64,000 bases of DNA from Reyranella sp. (GTDB lineage: Bacteria; Pseudomonadota; Alphaproteobacteria; Reyranellales; Reyranellaceae): NCBI RefSeq assembly GCF_017305915.1, contig NZ_JAFKJN010000011.1:62001-126000 (forward strand), given 5' to 3'. Under the pieces are notes generated by a model. The model did no database searches, was not told where the DNA came from, and was given only the letters and a program-made list of their open reading frames with translations. The position numbers were made by a program, and so were the translations under genes. Positions 1 through 64,000 of the stretch are shown here, piece by piece; position 1 is the stretch's first letter, and the number at the start of each line of letters is the position of its first letter.

Positions 1-2
1 AC

Positions 3-680
3 ACGCTGTCGGTCAGCAACGATTCGGGCAAGGACCTGACCGTGGCGTTGTCGGCCCAGGCGCCGGCCAACTTCCAGGCCACCTTCACCGAGGGCTACGG
101 CTCGAACGAGATCAGCTCGATCCCGATCGAGGCCGGCCAGTCCAAGGACATCAAGGTCAAGGTGACGCCGCCGCGCGACGTCAAGGCTGGCAACTATCCG
201 GTGCTGGTCAGGGTCGCGGCCGAAGGCGCCACCGCCGAGCAGCGCGTGACCCTGCAGATCAGCGGCCAGGGCCGCCTGTCGCTGACCGCCAAGGACGGCC
301 GCCTGAGCGGCGAGGCGCAGGCCGGCAAGACCGCTGAGTATACGCTGGTCGTCAGCAACGACGGCACCGCGCCGCTCGAGGAGGTCGAGATCTCGGGCTC
401 GGTGCCGACCAACTGGAAGGCCGAGTACAATCCCAAGACCATCCCGAGCGTGGCGCCCGGCGAGAAGAAAGACGTGCAGGTCGCGGTGACGCCGTCGGAC
501 AAGACGATCGCCGGCGATTACGTCGCCTCGTTCCGCGCCAATGCCAAGGGCGAGTCGTCGAACGCCGACTTCCGCATCACCGTCACGACCTCGACGCTGT
601 GGGGCATCGTCGGCATCGGCATCATCGCGGTGGCGCTGCTGGTCCTGCTGGGCGCGGTCGCGCGCTTCGGCCGGCGCTGA
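3..680 (+). CDS. NEW3-domain membrane-anchored protein, C-terminal part (partial)
   Basis: The reading frame is open to the left edge, so the true start lies outside the window; about 225 codons are visible. The visible part has repeated Ig-like beta-sandwich segments typical of NEW3 (alpha-galactosidase-associated) domains, with patterns such as [15 protein letters not shown] and [16 protein letters not shown] single hydrophobic segment ([18 protein letters not shown]) lies just before the terminal Arg-rich end. This predicts an extracytoplasmic protein anchored by its C-terminus. It stops 16 bases before an ABC ATPase gene, and such NEW3 membrane proteins are commonly encoded with ABC-2 exporters, so it is probably an accessory or substrate-recognition subunit. 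The substrate is unknown. Confidence 0.8.
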
Positions 681-696
681 CGGCGGGCGGGCGCAG

Positions 697-1647
697 ATGA
701 GCGACCCCCTCGAGGTGGACAACGTCATCGAAGCCCGCGGCCTGCTGAAGCTCTACGGATCGGCCCGCGCGGTCGATGCGATCGATCTCAGCATCCGCAA
801 GGGCGAGATCTTCGGCCTGCTGGGGCCCAACGGCGCCGGCAAGACGACGACGATCCTGATGATGCTCGGTCTCACCGAGACCAGCGGCGGCTCGATCGAG
901 GTGCTGGGCTTCAACCCGGTGCGCCAGCCGCTCGAGGTCAAGCGGCGTGTCGGCTACCTGCCCGACGCGGTCGGCTTCTACGACAACCTGACGGCGCGCG
1001 AGAACCTGGTCTACATCGCGCGACTGCTCGACATCCCGCGGCGCCAGACCACTGCACGCATCATGGAGGCGCTGGAGGCGGTGCAACTCGCCGACGTCGC
1101 CGACAAGCGCGTCGCGACCTACTCGCGCGGCATGCGCCAGCGGCTGGGCATCGCCGAGATCGTGATGAAGAAGGCCGAGGTCGCGATCCTCGACGAGCCG
1201 ACCTCGGGCCTCGACCCGCACGCCACCTTCGAGCTGCTGGAGATGATCCGCGGGCTGAAGAAGGCTAATGTGGCGGTGCTGCTGAGCTCGCACCTGCTCG
1301 ATCGCGTGCAGAGCGTTTGCGACCGGGTGGCGCTGTTCAACAAGGGCAAGATCGCCCTGATGGGCACCGTCGTCGAGCTCGCGAACCAGGTGCTGGGTGC
1401 CGGCCATCCGATCCTGGTCGAGGCGAGCGGTATCGACGTGCCGGCTGTCCTCAAGGGCATCGAAGGCGTGCAGCGCGTCGTACCGGAAGGCGGAGCCTGG
1501 CGTATCGTCGCCGACCGCGACGTACGCGCGGTCGCGGCACAGCGCATCGTCGCTGCCGGCGGCTCGCTGACCCGGCTCGCCGAGCTGCAGCCCAGCCTCG
1601 AGGAAGTCTATACGCGTTACTTCGAGGAGGCTCGCCGTGCAGCGTAA
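697..1647 (+). CDS. ABC transporter ATP-binding protein
   Basis: 316-residue cytoplasmic ATPase of an ABC-2 type exporter. Walker A GPNGAGKT is at residues 43-50, the signature YSRGMRQ near 142-148, and Walker B VAILDEP at 162-168 followed by TSGLD. The C-terminal third is the divergent tail seen in the NosF/CcmA-like group. An in-frame extension upstream to 541 overlaps the previous gene and has no coding character, so I start at the ATG at 697. Its end overlaps the permease by 11 bases, consistent with translational coupling in one operon with the NEW3 protein. Confidence 0.9.
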
Positions 1648-2617
1648 TCAGGGGCGGCGTGAAGGCTCTCCCTTCACCGGCCTCGGGCCGGTCTTCGTCA
1701 AGGAACTGTCCGATCACCTCAGCAGCACCCGCATGATGGTGCTGACCCTGTTCGTGATCGTGTTCGGCGCGCTGCCGGTGGGCTTCACCCTGCAGACGCT
1801 GCGCCAGGTCACACAGTCGGACCAGTTTCTGTTCCTGCGCATCTTCACGGTCGAGCCGGAGCAGGCGCCGATCTCCTTCTACGCGGCGCTCACCTTCATG
1901 ATCCCGCTGATGGCGATCGGGCTCGGCTTCGACGCGGTGAACAGCGAGTTCAACCGCCGCACGCTCTCCCGCGTACTGTCGCAGCCGATCTATCGCGACG
2001 CCCTGCTGCTCGGAAAGTTCCTCGGCGGCCTTGCGACTCTCGCGGTGGCATTGACGGCGCTGTTTCTGATCGTGTTCGGCGCAGGTCTGCTGCTGCTCGG
2101 TCTGCCGCCGCGCGGACCGGAGGTGGCGCGCGGGCTTGCCTTCCTGGTGGTGGCGATCGCCTATGGCGGGGTGTGGCTGGCGGTGGCGATGCTGTTCTCG
2201 GTGATCTTCCGCTCGACCGCGACCTCGGCGCTGTGCGCGCTCGGCCTGTGGCTGTTCTTTTTCATCCTGTGGCCGATGATCGCCCAGGCGATCACCACGG
2301 GGTTCGCGCCCTCGCAGTTCCGCAGCGTCGACGAGGTCCTGTCTCTGGAGGCGTTCGGGCAGGCCCTGCAGCGGCTGTCGCCCGGCACGCTGTTCGGCGA
2401 GGCGGTGATCGGCCTGCTGCAGCCCGAAACCAAGGCGTTCGGCCAGTTTGCCAATCTGGTGATGCAGCAGACCCGGGGCATGATCCAGGGCACGCCGCTG
2501 CCGTTCGACCAGAGCCTGCTCTTGATCTGGCCGCAGATCACGGGCCTGATTGCCGGCATGATCGTGGTCTTCTCGATCGCCTACATCGTCTTCCAGCGCG
2601 AGGAAGTCAGGGCCTGA
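1637..2617 (+). CDS. ABC-2 family transporter permease
   Basis: 326-residue integral membrane protein with about six hydrophobic segments, for example [18 protein letters not shown] near the N-terminus, a cluster between residues 80 and 215, and a last one ([17 protein letters not shown]) at the C-terminus. It has the NosY-like ABC-2 layout, with a large extracytoplasmic loop after the first segment. It starts at a GTG inside the end of the ATPase gene and would form the membrane channel of that exporter. Substrate unknown. Confidence 0.88.
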
Positions 2618-3288
2618 AGGACTGGACAGCCACAGCCGCGCTCAACAATGCGCGTTGGTGCAATGCCGTGTGCTTCGCGCACGGCACGGCGGGACGGTTT
2701 TTGGCCCACACCTGGGTCAATGCCGAGCCGGTGCCGCGCTTCTATCCCAACGTGGTGACGCTCACGACCGGCGATTCAGACGTCGCCGAGCAGCGCCAGG
2801 CGGTGCGCATCCTGCAGAAGTCGCACCTGCCCGGCCGCTGGGCGGTCAAGGACAGCTTCCGCACGCTCGACATCGCCCGGCTGGGCTTCGAGGTGCTGTT
2901 CGAGGCCCAGTGGATCCGCAAGGCGGTGCCGAAGCCCGCGACGATGGTCTCCGGCCTTGCCTGGGGGCGGGTGACGGCGGGCAGCGGCGATTTCCCCGCC
3001 GCACTGTTCAGCGACCACAACTTCGCGATGTTCGCGGCCAAGCGCGACGACACCGTCGTCGCCGGCGGCACCTTCTATCGCGCCGACGGCGTGGTCGGCC
3101 TCAGCAACGTGATCGCCGAGGCCGACGACGAGCCCGCGGTATGGCGGGACCTCGCCTCGCTCGCCGCGGCGACGTTCCCCGGCCTGCCCTTGGTCGGCTA
3201 CGAATCGGGCGACGAGCTCGACGCGGCGAAGAAGGCCGGCTTCGAGATTGGCGATCCGCTCAGGATCTGGGTGCTGGCGCGGCAGTAG
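2614..3288 (+). CDS. GNAT-like acetyltransferase family protein
   Basis: Encodes about 224 residues. An N-terminal block (LNNARWCNAVCFAHG) is followed by a GNAT-like C-terminal half with VAGGTFYRADGVVGLSNV and a terminal GFEIGDPLRIWVLA. From memory of related acetyltransferases, the NNARWC block belongs to the protein; it can only be included if translation starts at the CTG at 2614, which overlaps the permease stop and follows an AGGAAG at 2600-2605. The next usable start is the GTG at 2668, which removes that block. The 3' end overlaps the convergent RluA gene by 29 bases. Substrate unknown. Confidence 0.7.
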   Translation: MKDWTATAALNNARWCNAVCFAHGTAGRFLAHTWVNAEPVPRFYPNVVTLTTGDSDVAEQRQAVRILQKSHLPGRWAVKDSFRTLDIARLGFEVLFEAQWIRKAVPKPATMVSGLAWGRVTAGSGDFPAALFSDHNFAMFAAKRDDTVVAGGTFYRADGVVGLSNVIAEADDEPAVWRDLASLAAATFPGLPLVGYESGDELDAAKKAGFEIGDPLRIWVLARQ

Positions 3289-3988
3289 CCGCGTAGCCGC
3301 AGGCCTGCAGCGCCTTCAGCATGTGCGCCGGCGGCGGCGCTTCGACTCGGATCGGCGGCTTGGTCTTGCTGAGCGGCAGCACGATCGCATGGCTCTGCAG
3401 GTGGAGTTGGCGGTTGGGCGCTGCCTTGCCGTAGAGCCGATCACCGATGATCGGACAGCCGGCGTGGGCGCAATGCACACGGAGCTGATGCGTGCGGCCG
3501 GTCTCCGGCGTGAGCTCGAGCCAGCTCATGCCGGGCGCGCGGCCCAGCACGCGGTAGCGCGAGACAGCCGTCTGACCCGTGTCGGACACCTTCACCGACC
3601 AGCCGCTCCGGGTATTCACCTTGAGCAACGGCCAGTCGAACACGCCCTCGTCGGCTGGCGGCGCGCCCTCGACAACGGCCCAGTAGGTCTTCTCGGTGTC
3701 GCGACCGGAGAACAGCCGGCCGAGCTTGGCCAGCGCCTTGGGATGCCGGCCGAGCACCAGCACGCCCGCGGTGTCGGCATCGAGGCGATGCGCCAGCGCC
3801 GGCGGCCGCGGCAGGCCGTAGCGCAGGGCGTCGAAGCATTCCTCCAGGTTCGGCGCGCCGCTCGGGCCGGCATGGACGGCGAGGCCGGCCGGCTTGTCGA
3901 TCACCAGGATCAGCCCGTCGCGATGGAGCACGCGCGCCTGGATCTCCTCCGCCGTGAGCGGAGGACGGCGCCTCAGAGGTCGGGCCAT
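3260..3988 (-). CDS. RluA-family RNA pseudouridine synthase
   Basis: 242-residue enzyme that would isomerise a specific uridine in rRNA or tRNA. The catalytic motif HRLDADTAG (Asp70) is intact, preceded by VIDKPAGLAVHAGP and followed by ETGRTHQLRVHCAHAGCPIIGDRLYG, all hallmarks of the RluA family. No S4 domain is present, as in short RluA-type enzymes. The frame remains open upstream to 4288 but that part is antisense to the amidase, so I start at the ATG at 3988. It overlaps the amidase end by 16 bases, so it is probably co-transcribed with it. The exact RNA target cannot be read from sequence. Confidence 0.9.
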   Translation of the reverse strand: MARPLRRRPPLTAEEIQARVLHRDGLILVIDKPAGLAVHAGPSGAPNLEECFDALRYGLPRPPALAHRLDADTAGVLVLGRHPKALAKLGRLFSGRDTEKTYWAVVEGAPPADEGVFDWPLLKVNTRSGWSVKVSDTGQTAVSRYRVLGRAPGMSWLELTPETGRTHQLRVHCAHAGCPIIGDRLYGKAAPNRQLHLQSHAIVLPLSKTKPPIRVEAPPPAHMLKALQACGYAATAAPAPRS

Positions 3989-5394
3989 CGCTCGAGCCAG
4001 CGCGTGCTCGCCTCGTAGATCGCGGCGGCGCGCAGGATCGACGCCTCGTCGCGGAAGCGGCCGAGGATCTGCAGGCCGATCGGCAGGCCGTCGCTGCCGA
4101 AGCCGCAATTCACCGTGATCGCCGGATGGCCGGTGATGTTGAACGGCATGGTGTAGGGGAACCAATTGCGGCGCAGCTCGCCGACCTCGATGCCGTCGAC
4201 CACGATCGGCTCGAACAGGTCCTGGTCGATCGGCAGCGCGGTGCGCGACAGCGTCGGCGTCACGAGATAGTCGGCGCCGTCGAGCCACTTCTGCACCATG
4301 CGGAACAGGTCGGCGCGCTGGAACATCGCGCGCTGGTAGTCAGCGCCGCTCCATTCCTCGGCCATTGCCACCTGCCGCACCAGCGACGGCGTCATGCGGT
4401 TGCCGTCGCGCAGGATCATGTCGGCGAAGCGCGCCCGCCAGGTGGTGTGATTGATGACCCGCCAGATCGGCTCCATGTCGGGCAGGTCGCCGGTAAGCTC
4501 GACCAACTCGGCGCCGGCGTCGCGCAGCTTGACGAGAGCGGCCTCGTAGACGGCCGCCACGTCCTTCGACACGAAGCGGTTGCCGAGCGTCAGGCTGTGC
4601 AGGATGCGCTTGCCCTTGAGATCGCCTTCCGGCAGCGCTGCCGCGACATAGTCCTGCGGCATGGTGCCGATCGACCATGGATCGCTGGGGTGCGGGCCGG
4701 CCATCGCCTGCAGCATCAGGGCGGTGTCCATCACCGTGCGGGTCATCGGCGTCACGTAGGTATAGTTGCCGAACAGGTCGGCGACCTGGCTGTGCGGGAT
4801 GACGCCGTTGCTCTGCTTGATGCCGACCACGCCGTTGGCCGCCGCCGGGATGCGGGTCGAGCCGCCGCCGTCGGTCGCCACGCCGATCGGCCCGATGCCG
4901 GCCGCGACCGCGACCGCCGCACCGCCGCTGGAGCCGGCCGAGGTGCGCTCGGCGCTCCAGGCATTGCGCGTGCGGCCGAACAGCGGCGCGTCGGTCAGCG
5001 CCTTGTGGCCGTATTCCGGCGTCGTGGTCTTGCCGAACAGGATGGCGCCCGCCTGCTTCATCCGCGCGGTAGCGACGGCATCCTCCTTCGGCACGTTGTT
5101 CTCGTGCAGCAGCGAGCCGAAGGTGGTGCGCACGCCGGCGGTGTTCACCAGGTCCTTGGCGGCGTAGGGGATGCCGTGCAGCAGGCCGAGCGGCTTGCCC
5201 TGCATGACGTCGTCCTCGGCCTGCCTCGCCGCCGCCATCGCCTGCTCGGGGATCAGGGTGATGAAGCAGTTCAGCACCGGCTGCAGCTTCTCCGCGCGCG
5301 CCAGCACGGCAGTCATCAACTCGACCGGCGAGAGCTGCCTGGCGGCGATCTTCTCCCGCAGTTCCGACGCTGGCAGGCGGGTGAGGTCGCTCAC
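3973..5394 (-). CDS. Amidase (amidase signature family)
   Basis: 473-residue amidase-signature hydrolase of amides. The Ser-cisSer-Lys triad is visible: Lys80 in YAAKDLVNTAG, the cis-Ser in SAGSSGGAA near 155, and nucleophile Ser179 in TDGGGSTRIPA. The GTG start at 5394 overlaps the stop of the FAH-family gene in a GTGA arrangement, which argues for translational coupling and against the longer open frame to 5469. Members of this family act on many amides, including N-acyl and aryl amides. Its company (FAH-like hydrolase, DapA-like lyase) suggests small-molecule catabolism, not tRNA amidation, since no GatB or GatC is nearby. Confidence 0.9.
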   Translation of the reverse strand: MSDLTRLPASELREKIAARQLSPVELMTAVLARAEKLQPVLNCFITLIPEQAMAAARQAEDDVMQGKPLGLLHGIPYAAKDLVNTAGVRTTFGSLLHENNVPKEDAVATARMKQAGAILFGKTTTPEYGHKALTDAPLFGRTRNAWSAERTSAGSSGGAAVAVAAGIGPIGVATDGGGSTRIPAAANGVVGIKQSNGVIPHSQVADLFGNYTYVTPMTRTVMDTALMLQAMAGPHPSDPWSIGTMPQDYVAAALPEGDLKGKRILHSLTLGNRFVSKDVAAVYEAALVKLRDAGAELVELTGDLPDMEPIWRVINHTTWRARFADMILRDGNRMTPSLVRQVAMAEEWSGADYQRAMFQRADLFRMVQKWLDGADYLVTPTLSRTALPIDQDLFEPIVVDGIEVGELRRNWFPYTMPFNITGHPAITVNCGFGSDGLPIGLQILGRFRDEASILRAAAIYEASTRWLERWPDL

Positions 5395-6506
5395 TTGAGC
5401 AGGCCGCGGCCGGCGAGGTTGCGCATCAGCGCCGAGATGCCGAAGGTCCAGGGCGCGATCTTGTCGCAATGGTTCACGCGGTTGGTGAGCGTGCCGAGCT
5501 TGGGCGAGCGGATCGACACCAGGTCGCCGACCATGTGGGTGAAGCCGTGGCCGCCCGGCTTGCGTTGCTCGGTCGGCGCGAACAGCGTGCCGGTCATCAG
5601 CGCCATGCCGTCGGGATACTGGTGCAGCTTGCCCATCGCGTGGGTCACGAGGTCGGTGGGATCGCGGCTGATCCTGGAGAGATCGCTCGAGCCGCGCAGG
5701 CGGAACTGGTCGGGCCCGGTGACCTCGAGATCGACCTTGGCCTTGCGCACGTCGTCGAGCGTGAAGGTCGCATCGAACAGCCGCACGAACGGCCCGATCG
5801 CGCAGGAGGCGTTGTTGTCCTTGGCGATGCCGAGCAGCAGCGCGCTGCGGCCCTCCATGTCGCGCAGGTTGACGTCGTTGCCCAAGGTCGCGCCGACGAT
5901 CTTGCCGGCGGCATTGACGATCAGCGTCACTTCGGGCTCGGGATTGTTCCAGTCGGAGTCGGGCCGGATGCCGATCTCCGCGCCGTAGCCCACGGCCGAC
6001 ATCGGCGGCGCCTTGGTGAAGATCTCGGCATAGGGGCCGATGCCGACCTCGAGGTAGGGCGACCAGGCGCCGCGCGCGACCAGCGTCTTCTTCAGCGCCT
6101 CGGCCTCGGGCGTGCCCGGCTTGATGGTGGTGATGTCGACGCCGATGATCGAATTGAGCTCCTTGCGCACTTGATCGGCGCGGCTGAGGTCACCCTTGGC
6201 ATGCTCCTCGATCAGCCGCTCGAGCAGGCTGACGGCGAAGGTGACGCCAGCCGCCTTGATCGCCTGCAGATCGATCGGCGCCAGTAGCGCGTGGACCACG
6301 TCATCCAGCGAACCGAGCCGCTCGCCCTTCGACCGCGCCAGCGCCGCCGGATCGGCCGCATTGCACAGATCGGCGACGGTCGGCGCGGCGGCGCTGATGT
6401 CGAAAACACCGTCCCGGCGCACCGCCACGACACTCGGGCCGGCGGGCGTGTTGACCCGGCCGATCAGGGTGCCGGCAAAGCCGTCTTCCGGGAGGATTTC
6501 TGCCAC
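5391..6506 (-). CDS. Fumarylacetoacetate hydrolase family protein
   Basis: 371-residue FAH-superfamily enzyme; members cleave or dehydrate 2-keto acids using a divalent metal. The C-terminal half carries the expected acidic ligands: GAEIGIRPDSDW, then PEPEVTLIV, then GNDVNLRDMEGRSAL, with the conserved tail GDLVSIRSPKLGTLTNRV. I use the GTG at 6506 because upstream sequence has no coding character. It diverges from the DapA-like gene across about 60 bases and is the first gene of the amidase/RluA operon. A role with the lyase in sugar-acid or aromatic catabolism is likely, but the substrate is not determined. Confidence 0.85.
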   Translation of the reverse strand: MAEILPEDGFAGTLIGRVNTPAGPSVVAVRRDGVFDISAAAPTVADLCNAADPAALARSKGERLGSLDDVVHALLAPIDLQAIKAAGVTFAVSLLERLIEEHAKGDLSRADQVRKELNSIIGVDITTIKPGTPEAEALKKTLVARGAWSPYLEVGIGPYAEIFTKAPPMSAVGYGAEIGIRPDSDWNNPEPEVTLIVNAAGKIVGATLGNDVNLRDMEGRSALLLGIAKDNNASCAIGPFVRLFDATFTLDDVRKAKVDLEVTGPDQFRLRGSSDLSRISRDPTDLVTHAMGKLHQYPDGMALMTGTLFAPTEQRKPGGHGFTHMVGDLVSIRSPKLGTLTNRVNHCDKIAPWTFGISALMRNLAGRGLLK

Positions 6507-6567
6507 TAGACGTCTCCGGCGCTTGGATGCGAAAACAGGCGCGCCATTTCCCGAAGGACATAACATC

Positions 6568-7509
6568 ATGGCCGCCCAGCGGATCAAAGGCGTTCTTTCG
6601 CCCGTCGTCACTCCCTTCAAGCGCGACCTGTCGCCCGACGTCGGCCGCTTCATCGCGCACTGCAAGTGGCTGCTTAGCCAGGATTGCGGGCTGGCCGTGT
6701 TCGGCACCAACTCCGAGGCCAACTCGATGTCGGCCAAGGAGCGGATGGGCCTGCTCGAAGCGGCGGTCTCTGCAGGCGTGCCGACCGACCGCATGATGCC
6801 GGGCACAGGCGCCTGCTCGATCAACGAGGCGGCCGAGGTCAGCGCGCACGCCACCAAGCTCGGCGTCGGCGGCGTACTGATGCTGCCGCCGTTCTACTAC
6901 AAGGGCGTTCCGGAGGAGGGGTTGTTCCGCTTCTTCTCGGAGGTGGTGCAGCGCGTCGGTGACGACCGCCTGCGCGTCTACCTCTATCACATCCCGCCGG
7001 TGTCGGCGGTGCCGATCACCCACAAGCTGGTCGAGCGGCTGCTCAAGGCCTACCCGAAGCAGATCGCCGGCATGAAGGACAGCGCCGACGACTGGTCGCA
7101 CACCAAGAGCATGATCGACGCCTTCGCCAAGGATGGCTTCGACGTCTTCTCGGGCAACGAGAAGCCCTTGATCGACAACATCAAGTCGGGCGGCGCGGGC
7201 TGCATCAGCGCCACGGCGAACATCAACCCCGGCAAGATCGCCGAGACTTACAAGAAGTACGCCACGCCTGAGGGCGAGAAGCTGCAGACCTGGATCAACG
7301 AAGTGCGCGGCGTGATGCAGGGCTACGTCATGATCCCGGCATTGAAGTACGTCATCGCCCATTACGGCAGCGACGCGGCGTGGATGCCGGTGCGACCGCC
7401 GCTGGTCGAGACCGCCGAGGCGCAGGGCAAGGACATGATCGCCAAGCTCGACAAGCTCGGCTTCACCATGCCCGGGTTGAAACAGGCGATGGCTGTCGCG
7501 GCGGAGTAG
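6568..7509 (+). CDS. Dihydrodipicolinate synthase (DapA) family lyase
   Basis: 313-residue class I aldolase-type TIM barrel. Schiff-base Lys170 lies in IAGMKDSADDW and Tyr140 in VYLYHIPP, both conserved in DapA/NanA-type lyases. The FGTNSEAN segment replaces the usual GTTGE loop, which points away from true lysine-pathway DapA and towards a keto-acid aldolase or dehydratase. AAGGA at 6554-6558 precedes the ATG by nine bases. It diverges from the FAH-family operon; DapA-like and FAH-like enzymes acting on 2-keto-3-deoxy acids are a common pairing, so shared catabolism is a reasonable inference. Confidence 0.88.
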   Translation: MAAQRIKGVLSPVVTPFKRDLSPDVGRFIAHCKWLLSQDCGLAVFGTNSEANSMSAKERMGLLEAAVSAGVPTDRMMPGTGACSINEAAEVSAHATKLGVGGVLMLPPFYYKGVPEEGLFRFFSEVVQRVGDDRLRVYLYHIPPVSAVPITHKLVERLLKAYPKQIAGMKDSADDWSHTKSMIDAFAKDGFDVFSGNEKPLIDNIKSGGAGCISATANINPGKIAETYKKYATPEGEKLQTWINEVRGVMQGYVMIPALKYVIAHYGSDAAWMPVRPPLVETAEAQGKDMIAKLDKLGFTMPGLKQAMAVAAE

Positions 7510-8835
7510 TCAGCCGCTAGTGTCGGAGCGGGCGATGTCCGCCCCGACGGCCGCCAGTTTCTCCGCCATGCCGTCATAACCGCGGTCGAGATGCTCGAGG
7601 CCGTCGAGCCGCGTCTCGCCGTCGGCGGCGAGGCCCGCGATGATCAGGGCCGCGGCGGCGCGCACGTCGGTGCAGGTGGCGGCGGCACCCTGCAGCCGCG
7701 CAACGCCGCGCACCAGCGCGGTGCGGCCGACGACCGCGATGTTGGCGCCGAGCTTGCGCAACTCGCCGACATGGCGGAATCGCTGCTCGAATACCGTCTC
7801 GGTGACGGCGCTCGCGCCGGCGGCCAGCGCCAGCAGCGCCATGGTCGGTGCCTGCAGATCGGTAGCGAATGCCGGGTAGGGGCCGGTCGTGATGTCGATG
7901 CCACGCAGTCCGTCGCGGGCACGCTCGACGATCACGCCGTCCTGCGTCTCGTGCATGGCGATGCCGGCCGCCTCGTAGAGGGGCGCCGCGGCGCCCAGCA
8001 GCGCGATGCGGCCGTGCGGCAGCACGAGGCGGCCATCGCTCGCCGCGGCGGCGCAGGCCAGCGTGCCGAACTCGATGCGGTCGGGCAGCACGGCGTGCAC
8101 GGCGCCGCCGAGGGCGCGGCCGCCCTCGATCGTCAGCTGATGGCTGCCGATGCCCGCGATCCGCGCGCCCATGGCGGCGAGGCAGGTGGCGAGGTCGGCG
8201 ACTTCCGGTTCGCACGCGGCGTTTCGGATGATGGTGCGGCCGTTCGCCAGCACCGCCGCCAGCATCAGGTTCTCTGTGGCGCCGACCGACGGCGTCGGCA
8301 GCAGGATGTCGGCGCCGTGCAGGCCATCGGGGGCCGTCGCTTCGATCATCCCGCCGTCGAGGGCGATGGTGGCGCCCATCGCGCGCAGGCCGGCGATGTG
8401 GAAGTCGATGCCGCGCAGGCCGATGGCGTCGCCGCCCGGCAGCGGCAGGCGCGCCTCGCCGCAGCGCGCCAGCAGCGCGCCGAGCAGCAGGACCGAGGCG
8501 CGCATGCGCGAGACCAGTTCCGGGTCGATGTCGGCCGGTCGCAGCCGATCGGCCGACATCGTCACGGCCAGACCATCGGCGCGAGCCGACCAGTGCATCT
8601 CGCAGCCCAGCCGCTGCAGCAGCGCGGCCAGCACGGCGACATCGAGGTTGCCGGGCACGTTGCGCAGGGTGACGAGATGCGGCGTCAGCAGGGCCGATAC
8701 CATCAGCGGCAGGGCGGCGTTCTTGGCGCCGCTGATCGGATAGGTGCCGACGAGCGGCCGTCCGCCGCGAACGACGAGGACGCGTCCGCTGCCGGGCCGC
8801 CACCACGGCGCGGCGGCGAGAAGCGAGGAGGTCAT
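7510..8835 (-). CDS. murA: UDP-N-acetylglucosamine 1-carboxyvinyltransferase (MurA), Asp variant
   Basis: 441-residue EPSP-synthase-fold enzyme that transfers enolpyruvate from PEP to UDP-GlcNAc, the first committed step of peptidoglycan synthesis. SGAKNAALPLM (Lys38, Asn39), ATDLQAPTMA and the C-terminal DRGYDGMAEKLAAVGADI match MurA. The active-site loop reads LPGGDAIGLRGIDFH: Asp136 stands where most MurA proteins have the fosfomycin-sensitive Cys115 (E. coli numbering). I start at the ATG at 8835; a GTG at 8874 would add 13 residues. The gene stands alone, divergent from the structured-RNA region. It could be a second MurA-like paralogue with another substrate. Confidence 0.9.
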   Translation of the reverse strand: MTSSLLAAAPWWRPGSGRVLVVRGGRPLVGTYPISGAKNAALPLMVSALLTPHLVTLRNVPGNLDVAVLAALLQRLGCEMHWSARADGLAVTMSADRLRPADIDPELVSRMRASVLLLGALLARCGEARLPLPGGDAIGLRGIDFHIAGLRAMGATIALDGGMIEATAPDGLHGADILLPTPSVGATENLMLAAVLANGRTIIRNAACEPEVADLATCLAAMGARIAGIGSHQLTIEGGRALGGAVHAVLPDRIEFGTLACAAAASDGRLVLPHGRIALLGAAAPLYEAAGIAMHETQDGVIVERARDGLRGIDITTGPYPAFATDLQAPTMALLALAAGASAVTETVFEQRFRHVGELRKLGANIAVVGRTALVRGVARLQGAAATCTDVRAAAALIIAGLAADGETRLDGLEHLDRGYDGMAEKLAAVGADIARSDTSG

Positions 8836-8858
8836 CGCCGGATGATAGGTGCCCGCCG

Positions 8859-8887
8859 TTGACAGGGCCACCACGGCGGCTTAAACA
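8859..8887 (+). promoter_or_regulatory. Predicted sigma-70 promoter
   Basis: TTGACA at 8859-8864 and TAAACA at 8882-8887 are separated by 17 bases, giving a consensus -35 and a good -10 on the plus strand. Initiation would fall at about 8894-8895. It lies between the divergent murA start and the structured RNA region, and would drive the 16-codon frame, the terminator hairpin and, on readthrough, the acetyltransferase gene. Confidence 0.55.
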
Positions 8888-8894
8888 ACCGCCC

Positions 8895-8945
8895 ATGACC
8901 ACGAACCTGCTCACCAAGGGTTGGTATTTTACGTCGCTAAAATAG
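8895..8945 (+). CDS. Possible 16-residue leader peptide
   Basis: An ATG at 8895, at or within one base of the predicted transcription start, opens a 16-codon frame reading MTTNLLTKGWYFTSLK and ending at TAG. It has no upstream room for a ribosome site, so translation would be leaderless. It contains adjacent Trp, Tyr and Phe codons and sits just before an intrinsic terminator with an alternative pairing partner, the layout of a transcription-attenuation leader. Chance occurrence of such a short frame is quite possible. Confidence 0.3.
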   Translation: MTTNLLTKGWYFTSLK

Positions 8946-8971
8946 GCGGCGCGAAAGGTCATGAACCCAAC

Positions 8972-9004
8972 GAAGCCGCCGCTCCCGGCGGCTTCATTGT
9001 TTCT
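8972..9004 (+). terminator. Rho-independent terminator (intrinsic)
   Basis: GAAGCCGCC (8972-8980), loop GCTCCC, GGCGGCTTC (8987-8995): a perfect 9-bp GC-rich stem followed by ATTGTTTCT. It is oriented to stop plus-strand transcripts and lies 46 bases before the acetyltransferase start, so it separates the predicted promoter from that gene. Confidence 0.7.
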
Positions 9005-9050
9005 GAGACTGGGCCTCCGGGTCGCGGCGGGACCGCAAACGGAGGATCAG

Positions 9051-9572
9051 ATGTCGATCGCAGAAGCCCTCTCAGACGAAGCGGAAAGACCGCCGCTAGC
9101 CATTCGTGTGCGTCAGGCGAGCCTGCGCGACTACGAGGAGTTGTGCGCGCTGTTCGACGAGCTCGACGAGATCCATCGCCAGGCGCGGCCGGACATGTTC
9201 CAGCCGTTCCCGCCGCCGGCGCGCACGCGCGAGCAGGTTGCCCATTGGCTGGCGCAGCCGGAATCGACGGTGCTGGTGGCGCAGAGCGAGGAGGGCGTGG
9301 TCGGCCTCGCCGTGTTGCTGACCCGCGTGCCGTCGGGCTTCGCCGGCGCCGTGCCGCGCAAGGTGATCGAGGTCGACAATCTCGTGGTCCGCGCCGACCA
9401 GCGCGGCCGCAAGATCGGCCGCCGTCTGCTCGCCGCCGCCGTCGAATGGTCGCGCCAGCGCCGCGCGACGCATGTCGAGGTCGCCGTGCACGACTTCAAC
9501 CGCGACGCCAAGCGCTTCTACGAGAGTTTCGGCTTCTCGCCCTCGATCGACCGCCTGGTGCTGGCGGCCTGA
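9051..9572 (+). CDS. GNAT family N-acetyltransferase
   Basis: 173-residue acetyl-CoA-dependent acetyltransferase. The acetyl-CoA loop is seen in VRADQRGRKIGRRLLAAAVEW, preceded by the beta-strand VIEVDNLVV and followed by VAVHDFNRDAKRFYESFGF, the standard GNAT order. GGAGG at about 9041 sits properly before the ATG at 9051. An in-frame ATG at 8961 would make the N-terminus read through the terminator hairpin, so I reject it. The GST gene follows after 12 bases. The acceptor substrate is not predictable. Confidence 0.88.
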   Translation: MSIAEALSDEAERPPLAIRVRQASLRDYEELCALFDELDEIHRQARPDMFQPFPPPARTREQVAHWLAQPESTVLVAQSEEGVVGLAVLLTRVPSGFAGAVPRKVIEVDNLVVRADQRGRKIGRRLLAAAVEWSRQRRATHVEVAVHDFNRDAKRFYESFGFSPSIDRLVLAA

Positions 9573-9584
9573 CCGGAGGCATCG

Positions 9585-10193
9585 ATGAAGCTGATCGGCG
9601 TCAACCGCTCGCCCTACACCAGGCGTGTGGCGATCACCCTTACGGCCCTGGGGGTGCCCTACGAGCAGAGCTGCGTTTCTGGCTTCGGCAATCGCGAGGA
9701 GGTGCGCGGGCACAATCCGCTCGGCCGCATCCCGGCGCTGGTGCTCGACGACGGCGAGACGCTGATCGACAGCGGTGCGATCGTCGATCATCTCGACGAG
9801 CGTTACGGCGGCGGGCGGCCGACGATCCCGCGCGCCGGGCCGGAGCGGCGCGCGGTGCTGAAGCTGGCGGCGATGATGATCGGCGCCTGCGACAAGGGCC
9901 TGCAGGCCGCCTACCATCGCAACCACACGCCAGCCGAGAAGCGCCACCAGCCCTGGGTCGACGACTGCACGGCGCAGATGGTGCACGCGCTGACGGCCGT
10001 TGACGCAATGGTCGATCCGGCGGCGCCGTACCTGCTGCTCGGCCGACTGACCCAGGCCGACATCACGGCGTTCGTCGCCGAGCGGCTGGCGCGGTTCGGC
10101 CTCAACGTCGACACGGCGACGCAGATGCCGCGGCTCTACGCGCACGCGCGCAAGCTCGGCGAGGAGGCGGCCTTCCGCTCGACCGAACCCTGA
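9585..10193 (+). CDS. Glutathione S-transferase family protein
   Basis: 202-residue GST-like protein. The N-terminal thioredoxin fold shows NRSPYTRRVAITL, the NPLGRIPALVLDDG segment with the cis-Pro, and an ESGAI-like IDSGAIVDHLDE. The all-helical C-terminal domain includes LTQADITAFV, the conserved N-capping motif. It follows the acetyltransferase closely with its own GGAGG, so it is probably in the same transcript. It may conjugate glutathione to electrophiles or act as a reductase; specific substrate unknown. Confidence 0.88.
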   Translation: MKLIGVNRSPYTRRVAITLTALGVPYEQSCVSGFGNREEVRGHNPLGRIPALVLDDGETLIDSGAIVDHLDERYGGGRPTIPRAGPERRAVLKLAAMMIGACDKGLQAAYHRNHTPAEKRHQPWVDDCTAQMVHALTAVDAMVDPAAPYLLLGRLTQADITAFVAERLARFGLNVDTATQMPRLYAHARKLGEEAAFRSTEP

Positions 10194-10988
10194 CTACTGC
10201 TTCAGATTGGCCGCGAAGAATTTGGCTGCCTCGGTCTTCGCTTCCTGGTCGACCTTGGCGTCGTACTTGAGCGGCAGGTTGAACTTCTGGCCCATCGCCG
10301 TGGCTTCGGGATTGGTGAAGGCGTGCACGGCGCCGGGATACTCGATGATCCGGTAGTTGGCCTTCGCCGCGTCGAAATCCTTCTTGAGCGCGTCGTACTG
10401 CTCGCGCTTCACGAAGGGATCGTCCGCGCCGTTCAGGATCAGGACCTTCGCCTTTACGGCGCCCGCCGTCGGCGCCGGGGTGTTGAGGCCGAGCGAGGCG
10501 TGGAAGCCCGCAACCGCCGCCAGGTTGTCGCCGGTCCGCGCCATGTTCAGCACGACGGCGCCGCCGAAGCAGTAACCAACGGCACCGATGCGCTGCGGAT
10601 TGACCGTGGCGTGCTTGGCGAGTTGCTGTTGAGCGGCCTTGAAGCGCGATTCCATCGTCGGCGGAGCCTTCATCACCGAACTCGCGAGGGTGCCGGCGTC
10701 CTTCGGATTGTCGGCGGTCTTGGCGTCACCGTACATGTCGGCGATGAAGGCCGTGTAGCCCTGCTCGGCGAATTTCTTTGCCTCGGTATGGACGTGCGGG
10801 GTGATGCCCCACCATTCGTGCACCATGACGATGCCGGGGCGCTTGGCGGTTGTGGCGTCATCGTAGACGACGAAGCCCTTCATGGTGGTCGTGCCGTCCG
10901 TATAGGTGACGGGCTCTTCCTTGATCGCAGCATGGGCGTTGGCGACCACTGCAAGGGCGCAAAGTGCACTCACGACAATCATTCGCAT
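10194..10988 (-). CDS. Exported dienelactone hydrolase family protein
   Basis: 264-residue alpha/beta hydrolase with a Sec signal peptide (about residues 1-20, cleavage near NAHA-AIKEE), so it is periplasmic. The nucleophile is Cys140 in GYCFGGAV, as in dienelactone hydrolases; the acid is probably in ILNGADDPFV and the base His in GAVHAFTNP. The GDSL-less architecture and length match the DLH family. A strong GGGAGG precedes the ATG at 10988. It ends one base after the GST stop on the opposite strand. The cytoplasmic chlorocatechol role does not follow because it is exported. Confidence 0.88.
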   Translation of the reverse strand: MRMIVVSALCALAVVANAHAAIKEEPVTYTDGTTTMKGFVVYDDATTAKRPGIVMVHEWWGITPHVHTEAKKFAEQGYTAFIADMYGDAKTADNPKDAGTLASSVMKAPPTMESRFKAAQQQLAKHATVNPQRIGAVGYCFGGAVVLNMARTGDNLAAVAGFHASLGLNTPAPTAGAVKAKVLILNGADDPFVKREQYDALKKDFDAAKANYRIIEYPGAVHAFTNPEATAMGQKFNLPLKYDAKVDQEAKTEAAKFFAANLKQ

Positions 10989-11067
10989 GCTGACCTCCCG
11001 CGAGTTGGCCCAACGACCCTGGCACGCTCCCAAGTCCGGCGCCAGACCGCGGCCTGTCAAATCGGCG

Positions 11068-12006
11068 TCAGACCAGGGGCTTCACCTCGGTTGCGAAACG
11101 CTGGAGGCGCTCGACGCTTTCGGCCATCGACTGGCCGCGGAAGTCGAAGATCAGCTCGTGCACGCCGATCTTGCCGAAGGCGCGGACGTCGTCGGCGATC
11201 TGCTCGGGCGCGCCGGCGAAGCTGCGGCGGTTGCCGCTGCGGTCGGGCACCGCGGCGTCGTAGATCGGCGCCTTGTAGGAGATGTGGAGCTGCGCGAAGT
11301 CGCGGCCCTCGGCCTCGGTCAAACGCTTGAGCGTGTCGAGGTGCTTGCGTATCTCGTCCGGCGGCAGGGGCGAAGCGGCGACCGCCCCGACCGGATGCCA
11401 GCCGTCGGCATGCCGCGCGGTGCGGCGCAGCGCGGCCGGCGAATGGCCGCCGACCCAAATCGGCGGATGCGGCTTCTGCGCCGGGAACGGCTCGCAGCGT
11501 ATGTCGGCGTAGTCGTAGAACCGGCCCCTGAAGGTGGCCGGCGACTGCGACCAGAGCTGCTTGAAGATCGCGATCCATTCGTCGGTCACCGCGCCGCGAC
11601 GTTCGAAGTCGGGGCTCTTGAGCGCCTCGAACTCCTCCTTCAGCCAGCCGACGCCGATACCGAGCGTCACCCGGCCGCCGGACAGCACGTCGAGCGACGC
11701 CACCATCTTCGCGGTCAGCACCGGATTGCGATAGGGCAGGATCAGCACCGAGGTCACGAGCCTGAGTTTCTCGGTCGCGCCGGCGACGACGCCCAGGATG
11801 GAAAAGGCTTCGAGCGCATCGCCGACGCTCGGATGCTTGCCGTCGAGCGTGTAGGGGTAGGGCGAATCGCTGCTCACCGGGAAGACGATGTGGTCGGCGA
11901 TCATCGCCGAATGCAGGCCGAGCCGCTCGCCCTCGCGCGCCAGGGCGAGGACGCCGTCGCGGGTGGCGAGCGGGCCGCGGGTGGGAAGATAGAAGCCGTA
12001 GCGCAT
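11068..12006 (-). CDS. LLM-class (luciferase-like) F420/FMN-dependent oxidoreductase
   Basis: 312-residue TIM-barrel flavin- or F420-dependent oxidoreductase. It begins MRYGFYLPTRGPLATRDG and shows VTLGIGVGWLKEEFEAL and PPIWVGGHSPAALRRTARHADGW-like segments characteristic of the luciferase-like monooxygenase superfamily, subgroup TIGR03619-like. The start at 12006 is chosen because that N-terminal strand is the family's usual beginning; upstream in-frame sequence looks non-coding. It is transcribed towards the hydrolase gene and is separated from it by about 80 bases. The substrate is unknown. Confidence 0.87.
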   Translation of the reverse strand: MRYGFYLPTRGPLATRDGVLALAREGERLGLHSAMIADHIVFPVSSDSPYPYTLDGKHPSVGDALEAFSILGVVAGATEKLRLVTSVLILPYRNPVLTAKMVASLDVLSGGRVTLGIGVGWLKEEFEALKSPDFERRGAVTDEWIAIFKQLWSQSPATFRGRFYDYADIRCEPFPAQKPHPPIWVGGHSPAALRRTARHADGWHPVGAVAASPLPPDEIRKHLDTLKRLTEAEGRDFAQLHISYKAPIYDAAVPDRSGNRRSFAGAPEQIADDVRAFGKIGVHELIFDFRGQSMAESVERLQRFATEVKPLV

Positions 12007-12372
12007 GGGTCTTTCCGTCGATGGTGCGAATGCGATTGTGCTGCATCCGCAAGATAAAGCGAAGCGGTGCCGATGCGCATCGGATTGGCTAGGCTGGCGC
12101 ATCGGAACGAGGGAGCTCTCGATGCGCGTTCTCTTGTCGCCGGCGGGTGTGGCGCGCGACACCGCTGGATTCGCCGATGGCTGCGGCTGGCTGACGGCCG
12201 CCCTGCAACGCCTGATATCGGAGCGCGGATGTCGGGACGATCGTCATCCAGGTGCCGAGGTCCTTGCCGTTCGCCAAGCAGGACTTCCGCCCGGCCAAGC
12301 CGTAGCCGCGCCAAGCCGTACCCGTGATAGAGTTCCGCCCCAGGCGCCTTGATCCAGGAGCGGGGGAGCGGC
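12007..12372. other. Gap between oxidoreductase and Rieske genes; possible gene remnant
   Basis: 366 bases without a gene I can support. A 29-codon stretch at 12216-12305 on the plus strand (ending at TAG) has typical local codon bias and reads in part TIVIQVPRSLPFAKQDFRPA, but has no start in frame. It could be the tail of a decayed gene or chance. The region must also hold the divergent promoters for the oxidoreductase and the Rieske oxygenase, though I see no clear consensus boxes. Confidence 0.35.
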
Positions 12373-13740
12373 ATGCCGGACGGAGAGCGGGCCAACGGGT
12401 CGTGGAGCAGGGCGTCGCTGATGTCGCTGTTCGATCGGGAGCGCGGCGTGCTCGACCGCCGCGTGCTGTCGGACGAGAGCCTGTACCGGCTCGAGCTGGA
12501 GCGCATCTTCGCCCGTGGCTGGAACTTCATGTGCCACGAGTCGCAGCTGCCCAATACCGGCGACTACCTGGTGAACTACATCGGCGAGGACCAGGTCATC
12601 GTCGTGCGCGATGAGAGCGGCCGCATCAACGTCCTGCTCAACACCTGCCGGCATCGCGGCAATGCGCTGTGCCGTGCCGAGCAGGGGCGGGCCAAGTCCT
12701 TCGTCTGCACCTATCACGGCTGGAACTACGGCCTCGACGGCCGGCTGATCGGCGTGCCCGGCCTGAAGACCTACTACCGCGACGACCTCGACCTCGAGCG
12801 GCATGGCCTGGTCAAGGCGGCGCAGGTCGACAGTCATCTCGGCTTCGTCTTCGCGACCATGGCCGCGGACGCGCCGCCGCTCAGCGACTATCTCGGCGAC
12901 GTCGGCCTGGCCGGGCTCGGCATGGTGGGCGCGTTCGGCGAGGTCGAGGTGATCGACGGCATCCAGAAGAACGTGATCGACTGCAACTGGAAGATCGCGG
13001 TCGACAACCTGTTCGACTGGTATCACGTCACCTACAGCCACGCCTCGGCCAACAGCTCGGGCTTTACCGAGATCGCCCGCTTCCTGCAGCCCAACCAGCA
13101 GATGGTGATGCTGGGCGAGTACGGCCATGCGATCAGCGGCCCGGCCATGCCCAAGGCGCGGCAGGACCAGATCGACGGGCTGAGCGACGAGCAGCGGGTC
13201 GAGATGGCCAAGACCCTGCCGGGGAACATCGTCCGCATCCGGCCGAAGGCAGCGGCCGGCCTCATGGGCGCCGAGGGCGTGCGCAGCCTCGGGCATCCCA
13301 ACATCTTTCCCAACCTCTGGATCACCCTGGGCGGCCTGCAGATGTGCCTGCGCCTGCCGCGCGGGCCGTCGTCGACCGAGCTGTGGTGGTACACCGTGGT
13401 GCCGAAGAACGCCTCGCCCGAGTTCCGGCGCCAGGCGATCCGCTTCTGCAACCACGCCTTCGGCCCGGCCGGCCTGTTCGAGCAGGATGACGGCGAGAAC
13501 TGGAGCCAGAGCACGCGCGCCGCGCGCGGCGTGTCGAGCGGCGCGATCGGTCATCACCTCGGCATGGGCGTCGGCCGCGACCGGGTGACCGTCTCGGCCA
13601 CCGGCGAGCGCTTCATCGAGACCTGCATCAACGAGCACGCGCAACGCTGGCTCTATCGCTCTTGGACCGAATGGATGGCGGCGCGCGATTGGGCGGAGCT
13701 CAGGGCCAACCATTCGCCGGCGCCGACGGCGGCGGTGTGA
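12373..13740 (+). CDS. Rieske aromatic-ring-hydroxylating dioxygenase, alpha subunit
   Basis: 455-residue catalytic subunit that would insert oxygen into an aromatic substrate. The Rieske 2Fe-2S ligands are Cys92 and His94 (TCRHRGNALC) and Cys112 and His115 (VCTYHGWNYG). The mononuclear iron ligands are in DNLFDWYHVTYSHAS (His218, His223). GGGGAG lies five bases before the ATG at 12373; a TTG at 12349 is a weaker alternative. The beta subunit follows with TGATG overlap. No ferredoxin or reductase gene is adjacent, so electrons must come from components encoded elsewhere. The substrate cannot be assigned. Confidence 0.92.
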   Translation: MPDGERANGSWSRASLMSLFDRERGVLDRRVLSDESLYRLELERIFARGWNFMCHESQLPNTGDYLVNYIGEDQVIVVRDESGRINVLLNTCRHRGNALCRAEQGRAKSFVCTYHGWNYGLDGRLIGVPGLKTYYRDDLDLERHGLVKAAQVDSHLGFVFATMAADAPPLSDYLGDVGLAGLGMVGAFGEVEVIDGIQKNVIDCNWKIAVDNLFDWYHVTYSHASANSSGFTEIARFLQPNQQMVMLGEYGHAISGPAMPKARQDQIDGLSDEQRVEMAKTLPGNIVRIRPKAAAGLMGAEGVRSLGHPNIFPNLWITLGGLQMCLRLPRGPSSTELWWYTVVPKNASPEFRRQAIRFCNHAFGPAGLFEQDDGENWSQSTRAARGVSSGAIGHHLGMGVGRDRVTVSATGERFIETCINEHAQRWLYRSWTEWMAARDWAELRANHSPAPTAAV

Positions 13741-14255
13741 TGCAGCTCGCCGAACGCGTCCTGCTGCAGCACGAGGTCGAGCAGTTCCTCTACGCCGAGG
13801 CGGCGCTGCTCGATGCCCGCCGGTATCGCGACTGGCTGGGGCTGCTGGCCGACGACATCCACTACTGGATGCCGATCCGGCGCACAGTGACGGTCGGCGA
13901 TCTCGACATGGAGTTCACCAAGCCGGGCGCGATGGCCTATTTCGACGACGACCGGCAACTGCTCGAGATGCGCGTCAAGAAGCTCGAGGCCAGCACCGCC
14001 TGGTCGGAGAACCCGCCGTCGCGCTCGCGCCACCTCGTGACCAACGTACGCATCGCCGGTGTCGAAGGCGACGAGGTCACGGTCGAGGCCTGCTTCCACC
14101 TCTATCGCACGCGGCTGAACTCCGAAGTCGACGGCTGGGTCGGCCGGCGCATCGACGTGCTGCGCCGCGCAGGCGACAGCTTCCGGCTGGCCAGGCGGCA
14201 CATCTTCCTCGACCAGACGGTCATTCTCGCTACCAACATGAGCACTCTGTTCTGA
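13740..14255 (+). CDS. Aromatic-ring-hydroxylating dioxygenase, beta subunit
   Basis: 171-residue small subunit with the NTF2-like fold: an N-terminal helix (QLAERVLLQHEVEQFLYAEA), YRDWLGLLADDIHYWMPIRRT, and the C-terminal RLARRHIFLDQTVILATNMS strand typical of the family. It is structural in an alpha3beta3 oxygenase. Its ATG overlaps the TGA of the alpha subunit, giving strict coupling. The pairing with the Rieske gene makes the assignment secure. Confidence 0.92.
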   Translation: MQLAERVLLQHEVEQFLYAEAALLDARRYRDWLGLLADDIHYWMPIRRTVTVGDLDMEFTKPGAMAYFDDDRQLLEMRVKKLEASTAWSENPPSRSRHLVTNVRIAGVEGDEVTVEACFHLYRTRLNSEVDGWVGRRIDVLRRAGDSFRLARRHIFLDQTVILATNMSTLF

Positions 14256-14332
14256 CGGACAACCGTTATGATAGGCTTCCGTAGGCAGGAGTTTTCGGGC
14301 TGGGCAGAGGGAGGCCTGCCCCGGGGGGTGCC

Positions 14333-15304
14333 ATGATTCGCCGCGTGATCTGCGTTGCTTTGTGCTTGCTGAGCGCCGCCTGTGCCAGCGCACAATTGAA
14401 CCACAATACGACAGACCTCGCCTCCTCCCTGAGTTCGCTGGCCAAGACCCAGATTCTTTACAATCTTGCGCAAGCGATCACCGATCCTGAATTCGTCCCC
14501 TCGCAGGTGACGATCTCCGTCGGCACGGCGCAGACGGCGAATTCGGTGAGCCCTTCGGTTTCGGTTCCGCTCGGTCCGAGCTTCGCCGTGGCCAACCGCA
14601 TCACGACCGGGGGGAGGGGCGGGAACCAGCTCTCCAACATCTCGACGAACGCCGCGCCGGGCCTCGGCATCCAGGTCACCGATGCCTGGAACCAGAGCTG
14701 GACCATGGTGCCGGCCAATTCAGCGAACCAACTCCGGCGTCTGCGTACCCTCTATCAGTTCGCCACCGGCACCCTGGCGCGCCGGGACCCGACCAAGGAC
14801 CTCACGGAAAAAGAGGCGGAGAGGCAGTTCCTGTGCGACTACGCCATGCAGTCGTTGGCGGTTCATCCGGAGTCGGCCGGCGGCAACGTCAGATACAGGG
14901 TGGACGACTGCCTGGACAGTTCCGGTGCATTGACCTCACGCCTGTTCTACGCCGATCCGAGTTTCACGCAGGGGCCGAGTTGCGTCGTGTGCATCGGGGA
15001 CCTTCATGAGAAGTCAGCCCGCCCGCATCTCAACCCCGCTTTGAAGTACCACTTCATCCGCACCAACACGCAAAAGACCGACGATATGGTACGGCTGGGC
15101 TCGCACGGTGGGACGGAGTTCTACGTTTGCGGATCGGCCGCCGGCGCCTGCGGCTTCGTCCCGGGCCAGCGGCCGTTCGACGGCCGCCGGGCCTTCAGCG
15201 ACTTCGTGCTGTTCGTGCACGAAGCCATGAGCCAGCCGGGAGGCGGCACCACCGGAAGCCCGAGGCAGAGCTCCGGCGCCGCGTTCGTCTACGCGGTGCG
15301 GTGA
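14333..15304 (+). CDS. Hypothetical exported lipoprotein
   Basis: 323 residues; I do not recognise the family. The N-terminus MIRRVICVALCLLSAACASA is a signal peptide with a lipobox-like SAAC (Cys17), so it is probably a lipidated envelope protein. The mature part is rich in Ser, Thr and Asn at first and later contains several Cys residues (FLCDYAM, DDCLDS, CVVCIGD, FYVCGSAAGACGF) that could form disulfides. A possible -10 box TATGAT is at 14267-14272. Isolated between the Rieske genes and a convergent GST gene, which starts one base after its stop. Confidence 0.7.
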   Translation: MIRRVICVALCLLSAACASAQLNHNTTDLASSLSSLAKTQILYNLAQAITDPEFVPSQVTISVGTAQTANSVSPSVSVPLGPSFAVANRITTGGRGGNQLSNISTNAAPGLGIQVTDAWNQSWTMVPANSANQLRRLRTLYQFATGTLARRDPTKDLTEKEAERQFLCDYAMQSLAVHPESAGGNVRYRVDDCLDSSGALTSRLFYADPSFTQGPSCVVCIGDLHEKSARPHLNPALKYHFIRTNTQKTDDMVRLGSHGGTEFYVCGSAAGACGFVPGQRPFDGRRAFSDFVLFVHEAMSQPGGGTTGSPRQSSGAAFVYAVR

Positions 15305-15305
15305 C

Positions 15306-15956
15306 CTAGGCCGGCTCCTTCGCCCGTTCGGCCCACATCTTCCGGAAGGCCGGGCGGGCCTGGCAGGCGGCGAGCCAGGCTTTTACGCGCGGCGCTGCGT
15401 CGAACAGCTCCGGCGCGGCCTGGGCATAGCGGATCACCTCGGCGACGTTGATATCGGCGACGGTGAAACGGCCGCCGACGAGGTGGCCGTCGGCGAGGGC
15501 CGCGTCGAGCACGGAGAACGGTCCCTGTAGCGCCTCGACCGCGGCATCGCCGATTTTCGAGTCCGTCGGCCGGTCCTGATTCGTGACGCGGTGATAGAGG
15601 ACGTTGATGGTGTGCGGTTCGGCCTCGATCGCTGCCCACAGCGCCCACATCGTCATCGCGCCGTCCTCGGCCAGGTCGGCGGGCGCCAGCGGGCCGCCAT
15701 GCCTCTTGGCGAGGTAGAGTGTAGTCGCGAGCGATTCGTGCAGCACCACGCCGCCGTCGTCGATCGTCGGGATGTGGCCGTTGGGATTGACCGTCAGGAA
15801 CTCCGGCGACTTGGTGTGCATGACGCCGGCCGGCGGCGGATCGGGCAGGCGATAGCGCTGCATGACCGGCACGAGCTTGAACGGGAGCCCGAGCTCGTTG
15901 GCGAGCCAGATCGTGCGCGAAGCGCGGGAGCGATAGACGCCGTAGATGGTCAGCAT
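15306..15956 (-). CDS. Glutathione S-transferase family protein
   Basis: 216-residue GST-like protein. The N-terminal domain has YRSRASRTIWLANELGLPF, FLTVNPNGHIPTIDDGG with the cis-Pro, and the glutathione-binding ESLATTLYLA. The helical domain has FTVADINVAEVI. It is probably cytoplasmic. Transcription converges with the lipoprotein gene, and on the other side it diverges from a small cupin gene with a 71-base gap. Substrate unknown. Confidence 0.87.
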   Translation of the reverse strand: MLTIYGVYRSRASRTIWLANELGLPFKLVPVMQRYRLPDPPPAGVMHTKSPEFLTVNPNGHIPTIDDGGVVLHESLATTLYLAKRHGGPLAPADLAEDGAMTMWALWAAIEAEPHTINVLYHRVTNQDRPTDSKIGDAAVEALQGPFSVLDAALADGHLVGGRFTVADINVAEVIRYAQAAPELFDAAPRVKAWLAACQARPAFRKMWAERAKEPA

Positions 15957-16027
15957 GGGCGAACCGTCTAGCAGCGGACCGGGGGCTTGTCCTTGTTGGC
16001 AAGCGGGCGGGGGACTAACCTTTGCTC

Positions 16028-16381
16028 ATGACCGCCGCCGAAAGACTTAAACCCGTCAAGGACGCCAGCCACCTCTACGAGGTCGAGCGTCGCGCCCGCC
16101 ATGTCCAGCGTCCGGGCTTCCACATCAGCGAGCTGCAGCTCTCGCCGACCCAGACCGTGCCCTGGCACTTCCACACCAACATCGCCGACACCTTCTACGT
16201 ACTGGAAGGCGAGATGCGGTTGTTCCTGCAGAATCCCAAGCAAGAGGTCCGCCTCAAGCCGGGCGATACCTACACCGCCGTAGCCAAGCGGCCGCACCTG
16301 GTGACGAACGCAGGTAAGACCTCGCTCACCTTCCTGGTGCTGCAAGGCATGGGCGAATACGACTACGTGCCGATGGTCTGA
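16028..16381 (+). CDS. Small cupin-domain protein
   Basis: 117-residue single-domain cupin. Motif 1 is seen in PWHFHTNIADTFYVLEGEM and motif 2 in LKPGDTYTAVAKRPHLVTNAG, with His ligands HFH and a later His, plus Glu. It probably binds one metal ion. Such small cupins are sugar-phosphate isomerases, dioxygenases or sensors; the sequence does not say which. I use the ATG at 16028 over the TTG two codons upstream. The 192 bases after it contain several repeats of TCCGG but no gene. Confidence 0.85.
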   Translation: MTAAERLKPVKDASHLYEVERRARHVQRPGFHISELQLSPTQTVPWHFHTNIADTFYVLEGEMRLFLQNPKQEVRLKPGDTYTAVAKRPHLVTNAGKTSLTFLVLQGMGEYDYVPMV

Positions 16382-16573
16382 TGGAACCGCTTGAGGCGCC
16401 CGCCCAGGAAAACTAATTGCAGTTCGCCGTCCGCCGTGTCCGGAGCGTCCGGGCGCGTCCGGCCTGGGGGGTGGCGCCGGATTCCGGATTCTCGAGGAAA
16501 ACCCTTATGGAATCGGCATTGGAGGTGTCCGGACGCTGGCCGGCTTCCGGGCTGGACGCCTCCCCAGCGCGCT

Positions 16574-18109
16574 CTAACTGATTGCCGGCGCTACCGTGCC
16601 CACGAACTGGCTACGCAGCTCGCGCTTCAGGACCTTGCCGGTGGCATTGCGCGGCAGCACGTCGACGAAGGCGACCGACTGCGGCACCTTGAACTTGGCG
16701 AGCCGGCCGAGGCAATGGCGGATGACGTCGCCTTCCTCCAGCGCCTGGCCCTCCTTGCGCACGATGATGGCCAGGCCGACCTCGCCCCAGCGCTCGTTGG
16801 GCACGCCGATGATCGCGGCGTCGGCGACCTGCGGCAACTGGAACAGCACGTTCTCGACCTCGGCCGGGTACACATTCTCGCCGCCCGAGATGTACATGTC
16901 CTTCCAGCGGTCGACGATGTAGATGAAGCCCTCGTCGTCCATGCGGCAGGCGTCGCCGGTGTGCAGCCAGCCGTCGGTGAAGGCGCTGGCGGTCGCTTCG
17001 GGCCTGTTCCAGTAGCCGGGCGTGATGTTGGGGCCCTTGATCAGCAGCTCGCCGATCGCGCCCGGCGCCACGTCGTCGCCCTGGTCGTCGACGATGCGGA
17101 TGGCGGTGTGCATCATCGCCTTGCCCGCCGAGCCGACCTTGCGGATCGCGTCGGCGGCGTCGAGCATGGTGCCGGCCGGGCTGGTCTCGGTCATGCCCCA
17201 GCCCTGCAGCAGCACCACGCCGCGCGCCGCCCAGCCTTCGAGGATCGCCAGCGCGCAGGGCGCGCCGCCGACGCCGGAGATCTTGAGGCGCGACAGGTCG
17301 GCTCCCTGGAACTTGGGATGCTGCATCATGAACTGGTACGGCGCCGGCACGGCGAAGAAGTGGGTGATGCCGAGCTTCGGGTCGGAGACGTAGTCGAGCG
17401 CCAGCCCGGGCTCGAAGGCGCGCATGATCAGGATGGTGCCGCCGGCATGCAGCACCGGATTGGCGTAGCAGTTGAGCCCGCCGGTGTGGAACAGCGGCAG
17501 GATCACGAGCTGCACGGTCTGCGGCGAGATCAGCGCCGGGACGCCGAGATTGACGGCGTTCCAGAACACCATGCCGTGGGTGATGATCGCGCCCTTGGGA
17601 TGCCCGGTGGTGCCCGAGGTGTACATGATCATGCCGATGTCGTCGTGCGTCAGCGCCAGCGGCGCCGGCACTGATGCGCCCGACGCCAGCGCGCGTTCGT
17701 AGGCGCTGCTCGGACTCTCCGGATCGATCTCGAGCCGGTTCTTCGACAGCGCTTCAGCCTGCTGCGCGAAGCTCTTGTCGTGGATCAGCAGCTTCGGGCT
17801 CGCGTCACCCAGAATGTAGTCCAGCTCCGGCACGGTGAGGCGCCAGTTGAGCGGCAGCATGATCGCACCCAGCCGTCCGCAGGCGAACTGGATCTCGAAG
17901 TACTCCGCGCAGTTGGGCGCCAGCAGCGCCACGCGGTCGCCCTTGCCGACGCCCTGTGCCGCCAGCCAGCCGGCCAGCCGGTCGGTGCGCCGGTGAAGCT
18001 CGGCATAGGTGAAGGTGCGACGGGTTTGCAGATCGTTGATGGCGAGCTGTTTCGGCCGGCGGTGGGCGTGGTGGGCGATCCAGTCGTAGTAGGGAGGAAC
18101 TCCGGGCAT
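16574..18109 (-). CDS. AMP-dependent acyl-CoA ligase (second of pair)
   Basis: 511-residue ANL-superfamily ligase that activates a carboxylic acid as acyl-AMP and then acyl-CoA. The P-loop is MYTSGTTGHPKGA, motif A5 GWGMTETSP, the hinge region WLHTGDACRMDDEGF followed by DRWKDMYISGGENVYPAEVE, and the catalytic Lys lies in NATGKVLKREL near the C-terminus. It follows the other ligase after four bases, so both are in one transcript. They share motif spacing but differ clearly in the acyl pocket region, so they may act on different acids. Substrate chain type is not readable. Confidence 0.92.
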   Translation of the reverse strand: MPGVPPYYDWIAHHAHRRPKQLAINDLQTRRTFTYAELHRRTDRLAGWLAAQGVGKGDRVALLAPNCAEYFEIQFACGRLGAIMLPLNWRLTVPELDYILGDASPKLLIHDKSFAQQAEALSKNRLEIDPESPSSAYERALASGASVPAPLALTHDDIGMIMYTSGTTGHPKGAIITHGMVFWNAVNLGVPALISPQTVQLVILPLFHTGGLNCYANPVLHAGGTILIMRAFEPGLALDYVSDPKLGITHFFAVPAPYQFMMQHPKFQGADLSRLKISGVGGAPCALAILEGWAARGVVLLQGWGMTETSPAGTMLDAADAIRKVGSAGKAMMHTAIRIVDDQGDDVAPGAIGELLIKGPNITPGYWNRPEATASAFTDGWLHTGDACRMDDEGFIYIVDRWKDMYISGGENVYPAEVENVLFQLPQVADAAIIGVPNERWGEVGLAIIVRKEGQALEEGDVIRHCLGRLAKFKVPQSVAFVDVLPRNATGKVLKRELRSQFVGTVAPAIS

Positions 18110-18113
18110 CTCT

Positions 18114-19673
18114 TCAATTCACCGCCTTCGTGTAACCCGTCCAATAGGGCTCGCGCAGCTCGCGCTTCAGGACCTTGCCGGCGCCGCTGAGCGGCAGCGC
18201 CTCGCCGCGGAAGTCGACACTGCGCGGGCATTTGTAGCCGGCAATCTGCTCGCGGCAATGCTCCATAACCTGCTCCGGCGTCAGAGTCGCGCCGGGCTTC
18301 GGCACGATGATCGCATGCACCCGTTCGCCCCAGCGCTCGTCGGGCACGCCGATCACCGCGACCTCGCCGACCTCGGGCATCAGCGAGATCGCGTTCTCGA
18401 CCTCGGCCGAATAGACGTTCTCGCCGCCCGAGATGATCATGTCCTTCAGCCGGTCGACGATGAACACGAAGCCTTCGTTGTCCATGTAGGCACCGTCGCC
18501 GGAGTAGTACCAGCCGTCGGCCAGCACGGCATCGGTCTCGTTCGGCTTGTTCCAGTAGCCCTTCATGATGTTGGCGCCGCGCGCCGCGAGCTCGCCCGGC
18601 GTGCCGCGCGGCACTTCCTGCCGGTTGGCGTCGACGATCTTGACCTCGCAGGTGAGCGCCGCCTGGCCGCACGATTTCAGGCGGCCGGCGTAGGGGCCGC
18701 TCAAGGTCGTGTAGCGCGGCGGGAGCAGGGTGACGATCGGCGCCGCCTCGGTCATGCCGTAGCCGTGGCACATGCCGACCCGCGGCATCGCCTCGAGCGC
18801 CTTGCGCAGCACGCCTTCGGGCATCGGCGAGGCGCCGTAGAGGATGAACCTCAGCGTCGAGATGTCGAACTCGCCGAAGCGCGGATGGTTGACCAGCATG
18901 TTGATCATGGTCGGCACGAACTGCGCGTGCGTGACCTTCTCGGCGGCGATGGTCTGCAGCACCTCGACCGGCTCGAAGCGCGGCACGAAGGCGTGCCGGC
19001 CGCCCGCGAGCGTGACGCCGAAGGTCGAGGCGCCGTCGGCCAGGTGGAACATCGCGCCGGAATGGATGTAGGCGGTATCGGCGTCGAAGCCCATGCCCGC
19101 GACCGCGTTCATCGCGTTCACGACCAGGTTGGTGTGCGTGAGCATCACGCCCTTGGACCGCCCGGTCGTGCCGCCGGTGTAGAACAAGCCGGCCAGATCG
19201 TCGTCGCGCGCGCCGACATCCTCGGCCGCGTCATAGGCGGTGAGGTCCTCGTAGTGCAGCATGCCGTCGGGCGAGGCGATGTCGTCGAGCCAGATCACCT
19301 CGCGCACGCTGGCCATCCTGTCCTCGAGCGCGCTGAGGTGATGGGCCATCGCCGCATCGATGAACAGACCGACGGCGCCTGAGTTCTCCAGGATGTGGTC
19401 GATCTCGGGCGCCGCCAGCCGGGTGTTGAGCGGCACCATCACCGCGCCGATCCACGGCAGGGCGTACATCAATTCGAAATAGCGGTCGCTGTTCAGCGCC
19501 AGGATCGCGACCCGGTCGCCGCGCTTGATGCCGAGGGCGGTGAGGGCGCCGGCGACGCGTGCCGCCCGATCCGCGGTCTGCTCCCAGGTCCGCCGCCGCG
19601 TGCCGAAGGCGGTCGAGGGTCCGTTCGGCCGGGTCTGCAGGGCGCGGCGCAGGCCCTGGGTTAAGGAAAACAT
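18114..19673 (-). CDS. AMP-dependent acyl-CoA ligase (first of pair)
   Basis: 519-residue ANL-superfamily ligase. P-loop LFYTGGTTGRSKGVMLTH, A5 motif GYGMTEAAP, WYYSGDGAYMDNEGF then DRLKDMIISGGENVYSAEVE, and catalytic Lys in SGAGKVLKREL. It is the first gene of a two-ligase operon that diverges from the P450 gene across about 60 bases. The A5 substitution AAP and the PLSGAGK form are normal variants. A tandem of ligases next to an oxygenase suggests activation and oxidation of related hydrophobic acids, which is inference. Confidence 0.92.
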   Translation of the reverse strand: MFSLTQGLRRALQTRPNGPSTAFGTRRRTWEQTADRAARVAGALTALGIKRGDRVAILALNSDRYFELMYALPWIGAVMVPLNTRLAAPEIDHILENSGAVGLFIDAAMAHHLSALEDRMASVREVIWLDDIASPDGMLHYEDLTAYDAAEDVGARDDDLAGLFYTGGTTGRSKGVMLTHTNLVVNAMNAVAGMGFDADTAYIHSGAMFHLADGASTFGVTLAGGRHAFVPRFEPVEVLQTIAAEKVTHAQFVPTMINMLVNHPRFGEFDISTLRFILYGASPMPEGVLRKALEAMPRVGMCHGYGMTEAAPIVTLLPPRYTTLSGPYAGRLKSCGQAALTCEVKIVDANRQEVPRGTPGELAARGANIMKGYWNKPNETDAVLADGWYYSGDGAYMDNEGFVFIVDRLKDMIISGGENVYSAEVENAISLMPEVGEVAVIGVPDERWGERVHAIIVPKPGATLTPEQVMEHCREQIAGYKCPRSVDFRGEALPLSGAGKVLKRELREPYWTGYTKAVN

Positions 19674-19732
19674 TCCCGGATGCTAAGTGTGGGTTCATTC
19701 GCGCGGCAAGAGGGATCGTGGTAAAGGAGGCC

Positions 19733-20965
19733 ATGAACGAAATGACGCCCCCGTCATCGGACGGATCGCTGGTCTTCGACCCGCTGTCGCCCGCCTTTCT
19801 CGCCGATCCCTATCCCTTCTATCGGCGGCTGCGCGAGGCGGCGCCGGTCTACAAGACCCAGCAGGGCTTCTGGCTGCTGAGCCGCTACGACGACGTTGCG
19901 CTGTCGCTGCGCGACCGCCGCTTCGGCAAGGACTTCGCCGGCAACATCACCCGCCGCTACGGCGAGGACCGCATGAGCGAGCCGGTGATCGCCAATCTCG
20001 CGCGGACCATGCTGGTTCTCGACCCGCCCGACCACACGCGGCTGCGCAGCCTGGTGACCAAGGCCTTCACCGCCCGCCGCGTCGCCGACATGCGGCCGCG
20101 CATCGCCGCGCTGGTCGACGAGCAGCTAGACCGGGTGATCGACAGAGGCGAGATGGACGTGATCCGCGATCTCGCCCATCGTCTGCCGGTGATCGTGATC
20201 TGCGACATGCTGGGGATTCCCGAGGATCATCGCGCCGGCTTCCTGGTCGGCAGCAACGTCTCGGGCCGCGTGCTCGATCCGGCGCCGATGAGCCGCGAGG
20301 AACTCGACCGCGCCAACCAGATGACGGTGGTCGGCAACGCCTACTTCGACCAGCTCTGCGAGCTGCGCCGGCGCGAGCCGCAGGACGACCTCACCACCGA
20401 GCTGGTGCGCGCCGAGGAGGCGGGCGACCGGCTGTCGGGCGAGGAGCTGCGCGCCAATATCGGCCTGCTGTTCGGCGCCGGCCACGAGACCACGACCAAC
20501 CTGATCGGCAACGGCCTGCTGGCGCTGCATCGCTCGCCCGACCAGTGGCAGCGGCTGAAGGACGATCCGTCGCTGATCCCCGGCGCGGTCGAGGAGCTGC
20601 TGCGCTTCGATTCGTCGGTGCAGATGACCGGCCGCGTCACCCACACCGAGCTCGAGATCGGCGGCGTGACGGTGCCGGCGGGCGAGAGCGTGATCACGCT
20701 GCTGGGCGCCGCCAACCGCGATCCGGCTCAGTACGCCGCCCCCGACACGCTCGATGTCGGTCGTCAGAACGTGCGGCCGATGTCGTTCGGCGGCGGCATC
20801 CATCATTGCCTCGGCGCGCAGCTGGCGCGGCTGGAGGCCGAGCTGGTCTTCACCGCGCTGATCGAGCGGCTGCCGAACCTCGAGCTGCCGAAGAAGGATA
20901 CGCCCGCCTGGCGCGGCACCTTCACCTTGCGCGGCCTGCACGAGCTGCCGGCCGTCTGGCACTGA
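19733..20965 (+). CDS. Cytochrome P450
   Basis: 410-residue soluble bacterial P450. The heme-thiolate loop is FGGGIHHCLGAQLAR, the I-helix oxygen-activation motif GAGHETTTN, and the K-helix ExxR is in VEELLRF. AAGGAGG precedes the ATG at 19733. No ferredoxin or reductase is adjacent. It diverges from the ligase operon and ends two bases before the PP2C gene start. It would hydroxylate a small hydrophobic substrate, perhaps one activated by the ligases; the substrate is unknown. Confidence 0.93.
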   Translation: MNEMTPPSSDGSLVFDPLSPAFLADPYPFYRRLREAAPVYKTQQGFWLLSRYDDVALSLRDRRFGKDFAGNITRRYGEDRMSEPVIANLARTMLVLDPPDHTRLRSLVTKAFTARRVADMRPRIAALVDEQLDRVIDRGEMDVIRDLAHRLPVIVICDMLGIPEDHRAGFLVGSNVSGRVLDPAPMSREELDRANQMTVVGNAYFDQLCELRRREPQDDLTTELVRAEEAGDRLSGEELRANIGLLFGAGHETTTNLIGNGLLALHRSPDQWQRLKDDPSLIPGAVEELLRFDSSVQMTGRVTHTELEIGGVTVPAGESVITLLGAANRDPAQYAAPDTLDVGRQNVRPMSFGGGIHHCLGAQLARLEAELVFTALIERLPNLELPKKDTPAWRGTFTLRGLHELPAVWH

Positions 20966-20967
20966 CC

Positions 20968-21669
20968 ATGGCGTGGCGCGGCGAAGGTGCGCAGCACCGG
21001 GGCGCGCGCCCGTATCAGGAGGACAGCTGGGCCCTGCGCACGCTCGCCGATGGCGCGTTGCTGGCCGTGCTGGCCGACGGCATGGGCGGGCACGCGGGCG
21101 GCGCGACGGCATCGCGCCTCGCGGTCGGTGCCTTCCTGAAGGCGATGGAGAGCGGCCGCAGCCTCCGGGACGCGCTGGACGCGGCCAACGGCGCGGTCGG
21201 CGCGGCGGCGCGGCGCGATGCGGCGCTCGACAACATGGGCACGACGCTCGTTGCCGCGGTCGTCCAGGGTGACGAAGTGCGCTGGATCAGCGTCGGCGAT
21301 TCACCCTTCTATCTCGCGACTCACGGGCAGCTCGAGCGGCTCAATGCCGACCACTCGATGGTGCCGCAGATCGAGGCGCTGGCCGAGCGCGGCATCATCA
21401 CGCCCGAGGAGGCGGCGCACCATCCCGGCCGCCACACCCTGCGCGAAGCCGTGATGGGCAACCCCTTGACCTTGATCGACGAAGGCCGCAGAGGGCTGGG
21501 GCCGGGCGACCGGCTGCTGGTCTGCAGCGACGGCATCGAGACGCTGGAGTCCGCGGAGATCGCGCGCCAGGCGCCCAAGCCGGTGCAGGCGCTGATCGAC
21601 GCCGTGTTGGCGGTCGGCGTGCTGGGCCAGGACAACGTCACGGTCATCAGGTTGGAACAGGAAGTATGA
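20968..21669 (+). CDS. PP2C-family serine/threonine phosphatase
   Basis: 233-residue stand-alone PPM/PP2C phosphatase. Metal-binding and core motifs are intact: RPYQEDSW, LADGMGGHAGG, NMGTTLVAAVV, WISVGDSPFYL, NADHSMVPQ, LLVCSDGIETL and GQDNVTVI. It is cytoplasmic and has no membrane segment or FHA/kinase partner next to it. The GTG/ATG start two bases after the P450 stop and the ATGA overlap with the asparaginase gene place it within one operon. Its target phosphoprotein is unknown, and the pairing with metabolic genes is unusual. Confidence 0.92.
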   Translation: MAWRGEGAQHRGARPYQEDSWALRTLADGALLAVLADGMGGHAGGATASRLAVGAFLKAMESGRSLRDALDAANGAVGAAARRDAALDNMGTTLVAAVVQGDEVRWISVGDSPFYLATHGQLERLNADHSMVPQIEALAERGIITPEEAAHHPGRHTLREAVMGNPLTLIDEGRRGLGPGDRLLVCSDGIETLESAEIARQAPKPVQALIDAVLAVGVLGQDNVTVIRLEQEV

Positions 21670-22667
21670 GCAAGAGTCCGGTCGTCATCGAGGTCACGCG
21701 TGGGCCCGTCGTCGAGAGCCGCCACGAGGGCATCGCGGCGGTGATCAGGTCCGACGGCACGGTCGTCGAGTCATGGGGCGACATCGATGCCCCGATCCTG
21801 CCGCGTTCGGCCAACAAGCCGATCCAGGCGATGGCCTTCGTCGAAAGCGGCGCGGTCGAGAGGTTCGGCCTCGGCGACGAGCATATCGCGTTGTCCTGCG
21901 CCTCACACAGCGGCGAGACGCGTCATGTCGAGACGGTGCGCGCCTGGCTGAAGAGGATGGGGCTGAGCGAGGACGATCTCGAATGCGGCACCCATGCGCC
22001 GCGCCTGCAGGCGAGCATCGAGGCGCTGGCGCGGGCCAACCAGCTGCCGACGCCCGCTTTCAACAACTGCTCGGGCAAGCACACCGGCTTCCTGTCGACC
22101 GCGCTCGCCCACGGCGAGCCGACCAAGGGCTACATCAAGTACGACCATCCGGTACAGCGCCGCCTGCGTGCCGTGATGACCGACCTGTGCGGCAGCAATG
22201 CCGACGATTTCGCCTACGGCACGGACGGCTGCGGGATTCCGACGCTGGCGACGCCGCTGCGCCTGCTGGCGCGCGCCATGGCCAGCATGGCCGACCCGTC
22301 CGGGCTGTCGAACGCGCACGCCGAGGCGGCGGCCCGCATCCGCAAGGCGATGAATGCCGAGCCGTTCATGATGGCCGGCACCGGCCGCTTCTGCACCCGC
22401 ATCAACGAGGCGCTGCCCGGGGTGGCGCAGGTCAAGACCGGCGCCGAGGGTGTTTTCTGCGGCATGCTGCCGACCCTGGGCCTCGGCATCGCGATCAAGA
22501 TGTGGGACGGCGCCGCGCGCGCTTCGGAAGTGGCGATGGCGACGTTGCTCGCCCACCTCGGGGTGCTGCCGGGCTCGCGGCGCGAGGAGCTGCTGCATCC
22601 GCCGGTGAAGAACGTGGTCGGCCTGCTGGTCGGCGAGATGCGGCCGGCCAAGAGCTGGCTGGGGTAG
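21666..22667 (+). CDS. L-asparaginase, Rhizobium etli type (class 3)
   Basis: 333-residue enzyme hydrolysing L-asparagine to aspartate and ammonia, of the thermolabile R. etli AnsA family, unrelated to E. coli type I/II. Active-site equivalents are visible: Ser48 and Lys51 (RSANKPIQ), Ser80 (SCASHSGE), the metal-site residues Cys135 and Lys138 (NNCSGKHTGF) and Cys189 (GTDGCGIPT), and a later Lys in VKTGAEG. No signal peptide, so cytoplasmic. Its ATG overlaps the PP2C stop by four bases. Confidence 0.9.
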   Translation: MSKSPVVIEVTRGPVVESRHEGIAAVIRSDGTVVESWGDIDAPILPRSANKPIQAMAFVESGAVERFGLGDEHIALSCASHSGETRHVETVRAWLKRMGLSEDDLECGTHAPRLQASIEALARANQLPTPAFNNCSGKHTGFLSTALAHGEPTKGYIKYDHPVQRRLRAVMTDLCGSNADDFAYGTDGCGIPTLATPLRLLARAMASMADPSGLSNAHAEAAARIRKAMNAEPFMMAGTGRFCTRINEALPGVAQVKTGAEGVFCGMLPTLGLGIAIKMWDGAARASEVAMATLLAHLGVLPGSRREELLHPPVKNVVGLLVGEMRPAKSWLG

Positions 22668-22674
22668 GTCGCCC

Positions 22675-23937
22675 GTGCCGCTGACGCTCGACATCCTCGA
22701 GATGGGCGCGCGGGGCGACGGCATCGCCGAACTGGACGGCGAACGCTACTTCGTGCCCTTCGCGCTGCCAGGCGAGGTCGTCGAGGCCGAGCCCATCGAC
22801 AAGCGCGGCGAAGGCATCGCCGCCGATCTGCTCGAGGTGCTGTCACCGTCGCGCCATCGCGAGACGCCGCCCTGCACGCATTTCGGCATCTGCGGCGGCT
22901 GCGCGCTGCAGCACTGGCGGCACGACGTCTACAGCGCCTGGAAGGCGGGGCTGATCGAGCGCGCGCTGAAGCAGCGCGGCGTGGTGGCGCCGGCCTTCGA
23001 GCCGCCACTGCTGGGCACGCCGGGCGAGCGCCGGCGGGTTGACTTCGTCCTGCGCCGGCAGGGCAAGCGCGTGCTGGCCGGCTTCCACGAGCGCGGCAGC
23101 GCCCGCGTGGTCGATGTCGGCACCTGTGTGATCGCCCGGCCGGCCCTGACGGCCTTGCTGGAGCCGCTGCGCGCGACGCTGGCCGAGGTGCTGCCGGACG
23201 GTGCGGCGGCCGACGCCATCGCCAACGAGACCGACGGTGGCCTCGACGTGCTGCTGCGGCCGCACCGGCGGCTCGGCCTGTCGATCGACCAGCGGCAGAG
23301 GCTGGTCGGCCTGGCCGAGCGTGCCAATCTCGCGCGCCTGAGCTGGGGCGATCGCGCCAATCCCGATCCGATCGTGACCCGGCGGCCGCCGCTGCTGGTG
23401 CTGGGCGAGGTCACCGTCGAGCCGCCGCCGGGCGCCTTCCTGCAAGCGACCAAGCGCGGCGAGCAGGCGATGCGCGAGGCGGTGACGGCGTGGGCCGGCG
23501 ATGCGCCGAAAGTCGCAGACCTGTTCGCCGGTGTCGGCTCGCTGTCGCTCGGTCGGCCGGGGCGACTGGCATTGTTCGAGAGCGACAAGCCATCAGTCAC
23601 AGCGGTCGATGCGGCTGCGCGCAAGATCGGCGGCAACCGCGTCGCGGTAGAGCGGCGCGATCTCTTCCGCAATCCGCTGCTGGAGAAGGAGCTAAACGCC
23701 TTCGACGCGATCGTTCTCGATCCGCCGCGGGCCGGGGCGGCGGCGCAAGTTGCAGAAATCGCGCGCTCGAAGGTCAAGCGCGCGGTCTATGCCTCGTGCG
23801 ATCCCGGCAGCTTCGCGCGCGACGCCCGTGCCCTGCAGGACGCGGGCTACCGGCTGGAGAAACTGAAGCCCATCGACCAGTTCCTCTGGTCAGGGCATGT
23901 CGAAGCGGTCGCGCTGTTCGTGAAGGGGCTGGCGTGA
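22675..23937 (+). CDS. TrmA/RumA-family 23S rRNA or tRNA (uracil-5) methyltransferase-like protein
   Basis: 420-residue class I SAM-dependent RNA methyltransferase. An N-terminal TRAM-like domain is followed by a 4Fe-4S motif (Cys67, Cys73 and Cys76 in CTHFGICGGC, with a fourth Cys in VGTCVIARP). The SAM motif is LFAGVGSLSL, followed by LDPPRAGA, and the catalytic nucleophile Cys is in YASCDPGSFARD. It would methylate uridine C5 in rRNA. GTG start at 22675, seven bases after the asparaginase gene. Likely in the same operon; exact target nucleotide not determined. Confidence 0.9.
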   Translation: MPLTLDILEMGARGDGIAELDGERYFVPFALPGEVVEAEPIDKRGEGIAADLLEVLSPSRHRETPPCTHFGICGGCALQHWRHDVYSAWKAGLIERALKQRGVVAPAFEPPLLGTPGERRRVDFVLRRQGKRVLAGFHERGSARVVDVGTCVIARPALTALLEPLRATLAEVLPDGAAADAIANETDGGLDVLLRPHRRLGLSIDQRQRLVGLAERANLARLSWGDRANPDPIVTRRPPLLVLGEVTVEPPPGAFLQATKRGEQAMREAVTAWAGDAPKVADLFAGVGSLSLGRPGRLALFESDKPSVTAVDAAARKIGGNRVAVERRDLFRNPLLEKELNAFDAIVLDPPRAGAAAQVAEIARSKVKRAVYASCDPGSFARDARALQDAGYRLEKLKPIDQFLWSGHVEAVALFVKGLA

Positions 23938-23956
23938 GCCGCCGCAGTAGGAGACG

Positions 23957-24634
23957 ATGCCTGCGGGGGAGCTTCAGATGATCGAGGTCGCAGGCGACGA
24001 CGACGATTTCCGATTCCGGCGATGCCTGGCGCTGCTCGAGGAGCAGGCCGGCAAGATCCGCCCGGGAACCGTTTGGCTGGATCTTGGTTGCCATCAGGGA
24101 CAGCTCCTGAGGCTGCTGGTCCGGAGCCGTGGCGTTCGCGGCACCGGCTTCGACGACTGGGATGTGGCGCTCAAGCTTCCGGGCCCGGACGACAGCTGGG
24201 AGTATCGCCAGGCCGATCTTGCGGAGGATCTGCCCTGGTCCGGCCCGGTGCAGGTGATCTCGGCCCTGGAGGTGATCGAGCACATCGTCGACACCGACGG
24301 CTTCCTGCGGCGCGCCTACGAGAAGCTGGACCGCGGCGGCTGGATCGTCATCTCCACGCCCAACATCAACAGCTTGCGCAACCGGACCATCGTGCCGCTG
24401 GGCCGCTATCCGGCGGGGCTCGAGTACCGCACCGTCATCCACCATGTCCGCCTGTACAACGCCGCGGTGCTTCGGGAGCATCTGCTGGCGACGGGCTTCG
24501 AAGCTGTGCGGCTGCGCGGTGTCGCCTGCCTGCCGTTCTGGATGGGGCTGGGACAGACGCGCGTCAGCCAGGCGCTCGCCGATGCCTTTCCCGCCTTGTC
24601 CGCCAATCTGATTGCCGTCGCGCGCAAACCGTAA
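23957..24634 (+). CDS. Class I SAM-dependent methyltransferase
   Basis: 225-residue Rossmann methyltransferase of the Methyltransf_23 type. Motif I is WLDLGCHQGQLL, the acidic loop is followed by VISALEVIEHI, and ISTPNINSLRNR is the motif V-like segment with the TPN signature seen in ubiquinone- or glycan-type methyltransferases. ATG at 23957; an internal ATG at 23978 is possible. It sits 19 bases after the RNA methyltransferase. Substrate unknown. Confidence 0.85.
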   Translation: MPAGELQMIEVAGDDDDFRFRRCLALLEEQAGKIRPGTVWLDLGCHQGQLLRLLVRSRGVRGTGFDDWDVALKLPGPDDSWEYRQADLAEDLPWSGPVQVISALEVIEHIVDTDGFLRRAYEKLDRGGWIVISTPNINSLRNRTIVPLGRYPAGLEYRTVIHHVRLYNAAVLREHLLATGFEAVRLRGVACLPFWMGLGQTRVSQALADAFPALSANLIAVARKP

Positions 24635-24645
24635 GGGACACCGAC

Positions 24646-25425
24646 ATGACCAGCCCAACGATGTTCGATCTTTCCGGCAAGGTGGCCGTCGTGACCGGCG
24701 GCAGCCGCGGCATCGGCCGCTCGATCTGCGAGCAGATGGCCGCGCACGGCGCCAAGGTCGTGGTGTCGAGCCGCAAGCTGCCGGCCTGCGAGGAGGTCGT
24801 GAAGGGCATCAAGGCCAGGGGCGGCGAGGCGAGCGCGGTCGCGGCCAGCATCTCCGACAAGGCGCAGCTCGAGGCGCTGGTCGCCGTCGCGCGCAAGACC
24901 TACGGCAGGATCGACATCATGGTGTGCAACGCCGCCTCCAATCCCTATTTCGGGCCGCTGAGCGGGCTGAAGGAGGAGGTCTTCCTCAAGATCATGCAGA
25001 ACAACGTGATGTCGAACATCGCCATGATGAACATGGTCGGGCCGGAGATGGCGGAGCGGAAGGACGGCGTGTTCATCATCGTGTCGTCGATCGGCGGGCT
25101 GGTCGGCTCGGCGCACATCGCCGCCTACAACATGAGCAAGGCGGCCGACATCAACCTGGTGAAGTCGCTGGCCATGGAATGGGGCAAGCACAACATCCGG
25201 GTGAACTGCATCGCGCCCGGCCTGATCCAGACCGACTTCGCCAAGGCGCTGTGGGACAACCCCGAGATCCGCAAGGCCAACGAGAGCAAGGCTGCGCTGA
25301 AGCGCATCGGCCAGCCCGACGACATCGGCGGCGTCGCGGTCTTTCTGGCCTCCAAGGCTGGCAACTTCGTCTGCGGTCAAACCATCATCGCCGACGGCGG
25401 CGTGATCGGCACTGGCGCGGAGTAA
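24646..25425 (+). CDS. Short-chain dehydrogenase/reductase
   Basis: 259-residue classical SDR. NAD(P)-binding motif TGGSRGIGRS, the NAA motif (VCNAASNPYFG), catalytic Ser in VSSIGG, and YxxxK in AAYNMSKAA. The C-terminal GQTIIADGG is typical. The Arg after the first Gly motif suggests NADPH preference, which is weak evidence. It ends the run of plus-strand genes from the P450; the convergent AraC regulator ends 17 bases later. The likely role is reduction of a ketone or oxidation of a hydroxyacyl compound. Confidence 0.9.
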   Translation: MTSPTMFDLSGKVAVVTGGSRGIGRSICEQMAAHGAKVVVSSRKLPACEEVVKGIKARGGEASAVAASISDKAQLEALVAVARKTYGRIDIMVCNAASNPYFGPLSGLKEEVFLKIMQNNVMSNIAMMNMVGPEMAERKDGVFIIVSSIGGLVGSAHIAAYNMSKAADINLVKSLAMEWGKHNIRVNCIAPGLIQTDFAKALWDNPEIRKANESKAALKRIGQPDDIGGVAVFLASKAGNFVCGQTIIADGGVIGTGAE

Positions 25426-25442
25426 ACGGTCGGACCGCCAGA

Positions 25443-26561
25443 CTACTTCAATCCGTTCAATTCCCGCTGTCGCCACAAAAAGGCGTCCTGGTCGAAGCCA
25501 TCGGCGATGAGACGCGCCTCGTGCCACTCGACGTCCTGCTGGCGGACGAGAGCGAGATACTGGCGCGGCGGCACGTTGAAGCGCGCGCGAAATGCTCGGC
25601 TGAACTGACTCGTGCCGCCGAAGCCGCAGCTCTTGGCGATGTCCGTCAGCGAGCGCTCGTCCTTGCTGTCTGCCAGCATGAGTCGCAGGGCCTGGTCGAG
25701 CCGACGCGTCGACAGCACGGCGCGAATGCCGCCTTCGGCCGCCAGAAGCCGATAGAGCGACGCGCGTGAGACGTTGGCCGCATCGGCGATCTCGCCCGGC
25801 CCGAGCCGCGGGTTCGCGAGATGCGCGTCGATGTAGTCGAGCGCGGCCCTCCGCCGCGACTTGACGTGATCGGCTTCGTCGCCCGCCAGCCTGGCGCGGG
25901 CGCAGGCGGTCGTCAGCGCCACGATGCCCTCGATCGCCGCCTCGGCTTCGCTCACCGTCAGATCGTCGGCCAGCAAAAAGAGCTCCCGGATCGCGGCGCC
26001 GATCAGGCACGCTGCGCCACTGCCGCGTCGAAAGACGAGGCCGTGCGGCTCGAGCGCCAGCAGGGCCGCGGGCACGCTGTCGCGTGCCAGGTGGACGATG
26101 AGATTCGCATAGTCGGTCGACGCACTGTGAAACGGCCGCGCATAGTCGACGATCGCAACATCGCCCGCCTCGATCCGGTTGCGGCGCCCGGCGCAGTCGG
26201 TCTCACACGAGCCTTCGAGCTCGAGATAGATGATCAGCTGATCGGCGCCGCGCGCAATCTGAGCGGGACCACGCGTCATGGTGAATGCCGTGCCCTGAGT
26301 GCGCATCAAGATCGCGCGGGGCGTCGGGTAAGTGCGGGTGTAAAGCGTGAAGCGTTCTTCCTCCGACGGGTCCGGCAGCGACACCGTGTAGAGGTGCGCG
26401 AGGGTGTCGCGAAACGCCTGCCAGAACTGGGGGCCGAACGCGCGTTGTCCGTTGGTATCCAACCCTTGCAGTTTGGGTGAAGAGTCGCGATCGCTGAAGT
26501 CTTTCCGGGAAAATGCCGCGGGAATGCCTGCTTTCGAAATGTTGGTTCTGGTATCGGCCAT
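25443..26561 (-). CDS. AraC-family transcriptional regulator
   Basis: 372 residues. The C-terminal AraC DNA-binding domain has both helix-turn-helix parts: LGPGEIADAANVSRASLYRLL and SLTDIAKSCGFGGTSQFSRAF, ending in the PPRQYLAL segment. The N-terminal part is the AraC-ligand-binding-like domain (PAQIARGADQLIIYLELEGS). The start at 26561 (ATG, MADTRTNIS) is chosen because the longer frame to 26711 has poor coding character. It is transcribed convergently with the SDR gene, which makes that gene, or the divergent small-gene pair, the candidate targets. Confidence 0.88.
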   Translation of the reverse strand: MADTRTNISKAGIPAAFSRKDFSDRDSSPKLQGLDTNGQRAFGPQFWQAFRDTLAHLYTVSLPDPSEEERFTLYTRTYPTPRAILMRTQGTAFTMTRGPAQIARGADQLIIYLELEGSCETDCAGRRNRIEAGDVAIVDYARPFHSASTDYANLIVHLARDSVPAALLALEPHGLVFRRGSGAACLIGAAIRELFLLADDLTVSEAEAAIEGIVALTTACARARLAGDEADHVKSRRRAALDYIDAHLANPRLGPGEIADAANVSRASLYRLLAAEGGIRAVLSTRRLDQALRLMLADSKDERSLTDIAKSCGFGGTSQFSRAFRARFNVPPRQYLALVRQQDVEWHEARLIADGFDQDAFLWRQRELNGLK

Positions 26562-26829
26562 CGCGACGTTTCTAACACGCAACACGAGGCGGTTGAAGGT
26601 TGGACGTCCGGGACAATTCGATCGCTTGGCACGGCTACATGAAGAACTCTTCCAGGCGAAACTGACACTGGAGATCAAATGATTGACGAGGCGTCTCAAT
26701 CTTTGGCGCAACGCCGGTTCACGCTTGAACCGAATTGACGGCTTCCCCTACATGCGGCGTCACGACAAGCGCATCAGCGCGAACCGATCAACCGGTAGTC
26801 GTGTCGGTCTTGAAGCGGGGAGTTGGGTC

Positions 26830-27099
26830 ATGGCCCTTGGCGACAGTCGATCGGACCGTGGACTTTCGACCGTCGAGATCTTCGCCATAGCCGCCGCTGC
26901 GGCCATCGCCATCGCGGTCGTTGCCTACCATCCGAAGGCCGACGCCGGGAGCATCTCTCTCGGCATGGAGGCGGCCGCACGGCTCCCCGGGACGACGTCC
27001 AGCGCACAGGCCCATCGGACGGCCAGCAACCAACTCGCGACATTTCTGGAGCGCTGGACAAGCACAGCGGACACAGCGGGGGACGACCGTGACCACTAA
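26830..27099 (+). CDS. Small single-pass membrane protein, unknown function
   Basis: 89 residues from an ATG with GGGGAG seven bases upstream. A hydrophobic Ala-rich segment (VEIFAIAAAAAIAIAVVA) at about residues 15-32 suggests one membrane span, followed by a soluble polar tail ending in an Asp-rich stretch. Longer in-frame starts (26752, 26683) exist but have less support. The stop overlaps the next small gene by 11 bases. I do not recognise the family. The 268 bases between the AraC start and this gene hold no other gene. Confidence 0.5.
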   Translation: MALGDSRSDRGLSTVEIFAIAAAAAIAIAVVAYHPKADAGSISLGMEAAARLPGTTSSAQAHRTASNQLATFLERWTSTADTAGDDRDH

Positions 27100-27298
27100 C
27101 TCTGAAGGCAAGAACGTGCCGTCGAAAGGCGAGCTGATTTCGCGGCTGAACCGGCCGACTCGAGAGCAGGTTCTTCAGGCGCACCGCGAACGCGGCCTGA
27201 TGCTGCGCGGCCTGATCGCGGGGGCGGTGCGCTGGGTGGCCCTTGCGTGCGCAGGTCGACGGAGCGGCGGCGCGCCGCGGCGAGCGCGGCAGAGTTAG
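27089..27298 (+). CDS. Small basic protein with amphipathic helix, unknown function
   Basis: 69 residues from a GTG start with GGGGGA just upstream, overlapping the preceding small gene by 11 bases. The sequence has a polar N-terminus, then a likely amphipathic or membrane-associated helix (RERGLMLRGLIAGAVRWVAL), and a very Arg-rich tail (GRRSGGAPRRARQS). I do not recognise it. The overlap suggests that both products are made from one transcript and may act together. Confidence 0.45.
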   Translation: MTTNSEGKNVPSKGELISRLNRPTREQVLQAHRERGLMLRGLIAGAVRWVALACAGRRSGGAPRRARQS

Positions 27299-27433
27299 CG
27301 ACAGCAGCCGCAGGGACATCGGGGCATGGAGACGCTGCTGAGCGGCCTGATCTTCGCCGTTTTCCTGCTCGCGCAGGTCGCCGCGGTCATCTCGATCCAC
27401 GCCGACTGGCCGGAGGCCTGCGGTCCGGCAAGA

Positions 27434-28219
27434 CTAGCCGACGTCGAGCTCGCACCAGACGGGGACGTGGTCGCTGGGCTCGGCCTTGCCGCGCTCGGCC
27501 TTGTCGATGCCGACGGCGGTGAGGCGGTCGGCGGCCTGCGGCGACAGCAGCAGGTGGTCGATGCGCAGGCCGTTGTTCTTCTGCCAGGCGCCGGCCTGGT
27601 AGTCCCAGAAGGTGTAGTGCGGCCCCTCGACATGGAGGGCGCGCACCGCGTCGGTCATGCCCATGTTGAGCAGCGTGCGCAGCGCCTGGCGTGACTGCGG
27701 CTGGGTCAGGGCGTCGTTGGCGAAGGCGGTCGGGCTGAAGACGTCGGCGTCGGTCGGGATGACGTTGTAGTCGCCGCCAAGCACGAACATCTCCTCGGTC
27801 GCCAGCAGCTGGCAGGCGCGCTGGGCCAGCCGGTCCATCCAGGCGATCTTGTAGGCGAACTTGTCGGTATGGATCGGGTTGCCGTTGGGCAGGTACAGCC
27901 CGCCGACGGTCAGCGGGCCCTGGGGCGTCTGCACTCTGCCTTCGATGTAGCGCGCCTGCTCGTCGGTCTCGGGATCGGGCAGCGAGCGGGCGGTGATCTC
28001 GACTGGATGCAGCGACAGGAATGCCACGCCGTTCCAGCTCTTCTGGCCGACGATCTCGACCTTGTAGCCGGCCGCCTCGATCTCGAGCCGCGGGAACTGC
28101 GCCTCCTGGGCCTTGATCTCCTGCAGCACGGCGATGTCGGGCTTGGCGCTCTGCAGCCAGCTGACGAGGTTGCCGGTCCGCTTGCGGACGGAATTGACGT
28201 TCCAGGTCGCGATCTTCAT
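27434..28219 (-). CDS. xthA: Exodeoxyribonuclease III
   Basis: 261-residue AP endonuclease/3'-5' exonuclease acting in base-excision repair. It begins with the typical MKIATWNVNSVRKR; the metal and catalytic residues are in VLQEIKAQE (Glu), GGDYNVIP (Asp, Asn) and SDHVPVWCEL (Asp, His). The family's length (about 260) matches, and it ends with the usual short tail. Its stop lies about 135 bases from the small-gene pair on the other strand. Cytoplasmic. Confidence 0.95.
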   Translation of the reverse strand: MKIATWNVNSVRKRTGNLVSWLQSAKPDIAVLQEIKAQEAQFPRLEIEAAGYKVEIVGQKSWNGVAFLSLHPVEITARSLPDPETDEQARYIEGRVQTPQGPLTVGGLYLPNGNPIHTDKFAYKIAWMDRLAQRACQLLATEEMFVLGGDYNVIPTDADVFSPTAFANDALTQPQSRQALRTLLNMGMTDAVRALHVEGPHYTFWDYQAGAWQKNNGLRIDHLLLSPQAADRLTAVGIDKAERGKAEPSDHVPVWCELDVG

Positions 28220-28267
28220 GCCCGAAAAATACTGTATCCTGTAGGCTGTTGTCGTTGGGGGAGAGTC

Positions 28268-28567
28268 ATGACGCGTATTTCAGCCCTTGCCTTCGTGGCG
28301 TTTATGGCCCTGGCCCCGGCCGCGCACGCCGACGACTTCATGGATGCCTGCATGCTGGGCAACAGTCCGGCGAGCGACATGCCCAGGACCTGTGCCTGCA
28401 TCTCGACCAAGATCGCGGCCGATGTCCGCGCCGATGCGACGGCCGCCTTGCGGCGGTCCTACGAGGCGACGCGGGATACCTCGAAGTCGATCGATCCGTC
28501 GACCCTGCCGCCGAATCTGATGCGGGGATTGCAGGCCTACGTGGCTGCCCAGGCCGACTGCCTGTGA
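28268..28567 (+). CDS. Small exported Cys-containing protein, unknown
   Basis: 99 residues with a clear Sec signal peptide (MTRISALAFVAFMALAPAAHA, 21 residues as three sub-blocks, cleavage before DDFMD). The mature part of about 78 residues has four cysteines in a C...CxC...C pattern (DACML, RTCACIST, ADCL), suggesting a disulfide-stabilised periplasmic protein. GGGGGAGAGTC precedes the ATG. The XthA gene diverges across 48 bases. I do not recognise the family. Confidence 0.6.
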   Translation: MTRISALAFVAFMALAPAAHADDFMDACMLGNSPASDMPRTCACISTKIAADVRADATAALRRSYEATRDTSKSIDPSTLPPNLMRGLQAYVAAQADCL

Positions 28568-28573
28568 CCTGAG

Positions 28574-28906
28574 CTAGACACTAAAGGAGTTGCCGCAGCC
28601 GCAGGACGAGGTGGCGTTGGGGTTCTTCACCTGGAAGGCCGACCCCACCATCTCCTCGACATAGTCGAGCTCGCTGCCCTTCAGGAACTCGAGCGAGGTC
28701 GAATCGACCACCACCGCGGCGCCGTCGTGCTCGATCAGCAGGTCGTCGTCGTTTTTCTGTTCCTCGAACGAGAAATTGTACTGGAAGCCGGAGCAGCCGC
28801 CGCCCAGGACCGCGACCCGCATCATCACGGGTTTCGGCTCCTTGGCGGCCAGGAAAGCGATGCGCTTGGCGGCGTTGGGGGAAACGCTAAACTGGGTCTC
28901 GCTCAT
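28574..28906 (-). CDS. erpA: Iron-sulfur cluster insertion protein ErpA/IscA-like
   Basis: 110-residue A-type carrier that delivers Fe-S clusters to target proteins. The three ligand cysteines are present: Cys38 in GGGCSGFQY and Cys102 and Cys104 in SSCGCGNSF, with FEEQKNDDDLLIEHDG between them. The acidic Asp/Glu stretch in the middle is usual for ErpA. Isolated from other isc/suf genes here. It converges with the small exported gene and diverges from the EamA gene. Confidence 0.93.
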   Translation of the reverse strand: MSETQFSVSPNAAKRIAFLAAKEPKPVMMRVAVLGGGCSGFQYNFSFEEQKNDDDLLIEHDGAAVVVDSTSLEFLKGSELDYVEEMVGSAFQVKNPNATSSCGCGNSFSV

Positions 28907-28946
28907 GTCCTACAAGATGTGGGTCGGGGCCAGTTTCGTCAATGGG

Positions 28947-29843
28947 TCAGGCCAGGGCTTCCAGGCCCCGTGCACGGGCCCGAATCCGCTCCCTGTGGAG
29001 GACATAGAGCCCGGAGCCGATCACCAGCGGCAGCCCGAGCCAGACCGTCCAGGACGGCTCCTCCTTGAACCACAGGTAGCCGTAGAGCATCGCCAGCACG
29101 ATACCGGCATAATCGAACGGCGCCAGGACGGCGGCCGGGGCGAGCCGCCAGGCCCGGGTCACCAGCACCTGCGCCACCCCGCCCAGCAGACCGAGCAGCA
29201 GCAGCCAGACCCAGTCGATGGCCGTCGGCCACACCCATTCGGGGATGGCGAGGCCGAGGGAAACGCCGCTCGAGACGATCGAGAACCAGAAGAGGGTGGC
29301 GGCGTCCGAATCGTGCCGGCTGATCGCCCGCACCAGCACGGTCGACAGCGAGTAGCAGAAGGTCGCCGCCAGCACGACCAGCGAGATGGTGTGGAAGGAG
29401 ATGCCGAACGGATCGAGCATCACGATCACGCCGACGAAACCGACCGCGACCGCGCTCCAGCGCCGCCAGCCGACCTGCTCGCCGAGCAGCGGCACCGCCA
29501 GCCCGACCATGAAGAAGGGTGCCGCGAAGGAGATTGCGTAGGCGTCGACCAGCGGCATCCGCGGGAAGACGTAGAAGAAGCCCGCCGTGCTGCCGAGGCC
29601 GGCCATGATGCGGACCGCCTGCAGCCACGGCCGATTGCTGCGCACGATGCGGAGGTCGCCGGCACGCCAGACGATGACGGCGACCGGGATCATCGCCACG
29701 GTGCTGCGGAACAGCATCAGCTGGAACGGCCCGTAGACGCCGCCCAGCGCCTTCACCATGGCGTCCATGGTGCAGAAGAGCAGGAGCGAGCCCAGCTTGA
29801 AGTAGATGCCGGACAGGGACGCGTGGACGGGGCCGGTGAGCAT
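28947..29843 (-). CDS. EamA/DMT-family transporter
   Basis: 298-residue inner-membrane protein with about ten hydrophobic segments in two EamA repeats. The first repeat includes SLLLFCTMDAMVKALGGVY and the second FCYSLSTVLVRAISR and GGVAQVLVTRAWRL. The C-terminus is Arg-rich. Members export amino acids or drugs, or import nucleotide-sugar-like compounds; direction and substrate are not predicted. It lies between ErpA and the cyclase and is divergent from the latter across about 85 bases. Confidence 0.88.
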   Translation of the reverse strand: MLTGPVHASLSGIYFKLGSLLLFCTMDAMVKALGGVYGPFQLMLFRSTVAMIPVAVIVWRAGDLRIVRSNRPWLQAVRIMAGLGSTAGFFYVFPRMPLVDAYAISFAAPFFMVGLAVPLLGEQVGWRRWSAVAVGFVGVIVMLDPFGISFHTISLVVLAATFCYSLSTVLVRAISRHDSDAATLFWFSIVSSGVSLGLAIPEWVWPTAIDWVWLLLLGLLGGVAQVLVTRAWRLAPAAVLAPFDYAGIVLAMLYGYLWFKEEPSWTVWLGLPLVIGSGLYVLHRERIRARARGLEALA

Positions 29844-29929
29844 GATCTCGGCGACTGGCGTAAGGGCGCGCTATTTGGCTTGGGAGCCGACGTTCCGTAA
29901 AGTGAGTTCGGCAGGGAGATGTCCACCGG

Positions 29930-32218
29930 ATGCGCTGGCTCTGGCGTTGGTTGTTTGGCGGGGATAGAGCGCCGCGCGCGCCGATCCTGGTGGCGCTGCT
30001 GGTCCTGCTGAACGCGCTGCTGCTGCGCATTGCCGATCCGCCGGTCCTGAACCGGCTGCGCGACATCGCCTTCGACAACTACCAGCGCCTCAAGCCGCGC
30101 GAGCGGCCAGCCGACATCCCGGTGCGCATCGTCGACATCGACGAGGCGGCGCTGGCCGAATACGGCCAGTGGCCGTGGCCGCGCACCCTGCTGGCGACGC
30201 TGATCGAGAAGCTCGCCGAGAAGGGTGCGGCGGTGATTGCCTTCGACGTGGTGTTCGCGGAGCCTGACCGCACCTCGCTCGGCCAGATGGTCAAAGGCCT
30301 GCCGGACGACGCGCTCTCGGCAGAGCTCAGGCTCCTGGCCGAGAAAGCGCCGGACAACGACCGGATTTTCGCCGCGGCGATCAAGGACGCCACGGTCATC
30401 ACGGGCTTCGGCTTCGACGCCCATGGCGGGTCGGTGCCGCCGCGCCGCTTCGCCGGCGTCGCCCACAACACCGGCGAGCAGAACGCGAAGTCGGTGTCGC
30501 AGCTGATCGCCCAGTTCATCCCGCAGCAGACCGGCGCGGTGAAGACCATCGACGTGCTCGAATCCGCCGCCCAGGGCGGCGGCAGCGTCACCACCGAGGT
30601 CGACAGCGCGATCGTACGAGAGGTGCCGATGCTGTTCCGCCTCGCCGGCCAGCGCGACGAGGATCTCTTTCCGGCGCTGTCGATCGAGACCTTGCGCGTC
30701 GTCCAGGGCGCCTCGACCTACCTGGTGCGCTGGTCGGGCGCGCAGGGCTTCGAATCGTTCGGCGCGCGCACCGGCGTCGGCGCGATCCGGGTCGGCAATG
30801 CCTCGATCGACACCGACGCGCACGGCCGGGTGGCGCTCTACGACACCGGTCACCTGGCGGAGCGCTTCGTTTCGGCGCGCGACGTGTTGAAGGGCGCCGT
30901 GCCGGCGGAGAAGATCGACAGCCACATCGTGTTCGTCGGCACCTCGGCGGTCGGCCTGAAGGATCTGCGCAACACGCCGCTGCAGAGCTCGGTGCCGGGC
31001 GTCGAGATCCATGCCCAAATCGTCGAGCAGATCCTGAGCCAGAATTTCCTCGAGCGGCCGGATTACGCCGATGGCGCGGAGTTCCTCTATCTCGCGGCGA
31101 TCGGCCTGGTGTTCGTGATCCTGATCCCGCGGCTGAAGGCGGCGACGATGTTCCTTGTGGCGGCGCTGTTCGTCGCCATCGGCATCGCCGTGCCGTGGCT
31201 CGCCTTCACTCGAATCCATCTGCTGTTCGACCCGATCTATCCGCCGGTCACGCTGGCGGCGATCTACATCACGGGCTCGGCGCTCTCCTTCATGCGCGCC
31301 GAGCGCGACCGCCGCGAGATCCGCGGCGCCTTCAACCTCTATTTGTCGCCCGACCAGGTCGAGGCGGTGGTGCGCAATCCCGAGCTGCTGGCGCTGGGCG
31401 GCGAGCAGCGCGAGATCACAGTGATGTTCACTGACGTGCGCGGCTTCACCCGCATCTCCGAGCAGTTCGACCCCCAGGGCCTGACCCGCTTTATGAACCG
31501 GCTGCTGACGCCGATGACCGGGCTGATCCAGGAGCGCCGCGGAACCATCGACAAATACATGGGCGACGCCATCATGGCGTTCTGGAATGCGCCGGTCGAT
31601 GTGCCCAATCATGCCCAGCGGGCCTGCGAGACCTCGCTCGCCATGCAGGCGCGCCTGGTCGAACTCAACGCCGAATGGAGGACGGAAGCCGAGGCGGAGG
31701 GCCGGCCGCACATCCCGGTCGCGATCGGCATCGGCCTCAACACCGGCCAGGCGACGGTCGGCAACTTCGGCTCGACGCAGCGGCTGCAGTATTCCTGCCT
31801 GGGCGACGAGGTGAACCTCGCTTCGCGGCTGGAGGGGCTGTGCAAGACCTACGCCGTCGGCATCGTCGTCGGCGAGAACACGTGGCGGCAGGCGTCTGAG
31901 TTCGCGATGATCGAGCTCGACCTCGTGATGGTGAAGGGCAAGACCGAGCCGGAGCGCATCTGCGCGCTGGCCGGCGATGCGTCCGTCGCGGCGCGGCCGG
32001 CGTTCAAGACACTGGTCGATCGCCAGGAGGCGTTCCTCATCCTCTACCGCACGGGCGCCTTCTCCGAGGCCTTGTCGGTCATCGCGGAGTGCGCTGAAGC
32101 GGCACAGGCATTGGGCTGGCGGCAGGGCTATTACGAAATGATGCGCGAGCGGGTCGACGGGCTGATCGACGATTCGCCGCCGGATTGGAACGGAGTGTAT
32201 GTCGCCACCGAGAAGTAG
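29930..32218 (+). CDS. CHASE2-domain adenylate/guanylate cyclase
   Basis: 762-residue class III nucleotide cyclase. An N-terminal membrane segment (LVALLVLLNALLL) is followed by a large periplasmic CHASE2 sensor (about residues 45-375), two or three hydrophobic segments near 385-460, then a cytoplasmic cyclase domain (about 490-680). Metal-binding Asp residues lie in FTDVRGFTRIS and KYMGDAIMAFW, and the substrate/transition-state region is YSCLGDEVNLASRLEGL with Asn and Arg intact. It would make cAMP (or cGMP) in response to an external signal. The C-terminal 70 residues are helical and poorly conserved. The stop overlaps the next gene by 20 bases. Confidence 0.92.
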   Translation: MRWLWRWLFGGDRAPRAPILVALLVLLNALLLRIADPPVLNRLRDIAFDNYQRLKPRERPADIPVRIVDIDEAALAEYGQWPWPRTLLATLIEKLAEKGAAVIAFDVVFAEPDRTSLGQMVKGLPDDALSAELRLLAEKAPDNDRIFAAAIKDATVITGFGFDAHGGSVPPRRFAGVAHNTGEQNAKSVSQLIAQFIPQQTGAVKTIDVLESAAQGGGSVTTEVDSAIVREVPMLFRLAGQRDEDLFPALSIETLRVVQGASTYLVRWSGAQGFESFGARTGVGAIRVGNASIDTDAHGRVALYDTGHLAERFVSARDVLKGAVPAEKIDSHIVFVGTSAVGLKDLRNTPLQSSVPGVEIHAQIVEQILSQNFLERPDYADGAEFLYLAAIGLVFVILIPRLKAATMFLVAALFVAIGIAVPWLAFTRIHLLFDPIYPPVTLAAIYITGSALSFMRAERDRREIRGAFNLYLSPDQVEAVVRNPELLALGGEQREITVMFTDVRGFTRISEQFDPQGLTRFMNRLLTPMTGLIQERRGTIDKYMGDAIMAFWNAPVDVPNHAQRACETSLAMQARLVELNAEWRTEAEAEGRPHIPVAIGIGLNTGQATVGNFGSTQRLQYSCLGDEVNLASRLEGLCKTYAVGIVVGENTWRQASEFAMIELDLVMVKGKTEPERICALAGDASVAARPAFKTLVDRQEAFLILYRTGAFSEALSVIAECAEAAQALGWRQGYYEMMRERVDGLIDDSPPDWNGVYVATEK

Positions 32219-33110
32219 CGCGCTTGAGTCCGTCGAAGCGTTGGTCTGCCGCGATGTCGGCCGCGGTACGCAGGCCCTGATCGAGGCGAGCCGCGGCGAG
32301 CTGGCGGTGGCGGCGCGCGCGCTTGCCCACGCCACGAGCATCGGCTTCATCACCGGCTTCTTCGTGCCGCGCGACGGCGTGGCGGCACCGGAAACCGACG
32401 GCCCGGTCGGCACGGCGCTGCTCGCTGCGGCGCTCGGCGCCTGCGGCGTGCCGGTAAGGATCGCCGTCGATTCGCCCTGCGCCGACGCCGTGCGCGCGGC
32501 AGTGCACGAGACCGGGATCGAGGTGGGCGTGGACGAGGTCGGCGTCGAGGATCGTCCCGGCATCGAGCGGGTCGCCGCGGCATGGCGCGCGGCGGGCGTC
32601 AGCCATGCCGTCGCCATCGAGCGCTGCGGCCTCAGCCCCGACGGCCGGCCGCGCAACATGCGTGGCGCCGACGTCTCGCCGTGGACCGCGCCGCTCGACG
32701 ATCTCTACACCGCCGGCGACTGGGTGCGGCTGGGCGTCGGCGACGGCGGCAACGAGATCGGCATGGGCAAGCTGCCGGCCGGCCTGATCGCGCGCACCGT
32801 GCCGAACGGCGAGAAGATCGCCTGCATCACCTCGTGCGATCATCTGGTGGTGGCCGGCGTGTCGAATTGGGGCGCCTACGGGCTGATGGCGGCGCTGGCA
32901 GTCGTGCACGCGCCGTGGTCGCCGGTGCTGTCCCGGTTCCTGACCGCGGAACGGGACCACGCGATCACCCAGGCGATCGTAGAGAAGGCGGGCGCCGTCG
33001 ACGGTGTCACGGCGCGAAACGAGCCCACGGTCGACGGCTTTCCGGCCGACGTGCATGCCGAGGTGATCGACGGGCTGCGCCGCATTGCTTGGGGTCAGGC
33101 GGCGGACTAG
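32199..33110 (+). CDS. Glutamate cyclase-like protein (DUF4392 family)
   Basis: 303-residue protein of the DUF4392/D-glutamate cyclase family, whose eukaryotic relative DGLUCY turns D-glutamate into 5-oxo-D-proline. The hallmark is GVGDGGNEIGMGKLPAG near residue 188, plus ERCGLSPDGRPRNMRG. It has no signal peptide. Its ATG lies 20 bases inside the end of the cyclase gene, implying translational coupling. A pyroglutamyl peptidase at 48.4 kb also handles pyroglutamate, but the two are far apart, so a link is only speculative. Biochemical activity is inferred from family, not certain. Confidence 0.85.
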   Translation: MSPPRSSALESVEALVCRDVGRGTQALIEASRGELAVAARALAHATSIGFITGFFVPRDGVAAPETDGPVGTALLAAALGACGVPVRIAVDSPCADAVRAAVHETGIEVGVDEVGVEDRPGIERVAAAWRAAGVSHAVAIERCGLSPDGRPRNMRGADVSPWTAPLDDLYTAGDWVRLGVGDGGNEIGMGKLPAGLIARTVPNGEKIACITSCDHLVVAGVSNWGAYGLMAALAVVHAPWSPVLSRFLTAERDHAITQAIVEKAGAVDGVTARNEPTVDGFPADVHAEVIDGLRRIAWGQAAD

Positions 33111-33152
33111 GGCATATTCCGTTCGGCTGGAATCAGCCGAACGGAATATGCC
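33111..33152. repeat. Perfect hairpin repeat unit A (18-bp arms)
   Basis: Arms at 33111-33128 (starting GGCATATTCC, ending GTTCGGCT) and 33135-33152 are exact reverse complements, with a 6-base centre GGAATC whose outer bases also pair. It starts one base after a stop codon, where an intrinsic terminator could sit, but no T-run follows. The AT-rich ends and TTCCGTTCGG core look like a repetitive extragenic palindrome. Confidence 0.7.
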
Positions 33153-33179
33153 TGCTGCAACAACAACCCCCGTGCGCGC

Positions 33180-33225
33180 ATTTCCGAGCAGATGGAACCG
33201 CTCGCGGTTCCATCTGCTCGGAAAT
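33180..33225. repeat. Perfect hairpin repeat unit B (21-bp arms)
   Basis: Arms at 33180-33200 and 33205-33225 are exact reverse complements around the 4-base loop CTCG. Key bases are TTTCCGAGCAGATGG at the outside and AACCG next to the loop. It lies 27 bases downstream of unit A and 17 bases before the acyl-CoA dehydrogenase ATG. The unit ends with TCGCTCTAG, a suffix often seen with palindromic repeats in related bacteria, from general knowledge. Confidence 0.75.
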
Positions 33226-33242
33226 CGCTCTAGAACGCCGCC

Positions 33243-34424
33243 ATGGACACTCACGCCGCTGAAAATCCCTACGCGCCGACACATCCCGAGATCCGTGACG
33301 CCGTGCGCGCGCTGTGCCTCAAGTTCGACGGCGCCTACTGGCGCAAGCTCGACCGCGAGCGCGGCTATCCGACGGAGTTCGTCAAGGCACTGACCGAAGC
33401 CGGCTGGCTGTCGATCCTGATCCCCGAGGAGTATGGCGGCGCTGGTCTCGGCATCGCGGCCGCGTCGGCGGTGTTGGAGGAGATCCACAAGGCCGGCTGC
33501 AACGCCGCCGCCTGCCACGCGCAGATGTACATCATGGGCACCGTGCTGCGGCACGGGAGCAAGGAGCAGAAGGAACGCTACCTGCCCAAGATCGCGTCGG
33601 GCGAATTGCGCCTGCAGGCGTTCGGCGTCACCGAGCCGACCAGCGGCACCGATACGCTGAGCCTGCGCACCACCGCCGTGAAGAAGAACAACAGCACCTA
33701 CGTGGTGAACGGCCAGAAGGTGTGGACCAGTCGCGCCGAGCATTCCGACCTGATGCTGCTGCTCGCTCGCACCACGCCGCGCGAGCAGGCGCAGAAGCGC
33801 ACCGAGGGCCTGTCGGTGTTCCTGGTCGACATGCGGGCGGCGCTCGGCAAGGGCCTGACGATCCGGCCGATCCGCACCATGATGAATCACAACAGCACCG
33901 AAGTGTTCTTCGACGACATGGAGGTGCCGGCGGAGAATCTGATCGGCACGGAAGGGCAGGGCTTCCGCTACATCCTCTCGGGCATGAATGCCGAGCGCGT
34001 GCTGATCGCCTCGGAGTGCATCGGCGACGGCCGCTGGTTCATCGACAAGGCGGTGAACTATGCCAAGGAGCGCAAGCTGTTCGGCCGGCCGATCGGCCAG
34101 AACCAGGGCGTGCAGTATCCGATCGCGCGCGCCTACACCCAGATCGAGGCGGCCGACCTGATGGTGCGCAAGGCGGCGGCGATGTTCGAGGCCGGCATCA
34201 ATGCCGGCGCCGAGGCCAACATGGCCAAGATGCTGGCGTCGGAGGCGGCGTGGGCCGCGGCCGAGATGTGCGTGCAGACCCACGGCGGCTTCGGGTTCGC
34301 CGAGGAGTACGACGTCGAGCGCAAGTTCCGCGAGGCGCGGCTCTACACGGTGGCGCCGATCTCGACCAACATGATCCTGAACTTCGTCGCCGAGCACGTG
34401 CTCGGCCTGCCGAGGTCGTACTAG
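33243..34424 (+). CDS. Acyl-CoA dehydrogenase family protein
   Basis: 393-residue FAD-dependent acyl-CoA dehydrogenase. The FAD/substrate motifs FGVTEPTSGTDTLSL, VVNGQKVWTSRAEHSD, ERKLFGRPIGQNQ and QTHGGFGFAEEYDVER are intact. At the position of the MCAD-type catalytic Glu, the sequence REARLYTVAPISTNM has Pro. A Glu in NAERVLIASECIG is at the place used by isovaleryl-CoA and long-chain enzymes, so that is the likely base. It follows the palindromic repeats and its end overlaps the convergent ExoD gene by four bases. Substrate not determined. Confidence 0.9.
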   Translation: MDTHAAENPYAPTHPEIRDAVRALCLKFDGAYWRKLDRERGYPTEFVKALTEAGWLSILIPEEYGGAGLGIAAASAVLEEIHKAGCNAAACHAQMYIMGTVLRHGSKEQKERYLPKIASGELRLQAFGVTEPTSGTDTLSLRTTAVKKNNSTYVVNGQKVWTSRAEHSDLMLLLARTTPREQAQKRTEGLSVFLVDMRAALGKGLTIRPIRTMMNHNSTEVFFDDMEVPAENLIGTEGQGFRYILSGMNAERVLIASECIGDGRWFIDKAVNYAKERKLFGRPIGQNQGVQYPIARAYTQIEAADLMVRKAAAMFEAGINAGAEANMAKMLASEAAWAAAEMCVQTHGGFGFAEEYDVERKFREARLYTVAPISTNMILNFVAEHVLGLPRSY

Positions 34425-35032
34425 AAGACCGACTTCAGCAGGCTGATCACCACCATCGGGCCGACGATCAGCAGGAACGCGGTCCAGGCTAGGGTCACCA
34501 GCGTCAGCAGCCAGCCGAGCATGGCCATCAGGCCGTCATCCTCGAGCAGGGCGAGGCAGAAGAACAGGGTCCCCCAGGCGGCGAACAGATTGTCGAACGG
34601 GATCGGCAGCGCCAGGATCACGACGATCGCCGCGCAGCCGACGTGGATCGCCCGGCGCGGGACGCCCGCCACCCACCACGAATACCGCGGATGGATCGCC
34701 GCCTCGATGCGTTCCAGGCGCGGCCGCATTCGGGCGAGAAAGTCCTGCAGCCGGCCACGCTTCAGGGCGTAGCGGCCGATCGACCGCGGCAACCAGGGCG
34801 TCCGGCGGCCGAGGAACGCCTGCGCGATGACCAGTACCATCGGAATGCCGGTCACCGTCGACAGCAGAGGAATGCCGGTCGGCACACAGTTGGGCAGCAC
34901 CAGCGCCGCCACGATGAACGGATAGGAGCGCGTCTCCAGCCCTTCGAGGAACGCCGCGATGGTGAGCTGGGACTCGCGCGCGCCCGCGAACAGCCGCTCG
35001 AGCGTCGGCAGCAGCGAGCGGCCGCCCGTCAT
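34421..35032 (-). CDS. ExoD-family exopolysaccharide synthesis protein
   Basis: 203-residue integral membrane protein of the ExoD family (named from Sinorhizobium exoD). N-terminal LTIAAFLEGLETRSYPFIVA, then VLPNCVPTGIPLLSTVTGIPMV with conserved Pro residues, and a C-terminal double hydrophobic segment (LGWLLTLVTLAWTAFLLIVG). The molecular role is not established; S. meliloti mutants affect exopolysaccharide and alkali tolerance. Its ATG overlaps the stop of the CitE-like gene by four bases, so the two are co-transcribed. Confidence 0.85.
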   Translation of the reverse strand: MTGGRSLLPTLERLFAGARESQLTIAAFLEGLETRSYPFIVAALVLPNCVPTGIPLLSTVTGIPMVLVIAQAFLGRRTPWLPRSIGRYALKRGRLQDFLARMRPRLERIEAAIHPRYSWWVAGVPRRAIHVGCAAIVVILALPIPFDNLFAAWGTLFFCLALLEDDGLMAMLGWLLTLVTLAWTAFLLIVGPMVVISLLKSVF

Positions 35033-35886
35033 CCAGCGCGTGCCGTCAGGCGGCGCGCCAGCACGAGGTGCGGCTTGTCCAGCATCTTGCCGTCGAGCGT
35101 CAGCACGCCCGAGCCGGGATTGCTTTCGAACGCGGCGATCACGCGCTTGGCCCAGTCGACTTCCTGCGCCGACGGCGTGAAGACTTCGTGAATGACCGCG
35201 ACCTGGTCGGGATGGATGGCGATCTTGCCGCCATAGCCCATGCGCCGCGCCTCCTGCGCCTCGGCGCGCAGCCCATCGGCGTTCCTGATGTCGGGATAGA
35301 CCGTGTCGTAGGCGGTGACGCCCGCCGCCACCGAGGCCATCAGGTTGACCGTGCGGGCGAACCGGAAGGTGTCGTCATAGACGCCCGGCGCCGGCCCCTT
35401 GGCCAGCGCGCCGAGATCGGCCATCAGGTCCTCGCCGCCCCACGAATGGCCCATCAGGCGCGCGTGCTTGGCCGGCGCCGCGGTGAGCGCCAGGATCGCC
35501 GCTGCGCTCTCGGTCGCGATGGTGAGGATCTTCGTCGCGCCGGCAGCGATGCCTTCGCGCGCTTCGAGCGCGTCGAGATAGGTCGCCAGCAGATCGAGAT
35601 CGCGTTGGCCGACGCACTTCGGGAACACGATACCGTCCGGTTTGCCCTGCATCACCACCGCGAGGTCGCCCAGCGTCAGGCCGGTGTCGAGCGCGTTCAC
35701 GCGAACGTACAGCTTCGGCCCGGCTTTGGCGGCGCACAGGTAATCGAGCGCCATCTGACGCGCGATGGGCTTGCGGTCGGTCGCGACCGAGTCCTCGAGA
35801 TCGAGGATCAGGCCATCGGGGCCGCTCAGCGGGCCCTTGGCGAGCTTGCGCTCCGAATCGGCGGGAACGAACAGGAAGGAACGCAT
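35029..35886 (-). CDS. HpcH/HpaI (CitE-like) aldolase/citrate lyase family protein
   Basis: 285-residue TIM-barrel enzyme of the CitE/malyl-CoA lyase group. Substrate/metal motifs are RSFLFVPADSERK, LILDLEDSV (Asp/Glu metal ligands), LYVRVNALDTG and GYGGKIAIHPDQV. Such stand-alone CitE-like enzymes cleave or hydrolyse CoA thioesters of 3-hydroxy acids (malyl-CoA, citramalyl-CoA) and no CitD/CitF subunits are nearby. It is the first gene of the ExoD operon. The specific CoA thioester is unknown. Confidence 0.9.
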   Translation of the reverse strand: MRSFLFVPADSERKLAKGPLSGPDGLILDLEDSVATDRKPIARQMALDYLCAAKAGPKLYVRVNALDTGLTLGDLAVVMQGKPDGIVFPKCVGQRDLDLLATYLDALEAREGIAAGATKILTIATESAAAILALTAAPAKHARLMGHSWGGEDLMADLGALAKGPAPGVYDDTFRFARTVNLMASVAAGVTAYDTVYPDIRNADGLRAEAQEARRMGYGGKIAIHPDQVAVIHEVFTPSAQEVDWAKRVIAAFESNPGSGVLTLDGKMLDKPHLVLARRLTARAG

Positions 35887-35961
35887 GGCTCGAGAGGTCC
35901 GCTTGTTGACGACGCCTTACGATAGCCGGGCCGGCCAACTTACGTCCCAGGTAATCGACCG

Positions 35962-35977
35962 AGTCGGCCGGCCGACT
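35962..35977. promoter_or_regulatory. 16-bp perfect palindrome, possible operator
   Basis: AGTCGGCCGGCCGACT is its own reverse complement and lies in the divergent gap between the CitE-like gene and the NTF2-like gene, 14 bases before an in-frame upstream ATG (35991). In GC-rich DNA short palindromes are common, so a regulatory role is only a possibility. Confidence 0.3.
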
Positions 35978-36092
35978 TAGCTTCCGCTGCATGGAAAGAC
36001 GAGATCTGCTTCGTGCCGTCGTCGCCATCGGCATCGCGGTGCCGGCTCTGTCCGAAACGCGGGCCGAACCCCAGCCTCACAGGAGAACAGCG

Positions 36093-36464
36093 ATGAGCAA
36101 CGTCAACGAGATCGTCGTGCGCTACCTTGCGGCGTGGAACGAGCGCGAGCCCGAGAAGCGGCGCGAGCTGGTGGCCAAGACCTGGACCGACGATGGCACC
36201 TATGTCGATGCCGCGCGCGATGGCAAGGGTCACGACGCCCTCGACGCCATGATCGCGACGGCGCAGGGGCATTTCCCCGGCTACCGGCTCAATCTGGCGA
36301 GCGGCATCGAAGCGCATCACGACTGCCTGCGCTTCAGTTGGGCCGCCGGCGGCACCGCGGAGGCGCCGCTGTTCATCAAGGGCACCGACTTCGTGATCCT
36401 CGGTGGCGACGGCCGCATGAAGTCGGTGGTCGGCTTCACCGACGCCGCTCCCGCACGCGTCTGA
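36093..36464 (+). CDS. NTF2-like (SnoaL-type) protein
   Basis: About 123 residues with the NTF2/SnoaL fold: NEIVVRYLAAWNEREPEKRR, WTDDGTYVDAARDGKGHDALDAM, and the closing strands FIKGTDFVILGGDGRMKSVVGF. AGGAG lies eight bases before the ATG at 36093. An in-frame ATG at 35991 would add 34 residues resembling a Tat/Sec-like leader (MERRDLLRAVVAIGIAVPAL), so the product may be exported; the ribosome site favours the shorter form. It is followed by an exported alpha/beta hydrolase 13 bases away. Function unknown. Confidence 0.8.
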   Translation: MSNVNEIVVRYLAAWNEREPEKRRELVAKTWTDDGTYVDAARDGKGHDALDAMIATAQGHFPGYRLNLASGIEAHHDCLRFSWAAGGTAEAPLFIKGTDFVILGGDGRMKSVVGFTDAAPARV

Positions 36465-36477
36465 GGAGAGGCCGGCC

Positions 36478-37356
36478 ATGGACAGGAGGAGTGCGCTCGC
36501 CGCCGCCGCCACCACCGCGCTGGTCGGGGTGGCGGCGGCAAAGGCCGAGAGCAAGGGCACGGCGAGCGGCGGCCGGCCGTCGTTCGTCGAGACCGACGAC
36601 GGCGCCAGCCTGTTCCACCTCGACTGGGGCACCGGCAAGCCGGTGGTCTTCTGCCACCCCTGGGCCCTCACGGCCGACATCTGGGAGTACCAGCTCACGG
36701 AGCTGGTCGACCACGGCCTGCGCTGCGTCGCCTATGATCGGCGCGGCCACGGGCGGTCGAGCGATCCCGGTCGCGGCTACGACTACGACCGGCTGGCCGA
36801 CGACCTGGCCGCGGTCATCGAGCGGCTCGATCTGCGCGACGTCACGCTGGCCGGCTACTCGATGGGCAACGGTGAGGCGGTCCGCTATCTGTCGCGGCAC
36901 GGCAGCAGCCGGATCGCGCGGCTGGTGATGGTGAGCACGGTCCCGCCGCAATCCGGCGGCAACTTCGACGCCTTCATTGCCGCCCTGAAGCAGGATCGCC
37001 CGACGTTCTTCACCAAGGGCGTCACGGCCTTCACCGGCGGCCATCCGGCGGTTTCGCCGGCGATGACCGAGTGGGTGATCGCGCAGTTCATGCGGTCCTC
37101 TCCGAAGGCCGTCATCGACTGCATGCGCGCCATCTCGCGCGGCAACTTCGAGGCCGAGCTGCGCGCCGTCAAAGTGCCGACGCTGGTCGTCCATGGCGAC
37201 AAGGATCAGGTCAATCCGCTGGAGAGGACCGGAAAGAAGGTCGCCGAGCTCATCCCGAACGCGACGCTCAAGGTCTACGAAGAGGGCCCGCACGGCCTCG
37301 CCGTCACGCACCGCGACCGCCTGGCGCGTGACATTTTGGCGTTCGCCCGAGCCTGA
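36478..37356 (+). CDS. Alpha/beta-hydrolase with Tat-like leader
   Basis: 292-residue alpha/beta hydrolase of the non-heme haloperoxidase-like group. N-terminal MDRRSALAAAATTALVGVAA resembles a Tat leader. Nucleophile Ser128 lies in AGYSMGNGE, the acid in VVHGDKDQVNP and the base His in EEGPHGLAVTH. The oxyanion region HPWALTADIWEYQ replaces HGWP. It is downstream of the NTF2-like gene, probably in the same operon. Natural substrate unknown. Confidence 0.88.
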   Translation: MDRRSALAAAATTALVGVAAAKAESKGTASGGRPSFVETDDGASLFHLDWGTGKPVVFCHPWALTADIWEYQLTELVDHGLRCVAYDRRGHGRSSDPGRGYDYDRLADDLAAVIERLDLRDVTLAGYSMGNGEAVRYLSRHGSSRIARLVMVSTVPPQSGGNFDAFIAALKQDRPTFFTKGVTAFTGGHPAVSPAMTEWVIAQFMRSSPKAVIDCMRAISRGNFEAELRAVKVPTLVVHGDKDQVNPLERTGKKVAELIPNATLKVYEEGPHGLAVTHRDRLARDILAFARA

Positions 37357-37363
37357 TTCATTT

Positions 37364-37391
37364 GGACCGCGGACCTCCAGGTCCGCGGTCC
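37364..37391. repeat. Perfect palindrome between convergent genes
   Basis: Arms GGACCGCGGACCT (37364-37376) and AGGTCCGCGGTCC (37379-37391) flank a 2-base centre. It lies between two converging stop codons, a normal place for a bidirectional terminator, but neither side has a real T-run. It may be a terminator hairpin or an extragenic palindromic repeat. Confidence 0.55.
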
Positions 37392-37399
37392 GAAAGACG

Positions 37400-37855
37400 T
37401 CAAACCTTCGGCCGCTTGCGCATCAGCGCCTGGCGCTTGCATTCGGCGACGATCTCGCCGCGCTGGTTGGTGGCGGTGTGATTGAACTCGACGATGCCCG
37501 CGTCGGGCCGCGACTTGCTTTCGCGCACGCTCAGTACGGTGGTGCGTACCCTCAGTGTGTCGCCATGGAACACCGGCTTGGGAAACCTGACGTCGGTCAT
37601 GCCGAGATTGGCGATGGTCGTGCCGATCGTGGTGTCGTTCACGGTGATGCCGATCATCAGCCCCAGCGTGAACAGGCTGTTGACGATGCGCTGGCCGAAC
37701 TCGGTCTTCTTGGCGAATTCCTCGTCGAGATGCAGCGGCTGCACGTTCATGGTCAGCGAGCTATAGAGCACGTTGTCCATCTCGGTCACGGTGCGCGTCC
37801 AGGCATGGTCGAAGCTGCGTCCGACCGTGAATTCCTCGTAATAAAGGCCCGCCAT
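37400..37855 (-). CDS. MaoC-family dehydratase
   Basis: 151-residue hot-dog-fold (R)-specific hydratase/dehydratase-like protein: [41 protein letters not shown] with the conserved Asp/His pair, and [15 protein letters not shown]. It may hydrate enoyl-CoA or act on a mesaconyl-like CoA. The GAGGAGGAAG upstream of the ATG at 37855 supports this start over the longer frame at 37912. It is divergent from the quinone oxidoreductase across about 95 bases. Confidence 0.9.
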
Positions 37856-37950
37856 CTTCCTCCTCGCGAAAGCCAGCCGTTCTAGCACGGATGGACGCTT
37901 TTCCATGGTCATCGTATCAAGGAGGCCACGGATCGAAACGGGAGCGAACG

Positions 37951-38928
37951 ATGCGCGCCATGATGAGCGAAACGCCGGGCGGGCCGGAAAGCCTCAAGCT
38001 GATGGAGATGCCGTCCCAGCCGCTGGGCAAGGGCCAGGTGCGGATCGCTGTGAGAGCTGCGGGCGTCAACTTCCCCGACACGCTGATCATCGCCGACAAG
38101 TACCAGTTCAAGCCGCCGCGTCCCTTCGCGCCCGGCCATGAGGTCGCCGGCGACATCACCGAGATCGGCGCGGGGGTCGGCGAGTACAAGGTCGGCCAGC
38201 GCGCGATCGGCATGATCGGCCATGGCGGCTACGCCAGCGAGGTCGTGGCCGATCAGGGCCAGCTCCTGCCGATGCCGGACAACATGAGCTACGAGGATGG
38301 TGCTGCCTTCACAATGACCTACGGCACGTCCTATTACGCGCTGAAGCAGCGGAGCTCCTACAAGCCGGGCGAGACCCTGCTGGTGACCGGCGCCTCGGGC
38401 GGCGTCGGCCTGACTGCGGTCGAGCTCGGCGCGCTGATGGGCCTGAAGGTGATTGCCGCCGTCGGCTCCGACGAGAAGATGGAAGTCTGCCGCAAGTACG
38501 GCGCCACCATGTTCGTGAACTACTCGAAGGAGAAGATGCGCGACAAGGTGAAGGAGCTGACCGGCGGCAACGGCGCGGACATCATCTACGACGCCGTCGG
38601 CGGCGACGCCTTCGACGAATCGGTCCGCTGCATCGCCTGGTACGGCCGCCTGCTGGTGGTGGGCTTTGCCGCCGGCCGCATCCCGTCGCTGCCGGCCAAC
38701 CTCGCGCTGCTCAAGAGCTGCGACGTGCGCGGCGTGTTCTACGGCGCCTGGCGCGGGCGCGAGCCGGTCGAGGCGCGCAAGAACTTCGACGAGATGCTGG
38801 CCTGGTATGCGCAAGGGCGGCTGAAGCCGCACATTTCCATGCGCTTCCCGCTGGAGAAGGGGCCGGACGCGATGAACGCGCTGCTCTCGCGCAAGGCGAC
38901 GGGCAAGGTCGTCCTCACCATCGCCTGA
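37951..38928 (+). CDS. Zinc-free NADPH:quinone oxidoreductase-like (MDR family)
   Basis: 325-residue medium-chain dehydrogenase/reductase. It lacks structural zinc Cys ligands, as in QOR. The N-terminal domain has [17 protein letters not shown] and [12 protein letters not shown], and the cofactor-binding motif is [21 protein letters not shown] precedes the ATG at 37951. It begins a run with the Bug receptor and an SDR. Possible substrates are quinones or enoyl-type compounds, including acryloyl- or crotonyl-like CoA; not determined. Confidence 0.9.
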
Positions 38929-38929
38929 C

Positions 38930-39916
38930 ATGAGGCCGATTGCGTCGAGGATCTCCCGGCGATGCCTGACTGCCGGGCTCGGCGCCGCGCTGCTGCCCGC
39001 GGCAGCGCGGGCCGACGATTTCCCGACGCATCCGCTGACGCTGGTCGTGCCGTTCGCGGCCGGCGGCTCGATCGACGTGCTGGCGCGTCTGATCGGCGAC
39101 CAGGCCGGGCGGGCGCTCGGTCAGAACGTGGTGATCGACAATCGCGGCGGCGCGGCCGGCCTGATCGGCGCCGCCTCGGTCGCCCGCGCCGAGCCCGACG
39201 GCTACACCCTGCTGATGGCCTCGGCGGCGCAGGTCACCATCCCGCCCTGGATCAACCGGTCGCTCAGCTTCGATCCGCCGCGCGATCTTGCGCCGGTCGC
39301 GCATCTTGTCGACACGCCGATGGCGCTGGTCGTCTCGGTGAGATCGGAGGTGAAGAGCGTCGACGATTTCGTCCGCGACGCCCGCGGTCATCGCGGCGGG
39401 CTGAACTATGCCTCGACCGGCGTCGGTACGATCTCGCACCTGGTGATGGAATCGCTGAAGCTCGCGGCTGATATCGATATCGTGCACGTGCCGTATCGCG
39501 GTGCTGCGCCGGCGCTCAACGATTTGTGGGCGGGCAGGGTGCAGGGCATGTTCACCAGCACTGCGTCCGCTGCTCCCATGATCGGCTCGGGCAAGCTGCG
39601 GCCGCTCGCGGTAACCACGCCGGCGCGCTCGGCCCTGCTGCCCAATGTGCCGACCATGGCCGAGGCTGGCTGGCCGACCGCCGAGGTCGCCGTATGGGCC
39701 GGCGTCATGGCGCCCGCCGGCATGGCGCGCACGACGGTGCGGACGCTCGAACGCGCCTTCATCGAGGCGGCGCTCTCGCCGGAAGTGCGCGAGCGGCTGG
39801 TCAAGCTCGGCGCCGATCCCGTCGGCCGTGGCGCCAAGGCGTTCTCGGCCGTTCTGGAGAAAGATCTTGCCCTGTGGCAGCGCGTGGCGCTGGCCTCGGG
39901 CGTCAAAGTCGAATGA
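38930..39916 (+). CDS. Bug-family tripartite tricarboxylate transporter substrate-binding protein
   Basis: 328-residue periplasmic solute-binding protein. N-terminal leader MRPIASRISRRCLTAG precedes a hydrophobic stretch and a cleavage site near AARA-DDFP; an RR pair is present but a complete Tat motif is not clear. The mature part has the Bug family features VVPFAAGGSIDVLARLI and GVGTISHLVMESLK, with HVPYRGAAPALNDL. Bug proteins bind carboxylates such as citrate or aromatic acids; the membrane subunits (TctA/TctB) are not in this window, as is common for orphan Bug proteins. Confidence 0.92.
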   Translation: MRPIASRISRRCLTAGLGAALLPAAARADDFPTHPLTLVVPFAAGGSIDVLARLIGDQAGRALGQNVVIDNRGGAAGLIGAASVARAEPDGYTLLMASAAQVTIPPWINRSLSFDPPRDLAPVAHLVDTPMALVVSVRSEVKSVDDFVRDARGHRGGLNYASTGVGTISHLVMESLKLAADIDIVHVPYRGAAPALNDLWAGRVQGMFTSTASAAPMIGSGKLRPLAVTTPARSALLPNVPTMAEAGWPTAEVAVWAGVMAPAGMARTTVRTLERAFIEAALSPEVRERLVKLGADPVGRGAKAFSAVLEKDLALWQRVALASGVKVE

Positions 39917-39927
39917 AGGAGGAAGCG

Positions 39928-40683
39928 ATGGGCAGGCTCAACGGCAAGATCGCCATCGTCACCGGCGCCGCCTCGGGCATCGGCCAGGCCTCGGCCAAGC
40001 TGTTCGCCGACGAGGGCGCGCAGGTGCTGGCGGTCGATCGGCCGGAATCGGCACTCTCCACGGCGCATGCCGGCACCAACGCGATCGCGACCTGCGCCGT
40101 CGACATCACCGGCGACGATGCGCCGAAGAGGATCGTCCGCACGGCGCTGGAGAAATTCGGCGCGCTCGACATCCTGTTCAACAATGCCGGCGTCAGCGGC
40201 CGCGCCTTCGTCGAGGAGATGACCGACGAGCAGTGGGACCGGGTCAACGGCGTCAATGTGCGCGCCATGTTCCGGCTGTGCCGCGAGGCGATTCCGGCGC
40301 TCAAGGCGCGAGCGAGGGAGAAGGGCAGGGCACGGATCGTCAACACCGCCTCGGTGATGGCGTTCGACACCGACTATGGGCTGGCGGCCTACTGCGCCTC
40401 CAAGGCGGGCGTCGGCGGGCTGACCCGGACGCTGGCGCTCGAGCTCGGCAAGTTCAACATCACCGCCAATTATGTCTGCCCGGGCGCGATCTATACCGGC
40501 ATGACGCGGACCAACTTCGACAATCCGGAAATTCGCGCGGTATGGGAGAAGAAAGCGGCCTTGCGCCGGCTGGGCCAGCCCATCGATATTGCCCGCGGCG
40601 CGCTGCTGCTCGCGTCCGACGAGGCCGACTTCATCACCGGTCACGAGCTGGTGGTGGATGGCGGCCTGACCCTGCGTACCTAG
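39928..40683 (+). CDS. Short-chain dehydrogenase/reductase
   Basis: 251-residue classical [14 protein letters not shown] nucleotide motif, NNAG (LFNNAGVSG), Ser in NTASVM, and YxxxK in AAYCASKAG. AAGGAGGAAG precedes the ATG at 39928. It follows the Bug receptor by 11 bases and precedes a DUF2817 gene, forming a probable catabolic operon with the quinone reductase. Cofactor and substrate are unknown. Confidence 0.9.
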   Translation: MGRLNGKIAIVTGAASGIGQASAKLFADEGAQVLAVDRPESALSTAHAGTNAIATCAVDITGDDAPKRIVRTALEKFGALDILFNNAGVSGRAFVEEMTDEQWDRVNGVNVRAMFRLCREAIPALKARAREKGRARIVNTASVMAFDTDYGLAAYCASKAGVGGLTRTLALELGKFNITANYVCPGAIYTGMTRTNFDNPEIRAVWEKKAALRRLGQPIDIARGALLLASDEADFITGHELVVDGGLTLRT

Positions 40684-40692
40684 GATTGCCCT

Positions 40693-41787
40693 ATGTCCAA
40701 CATTCATTCCTTCGCCGCCGACTACAGCGAGGCGCGCGAGAAGTTCCTGTCGGCCGCCCGCATCGCCGGCGCGACGCACCATCGCTACGACAATCCGACC
40801 AAGGGCCCGCGCGGCGAGGCCCTGTCGACCGACGTGGCGCGGCTCGGACCGGAGGATGCCTCCAAGATCGTCATGACGATCTCCAGCACCCACGGCGTCG
40901 AGGGCTATTGCGGCTCGGGCTTCCAGGTCGACTGGCTGACCAGCGTCGGCGCGGCCGGCCTGCCCAAGGACACCGCCGCGGTCATGGTGCATGCGATCAA
41001 CCCCTACGGCTTTGCCTGGACACGGCGGGTGACGGAGGAGGGCAACGACCTCAACCGCAACTATGTCGACCATTCCAAGCCCTATCCGGTGAACGAGGGC
41101 TATCTCGACATCGCCGACCATCTCATCCCGAAGGATCTCGGCGAGGCCACGATCAAGGCCTGCGAGGCCAAGCTCGCCGAGTACCGCAAGAAGGTGGGCG
41201 ACATCGCCTATTTCCGCGCCGTGTCGGGCGGCCAGTACAGCCATGCCGACAGCATGTTCTTCGGCGGCGGCGGCGCAAGTTGGTCGAACCGCACCCTGCA
41301 TGCGATCGCCGACAAGTTCCTCAAGGGCCGCAGCGACGTCGCGGTGATCGACTTCCATACCGGCCTCGGGCCGTACGGCTACGGCGAGCCGATCACCCAC
41401 TATGACATCGACACGCCGGCCTCGCGCCGGGTGCGTGCTTTCTGGGGCGAATCGGTGACCGAATCCAAGCGCGGCCAGACCGCGTCGCAGGCGCGCGACG
41501 GGCTCGGACACTACGGCCTGCTGCGCGTCCTGCCGGAGCCCGAGACCCGGCTCACCATGTGCACGCTGGAATACGGCACTTTCGACCGCGAGAGCGGGCA
41601 GCGGGCGTTCCGCGCCGACCATTGGCTGCACAAATACGGCGATCCGCTGGGCAAGGAGGCCGGGCCGATCCGGGCCGCGATGCGGCGCCAGTTCTACCCG
41701 GACACCGACGACTGGAAGGAAGCCGTGCTGTTCCGCGGCCATCAGGTCGTGCGCCAGGCGATCGCCGGGGTTCAGAGAACCCTGTAA
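40693..41787 (+). CDS. DUF2817 family, M14-like metallo-hydrolase
   Basis: 364-residue member of DUF2817, a family related to M14 zinc carboxypeptidases. Zinc-site candidates are STHGVEGYCG (HxxE) and DFHTGLGPYG (His), with GNDLNRNYVDH (substrate Arg/Asn) and Glu in CTLEYGTFD as possible catalytic residues. No signal peptide, so probably cytoplasmic or exported by another route. The substrate could be a peptide or amide. It is 9 bases after the SDR gene. Confidence 0.85.
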   Translation: MSNIHSFAADYSEAREKFLSAARIAGATHHRYDNPTKGPRGEALSTDVARLGPEDASKIVMTISSTHGVEGYCGSGFQVDWLTSVGAAGLPKDTAAVMVHAINPYGFAWTRRVTEEGNDLNRNYVDHSKPYPVNEGYLDIADHLIPKDLGEATIKACEAKLAEYRKKVGDIAYFRAVSGGQYSHADSMFFGGGGASWSNRTLHAIADKFLKGRSDVAVIDFHTGLGPYGYGEPITHYDIDTPASRRVRAFWGESVTESKRGQTASQARDGLGHYGLLRVLPEPETRLTMCTLEYGTFDRESGQRAFRADHWLHKYGDPLGKEAGPIRAAMRRQFYPDTDDWKEAVLFRGHQVVRQAIAGVQRTL

Positions 41788-41850
41788 GGCACTGGGGACA
41801 ATCGACAAAAAGCCGTACGGCATGGGGACGTTCCTGCTACAAGGAGCCCC

Positions 41851-43785
41851 ATGCGGGTCCTGATGGCGCTGATCGCGTTCGCGGTGGTGACGGCGCTCAA
41901 TCTCCTTTGGTGGTGGTGGCCGAACCGGCCGGTCGAAATCGCGGGATGGACCTCGGCGCCGCTGCAGAGCGTTTCCTTCGCGCCTTATCGGCCGGGCCAG
42001 AGCCCGCTTTCCCGGACCTTTCCGACGCCCGACCAGATCGAGCAGGACCTCAAGCGCCTGCAAGGGAAGGTCCAGGCGGTGCGCACCTATTCGGCCGGCG
42101 AGAACCTCGAGACGGTGCCGCAGCGCGCCGGCAAGTACGGGCTCAAGGTCTGGCACGGCGCCTGGCTGAACGACAACGACAAGGAGAACCTCGAGCAGAT
42201 CAGCCTGCTGATCGATCACGCCAACCGCTATGCCGGCACGGTCGAGCGGGTGATCGTCGGCAACGAGGTGCTGCTGCGCAAGGACCTCACCGCCAACCAG
42301 TTGCGCGGCTACATCCGGCTGGTGAAGAGCCGGGTCAAGCAGCCGGTGACCTACGCCGACGTCTGGGAGTTCTGGCTGCGCAATCCGCAGCTCGCCGACG
42401 AGGTCGACTTCATTACCATCCACCTGCTGCCCTACTGGGAGGACGAGCCGATCGGCCTCGACCGCCGCGAGGCCGACGGGCAGCTCCGCATCGAGAAGCA
42501 CATCGTCGACATCTATCGCAGGGTGCAGGCGCGCTTTCCCGGCAAGAAGATCGTGATCGGCGAGACCGGCTGGCCGAGCGACGGCCGCATGCGCGCCGAC
42601 GCGCGGCCGGGCCGGGTCGAGCAGGTGCGCTACTTCTCGATCTTCCGCCAGATCGCCGATCGCGAGCACTTCGACTACAACGTCGTCGAGGCCTTCGACC
42701 AGTACTGGAAGTCGCGGCAGGAGGGCACGGTCGGCGGCACCTGGGGCCTGCTCGACGCCGAGCGCAACGACAAGTTCGAGCTCGGCAAGCCGGTCACGGC
42801 CGAGCCGCGCTGGCGCGTGCTGTTCGCGCTGTCGACCATGGGCTCGGCCCTGATCGTGCTCGCCTTCGCGAGCTGGCGCCGCAAGCCGCCGGCGCGGTCG
42901 ATCGCGATCTTCACCGTCTTCACCCAGCTCGTGATGACGGCTTACGTGCAGTCGGTCTGGATTGACCTGACACGCACCTTCTATGTCGAGCGTATGCTGG
43001 GCGTCGTCTTCTGGGCGCTGCTGCTCGGCGCCTTCAGCTACGCGCTGCTGCGCGGCATCGCCGAGAGCCTGATCCGGCGCATGGCCGATCCGTCCTTGTA
43101 TGGCGCGCGGGTGCGCGAGGCCTGGCAGGCCTGGCGCGAGCTGCCGCGGTTCCGCATCGTGCGCCGCGTCGACCTGATGCTGCAGATGCTCTACCTGGCG
43201 CTGACGCTGCTCTGCATCTTCTACCTGATCGTCATCACCATCGACTGGTACGACGGCGTCATCCGCCTGAGCGAGACCTTCTACCGCCAGATCGCGATCG
43301 ACGGGCGCTACCGCGACTTCCCGATGTGGAGCTTCGTCATCCCGAGCCTCGTGCTGATGGCCTGGAAGATCCTGACCGTGCTGCGCAAGGAGAAGGTGCC
43401 GCGGTACGAGCGCCTCATGAAGGCGCTCTCGTTCGGCCGGCTGCTGGGCTACGACGGCACCGCAGGCTACGTGCGCATGAACAAGTCGTTCAGCCGGGTG
43501 CGGCCGATCCTGCCGGAGATCGCGCTGGCGGGCATGCTGATCCTGTGGGCGATCGCGCTGGTGGTCACCGAGGGTGCGATCAAGCTCTTCGACGGCGGCG
43601 CCGGCGGCTTCGTGGCGGCCGATGGCGGCCGCTGGGTGATCCGCACCCTGTTCTGGAATACGCAGGCCAACTGGTTCGCCTTCATGTCGATCCTGATGGC
43701 CATTCCGTATCTCGCGACGATCTACGTTTCCTTGCGCGAACCGCTGGCGGAACCGCCGCCGGATTCCTATACCAGTAAGTGGTAG
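41851..43785 (+). CDS. Membrane protein with GH17 beta-1,3-glucanase/transglycosylase domain
   Basis: 644 residues. An N-terminal membrane segment (VLMALIAFAVVTALNLLWWW) is followed by a GH17 domain at about 30-315, with proton donor Glu in IVGNEVLLRK and nucleophile Glu in IGETGWPSDG, and the partner WLNDNDKEN region. The C-terminal half has several membrane segments and no clear glycosyltransferase motif. GH17 enzymes act on beta-1,3-glucan; in alphaproteobacteria, related proteins take part in cyclic or linear beta-glucan processing. The enzyme could transglycosylate, but this is inferred. Confidence 0.85.
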   Translation: MRVLMALIAFAVVTALNLLWWWWPNRPVEIAGWTSAPLQSVSFAPYRPGQSPLSRTFPTPDQIEQDLKRLQGKVQAVRTYSAGENLETVPQRAGKYGLKVWHGAWLNDNDKENLEQISLLIDHANRYAGTVERVIVGNEVLLRKDLTANQLRGYIRLVKSRVKQPVTYADVWEFWLRNPQLADEVDFITIHLLPYWEDEPIGLDRREADGQLRIEKHIVDIYRRVQARFPGKKIVIGETGWPSDGRMRADARPGRVEQVRYFSIFRQIADREHFDYNVVEAFDQYWKSRQEGTVGGTWGLLDAERNDKFELGKPVTAEPRWRVLFALSTMGSALIVLAFASWRRKPPARSIAIFTVFTQLVMTAYVQSVWIDLTRTFYVERMLGVVFWALLLGAFSYALLRGIAESLIRRMADPSLYGARVREAWQAWRELPRFRIVRRVDLMLQMLYLALTLLCIFYLIVITIDWYDGVIRLSETFYRQIAIDGRYRDFPMWSFVIPSLVLMAWKILTVLRKEKVPRYERLMKALSFGRLLGYDGTAGYVRMNKSFSRVRPILPEIALAGMLILWAIALVVTEGAIKLFDGGAGGFVAADGGRWVIRTLFWNTQANWFAFMSILMAIPYLATIYVSLREPLAEPPPDSYTSKW

Positions 43786-43796
43786 GCGGGCAGGCT

Positions 43797-43934
43797 TCCT
43801 CCCCATTCATATGGGGAGGTGGCGCGTAATCCGCGATGGAGGGGTCAGAAGCGACACCGCATGACGCCTCCGACTTTTCGAACTTCGTTCGAAAAGTCGC
43901 AGACGGCGCCATCTCCCCATATGAATGGGGAGGA
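43797..43934. repeat. 138-bp composite inverted-repeat element (MITE-like)
   Basis: Terminal arms of 29 bp at 43797-43825 and 43906-43934 are reverse complements with one mismatch; each arm is itself palindromic around TCCCCATTCATATGGGGA. Inside is a perfect hairpin of 13-bp arms (CGACTTTTCGAAC at 43871-43883, loop TTC, mirror at 43887-43899). It lies between two genes and contains no reading frame of note. It looks like a mobile or repetitive non-coding element; no target-site duplication is obvious to me. Confidence 0.75.
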
Positions 43935-43954
43935 AAAGGAGCAGGAGCAACGAG

Positions 43955-44425
43955 ATGGATATCAAGGGCGAGTACAGGATCGCGGCGCCGCGCGAAAAGG
44001 TCTTCGCGGCGCTGAACGACGCGGAGGTGCTGAAAGCCTGCATCCCGGGCTGCGAATCGCTCGAGAAGCTCTCCGACACCGAGATGACCGCCAAGGTGCG
44101 GCTGCGCATCGGCCCGGTCAGCGCGGCGTTCAGCGGCAAGGTCACCTTGTCCGATATCGATCCGCCCAACGGCTACAAGATCAGCGGCGAGGGGCAGGGC
44201 GGCGTCGCCGGCTTCGCCAAGGGCGGCGCCTCGGTGCGGCTCACCGACGATGCGGGAACGACGGTGCTCGCCTACGACGTCGACGCGCAGGTCGGCGGCA
44301 AGATCGCCCAGGTAGGGGCCCGATTGATCCAGGGCACCGCCAGGAAACTGGCCGATCAGTTCTTCGGCAAGTTCGCCGAAAGCGTCGGTGCGCCGCCGCT
44401 GGCTGCTGCGGCCGAACCCGCCTGA
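43955..44425 (+). CDS. coxG: CoxG-like SRPBCC-family protein
   Basis: 156-residue protein of the CoxG/SRPBCC family: EYRIAAPREKVFAALNDAEVLKACIPGCESLEKL and GKVTLSDIDPPNGYKISGEGQGGVAGFAKGG are its hallmarks. In Oligotropha CoxG-like proteins help anchor or deliver CO dehydrogenase to the membrane. The ATG at 43955 follows the MITE-like repeat by 20 bases. The small membrane ORF begins within its stop codon (TGATG). It heads the molybdoenzyme operon. Confidence 0.9.
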   Translation: MDIKGEYRIAAPREKVFAALNDAEVLKACIPGCESLEKLSDTEMTAKVRLRIGPVSAAFSGKVTLSDIDPPNGYKISGEGQGGVAGFAKGGASVRLTDDAGTTVLAYDVDAQVGGKIAQVGARLIQGTARKLADQFFGKFAESVGAPPLAAAAEPA

Positions 44426-44550
44426 TGGTGATGCCCCACGATCCGCCGCCGCCGGTCCCGCAGGATGCGGTGCAGCGCGGCATGAAGCACTGGACGATGA
44501 TCGGCGTCGGTGCCGTGATCCTGATCCTGGTCTTCTTGGTCAGCCGATAG
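44425..44550 (+). CDS. 41-residue Pro-rich small membrane protein
   Basis: A 42-codon frame starting at the ATG that overlaps the coxG TGA. The N-terminus is Pro-rich ([13 protein letters not shown]) and cytosolic in appearance; residues about 24-39 form one hydrophobic segment ([16 protein letters not shown]). The overlap and typical codon usage argue it is translated. It may be a membrane-docking partner for the CoxG/CODH-like complex, which is only inferred from position. Similar short ORFs are easily missed by annotation. Confidence 0.55.
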
Positions 44551-44672
44551 GCGTGGCGTTATCCTTAATCCGCAATTCGCTTGACCGGCGCGGGACCGTC
44601 TTGCGAGAGTCCGACAACGCCCGGGGTGGACGCGTTTGCGCGCCACAACCAACGCTGTGAGGGAGAAGATTG

Positions 44673-45158
<486 letters not shown>

Positions 45159-45162
45159 CGCC

Positions 45163-47532
45163 ATGACCGCCGAGACCGGAATCGGCGCGCGGGTGAAGCG
45201 GAAGGAAGACCAGCGCTTCCTCACCGGCACCGGCCGCTATGTCGATGATCTGCCGCTCGCCCGAGCGACCTACGCGTATTTCCTGCGTTCACCGCATGCC
45301 CACGCGAAGATCAAGAGCATCGACACCGGAGCGGCGAAGGCCATGCCGGGCGTGGTCGAGATCTTCACCGGCAAGGACACCGCCGACGCCAAGGTCGGCG
45401 GCCTGATCTGCGGCTGGGTGGTGAAGGGCAAGGACGGCCAGCCGCACAAGGCGCCGCCGCACCCGGTGATGGCGCTCGATACCGTCCGCTATGTCGGCGA
45501 CACGGTGGCGATGGTGGTGGCCAACAGCGCCGACGAGGCGCGCGATGCAGCCGAAGCGATCAAGGTCGATTACGAGGTCAAGCCCGCCAACGTCGATCTC
45601 GCCAAGGCGTTCGACAAGGGCACGCCCGAGGTTCACGCCGAGGCGCCGGGCAACCTGATCTACGACTGGGAGATCGGCGTGAAGGCCGATGTCGATGCGG
45701 CGTTCGCCAAGGCAGCGCACGTCACCAAGCTCGACCTCGTCAACAACCGCCTGATCCCCAACGCCATGGAGCCGCGCGCCGCGGCGGCGGAGTACGACAA
45801 GGGAACCGGCAACTACACGCTGTGGTCGACGTCGCAGAATCCGCACGTGCTGCGTCTGATCCTGTCGGCCTTCGTGCTCGGCATTCCCGAGCACAAGCTG
45901 CGCGTGATCGCGCCCGACGTGGGCGGCGGCTTCGGCAGCAAGATCTTCTGCTACAACGAAGAGACCATGGTCACCTGGGCGGCATCCCGCGTCGGTCGGC
46001 CGATCAAGTGGACGGCCGAGCGAGCTGAGTCGTTCATGACCGATGCGCACGGTCGCGACCACGTCACCCATGCCGAGCTGGCGCTCGACAAGGACGGCAA
46101 GTTCCTGGGCCTCAAGGTCGACACTATCGCCAACATGGGCGCGTACCTGTCGACCTTCTCGACCGCGGTGCCGACCTATCTCTACGCGACGCTGCTGGCC
46201 GGCCAGTACACGACGCCGGTGATCCACGCCAACGTGCGGGCGGCGCTGACGCACACTGCGCCGGTCGATGCCTATCGCGGCGCCGGCCGCCCCGAGGCGA
46301 CCTTCGTGATCGAGAGCATCGTCAGCAAGGCCGCGGCCGAGCTGAAGATGGATCCGGCCGAGCTGCGCCGGAAGAACTTCATCCCGGCGGATGCCTTCCC
46401 GTACCAGACGCCGGTGGCGCTGCAGTACGATTCGGGCAACTACCCGCCGATCATCGACGAAGCGATGAAGATGGCCGACTACAAGGGCTTCGAATCGCGG
46501 CGGGCCGAGGCCAAGTCGCGTGGCAAGCTGCGCGGCATCGGCTTCTCGTCCTACATCGAGGCCTGCGGCCTGGGACCGTCCCGCGTCATCGGCCAGCTCG
46601 GTGGCGGCGTCGGCCAGTGGGAATCGGCGCAGATCAAGTTCAACCCGACGGGCAACGTCCAGATCCTGACCGGCGCGCACAGCCACGGCCAGAGCCACGA
46701 GACGACCTTCGCCCAGCTCGTGTCGGACAAGCTCGGCGTGCCGATCGAGAACGTCGAGGTCGTGCACGGCGACACCGCGACCACGCCGTTCGGTATGGGC
46801 AGCTACGGCAGCCGCTCGCTCGCGGTCGGCGGCTCGGCGATCATGAAGGCGGCCGACAAGGTGATCGCCAAGGGCAAGAAGATCGCCGCCCATCTGATGG
46901 AAGCCGACGTGGCCGACGTCGTGTTCGAGCAGGGCACCTTCAAGGTCGCCGGCACCGACAAGAACGTGCCGCTGGGTGCGGCGGTGTTCGCAGCCTACGT
47001 GCCGCACAACTATCCGCTGGAAGAGCTCGAGCCCGGCATGGACGAGAACGCCTTCTACGATCCGTCCAACTTCGTCTATCCGGCCGGCACGCAGATCTGC
47101 GAGGTCGAGGTCGATCCCGAGACCGGCGTGGTCGAGGTCGTCAACCACACGGCGGTCGACGACTTCGGCAACATCATCAATCCGATGATCGTCGAGGGCC
47201 AGGTCCATGGCGGCATCGTCCAGGGCGTCGGCCAGGCGCTGATGGAGAACGCGGTCTACGACAAGGAGACGGGGCAGCTCGTGAGCGGCTCGTACATGGA
47301 CTACACCATGCCGCGCGCCGACGACGTGCCGTCCTTCAAGCTCGGCAACAAGGTCACGCCTTGCCCGCACAATCCGCTGGGCGTGAAGGGATGCGGCGAG
47401 GCCGGGGCGATCGCCGCACCGGCTGCCGTGATGAATGCCGTCCATGACGCGCTGGCGCCGCTCGGCGTCACGCATGTGCCGATGCCTGCGACGCCGCAAA
47501 CGGTGTGGCAGGCCATCCACGGAGGAAAGTGA
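45163..47532 (+). CDS. Molybdopterin large subunit, form II CoxL-like (xanthine dehydrogenase family)
   Basis: 789-residue catalytic subunit with molybdenum-pterin motifs, including VGGGFGSK and GSYGSRSL and the C-terminal [16 protein letters not shown] with the catalytic Glu. The active-site loop (residues 370-376) is AYRGAGR, the signature of form II, not AYXCSFR of true form I CO dehydrogenases. Form II enzymes do not have proven CO oxidation; they may hydroxylate other aldehydes, N-heterocycles or carboxylates. Operon order is S-L-M. No CoxD/CoxE/CoxF maturation genes are seen in the window. Confidence 0.9.
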
Positions 47533-47533
47533 G

Positions 47534-48331
47534 ATGTACGATTTCGCCTATCACCGCCCCAAGACGATGGCCGAAGCGACCGCCGCGCTGAAGGGCAAGC
47601 CCGAGGCGCGGCCGATGTCGGGCGGCATGACCCTGATCCCGACCCTGAAGCAGCGGCTGGCCAAGCCGTCCGACGTGGTCGACCTCAACGGAATCAAGGA
47701 ACTCGCCGGCATCAAGGTCGACGGCTCGGGCGTCACCGTCGGCGCGATGACTCGCCATGCCGACGTCGCCTCCTCGGCCGACGTCAAGGGCGCGATCCCG
47801 GCGCTGGCCGATCTCGCGGGCCATATCGGCGATCCGGCGGTGCGCAACCGCGGCACCATGGGCGGCTCGGTCGCCAACAACGATCCGGCGGCCGACTATC
47901 CGGCGGCGGTGCTCGGCCTCGACGCCACCGTCACCACCACCAGCCGCACGATCAAGGCCGACGATTTCTTCAAGGGCCTGTTCGAGACGGCGCTCGAGGA
48001 CGGCGAGCTGATCACCTCGATCACCTTCCCGAAGGCGGAGAAGGCGGGCTACATGAAGTTCCCCAACCCGGCGTCGCGCTACGCCATGGTCGGCGTGTTC
48101 GTCGCCAAGACCGCGGGCGGCGTGCGCGTCGCGGTCACCGGCGCGGGCCCCTGCGTGTTCCGCGTCAAGGCGATGGAGGATGCGCTGGCCAGGAACTTCT
48201 CGGCCGACGCGATCAAGGACATCAAGGTCCCGGCCGACGGCCTCAATAGCGACATCCACGGCAGCGCCGAATACCGCGCGCACCTGGTCACCGTGATGGC
48301 GCGCCGCGCCGTCGACCAGGCCAACAAGTAG
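47534..48331 (+). CDS. coxM: CoxM-like FAD-binding subunit of molybdenum hydroxylase
   Basis: 265-residue medium subunit. FAD-binding motifs are ARPMSGGMTLIP near residue 26 and VRNRGTMGGSVANNDPAADYP near 115. The C-terminal segment is helical. GGAGG precedes the ATG at 47534 and the spacing to CoxL is one base. It closes the operon and is followed by a rho-independent terminator at 48360. Confidence 0.93.
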   Translation: MYDFAYHRPKTMAEATAALKGKPEARPMSGGMTLIPTLKQRLAKPSDVVDLNGIKELAGIKVDGSGVTVGAMTRHADVASSADVKGAIPALADLAGHIGDPAVRNRGTMGGSVANNDPAADYPAAVLGLDATVTTTSRTIKADDFFKGLFETALEDGELITSITFPKAEKAGYMKFPNPASRYAMVGVFVAKTAGGVRVAVTGAGPCVFRVKAMEDALARNFSADAIKDIKVPADGLNSDIHGSAEYRAHLVTVMARRAVDQANK

Positions 48332-48359
48332 CCGCCGCGTCGCGGACCGGCTAAAGTCG

Positions 48360-48392
48360 AAGGGCGCCCCGGAAAGGGCGCCCTTTTTCTTT
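48360..48392 (+). terminator. Rho-independent terminator of the cox-like operon
   Basis: AAGGGCGCC (48360-48368), 8-base loop, GGCGCCCTT (48377-48385), then TTTTTCTTT-like sequence to 48392. The 9-bp GC stem with T-run is a textbook intrinsic terminator 28 bases after the CoxM stop, directly before the pyroglutamyl peptidase gene. Confidence 0.85.
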
Positions 48393-48396
48393 ATGG

Positions 48397-49044
48397 ATGG
48401 GCATGAAAGCGCTGGTCACCGGTTTCGATCCCTTCGGCGGCGACAAGGTCAATCCGTCGGGTCTCGCCATCGGCCGGCTGAAGCGCCGCCTGGCGGGGCT
48501 GTCGATCCATACCGTCCAGTTGCCGACCTCCTACGCGCGATCGCCGATCGTGCTGCGCGCGGCGATCCACGAGGCGCAGCCCGACATCGTGCTGGGCGTC
48601 GGGCAGGCGGGCGGACGCACCGAGCTCTGCCTCGAGCGGGTGGCGATCAACGTCCAGGACGCGCGCATCAAGGACAACGACAGCAAGCAGCCGATCGACC
48701 GGCCGGTCGTGCGCGACGGGCCGGCGGCCTATTTCTCGACCCTGCCGATCAAGGCCTGCGTCGCCGAGCTGCGCAAGGCGGGGCTGCCCGCCGCGGTCTC
48801 CAACACCGCCGGCACCTTCGTCTGCAACCACATCTTCTACGCCACCATGGACATGGCCGAGCAGCACCGCATGGGCTTCCGCGGCGGCTTCCTGCACATC
48901 CCCTACCTGCCCGAGCAGGCCGCACGCGTCGGCACCGCGCCGTCGATGAGCCTCGACGACATCGTGCGCGGCATCGAGATCGTGCTGACCGTCAGCGCCG
49001 CCCGACAAACCGACTTGCACACCGTCGAAGGCCGGATTTCGTAG
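48397..49044 (+). CDS. pcp: Pyroglutamyl-peptidase I
   Basis: 215-residue cysteine peptidase that removes N-terminal pyroglutamate. Catalytic residues are Glu in RTELCLERVAINV, Cys in NTAGTFVCNHIFY, and His in GGFLHIPYLP. ATG at 48397 or 48403; it starts within or just after the terminator T-run and has no obvious ribosome site, so its promoter may lie inside the terminator region or expression may depend on leakage through it. Cytoplasmic. Confidence 0.93.
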   Translation: MGMKALVTGFDPFGGDKVNPSGLAIGRLKRRLAGLSIHTVQLPTSYARSPIVLRAAIHEAQPDIVLGVGQAGGRTELCLERVAINVQDARIKDNDSKQPIDRPVVRDGPAAYFSTLPIKACVAELRKAGLPAAVSNTAGTFVCNHIFYATMDMAEQHRMGFRGGFLHIPYLPEQAARVGTAPSMSLDDIVRGIEIVLTVSAARQTDLHTVEGRIS

Positions 49045-49046
49045 CC

Positions 49047-49158
49047 CCGTCGTCCCGAGCGGAGCGAAGCGAAGTCGAGGGACCTCTTTTTTCGCTCCAT
49101 CAACAAAACAGGTCCCTCCACTACGCCTCGCTTCGCGAGGCTTCGGTCGGGACGACGG
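49047..49158. repeat. Nested inverted-repeat element downstream of pcp
   Basis: Outer arms CCGTCGTCCCGA (49047-49058) and TCGGGACGACGG (49147-49158) are exact; inner arms GAGGGACCT (49077-49085) and AGGTCCCTC (49110-49118) are exact. The segment between contains repeated AGCGAAGCGAAG-like sequence and a T-run (CTCTTTTTTCG). I interpret it as a composite palindromic element or a mixed terminator/repeat. It ends ten bases before the next ATG. Confidence 0.65.
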
Positions 49159-49168
49159 AGGGGGCACC

Positions 49169-50257
49169 ATGGCGAAGCTGAAATCGATCGACGCCCAGCA
49201 CTTCCGTATCCCGCTCGACACGCCAGCCTCTGACTCGACCCACGGCGTCATGACCTCGTTCGAGCTGATCACTGCCATCGTCACCGATGCCGACGGGCAG
49301 GAGGGGGTCGGCTACACCTACACCACCGGCCACAATGGCGGCGCGATCCATCATCTGCTGGCCAAGGAAATCCCTGGCATCGTCGCCGATGCCGACTGCG
49401 AGCTGATCGAGGCGGTCTGGCAGAAGGTCTGGTGGGCGCTGCATTACGGCGGCCGTGGCGGCGCAGTCGTGCTGGCGCTGTCGGCGCTCGACATGGCGCT
49501 GTGGGACCTCAAGGCGAAGCGGGCCAAGCTGCCGCTCTACCGCCTGCTGGGCGGCCACGACGACCGCGTGCCGTGCTATGCGGGCGGCATCGACCTCGAT
49601 CTCTCGGTCAAGGACCTGCTCGAGCAGACCGACGGAAATCTTGCGAAGGGCTTCCGCGCCATCAAGACCAAGGTCGGCCGCGACCTGCTGCACGAGGACG
49701 TCGAGCGGATCGGCGCCATGCGCAAGCATCTCGGCGCCGGCTTCCCGCTGATGGTCGATGCCAACATGAAATGGTCGGCCGACGAGGCGATCCGCCGGGC
49801 GCGAGCGCTGCGCGACTTCGATCTCGTCTGGCTGGAGGAGCCGACCATCCCCGACGATGTCGCGGGACACGCACGAATCCTGCGCGACGGCGGGCTGCCG
49901 GTGGCGACCGGCGAGAACTTCCGCACGCTGTGGGAGTTCCAGCAGATGATCTCGGCCGGCGGCGTCAGCTATCCCGAGCCCGACGTCACCAATTGCGGCG
50001 GCATCACCGTTTTCATGAAGGTCGCGCACCTCGCGGAGGCGTTCAACCTGCCGGTCACCTCGCACGGCGCCCACGACGTGACGGTGCATCTGCTCGCCGC
50101 CTGCCCGAACCGCAGCTTCCTCGAGACGCACGGCTTCGGCATCAACAGCTACATCGCCAATCCGATGCGGATCGAGGAGGGCAAGGCGGTCGCGCCGGAG
50201 CGGCCCGGCCACGGCGTCGCCTTCGACTGGAAGAAGCTGGCGAGCGTCCGGGCGTAA
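49169..50257 (+). CDS. Mandelate racemase/muconate lactonizing enzyme family protein
   Basis: 362-residue enolase-superfamily enzyme. The KxK base pair is in AIKTKVGRD, the metal ligands are in LMVDANMKW, VWLEEPTIP and VATGENFRT, and the general acid/base His is in TSHGAHDVT. The His-Asp pairing fits mandelate racemase-type subgroup. It would racemise, dehydrate or epimerise a carboxylate, perhaps a sugar acid. It begins 11 bases after the nested repeat element. Substrate unknown. Confidence 0.9.
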   Translation: MAKLKSIDAQHFRIPLDTPASDSTHGVMTSFELITAIVTDADGQEGVGYTYTTGHNGGAIHHLLAKEIPGIVADADCELIEAVWQKVWWALHYGGRGGAVVLALSALDMALWDLKAKRAKLPLYRLLGGHDDRVPCYAGGIDLDLSVKDLLEQTDGNLAKGFRAIKTKVGRDLLHEDVERIGAMRKHLGAGFPLMVDANMKWSADEAIRRARALRDFDLVWLEEPTIPDDVAGHARILRDGGLPVATGENFRTLWEFQQMISAGGVSYPEPDVTNCGGITVFMKVAHLAEAFNLPVTSHGAHDVTVHLLAACPNRSFLETHGFGINSYIANPMRIEEGKAVAPERPGHGVAFDWKKLASVRA

Positions 50258-50591
50258 AGCCTGTGGATAAGCTTGCGCGCGCGAGACTCATTATGGGCAA
50301 TGGAACGCGACTCTCGGCCTGATTTTCAGGGCGAAAAATCGAGGCCAATGCCCAAAATAGGAGTCTGCTCCGGTTGCGTGCAGAGTCGCGCGCATGATCG
50401 CGTTTCTCTGCCCATACCCGTTCGTTGCGAGGCTTCCAGCCAAAATGATGGGGGTCGGGGGATGGGTGTCCGGGATTCTGGGACTTTCGGCCGAAAATGC
50501 TGTTGTCGCAAAGGGTTGGCAGTCCAGACCGGGTGGACGGTTTGGGACTCCCCTCGGTCGCGGCCTTAGCCTGTGCGGGCCTGGCTTGGCG
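50258..50591. other. 334-bp intergenic region without supported gene
   Basis: Between the MR/MLE gene and the convergent end of the RND pump. Two loosely complementary stretches (ATTATGGGCAATGG near 50291 and CCAATGCCCAAAAT near 50345) suggest an imperfect stem, and short frames here lack coding character. I see no clear terminator with a T-run. The GC content falls somewhat compared with neighbouring genes. Confidence 0.5.
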
Positions 50592-53500
50592 TCACTCCGC
50601 GGCCAAAGCCAGCGGTGGTGGGACATGTTGTGCCGACTGCGCCGCCGCTTCGGTCGATGGCTTCCGGACCCGGAACCAAGCAGCGTAGAGCGCCGGCAGG
50701 AAGAGCAGGGTGAGGGCGGTGGCGATCAGCAGTCCGCCCATCAGCGCCACCGCCATCGGGCCCCAGAAGACGCTGCGCGACAGCGGGATCATGGCGAAGA
50801 TCGCGGTGCCGGCGGTGAGCAGGATCGGGCGGGCGCGGCGCACCGTGGCGTCGACCACGGCGTCCCACGCGGCATGGCCGGCGGCGATGTCCTGGTCGAT
50901 CTGGTCGACCAGGATCACCGAGTTGCGCATGATCATCCCGGCCAGCGCGATCGTGCCGAGCAGCGACACGAAGCCGAACGGCTGGTTGAACAGCAGCAGG
51001 AACAGCGCCACGCCGATCATGCCGAGCGGCGCCGTGAGCAGCACCAGCGCGAGCTTGGAGAAGCTCCTGAGCTGCAGCATCAGGAACAGCAGGGTGAGGA
51101 AGCCGAGGACCGGCATCATCTTGAAGATCGAGCCCTGGCTCTTGGCGCTCTCCTCCTTGTCGCCGCCGACCTCGATGCGGTAACCCGCCGGCAGCGATGC
51201 GCGCACCGATGCGAGCGCCGTGTCGAGCCGCGTCGCGACGTCGGGACCCTGCACGCCGTCGCGCACACCGGCGCGCACGGTCATCAGCAGCTCCTTGTTG
51301 CGCCGCCACAGGATCGGCTCCTCGAGCTCGTAGTGCAGGGTCGCGAGCTGGGCCAGCGAGACGATGCCGCCGGTGGCGGTGCGCATGTGGATCGACTCGA
51401 GGCCCTCGACGCTGAGGCGCTCGGGCGCGACGGCGCGGGCGACGACGTCGATCGTCTCGGTGCCTTCGCGGTACTGAGTCACCACCACGCCGGACAGGAT
51501 GGTCTGCAGCGCGTTGCTCAAGAGCTGGGAGTCGACGCCGAGCGCGCGCGCCTTGGCTTGGTCGACATCGAGGCGGACCGACTTGGCGAGCTCGTTCCAG
51601 TCGAAGTTGACGTCGCGGGTGTCGGGATCGGCCTTGAAGACCTGGCGGACCTGCTCGGCGACGGCGCGGACCTGCTGCGGGTCCTCGCCCAAGACGCGGA
51701 ACATCACGGGGTAGGCGACCGGCGGGCCGTTCTGCAGCCGCTGGACGCGGCCGCGCACCGCCTCGAAGCCGTTCCGGAACAGCGCGTCGAGCTCGGCGAC
51801 GACGCGCTCGCGCGCCTCGATGCCCTTGGTCATGACGATGACCTGGCCGAAGTTGGCGTTGGTCAGCTCCGGCACCGTCGGCAGGTAGAAGCGCGGCGAG
51901 CCCGCGCCGATGTACGAGGTGTAGAAGGCGACGTCCTGGTTCCTGGCCAGCCAGCGCTCGAGCTTCTGCACCTCGAGGTCGGTCGCGCCGTAGGAGGCGC
52001 CCTGCGCCAGCCGCAGGTCGACGATCAGCTCGGGCCGGTTGGCGGTCGGGAAGAACTGCTTCTGCACGAACTGGAAGGAGGCCATGGCGGCGACGAACGC
52101 GGCCACGGTGACGGCGATCGTGGTCCAGCGCCAGGCGATGCACCAGGTCACCAGCCGGCGGAACAGCGTGTAGAGGCGGCTGTTGTAGGGATCGTGATGG
52201 CCGGGCTTGGGGTTGGGCAGCAGGCGGTAGCCGATCCAGGGCGTGAACAGCACCGCCACGAACCAGGAGATCACCAGCGACAGCCCGACCACCCAGAAGA
52301 TCGAGTTGGTGTACTCGCCGGCGCTCGACTTGGCGAAGCCGACCGGCACGAAGCCGGCCGCGGTGATCAAGGTGCCGGTGAGCATCGGGAAGGCGGTCGA
52401 GGTGTAGGCGAAGGTCGCCGCCTCCATGCGGCTAAACCCCTGCTCCAGCTTCACCATCATCATCTCGACGGCGATGATGGCGTCGTCGACCAGCAGGCCG
52501 AGCGCGATGATCAGCGCGCCGAGCGAGATGCGCTGGAAGTCGATGCCCAGCAGCATCATGCCGACGAAGGTGATGGCCAGCACCAGCGGCACGCTGAGCG
52601 CCACGATGATGCCGGTGCGAAAGCCCAGGCTGATGAACGATACGACCAGCACGATGCCGAGCGCCTCGGCCAGCGACTGGGTGAACTCGTGCACCGATTC
52701 GTCGACCACCTCGGGCTGGTTGGCGACGCGATGGACGGTGACGCCGACCGGCAGGTCGCGCTGGATCTCCTCCATCGCCCTCTCGAGCTTCTTGCCGAGC
52801 TCCTGGACGTTGCCGCCGGCTTGCATGACGACGCCGAGGCCGATCACCGGCTTGCCGTTGAAGCGCATCGAGAGCCGCCGCGGATCGGTGTAGCCGCGCT
52901 TGATGTCGGCGACGTCGCCCAGCGTGAGCGTGCGGCCGGCGGCGCTGAAGGGCAGCGCCATCAGCTGCTCGGCCGAGGTCGGCGCGCCGTCGACGCGGAT
53001 CGCCAGGCGCTCGCCCTTGGTCTCGATCGTGCCCGCGGCGGCGATCGCGTTCTGCTTGCGCACCACGTCGAGGATCTGGTCGACCGGCACGCCGAGCATG
53101 GCGAGCCGGGCGTGGCTGAACTCGATGTAGATCTTCTCGTCCTGCACGCCGAACAGGTCGGCCTTGGTGACGTCGGGCACGCGCAGCAGGCGCAGCCGCG
53201 CCTCCTTGACCATCGCCTTGACCTCGGCGTCGGAGAAGCCGTCGGCCTCGAACGCCCAGATCAGGCTGTAGGTGTCGCCGTACTCGTCGTTGAAGTTCGG
53301 CCCGACCACGCCCTGCGGCAGGCTCCCGCGGATGTCGCCGATCTTCTTGCGCACCTGGTACCACAGGTCGGGCACCTTGGCCGGCGGGACGTCGTCGCGC
53401 AGCGACACGTAGATCACCGTCTCGCCCGGCTTGGTGTAGCTCTGGACGTTGTAGAAGTAGGGCAGCTCCTGCAGCTTGGTCTCGAGCTTGTCGGTGACCT

Positions 53501-53699
53501 GCTGCTCCATCTCGCGCGAGGTGGCGCCCGGCCACTGCGCCGACACGACCATCTGCTTGATGGTGAAGGGCGGGTCCTCGCCGCGGCCGAGGCTGAGATA
53601 GGCGAAGACGCCGGCCAACGTCAGCCCCAGCATGAAGAACAGCGTCAGCGTGCTGTTCTTCAGCGCCAGCTCGGAAAGATTGGGCCCCCGCGCGCTCAT
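50592..53699 (-). CDS. RND-family efflux transporter permease subunit
   Basis: 1035-residue inner-membrane RND pump of the HAE1/AcrB-like class. N-terminal membrane helix (LTLFFMLGLTLAGVFAYLSLG) followed by two large periplasmic loops and twelve helices in all. TM4 contains the proton-relay Asp pair in LGLLVDDAIIAVE, which is diagnostic. Conserved GGVSLAQL-like and PLGMIGV segments are present. It exports hydrophobic compounds together with the adaptor encoded just upstream; an outer-membrane TolC protein is not in this window. Confidence 0.93.
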   Translation of the reverse strand: MSARGPNLSELALKNSTLTLFFMLGLTLAGVFAYLSLGRGEDPPFTIKQMVVSAQWPGATSREMEQQVTDKLETKLQELPYFYNVQSYTKPGETVIYVSLRDDVPPAKVPDLWYQVRKKIGDIRGSLPQGVVGPNFNDEYGDTYSLIWAFEADGFSDAEVKAMVKEARLRLLRVPDVTKADLFGVQDEKIYIEFSHARLAMLGVPVDQILDVVRKQNAIAAAGTIETKGERLAIRVDGAPTSAEQLMALPFSAAGRTLTLGDVADIKRGYTDPRRLSMRFNGKPVIGLGVVMQAGGNVQELGKKLERAMEEIQRDLPVGVTVHRVANQPEVVDESVHEFTQSLAEALGIVLVVSFISLGFRTGIIVALSVPLVLAITFVGMMLLGIDFQRISLGALIIALGLLVDDAIIAVEMMMVKLEQGFSRMEAATFAYTSTAFPMLTGTLITAAGFVPVGFAKSSAGEYTNSIFWVVGLSLVISWFVAVLFTPWIGYRLLPNPKPGHHDPYNSRLYTLFRRLVTWCIAWRWTTIAVTVAAFVAAMASFQFVQKQFFPTANRPELIVDLRLAQGASYGATDLEVQKLERWLARNQDVAFYTSYIGAGSPRFYLPTVPELTNANFGQVIVMTKGIEARERVVAELDALFRNGFEAVRGRVQRLQNGPPVAYPVMFRVLGEDPQQVRAVAEQVRQVFKADPDTRDVNFDWNELAKSVRLDVDQAKARALGVDSQLLSNALQTILSGVVVTQYREGTETIDVVARAVAPERLSVEGLESIHMRTATGGIVSLAQLATLHYELEEPILWRRNKELLMTVRAGVRDGVQGPDVATRLDTALASVRASLPAGYRIEVGGDKEESAKSQGSIFKMMPVLGFLTLLFLMLQLRSFSKLALVLLTAPLGMIGVALFLLLFNQPFGFVSLLGTIALAGMIMRNSVILVDQIDQDIAAGHAAWDAVVDATVRRARPILLTAGTAIFAMIPLSRSVFWGPMAVALMGGLLIATALTLLFLPALYAAWFRVRKPSTEAAAQSAQHVPPPLALAAE

Positions 53700-54839
53700 C
53701 TAGCGCTCTCCGGCCAGGAGCGGCTTCACCTTCTGTCCCGGCTCGAGCTTGTGGACGCCCGCGGTCGCGACGATCTCGCCGTCCTCGACGCCCGAGGTGA
53801 GCAGCGCCGTCTCGTCGCGCCAGCGCGAGATCGTCACGGACCGCAGCGCCACGGCGCCGGTCTGCTTGTCGACCACCCAGACGGCGGGCTCCTTGCCCTT
53901 CTGGAAGATCGCGGTCAGCGGCACCTCGGCGAGCTTCTCCGGATCGGGCTTGGCGAGCGTCAGCGACGCGGTCATGCCGATGCCGATGAAGTCCGGCGCA
54001 TCGACCACGGTGAAGCGCGCCGGATAGGTGCGGGTCATCGGATCGGCGCTGGGCGACAGCTCGCGCAGCCTTGCCTTGTAGCGACGGCCGGTATCGGACC
54101 ACAGCTCGAAGGTAATGCGGCTCGCCTCGCGGACGTTCTTCAGCCGGTTCTCCGGAACGCCGACCAGGATCTCGAGCTCCTCGCTGCGCGCCAGCTTCAC
54201 CATGCCCTGGCCCTGCGGCAGCACCTGGCCGACCTCGGCGATGACTGCGGTGATGACGCCTGCGGCATCGGCATGCAGCTCGGTGTAGGCGAGATTGTTC
54301 TCGGCGGTGGCGAGCTGGCTCTTCGCCTGCTCGACCTTGGCCTGCGAGGTCGACGACACCGACTGCCGCGTGTCGAGCGTCTGGGTCATGAAGGCCGCGC
54401 TGCCGCGCAGCGCCTGGTAGCGGTCGAGGTCGGCCTTGGCGCGGGCATAGTCGGCCTCGGCCGAAGCGAGCGCCGCGCGCGCATTGTCGACCGCCAGCCG
54501 GTAGTCGGTGGGATCGATGCGGGCCAGGAGCTGGCCGGCCTGCACGACGGCGCCGACATCGACCTCGCGGCTGGTCACCTTGCCGGCGACGCGGAAGCCC
54601 AGCGTGGTCTCGATGCGCGGCACCACTGTGCCGGCCAGCATCAGGCTGCCCATGTGCGTGCGGTACTGGACTTCTGCGACGCGGGCCGGCCGCACGACCT
54701 CCTCGCGCACCGGCGCGCCGGCCGGGCCCTTCCAGGAGAAGGCGCCGAGCGCCACCAGGGCCACGGCGCCGACGGCGGCGGTGGCCAGGACGGCCTTGCG
54801 GGAGAGGGATCGGGCGAAGCCATCAACAGAGAGCCGCAT
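53700..54839 (-). CDS. RND efflux periplasmic adaptor (membrane fusion protein)
   Basis: About 379 residues with N-terminal membrane anchor (LATAAVGAVALVALGAFSW), then the lipoyl/hairpin and beta-barrel domains: VGAVVQAGQLLARIDPTDY, coiled-coil (about residues 95-160), NLAYTELHADAAGVITAV and MTASLTLAKPDP. AAGG is eight bases before the ATG at 54839; an ATG at 54848 adds three residues. Stop directly abuts the pump start, so they form one operon, which would be repressed by the divergent TetR protein. Confidence 0.92.
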   Translation of the reverse strand: MRLSVDGFARSLSRKAVLATAAVGAVALVALGAFSWKGPAGAPVREEVVRPARVAEVQYRTHMGSLMLAGTVVPRIETTLGFRVAGKVTSREVDVGAVVQAGQLLARIDPTDYRLAVDNARAALASAEADYARAKADLDRYQALRGSAAFMTQTLDTRQSVSSTSQAKVEQAKSQLATAENNLAYTELHADAAGVITAVIAEVGQVLPQGQGMVKLARSEELEILVGVPENRLKNVREASRITFELWSDTGRRYKARLRELSPSADPMTRTYPARFTVVDAPDFIGIGMTASLTLAKPDPEKLAEVPLTAIFQKGKEPAVWVVDKQTGAVALRSVTISRWRDETALLTSGVEDGEIVATAGVHKLEPGQKVKPLLAGER

Positions 54840-54895
54840 GGTGGCCATCCTTGTGTAGCGGGGTAGAATTAACCGGCCGCTTGAAGCTGAACGCT

Positions 54896-54929
54896 GATAA
54901 CTTAACATTGATAACTTACCGGTGTTAAG
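54896..54929. promoter_or_regulatory. Predicted TetR operator in the divergent efflux promoter
   Basis: Inverted repeat CTTAACA (54901-54907), 15 bases, TGTTAAG (54923-54929), overlapping two direct copies of GATAACTTA (54896-54904 and 54910-54918). TTGACA reads on the minus strand at 54940-54935, so the repeat lies within a likely efflux promoter; for the regulator gene, TTGAAG at 54881-54886 is a possible -35. The symmetry fits a TetR-type site, which would let the repressor control both genes. Confidence 0.6.
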
Positions 54930-54943
54930 CTATCTGTCAAGGG

Positions 54944-55618
54944 ATGGAACGCGCTTTGTCCACGATTTCCGCCGGCACCCGTAAGCGCCGCGGCGAGGGG
55001 CATACCCGCCGCGAGGAGATCCTCATGGCCGCGCAGGAGCTGTTCCTGCGCGACGGCTACGAGGCGACGACGATCCGCCGGATCGCCGACCTGGTCGGCG
55101 TGTCGGCGCCGGCGCTCTATCTCTATTTCAAGGACAAGGACGCCATCATGCTGGCGCTCTGCGACCAGACCTTCCGCTCGCTCAACGAGGTCATGGACGG
55201 GATGGAGAAGGAGGACGTGGCGCCGATCGCCCGCCTGCGCCGCTGCGGCACCGCCTACATCCGCTTCGCGCTCGAGCATCCGCGGCAGTACTGGCTGACC
55301 TTCATGTCCGGCAACACGCCGGACAAGATCAAGAAGCGCGGCCACAAGCCCGACACCGCCGGCCTCGATCCCGAGGAGCCGGGCGCGCAGGGCGCGATCG
55401 CCTTCTCGCGACTGATGGGCATCTTCCGCGAGATCGAGAACAGCGGCTACGCGCTCAACTACCCGGTCGACACCGCCGCCGAGCTGGTGTGGATGTGCCT
55501 GCACGGCCTGGTCGCGGCGATCATCAACAATCCGGAATTCCCGTGGACGCGGCGCGATGCGCTGATCGAGGGCATGCTCGAGGTGGCGGTGCGCGGCGTC
55601 GTGAAGATGCCGGGCTGA
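54944..55618 (+). CDS. TetR-family transcriptional regulator
   Basis: 224-residue regulator. The N-terminal HTH is TTIRRIADLVGVSAPALYLYF, typical TetR, with TRREEILMAAQELFLRDGYE in front. The remainder is the helical ligand-binding and dimerization domain (LRRCGTAYIRFALEHPRQYW). It diverges from the RND efflux operon and is likely its repressor, released by an efflux substrate. The ATG at 54944 follows AAGGG. This matches many MexA/AcrA-type gene pairs. Confidence 0.92.
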   Translation: MERALSTISAGTRKRRGEGHTRREEILMAAQELFLRDGYEATTIRRIADLVGVSAPALYLYFKDKDAIMLALCDQTFRSLNEVMDGMEKEDVAPIARLRRCGTAYIRFALEHPRQYWLTFMSGNTPDKIKKRGHKPDTAGLDPEEPGAQGAIAFSRLMGIFREIENSGYALNYPVDTAAELVWMCLHGLVAAIINNPEFPWTRRDALIEGMLEVAVRGVVKMPG

Positions 55619-55627
55619 CGATCGAGG

Positions 55628-57010
55628 TCAGCGTTCCGCCATCATTCGCGACTTCGGATTCAGCTGCTGCCAGACCTCGTCGTCGCGCCCGTAGACATCG
55701 GCGCGAAATTGCAGCTTGCCGTCGACATCCGCGAACGCGGTCTCGTAGACCACGAATACCGGCACCGGCTTGGGCAGACTGCGCCGGTTGGTGCTGCCGG
55801 TCGCCGTCGCTCGATCGATTGCAGCGGCCGGCTGCTGCATCAGCAGGGCGGCCAGCGTCTGTGAGTTTTCCACCCTGATGCATCCATGACTGACGCGGCG
55901 GTCGTCGCGGCCGAACAGATCCTTCGACGGGGTATCGTGCAGGTAGACGTCGAAGCGGTTCTTCATGTCGAACAGCAATTGCCCGAGCCCCGAGCTGACT
56001 CCCGCCGACTGCTGCAGGGTGCCATTGGGCAGCAGAACCATGTTGTGCCGTGCCAGATAATCCGGGTCCTGGCTGGCCTTCGGCAGGATCTCGTCCCTGG
56101 CAATGTCCTCCGGGACGACCCAGGGCGGGTTGAACCAGATGGCATCGATCGAGGCCTGGAACTCCGGGCTCTGATTGCGTCTCTCGGCTTGGCCGACAAC
56201 CACCCGCGTCGAGAAGGCCGGCCGATCGTCGCGGTACATCACCAGCCGCTGGTCGGCAGCGTTGACCCAGACGCGGTCCGCCGGCAGCCGCCGCGGCAGC
56301 CAGCGTTCGCGCTCGAGGTTCACGCGAACTTCGCGCAGGCCGGTCGTCGCGGTCCTGCCGCCGACCGGGATGCCCGCGCGAAAATCGTACAAGGCCTGCC
56401 GCAGCGCACGGTAGGTCGACGTCTTCGGTGCCAGCGCTTCGATCACCGCCGCGGGATCGGGGCTTCCGATAGCGGCGTCCAGCACGGCCGCGACATCGAC
56501 CGGCTCGGGCGCCAGAACCTGGTCATCTCTTCGGCGCTCAGCCGGCATGACTCCGCGCGCCAGCGCGTCGGCATAGGAGAGGAAGGCGTTCGACAGCAAC
56601 AGTTCCCGGTCAAGCGTCGGCAACTTTGACGACGACCGCAGCAAATCGGCATGGAACAGCTCGGGGGCGAGGCCATGATCGTCGGCGCGCGACACGGCAT
56701 TGATCAGTGAATCCGCTTGCGACTGCCGGGTCGTCCAGACGGGCGCAAAGCCATGGCGCGCGTAGAAGCGCCGCAGCAATTCGACGTTCAGCCGTTCACC
56801 CGCGACGACCGGCCTGGGCGCGCTCTCGATCAGGTCGCCGAGCTCGGTTTTGGCATGCGCTGCCATCGGGGCGGGCGGTGCCGACACGAGCGCTGTCGGC
56901 GGCCCCTGGTCCGCTGCGGGAACCGTCGGATCGGTAGGTGCACATGCCGCTGCGGCGAGCGCAATCGCGCCGCCTGCAATCGGTCCGATGCGCGCCAGGA
57001 GGCCCCTCAT
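55628..57010 (-). CDS. Short YcbB-like L,D-transpeptidase
   Basis: 460-residue envelope protein. A signal-like N-terminus with AAAC lipobox (near Cys23) suggests a lipoprotein. A scaffold region (NVELLRRFYARHGFAPVW, DDHGLAPELFHADLL) precedes the YkuD catalytic domain, with the active-site pattern RVSHGCIRVEN preceded by HDTPSKDLFG. The PG-binding domain usually inserted in YcbB-type enzymes is absent: the sequence passes directly from YDFRAGIPVG to VRVNLERERWLP. It would make 3-3 crosslinks in peptidoglycan. Longer in-frame starts (57091) look less likely. Confidence 0.85.
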   Translation of the reverse strand: MRGLLARIGPIAGGAIALAAAACAPTDPTVPAADQGPPTALVSAPPAPMAAHAKTELGDLIESAPRPVVAGERLNVELLRRFYARHGFAPVWTTRQSQADSLINAVSRADDHGLAPELFHADLLRSSSKLPTLDRELLLSNAFLSYADALARGVMPAERRRDDQVLAPEPVDVAAVLDAAIGSPDPAAVIEALAPKTSTYRALRQALYDFRAGIPVGGRTATTGLREVRVNLERERWLPRRLPADRVWVNAADQRLVMYRDDRPAFSTRVVVGQAERRNQSPEFQASIDAIWFNPPWVVPEDIARDEILPKASQDPDYLARHNMVLLPNGTLQQSAGVSSGLGQLLFDMKNRFDVYLHDTPSKDLFGRDDRRVSHGCIRVENSQTLAALLMQQPAAAIDRATATGSTNRRSLPKPVPVFVVYETAFADVDGKLQFRADVYGRDDEVWQQLNPKSRMMAER

Positions 57011-57339
57011 CGAGAAGCTGCAGGATTGGAACAAGGGACCCTCACCGACAGCGCGATCCCGCCAGGTCTTGCGCGGCCATTGGGTGAACAATGGCGATAC
57101 GCGTGCGCGGTTCCGGATCGAGTTGCACGGAACGAGCTTGCTTCACGCGGCAGCAAAAGCAAGATATTCATTGTTCGGCCCTCCGGCATGCGCCGCCGGG
57201 GGCCCATCCCGCAGAGGTTGCGGCGACCAAAGCACGATATTTGGCGCCATGGGGCGGGAACCGGAATGCCCCTTCGACGTTTACCCTCGATCATCCTCCG
57301 ATTGTTGTGTTGTACTGGCGTCCCTCAACCGTGGAGAAA
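57011..57339. other. 329-bp intergenic region without supported gene
   Basis: Between the divergent L,D-transpeptidase and mini-lipoprotein genes. A short hairpin CATTG/CAATG at about 57078-57093 is visible, but nothing else convincing. Both promoters must lie here; I find no clear consensus. Confidence 0.5.
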
Positions 57340-57513
57340 ATGATGTCTGAAAAAGTGGCTCACTTCAGGCAGTTGCGCACTATCGCGCTGCTTGCAGTCG
57401 TGATCCCGGCGGCACTGCTTGCGGGATGTTCCTCGCCGCAGCCGGCTCCGCCGCCGCCGCAACCGGCTGCCGCGCCGCCGCCTCCGCCGCCGCCTCCGCC
57501 TGTCCGCGGCTAA
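57340..57513 (+). CDS. Proline-rich mini-lipoprotein
   Basis: 57 residues. A signal peptide with lipobox LLAGC leads to a mature part that is almost only Pro and Ala (SSPQPAPPPP, PAAAPPPP, PPVRG). GGAGAA before the ATG at 57340 gives ribosome binding; a second ATG follows immediately. A short Pro-rich lipoprotein could span the periplasm or link to peptidoglycan near the L,D-transpeptidase; no homologue recognised. Confidence 0.6.
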   Translation: MMSEKVAHFRQLRTIALLAVVIPAALLAGCSSPQPAPPPPQPAAAPPPPPPPPPVRG

Positions 57514-57641
57514 CCGGTTCGGCAACGGTCGAGGATCCGATCCTCGACCATCGATCCAATGACCTGATTGCCATCGACAGGGGCGCAGGCGAGCCTCGAG
57601 GGGCGCGGAAGATCATGGCCGCGCTTCAAGGGCACGCCGCC

Positions 57642-58613
57642 CTAGACGACCTCCGACGGCGCCAGTGTGCAAGGATGCGCGGGATCGCCGGCTTCGATCT
57701 GCAAGGTCGCGTGCTGGATGCCGAAGCGCGTCGAGAGATCGCGACAGGCCTGCGACAGCAGGCTGTCGTCGAGCGGCGCCCCGGGACGAACCAGATGGGC
57801 GGTGAGGGCGACCTCGGTCGTGCTCATCGGCCAGATGTGCAGGTCGTGCACCTCTGAGACGCCGGGCAGCCCGGTCAGGTATCGCTCGATGGCGGTGCGG
57901 TCGATGCTGGCCGGCACGGCGTCGAGCGACAGGCTGACCGACTCCTTCAGCAGCGACCAGGTGCCGACCACGATCACGACGGCGACGATTATCGACACGG
58001 CCGGGTCGACCCACAGCCAGCCGGTGAACAGCACCAGCAAACCGCTCAACACGACACCCAACGACACCACCGCGTCGGCCACCATGTGCAGAAAGGCGCC
58101 GCGGATGTTGATGTCGTTCTTGCGGCCGGCCACGAAGCCCAGGGCCGTGACGCCGTTGATCACGATGCCGACCAGGGCCACCCAGATCACCGTCATCTCG
58201 GCGACCGGGGCCGGCGACTGCAGGCGGTTGATCGCCTCGTAGATGATGGCGCCGCTCGCCACCAGCAGCAGCATGGCGTTGGCGAGCGACGCCAGGATCG
58301 GCGTGCGCTTCATGCCGTAGGTGAAGCGCGCGCTCGGCTTGCGCTTGGCCAGCGAAGCGGCGACCCAAGCCAGCAGCAGGCCTAGCACGTCGCCGAGATT
58401 GTGGCCGGCATCGGCCAGCAGGGCGAGCGAGTTGGCGAGGAAACCGTAGACGGCCTCGACGATCACGAAGCCGACATTCAGCGTGATGCCGATCAGGAAG
58501 GCGCGGTCGAAGTTCGCCGGGGCATGGCTGTGCGAATGCCCGCCCGGGCCGTGTCTATGTCCGGAGTGGTCATGCCCGGAATGATCGTGATCGTGGTGTT
58601 GATGGGCGGCCAT
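57642..58613 (-). CDS. Cation diffusion facilitator (CDF) heavy-metal efflux protein
   Basis: 323-residue inner-membrane cation exporter. The N-terminus is strikingly His-rich (HQHHDHDHSGHDHSGHRH), a probable zinc or nickel buffer. Six membrane segments include TM2 with LLADAGHNLGDVLG and TM5 with LHMVADAVVSLGVV, giving the HxxxD/DxxxD transport site. The cytoplasmic C-terminal domain has SEVHDLHIWPMS. I start at the ATG at 58613. It would act as a Zn2+ or Co2+/H+ antiporter. Confidence 0.93.
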   Translation of the reverse strand: MAAHQHHDHDHSGHDHSGHRHGPGGHSHSHAPANFDRAFLIGITLNVGFVIVEAVYGFLANSLALLADAGHNLGDVLGLLLAWVAASLAKRKPSARFTYGMKRTPILASLANAMLLLVASGAIIYEAINRLQSPAPVAEMTVIWVALVGIVINGVTALGFVAGRKNDINIRGAFLHMVADAVVSLGVVLSGLLVLFTGWLWVDPAVSIIVAVVIVVGTWSLLKESVSLSLDAVPASIDRTAIERYLTGLPGVSEVHDLHIWPMSTTEVALTAHLVRPGAPLDDSLLSQACRDLSTRFGIQHATLQIEAGDPAHPCTLAPSEVV

Positions 58614-58656
58614 GCGCCATTTTACCGACCGCACGGCCGTACACTATTGCCTGTGT

Positions 58657-59439
58657 CTACTGCATGAACCAGCCGTGGCTGACCACGATCGACTGGCCGG
58701 TCAAAGCGTTGGTCTTGGCGCCGGCGAAGAACAGCACGCAGTCGGCGACGTCGTCGGTGGTGGTGAACTCGCCGTCCACGGTGTCATTCAGCATGATGGT
58801 CTTGATCACCTGTTCCTCGCTGATGTGCAGCTCGCGCGCCTGCTCTGGGATCTGCTTGTCGACCAGCGGCGTGCGCACGAAGCCCGGGCAGACGACGTTG
58901 GCGCGGACATGGAACTCCGCGCCTTCCTTGGCCACCACCTTGCACAGCCCGACCAGCCCGTGCTTGGCGGTCACGTAGGGCGCCTTCAGCCGCGAGGCTT
59001 CCTTGGAGTGCACCGAGCCCATGTAGACGATAGCGCCGGACTTGGCGGCGTACATGTGCTTGAGGCAGGCCTTGGTCGTCAGGAAGGCGCCGTCGAGATG
59101 GATCGACAGCAGCTTCTTCCAGTCGGCGTAAGGGAAGTCGACCAGCGGATGGACGATCTGGATACCGGCGTTGCTGACCAGCAGGTCGATGCGGCCGTAC
59201 TTGTTCATGACCTCGTCGACACCCCCGGTCACGGCGTCCTCGTCGATCACGTTCATGGCGACCGCGAAGGCGTCGCCGCCCTTGCCCTTGATCTCCTCGG
59301 CCGTTGCCCTGGCGGCATCGAGGTTGAGATCGGCGATCACCGGCGTGCCGCCGTCGGCGGCATAGCGCAGCGCGATCTCCTTGCCGATGCCGCTGGCGGC
59401 GCCGGTGATGATGCCGACCTGCTTGTCGAAGCGAGCCAT
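58657..59439 (-). CDS. bdhA: 3-hydroxybutyrate dehydrogenase
   Basis: 260-residue SDR with features of bacterial 3-hydroxybutyrate dehydrogenase: [19 protein letters not shown] ([15 protein letters not shown]), [11 protein letters not shown], and [11 protein letters not shown] catalytic motif, then [15 protein letters not shown] and the LHISEEQVI segment. It would oxidise D-3-hydroxybutyrate with NAD+ in PHB turnover. It follows the patatin-like gene by 12 bases, a pairing seen for PHB metabolism genes. Confidence 0.93.
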
Positions 59440-59451
59440 GGACGTCCTTTC

Positions 59452-60624
59452 TTATTCACCGGGTTGGCGCTTGAGATCGAAGGTGAACACGCCGTCGGGG
59501 CTCTGGGGCCGCTCGAGCACCTCGGGGTAGGCGAGCGTGCGCGTCATGTCGCGGTAGCCGGCCGCCCAATGCTCTTCCATCGTGCGGCGGGAGAACTCGT
59601 AGTCCTTCGAGGCGCCCTCGTAGACCCGCGTGCGATAGATCATCTGGATGATGTTGTAGACCTTCTCGTCCGCCTCGCCGGCAAGCAGCTGGCCTTCGGG
59701 CGTGTTACGTAGCTCTTCGGGCATCTGGGCCAGCAGCTTGGCGGTGGCGCGCCGCAGCTTCTGCATGCGACGGAACTGGTCGGTGCCCAGGCGCGTGCGG
59801 CTGGAGTAGCGAATGTCCTTGAGCCGCGTGTCGACCTCGACCATGTCGCGCGGCAGCTCGCCGCGCGCGCTCCACAGGTCGATCTGGAAGGCGAGCGTGT
59901 CCTGGCGCGGCGAGGCATCGAGCACCCATTGCAGCGGCGTGTTGGAGACGACGCCGCCGTCCCAGTAGAACTCGCCGTCGATCTCGGTCGCCGGGAAGCC
60001 TGGCGGCAGCGAGCCGCTGGCCATGATGTGCTCGGGGCCGATCGGGCACCGGAGGGTGTCGAAAGTGACGCCGTTGCCGCTCTTGACGTGGGTGGCGCCG
60101 ACGCTGAGCCGCATCTCGCCCGAGTTGACCCGGTCGAAATCGACCAGCTGCCCGAGCAGCGTCTTGAGCGGCGAGACGTCGTAGAAGCCCAGGTCGCCGA
60201 TGCTGCTGGTCGGCAGGAAGATCGGCGGCGGGATACGCGGCTTGAAGAAGCCCGGCGCGCCCCACAGCAGCGCGCCCATGGCGCGGCTCTGGTTGACGAG
60301 CTGGTGGACTTGGTCGTTCTTGATCTCGCGCGGCACGAGATAGTGCACGCCGAACGGCCCTTCGGTGACGGTCTCCCAGAAGGTGCGCAGGCGCTCGACC
60401 CGCCGCTGCGGCGCGTTGCCGGCGATCAGGGCGGCGTTGATGGCGCCGATCGAGATGCCGGCAACCCAATGCGGATGGAGATCGGCCTCGGCCAGCGCCT
60501 GGTAGACGCCGCCCTGGTAGGAGCCCAGCGCGCCGCCGCCCTGCAGCAGCAATGCGATACGCTCGAAATCGGGGCGAATCTGCGAGCCTTGCGGCTCGGA
60601 GCCCATTGCGGTCTTGGGGGCCAT
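59452..60624 (-). CDS. Patatin-like phospholipase with DUF3734
   Basis: 390-residue alpha/beta serine hydrolase. Oxyanion loop LLLQGGGALGSYQGG, nucleophile Ser58 in AGISIGAINAALIAG, and catalytic Asp in YWDGGVVSNTPL. The C-terminal third with TPEGQLLAGEADEKVYNIIQ is the DUF3734-like extension. Upstream of BdhA it may act as a PHB or lipid hydrolase, supplying 3-hydroxybutyrate for BdhA. No signal peptide. Confidence 0.9.
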   Translation of the reverse strand: MAPKTAMGSEPQGSQIRPDFERIALLLQGGGALGSYQGGVYQALAEADLHPHWVAGISIGAINAALIAGNAPQRRVERLRTFWETVTEGPFGVHYLVPREIKNDQVHQLVNQSRAMGALLWGAPGFFKPRIPPPIFLPTSSIGDLGFYDVSPLKTLLGQLVDFDRVNSGEMRLSVGATHVKSGNGVTFDTLRCPIGPEHIMASGSLPPGFPATEIDGEFYWDGGVVSNTPLQWVLDASPRQDTLAFQIDLWSARGELPRDMVEVDTRLKDIRYSSRTRLGTDQFRRMQKLRRATAKLLAQMPEELRNTPEGQLLAGEADEKVYNIIQMIYRTRVYEGASKDYEFSRRTMEEHWAAGYRDMTRTLAYPEVLERPQSPDGVFTFDLKRQPGE

Positions 60625-60712
60625 GGCACGTTCTCCAGCCTCGGCATCTAGCGCATCGGAGATGTCGCGATCATGACGCCGCAGGCAAAGACCCTGCCAG
60701 TGGACTAAAGTC

Positions 60713-61558
60713 TTATGACGGGCGCGGCCACACGCGCGGGAACAAGTCGCACGTCATGCGCGCGCCGGCCGCAAGATCCGGCTTGTGCGGGAACTGGAAG
60801 GTCCCGGGCCGAGGATCGTAGCGCGCATCGTCGCCGGTGTAGCGCAGCGACAGCCCGCGCCGGCGGGCGCCCGGCGTGTCGTTGCCCCCTGTTTCGTTGC
60901 CAGGCGCGCCGTGCACGATCATGGCGTGGAAGACCAGGCAATCGCCCGGCGCCATGGTCCACCAGCGGATGTCATACCGGCTGCGATCGGCGTCAATGTC
61001 GGGGATCTGCTGCAGGTCGCTCGATGTGAACTTGATCTCGTGGCCCTTGCGAAAGGGTGTCGGCCGGTAGTTGACGCCCCATTTGTGCGAGCCGGCGATG
61101 AATTCGACGGCACCGTTGCTGCGGTCGATCGGATCGAGCGCGATCCACACCGACGTGATCTGCCAGCCCTTCACCGGCCAGTAGGGCTGGTCCTGGTGCC
61201 ACGGCGTCGGATGGGCCGTGCCCGGCTCCTTCACGAAGAGCTGGTCGTAGAAGAAGTCGGCGCCCGACGAGCCCATCAGCCTGGCGGCTACTGCGGGAGC
61301 GGGGGAGGCGAGCGCGGCGGCGCGGAAGTCGGGATCGGACTTCCACATGAACATGTCGCCGAAGAACTTTCCGGCCGTGCTGCCCTCGGCGAAGTTGGTC
61401 GCGCTGGGGCCGGGTGAGGCGAGGTCGCGCTCGATCGCGGCGCGCATCCGCTCGATCCAATGCGAATCGAACAGCCCGCGCAGACAGACGACGCCGTCGC
61501 GGTCGTAGGCGGCGACGTCGTCGTCGCTGATGCCGATCAGATCGCTTACGGCGATCAA
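60713..61558 (-). CDS. Phytanoyl-CoA dioxygenase (PhyH) family protein
   Basis: 281-residue Fe(II)/2-oxoglutarate-dependent oxygenase. Iron ligands His121 and Asp123 in PTPWHQDQPYW and distal His216 in AMIVHGAPGNET, with Arg in GLSLRYTGDDARY for 2-oxoglutarate. It starts at a TTG that lies in the stop of the upstream gene (4-base overlap), which argues for coupling. It may hydroxylate a small molecule; PhyH enzymes have varied substrates. Confidence 0.88.
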   Translation of the reverse strand: MIAVSDLIGISDDDVAAYDRDGVVCLRGLFDSHWIERMRAAIERDLASPGPSATNFAEGSTAGKFFGDMFMWKSDPDFRAAALASPAPAVAARLMGSSGADFFYDQLFVKEPGTAHPTPWHQDQPYWPVKGWQITSVWIALDPIDRSNGAVEFIAGSHKWGVNYRPTPFRKGHEIKFTSSDLQQIPDIDADRSRYDIRWWTMAPGDCLVFHAMIVHGAPGNETGGNDTPGARRRGLSLRYTGDDARYDPRPGTFQFPHKPDLAAGARMTCDLFPRVWPRPS

Positions 61559-61863
61559 GTCGGCGAGAGCACGTGGATGACGCGGCTCGCGATGTTCTCG
61601 CGCGTCTTGGCCGCGTAAGCGGCCATGTGCGGCGCGGCGGAGTGCGCCTTGAGCGCGTCAGTGCTCTCCCACTTCTCGACCACGACGAAGGTGTCGAGGC
61701 CGAACTTGGTCTGGAACGAGCCCATGCCGTCGGTGTCGACCGTGGCGCCGTACTCGATGCAGCCCTTCTCGGCGCGCACCGCCGGCACGTTGGCGCGGAA
61801 ATGGCCGAGGATCTCGTCCCGCTTGCCGGGCTTGGCGGTGATGATGGCGATGACGTGGATCAT
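61555..61863 (-). CDS. Antibiotic biosynthesis monooxygenase (ABM) family protein
   Basis: 102-residue ferredoxin-like barrel. It begins MIHVIAIITAKPGKRDEIL and shows ALKAHSAAPHMAAYAA and the VVEKWESTDAL pattern typical of YgiN-type quinol monooxygenases. Such dimers oxidise quinols or other aromatic-type substrates without a metal. It is translationally coupled to the PhyH gene. AGGAGGACATC precedes the ATG. Confidence 0.9.
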   Translation of the reverse strand: MIHVIAIITAKPGKRDEILGHFRANVPAVRAEKGCIEYGATVDTDGMGSFQTKFGLDTFVVVEKWESTDALKAHSAAPHMAAYAAKTRENIASRVIHVLSPT

Positions 61864-61892
61864 GATGTCCTCCCGTTGAAAGCTTTTGCGTT

Positions 61893-61956
61893 GCCTTCCC
61901 CCTCCGGCCTTCGGCCACCTCCCCCGTCTGACGGGGGAGGCCGGGAGGGGGAGGGC
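61893..61956. repeat. GC-rich composite hairpin repeat
   Basis: An inner perfect stem CCTCCCCCGT (61918-61927) / ACGGGGGAGG (61931-61940) with loop CTG is enclosed by an outer imperfect pair, GCCTTCCCCCTCCGGCC (61893-61909) with GGCCGGGAGGGGGAGGGC (61939-61956). It sits between two minus-strand genes, two bases downstream of the amidohydrolase stop. It looks like an extragenic palindrome, and could also act as a terminator although it lacks a T-run. Confidence 0.6.
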
Positions 61957-61957
61957 C

Positions 61958-63643
61958 TCAGGCCGCCTTGCCGTTCCTAAGCACGCGGCCGGGCAGGCGG
62001 TCGTTGGCAGCGACGGTGTCCTTGCCGTCGCGCCGGATGATACGGCCGTTGACGATCACGGCGGCGATGCCGTGCGCCTCGGAGACGAGGCGGTCGGCGC
62101 CGGCCGGCAGGTCGTGGACGCGCTTCAGCGGGCCGGGGCCGACGGTCCTGGGATCGAACACCACGACGTCGGCGGGACGGCCCTCGGCGAGCACGCCGCG
62201 GTCGGTGATGTCGAAGGTCTCGGCCGGCCGCTGGGTGAGGTTGTGCACGGCCTGCTCGATGGTGAAGGTCCCGCGCTCGCGCACCCAATGGGCAAGCAGG
62301 TGGGTGGAGTAGCAGGCGTCGCAGAGCTGGCTGGCATGCGCGCCCGCGTCCGACAGCGCGATGATGGTGTTGGGATCGGTGATCAGCTCGGCGACTTCCT
62401 TCTCGTCGAAGTTCATCACGGCCATGCGGAAGCGGGTCTGCAGGTCGTCGGCCAGCGCGATGTCGAGCGCGAGGTCGACCGGGTCCTTGCCGAGCTTCGC
62501 GGCGGCGGCCGTCAACGGCTGCTCCTCGAGCTCGCGATGCGACGGCGACCAAGCGACGATGACGCGGTCCCACCAGTTGCGGAACAGGGGCGTGACCTCG
62601 CTGCGCAGCTTCTCGCGCCAGGCCGGATCGGCATAGGCGCGGCGGCGGGTGCCGGCCGCTTTGGCGTCGGCTTGGGAGAGCTCGATCATGAATTTCATGA
62701 CGTCGAAGATGAACGGCTCGGCGAAGGTGAACTCGAAGTTGAGCGGCCGGCAGCTCACCTGCGGGATCACCAGCGCGCCCGACTTGCGCTGCTCGGCCGC
62801 AAGATCGAGCTGCCTGCGATGGCCGCCCGGGCCGTAGAGGTAGGAGAGCAGGGCAGTCCAGGTGACCGGAACGCCGTACTTGCGGCTGACCTCGGCCATG
62901 TGGCGGGTCGAGAAATCGCGGCCGATGGTGATCTGCATCAGGCCGCGCTTCAGTTCGCCCATGACGGAGACCAGCGCGTCCATCTCCTCGACGGTGGCCT
63001 GGCGGCTGGGCACCGGCTTGCCGCCATAGCCGTTGTGGCTGACCGACACCGAGGTGCCGAAGCCGATCGCGCCGGCATCCATCGCCTCGCGCACCAGCGT
63101 CTTCATCTTCACGATCTCGTCCGGCGTGGCGGCGCGCTCGGTCGATTCCTCGCCCATGACATAGAGGCGCAGCGGCGTGTGGCCGAACAGCGCGGCAATG
63201 TTGATCGCCGAGCCGCGCTTCTCGAGTGTGTCGAGGTACTGCGGGAAGGTCTCGAATGGCCAGGCCGTGCCGAGACCTGCTTCGAGCGCCTCGAGGCTCA
63301 TGCCTTCGACCTTCTCGAGGGTCTGCATGATCATCTTGCGATGCGCGGCGCGGGTCGGCGCAACGCCGAAGCCGCAATTGCCGATCACCGTCGTGGTGAC
63401 GCCGTGCCAGGGCGAGATCGACAGCAGGCGATCCCACAGGATCTGCGCGTCGTAATGGGTGTGCACGTCGACGAAGCCCGGCGATACGACCTTGCCGGCC
63501 GCGTCGATCGTGGTCGTGGCCGGCCCGTCGGCCTTACCGAGGGCCACGACCTTGCCGTCCTTGATCCCCACGTCGCCCGTGTAGCCCGGCTTGCCGGTGC
63601 CATCGACGATCGTGCCGCCCGTGATCTTCAGATCGAAGGCCAT
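61958..63643 (-). CDS. N-acyl-D-amino-acid deacylase/D-aminoacylase family amidohydrolase
   Basis: 561-residue amidohydrolase-fold enzyme. Metal ligands are in VDVHTHYDAQ (His61, His63), a Cys in TTTVIGNCGFG (Cys90) is the D-aminoacylase-specific metal bridge, further ligands come later, and ALSDAGAHASQLCD has the catalytic Asp. GGGAG precedes the ATG at 63643. It would deacylate N-acyl-D-amino acids or related compounds. It diverges from an AraC-type gene, which may regulate it. Confidence 0.88.
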   Translation of the reverse strand: MAFDLKITGGTIVDGTGKPGYTGDVGIKDGKVVALGKADGPATTTIDAAGKVVSPGFVDVHTHYDAQILWDRLLSISPWHGVTTTVIGNCGFGVAPTRAAHRKMIMQTLEKVEGMSLEALEAGLGTAWPFETFPQYLDTLEKRGSAINIAALFGHTPLRLYVMGEESTERAATPDEIVKMKTLVREAMDAGAIGFGTSVSVSHNGYGGKPVPSRQATVEEMDALVSVMGELKRGLMQITIGRDFSTRHMAEVSRKYGVPVTWTALLSYLYGPGGHRRQLDLAAEQRKSGALVIPQVSCRPLNFEFTFAEPFIFDVMKFMIELSQADAKAAGTRRRAYADPAWREKLRSEVTPLFRNWWDRVIVAWSPSHRELEEQPLTAAAAKLGKDPVDLALDIALADDLQTRFRMAVMNFDEKEVAELITDPNTIIALSDAGAHASQLCDACYSTHLLAHWVRERGTFTIEQAVHNLTQRPAETFDITDRGVLAEGRPADVVVFDPRTVGPGPLKRVHDLPAGADRLVSEAHGIAAVIVNGRIIRRDGKDTVAANDRLPGRVLRNGKAA

Positions 63644-63721
63644 AACTATACACTCCCGTAAATGCCCATTCATATTGTCAAGCAGGCCGCGGATGAGCAA
63701 TGCTGCAAACGGATCAGGCCC

Positions 63722-64000
63722 ATGCGCGATTCGGCAGAGTCGGAACCCCCGAAAAATCCCGTCGCTGAAGCCGTCGGTTTGCCGGATGCGCCGGTGCTGA
63801 CGACACGTGCGGCCCGGGATACGGGCATGGCGTTCCTCGAGCTCAATTGCGAGCGTCGCAATGCCGGGCTGTCGTCCGTGTGCGAGGACGCGTTCGTGGT
63901 CGCGCTGCAGATGAGGACGTGTCCCGATTTCGATCTGTACTCGGATGGCCGGTTGATCCAGCCGAAGAACTTTGATGTGGGCGCCGTCGCTATTTTCGAC
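63722..64000 (+). CDS. AraC-type regulator, N-terminal part (cut by window end)
   Basis: Frame open from the ATG at 63722 to the right edge, 93 codons visible. The segment DAFVVALQMRTCPDFDLYSDG followed by FDVGAVAIFD closely resembles the N-terminal AraC-binding-like domain of AraC-family regulators (the DAFLVSLQLRDY-type pattern, from memory). The DNA-binding domain would lie outside the window. It diverges from the amidohydrolase gene across 78 bases, so it is a candidate regulator of that gene. Confidence 0.7.
   Translation, partial: MRDSAESEPPKNPVAEAVGLPDAPVLTTRAARDTGMAFLELNCERRNAGLSSVCEDAFVVALQMRTCPDFDLYSDGRLIQPKNFDVGAVAIFD

Follow-up and report, generated by a model that had tools for sequence, protein, structure and literature searches.

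A predicted ribosome-mediated attenuator with tryptophan, tyrosine and phenylalanine codons upstream of a GNAT acetyltransferase gene in Reyranella and its relatives

Known attenuators and the Reyranella locus

Amino-acid attenuators are usually taken as marks of operons for the biosynthesis of a single amino acid. In the alphaproteobacterium Sinorhizobium meliloti, the trpL-trpE(G) attenuator (rnTrpL/peTrpL) has a leaderless ORF of 14 amino acids at the 5′ end of the transcript, the position of the ribosome selects terminator or antiterminator, and a small RNA is released (PMC7298713). It is a precedent for a leaderless attenuator ORF (PMC7298713), and the Reyranella element described here is predicted to share the leaderless start, the choice by ribosome position and the released RNA. 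The two differ in codons and target: S. meliloti trpL uses consecutive Trp codons only and controls trpE(G), whereas the Reyranella element has a single codon for each of Trp, Tyr and Phe and precedes a GNAT gene with a buried Shine-Dalgarno (SD) site.

Phe_leader (RF01859) and the enterobacterial pheA and trp leaders also combine a control-codon leader peptide with stems 1:2 and 3:4 that compete with stem 2:3, but codons, target and taxon are different, and the Reyranella start is predicted to be leaderless. In translational attenuators of the erm type, a leader ORF frees a buried SD site through shifting hairpins. The Reyranella element resembles these in leader ORF, buried SD site and shifting hairpins; it differs in that its first gate would be a transcription terminator and that the proposed signal is charged tRNA, not a drug. 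Two further systems are related by description. uORFC-8-2, located before cysS in Rhodobacterales, is a ribosome-mediated attenuator from Alphaproteobacteria that controls an aminoacyl-tRNA synthetase gene, but it uses Cys codons (PMC8632094). uORFC-13-1, located before the DAHP synthase gene aroF in Acholeplasma, is a short ORF with Phe codon(s) beside a -10/-35 promoter and a terminator, but it is restricted to Acholeplasma, without a reported Trp-Tyr-Phe array and without a GNAT gene (PMC8632094).

The stretch analysed here (the window) comprises 64,000 nucleotides of a Reyranella sp. contig. Rfam 15 gave no match in the window at the gathering score, and relaxed thresholds gave no family; the best match below the cut-off was Phe_leader with 28 bits (gathering score 55, E 0.0056). 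This agrees with the first-pass annotation, made from the sequence alone, which knew of no described family with this arrangement and had proposed the Rfam search. A literature search found nothing on Reyranella attenuators or on leader peptides of alphaproteobacterial DAHP synthase genes. Some of the members without a GNAT gene may already be mentioned in a comparative study of proteobacterial attenuators, reportedly published by Vitreschak and colleagues in 2004 and cited in PMC1273637. The mechanism is textbook; the switch, its target and its spread in one alphaproteobacterial group appear to be undescribed. The element is unusual both in its target gene and in that three amino acids would be sensed by one codon each.

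The first-pass annotation had placed the unit at 8859-9004. All parts were found there, but the unit continues past 9004 with GCCTCCGGG (9013-9021), which pairs with the GNAT SD site at 9040-9045. The whole element spans 8859-9050, between murA and the GNAT gene, up to the GNAT start codon. The parts of the locus are:

7510-8874, minus strand: murA, divergent neighbouring gene
8859-8864, plus strand: -35 hexamer TTGACA, invariant in 30 aligned loci
8881-8886, plus strand: position of the -10 hexamer, TTAAAC in the window and TATAAA or TATAGA in relatives (from the alignment)
8895-8945, plus strand: leader ORF MTTNLLTKGWYFTSLK, 16 codons plus stop, predicted to be leaderless; ATG, frame, length after the Trp codon and stop kept in the relatives examined
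8922-8930, plus strand: control codons TGG TAT TTT (Trp-Tyr-Phe), present in 30 of 30 blastn-found loci and 10 of 10 loci from other genera of the family
9051-9572, plus strand: GNAT acetyltransferase gene, the putative controlled gene, 173 amino acids (Pfam Acetyltransf_1, E 2.3e-18), with the leader in front of it in the family members examined

The consensus promoter that had been claimed stood in its -35 part, which is surrounded by flanks and a spacer with a mean pairwise identity of only 0.34-0.38 in the 30 aligned loci. The window itself has a degenerate -10 hexamer (TTAAAC at 8881-8886, or TAAACA as read in the first-pass annotation), and a simple sigma-70 scan did not call the window promoter. 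In most loci the ATG lies some six bases downstream of the -10 box; a leaderless mRNA is therefore predicted.

Conservation of the leader ORF and its target gene

A blastn search with a query of 161 bases found the element, once per genome, in 33 of 36 congeners (34 of the 37 genomes of the genus, that of the window included) and gave no match in 24 genomes outside the genus. Among the close relatives named in the database are Reyranella massiliensis 521, R. aquatilis and Enhydrobacter aerosaccus ATCC 27094. The covariance model R1, built from 30 blastn-found loci, identified the element in 69 of 76 genomes from the order. Each of the four other genera of the family that were sampled is represented among these; in the single genome of the sister family the model found none. 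Identity was 1.00 in the -35 hexamer, 0.38 in the spacer, 0.95 in the Trp-Tyr-Phe-Thr codons, 0.98 in segment 2 of the RNA and 0.97 in the terminator. From the anti-SD to the SD sequence it was 0.93, compared with 0.34 upstream and 0.50 in the GNAT codons past the first five. The conservation of -35 hexamer and stems in related genomes, which the first-pass annotation had named as a check, was thus found, and its view that these components would hardly meet by chance is borne out by an element that is conserved, with covariation, in five genera of the family and beyond.

The predicted 16-codon ORF was confirmed as a conserved feature: its ATG (8895-8897) lies at the predicted transcription start in relatives as well, and Trp-Tyr-Phe is invariant. 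In the window these residues are codons 10-12 (Trp 8922-8924, Tyr 8925-8927, Phe 8928-8930), and the stop codon is TAG at 8943-8945. Trp-Tyr-Phe-Thr keeps a constant distance from the stop codon in 30 of 30 blastn-found loci, and the ten loci from other genera end in WYFTSLP, WYFTSCT or WYFTSLT followed by the stop. Among 67 distinct leaders the Tyr codon is TAT in 50 and TAC in 17 and the Phe codon is always TTT; because this set was gathered with the pattern TGG-TAY-TTY, only the 30 and the 10 loci count as unselected. The half of the peptide before Trp drifts in sequence and, by whole codons, in length (MNGRSIASRWYFTSLP, MTGRRHHFGWYFTSLP and MSNRCHACWYFTSLP, each given to the stop). One whole codon is lost in MSNRCHACWYFTSLP and MANHPHSSWYFTSCT, and the ORF shows in-frame indels of 3 nt. 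The residues following Thr vary as well (S/L/P, L/P and T/K/P at successive positions). Constant control codons, synonymous variation in the Tyr codon and a kept frame and stop are, as judged from the sequences, what a translated short ORF with control codons would leave behind. The TrpL peptide of Escherichia coli reads KGWW near the same place, which we take as a lead only.

A decayed second copy of the leader was observed in one genome (G073:C325:20846-20960; positions 3847-3961 of locus L092). It reads Trp-His-Phe, has lost its ATG and lies about 1.1 kb upstream of the intact leader; it is followed by a GNAT start that soon diverges. In the genome of the window, a relaxed model search found no second leader; the next match (25.9 bits) lies at the end of an ordinary gene that has a terminator, and no such leader precedes tyrS or class II DAHP synthase genes of this genome.

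The GNAT protein is a plain Acetyltransf_1 member with no specific family above cut-off. Its AlphaFold model (pLDDT 85) resembles polyamine, aminoglycoside and N-terminal acetyltransferases to much the same degree, and a PDB search returned only generic GNAT neighbours, with BH1408, which is annotated without a substrate, as the best structural match. In most Reyranella loci (L002-L030) the leader is followed by a tandem pair of GNAT genes; some 18 residues between helices 1 and 2 are missing from the first copy, and the second has the full length. The species of the window has a single full-length GNAT, and both ends of this protein resemble those of the first tandem copy. In six congeners the leader is missing, and so is a close orthologue of the GNAT; these genomes have only distant GNATs (26-37% identity) or none. 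Part of this joint absence may be missing sequence, since some of the six genomes are incomplete, while G005 is 99% complete. The GST gene (9585-10193 in the window) had been seen as part of the arrangement; beside the GNAT gene it is shared with only one other genus among the loci examined (L086, G094) and lies outside the conserved unit. As neither the GST gene nor the divergent murA is constant among the loci, both were dropped as partners.

Competing stems and the position of the ribosome

The RNA can be divided into six segments, which pair in two alternative ways:

8932-8938, plus strand: segment 1, CGTCGCT, pairs with segment 2 (94% of cells paired in 19 sequences)
8945-8951, plus strand: segment 2, GGCGGCG, near-invariant, partner of segment 1 (attenuated) or segment 3 (antiterminator)
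8956-8968, plus strand: small hairpin nGGTCATGACCn within the antiterminator loop, outer pair UA, AU, GC or GU across relatives
8972-8981, plus strand: segment 3, 5′ arm of the terminator, perfect 10-bp stem, covariation AU/UA/CG and in the outer pair
8986-8995, plus strand: segment 4, 3′ arm of the terminator, on the same basis
8996-9003, plus strand: T-rich tail and predicted termination end
9013-9021, plus strand: segment 5, anti-SD sequence GCCTCCGGG, identity 0.93, pairing with the SD kept
9040-9046, plus strand: segment 6, SD sequence CGGAGGA of the GNAT gene, 4 nt before the ATG

The claimed pairing of GGCGGC (8945-8950) with the 5′ terminator arm proved correct: the hexamer is exactly complementary to GCCGCC at 8975-8980, and the 2:3 pairs are kept in 99% of cells in 19 diverse sequences. 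Of the two perfect internal hairpins that had been noted, one corresponds to the functional stem 1:2, and the second is weak. The terminator likewise stood as a perfect stem, but its T tract in the window is mediocre (ATTGTTTCTG). The outer pair of the small hairpin is spoiled in the window by a one-base insertion. The closing stem CATGACC/GGTCATG exists in the window, but it was dropped as a core element because many relatives lack it.

The fold of the window RNA is more stable than all dinucleotide shuffles (z -4.5, 0 of 200). In the attenuated structure (1:2, 3:4, 5:6) 95.5% of cells are paired in the 19 diverse sequences, compared with 37-69% when partners are slid out of register. Six pairs are changed on both sides, among them a terminator pair that changes from A-U to U-A or C-G and an inner pair of the SD hairpin; none of 500 shuffles reached this figure or the 95.5% pairing. 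The stems, for which the first-pass annotation had asked for a covariation check in relatives, thus covary. Antiterminator 2:3 and intrinsic terminator 3:4 are mutually exclusive, and 1:2 serves as the protector stem.

To relate the stems to the position of the ribosome, each leader was folded with the RNA under the ribosome removed and with the transcript ending before segment 4. The leading edge was assumed to lie 13 nt downstream of the A-site codon's first base. With the A site at Trp, Tyr, Phe or Thr, the probability of 2:3 exceeded 0.5 in all 66 leaders (median 0.99); with the A site at the stop codon this was the case in none of the 66, and without a ribosome in 17%. Under the assumed 13-nt edge, a ribosome at the control codons would thus free segment 2 and one at the stop codon would cover it. 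In the window the probability was 0.97-0.99 at codons 10-13, 0.49 at the next codon and 0.00 later. According to these values, the invariant residues occupy the end of the control window, immediately before the position at which a waiting ribosome would start to cover segment 2. A ribosome waiting at codons 5-9 would permit 2:3 too, so the response would not be strictly confined to Trp, Tyr and Phe; in this model they are the best-placed waiting sites, though not the only possible ones.

With the whole terminator present, the terminator always wins at equilibrium: the probability of 2:3 is 0.00, and the attenuated fold has -51.3 kcal/mol compared with -44.5 kcal/mol for the antiterminator (2:3 plus 5:6). 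The switch must therefore be decided kinetically, during transcription. A choice made during transcription has been modelled for trp and his (PMC1183508).

The predicted course is as follows. RNA polymerase would start at the ATG or about one base earlier, and the leaderless ORF would be translated first. If all three aromatic tRNAs are charged, the ribosome would reach the stop codon and cover segment 2, the 3:4 terminator would form, and termination would release an RNA of about 110 nt. If any of them is short, the ribosome would wait at codons 10-12, covering segment 1 and leaving segment 2 free to pair with segment 3 before segment 4 is made; the terminator would be pre-empted and transcription would enter the GNAT gene. 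Without a ribosome, 1:2 would form, making termination the default.

A second gate may act on translation, as the 5:6 hairpin is predicted to bury the GNAT SD site. The 5:6 pairings of the loci's own segments are stronger than swapped ones (permutation P=0.0005-0.0016; 0.0005 with one locus per group). Segment 4 freed by antitermination can pair with segment 5, so antitermination may release translation too: CCCGGCGGC at 8984-8992 is complementary to segment 5 apart from one constant C.U mismatch, as would be expected if segment 4 must fit segment 3 while segment 5 must fit the SD. Segments 4 and 5 of the same locus pair more strongly than those swapped between loci (P 0.0035 in 12 groups; 0.045 without loci L180 and L067). 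In the window, the 4:5 duplex is not unusual compared with shuffled sequence (fraction 0.13), and combining 2:3 with 4:5 (-42.0) brings no gain in stability over 2:3 with 5:6 (-44.5). We regard coupled SD release by 4:5 as a reasonable inference with moderate support that may hold, not as a result.

Related leaders, alternative readings and biological meaning

R1 and a broader covariance model, R2, were run on sampled Alphaproteobacteria outside the order. Leaders with WYFS precede GNAT genes in genomes G167 and G458; the GNAT of G167 is 46-48% identical to that of the window. In one genus of the same family (g179), WYF or YYYWF leaders such as MHTRAVFTNWYFTLLP (to the stop) and MTFAANYYYWFISS precede stand-alone S4 proteins of about 87-97 amino acids, which match the C-terminal S4 domain of TyrRS (profile search: 51 bits, residues 343-424). 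In G284 (MTEMMHITAVYFARLP, to the stop) and G466 (MTRALIQSCVFYTSSP, to the stop), with control codons VYF and VFY, the leader is followed by tyrS. Leaders with Tyr-Tyr precede prephenate dehydrogenase in G256 and G355, a YFWYF leader precedes a class I DAHP synthase in G432, and an FYDRWY leader precedes a second class II DAHP synthase in G196. An aromatic gene thus clearly follows in the relatives located before tyrS, prephenate dehydrogenase and DAHP synthase. Aromatic-rich and, by prediction, leaderless leaders before aromatic genes elsewhere support, by sequence comparison, a sensing of aromatic aminoacyl-tRNA. All leaders outside the order may go back to one common ancestor, or some may have parallel origins.

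Among the R1 and R2 matches with E values above 1e-5, many are bare terminators, so the case for the weaker members depends on the ORF, the promoter and the gene context, all read by eye. Many weak matches in other genomes (L068, L070-L073, L075-L080, L184 and L188; E 3e-6 to 1e-3) were discarded by eye as plain terminators. Loci L066 and L067 (R1 E 2.4e-9 and 1.8e-6) went into the building of R2 and therefore count as R1 finds only.

Some further observations were made at these loci. The stand-alone S4 loci (L178, L179, L183, L190-L192, L194-L196) belong to one alphaproteobacterial genus, and in the types tested the domains were not recognised by Pfam or NCBIfam, except at L181. G284 (L206, L215) and G466 (L211, L216) each have two tyrS genes, just one of them behind an aromatic attenuator; this leader-borne second tyrS is possibly an inducible TyrRS. 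The second class II DAHP synthase of G196 (contig C11; L132, L133) is apparently frameshifted, with two overlapping matches in different frames.

The first-pass annotation had left the choice between sRNA and attenuator. The attenuator is strongly supported by the conserved, predictedly leaderless ORF, the invariant Trp-Tyr-Phe, the covarying stems, the ribosome geometry and the like leaders before aromatic genes. We give a probability of about 0.86 to the reading that the element is a ribosome-mediated transcription attenuator which would report the charging of tRNATrp, tRNATyr and tRNAPhe; a shortage of aromatic amino acids would then most likely let transcription continue into the GNAT gene. 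Here codon conservation, competing stems, covariation, geometry and GNAT co-occurrence are properties of the aligned loci, and transcript ends and starvation response are predictions drawn from them. Points against the attenuator are the target outside aromatic biosynthesis, the modest T tract, the poor -10 box of the window and the required kinetic decision.

It is unlikely that the main product of the locus is a small RNA acting in trans, or a short leaderless mRNA that encodes a functional peptide, and that the GNAT gene is merely its neighbour. The strong -35 element and a compact, structured product of about 110 nt with a terminator would suit such an RNA, and in S. meliloti the attenuated rnTrpL RNA and the peptide peTrpL act in trans (PMC7298713). 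Yet conservation continues past the terminator, as the identity of 0.93 between anti-SD and SD shows; leader and GNAT are missing together, and like leaders are found in front of other aromatic genes. The N-terminal half, which is free to change, speaks against a peptide that has a target of its own.

Slightly less probable still is a nascent-chain arrest peptide of the TnaC or ErmCL type, with which a ligand, for instance free Trp or an antibiotic, would halt the ribosome and so induce the acetyltransferase for detoxification or resistance. Such a role is compatible with the weak similarity of the GNAT to drug-modifying acetyltransferases and with the Pro that precedes the stop codon in some leaders, but arrest peptides need defined tunnel residues, and here those before Trp are unconstrained and those after Thr variable. 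In addition, Trp-Tyr-Phe is swapped for V-Y-F, Y-Y or Y-Y-Y-W-F in step with the downstream gene, which fits codon sensing. We consider a metabolite-binding riboswitch, or a protein-binding attenuator that happens to hold a small ORF, very improbable: the RNA is highly conserved and has several stems, but most invariant bases are explained by control codons or segments 1-6, no further aptamer-like conserved loop is left, and there was no Rfam match at cut-offs. The reading that promoter-like, ORF and terminator sequences met by chance between divergent genes, as the GC-rich window with its poor -10 might suggest when taken alone, is already refuted by conservation with covariation in five genera of the family and beyond.

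For the attenuator, a more far-reaching version can be drawn, which we hold to be tentative and on balance doubtful. The six segments would work as a domino that senses all three aromatic tRNAs and gates transcription and translation together (1:2, 3:4 and 5:6 off; 2:3, 4:5 and a free SD on). Placed as a movable module in front of duplicate tyrS genes, stand-alone TyrRS S4 domains and GNATs, it would serve genes that together make up an emergency kit for times when the charging of aromatic tRNAs is blocked; the GNAT would be a new enzyme that detoxifies or that protects tRNA.

What the GNAT does is best judged from its leader. Since similar leaders precede second tyrS genes, TyrRS S4 domains and enzymes at the entry to the aromatic pathway, our guess, by analogy, is that the GNAT might act when aromatic-tRNA charging is blocked by starvation, analogues or synthetase inhibitors. 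The Trp-Tyr-Phe codons kept throughout the family would tie an anonymous GNAT to aromatic-tRNA charging and so offer a direct handle on its function. R1 and R2 can serve as search models for further aromatic leaders. The like leaders before a second tyrS and before isolated TyrRS S4 domains point to an unrecognised aromatic-starvation regulon in Alphaproteobacteria.
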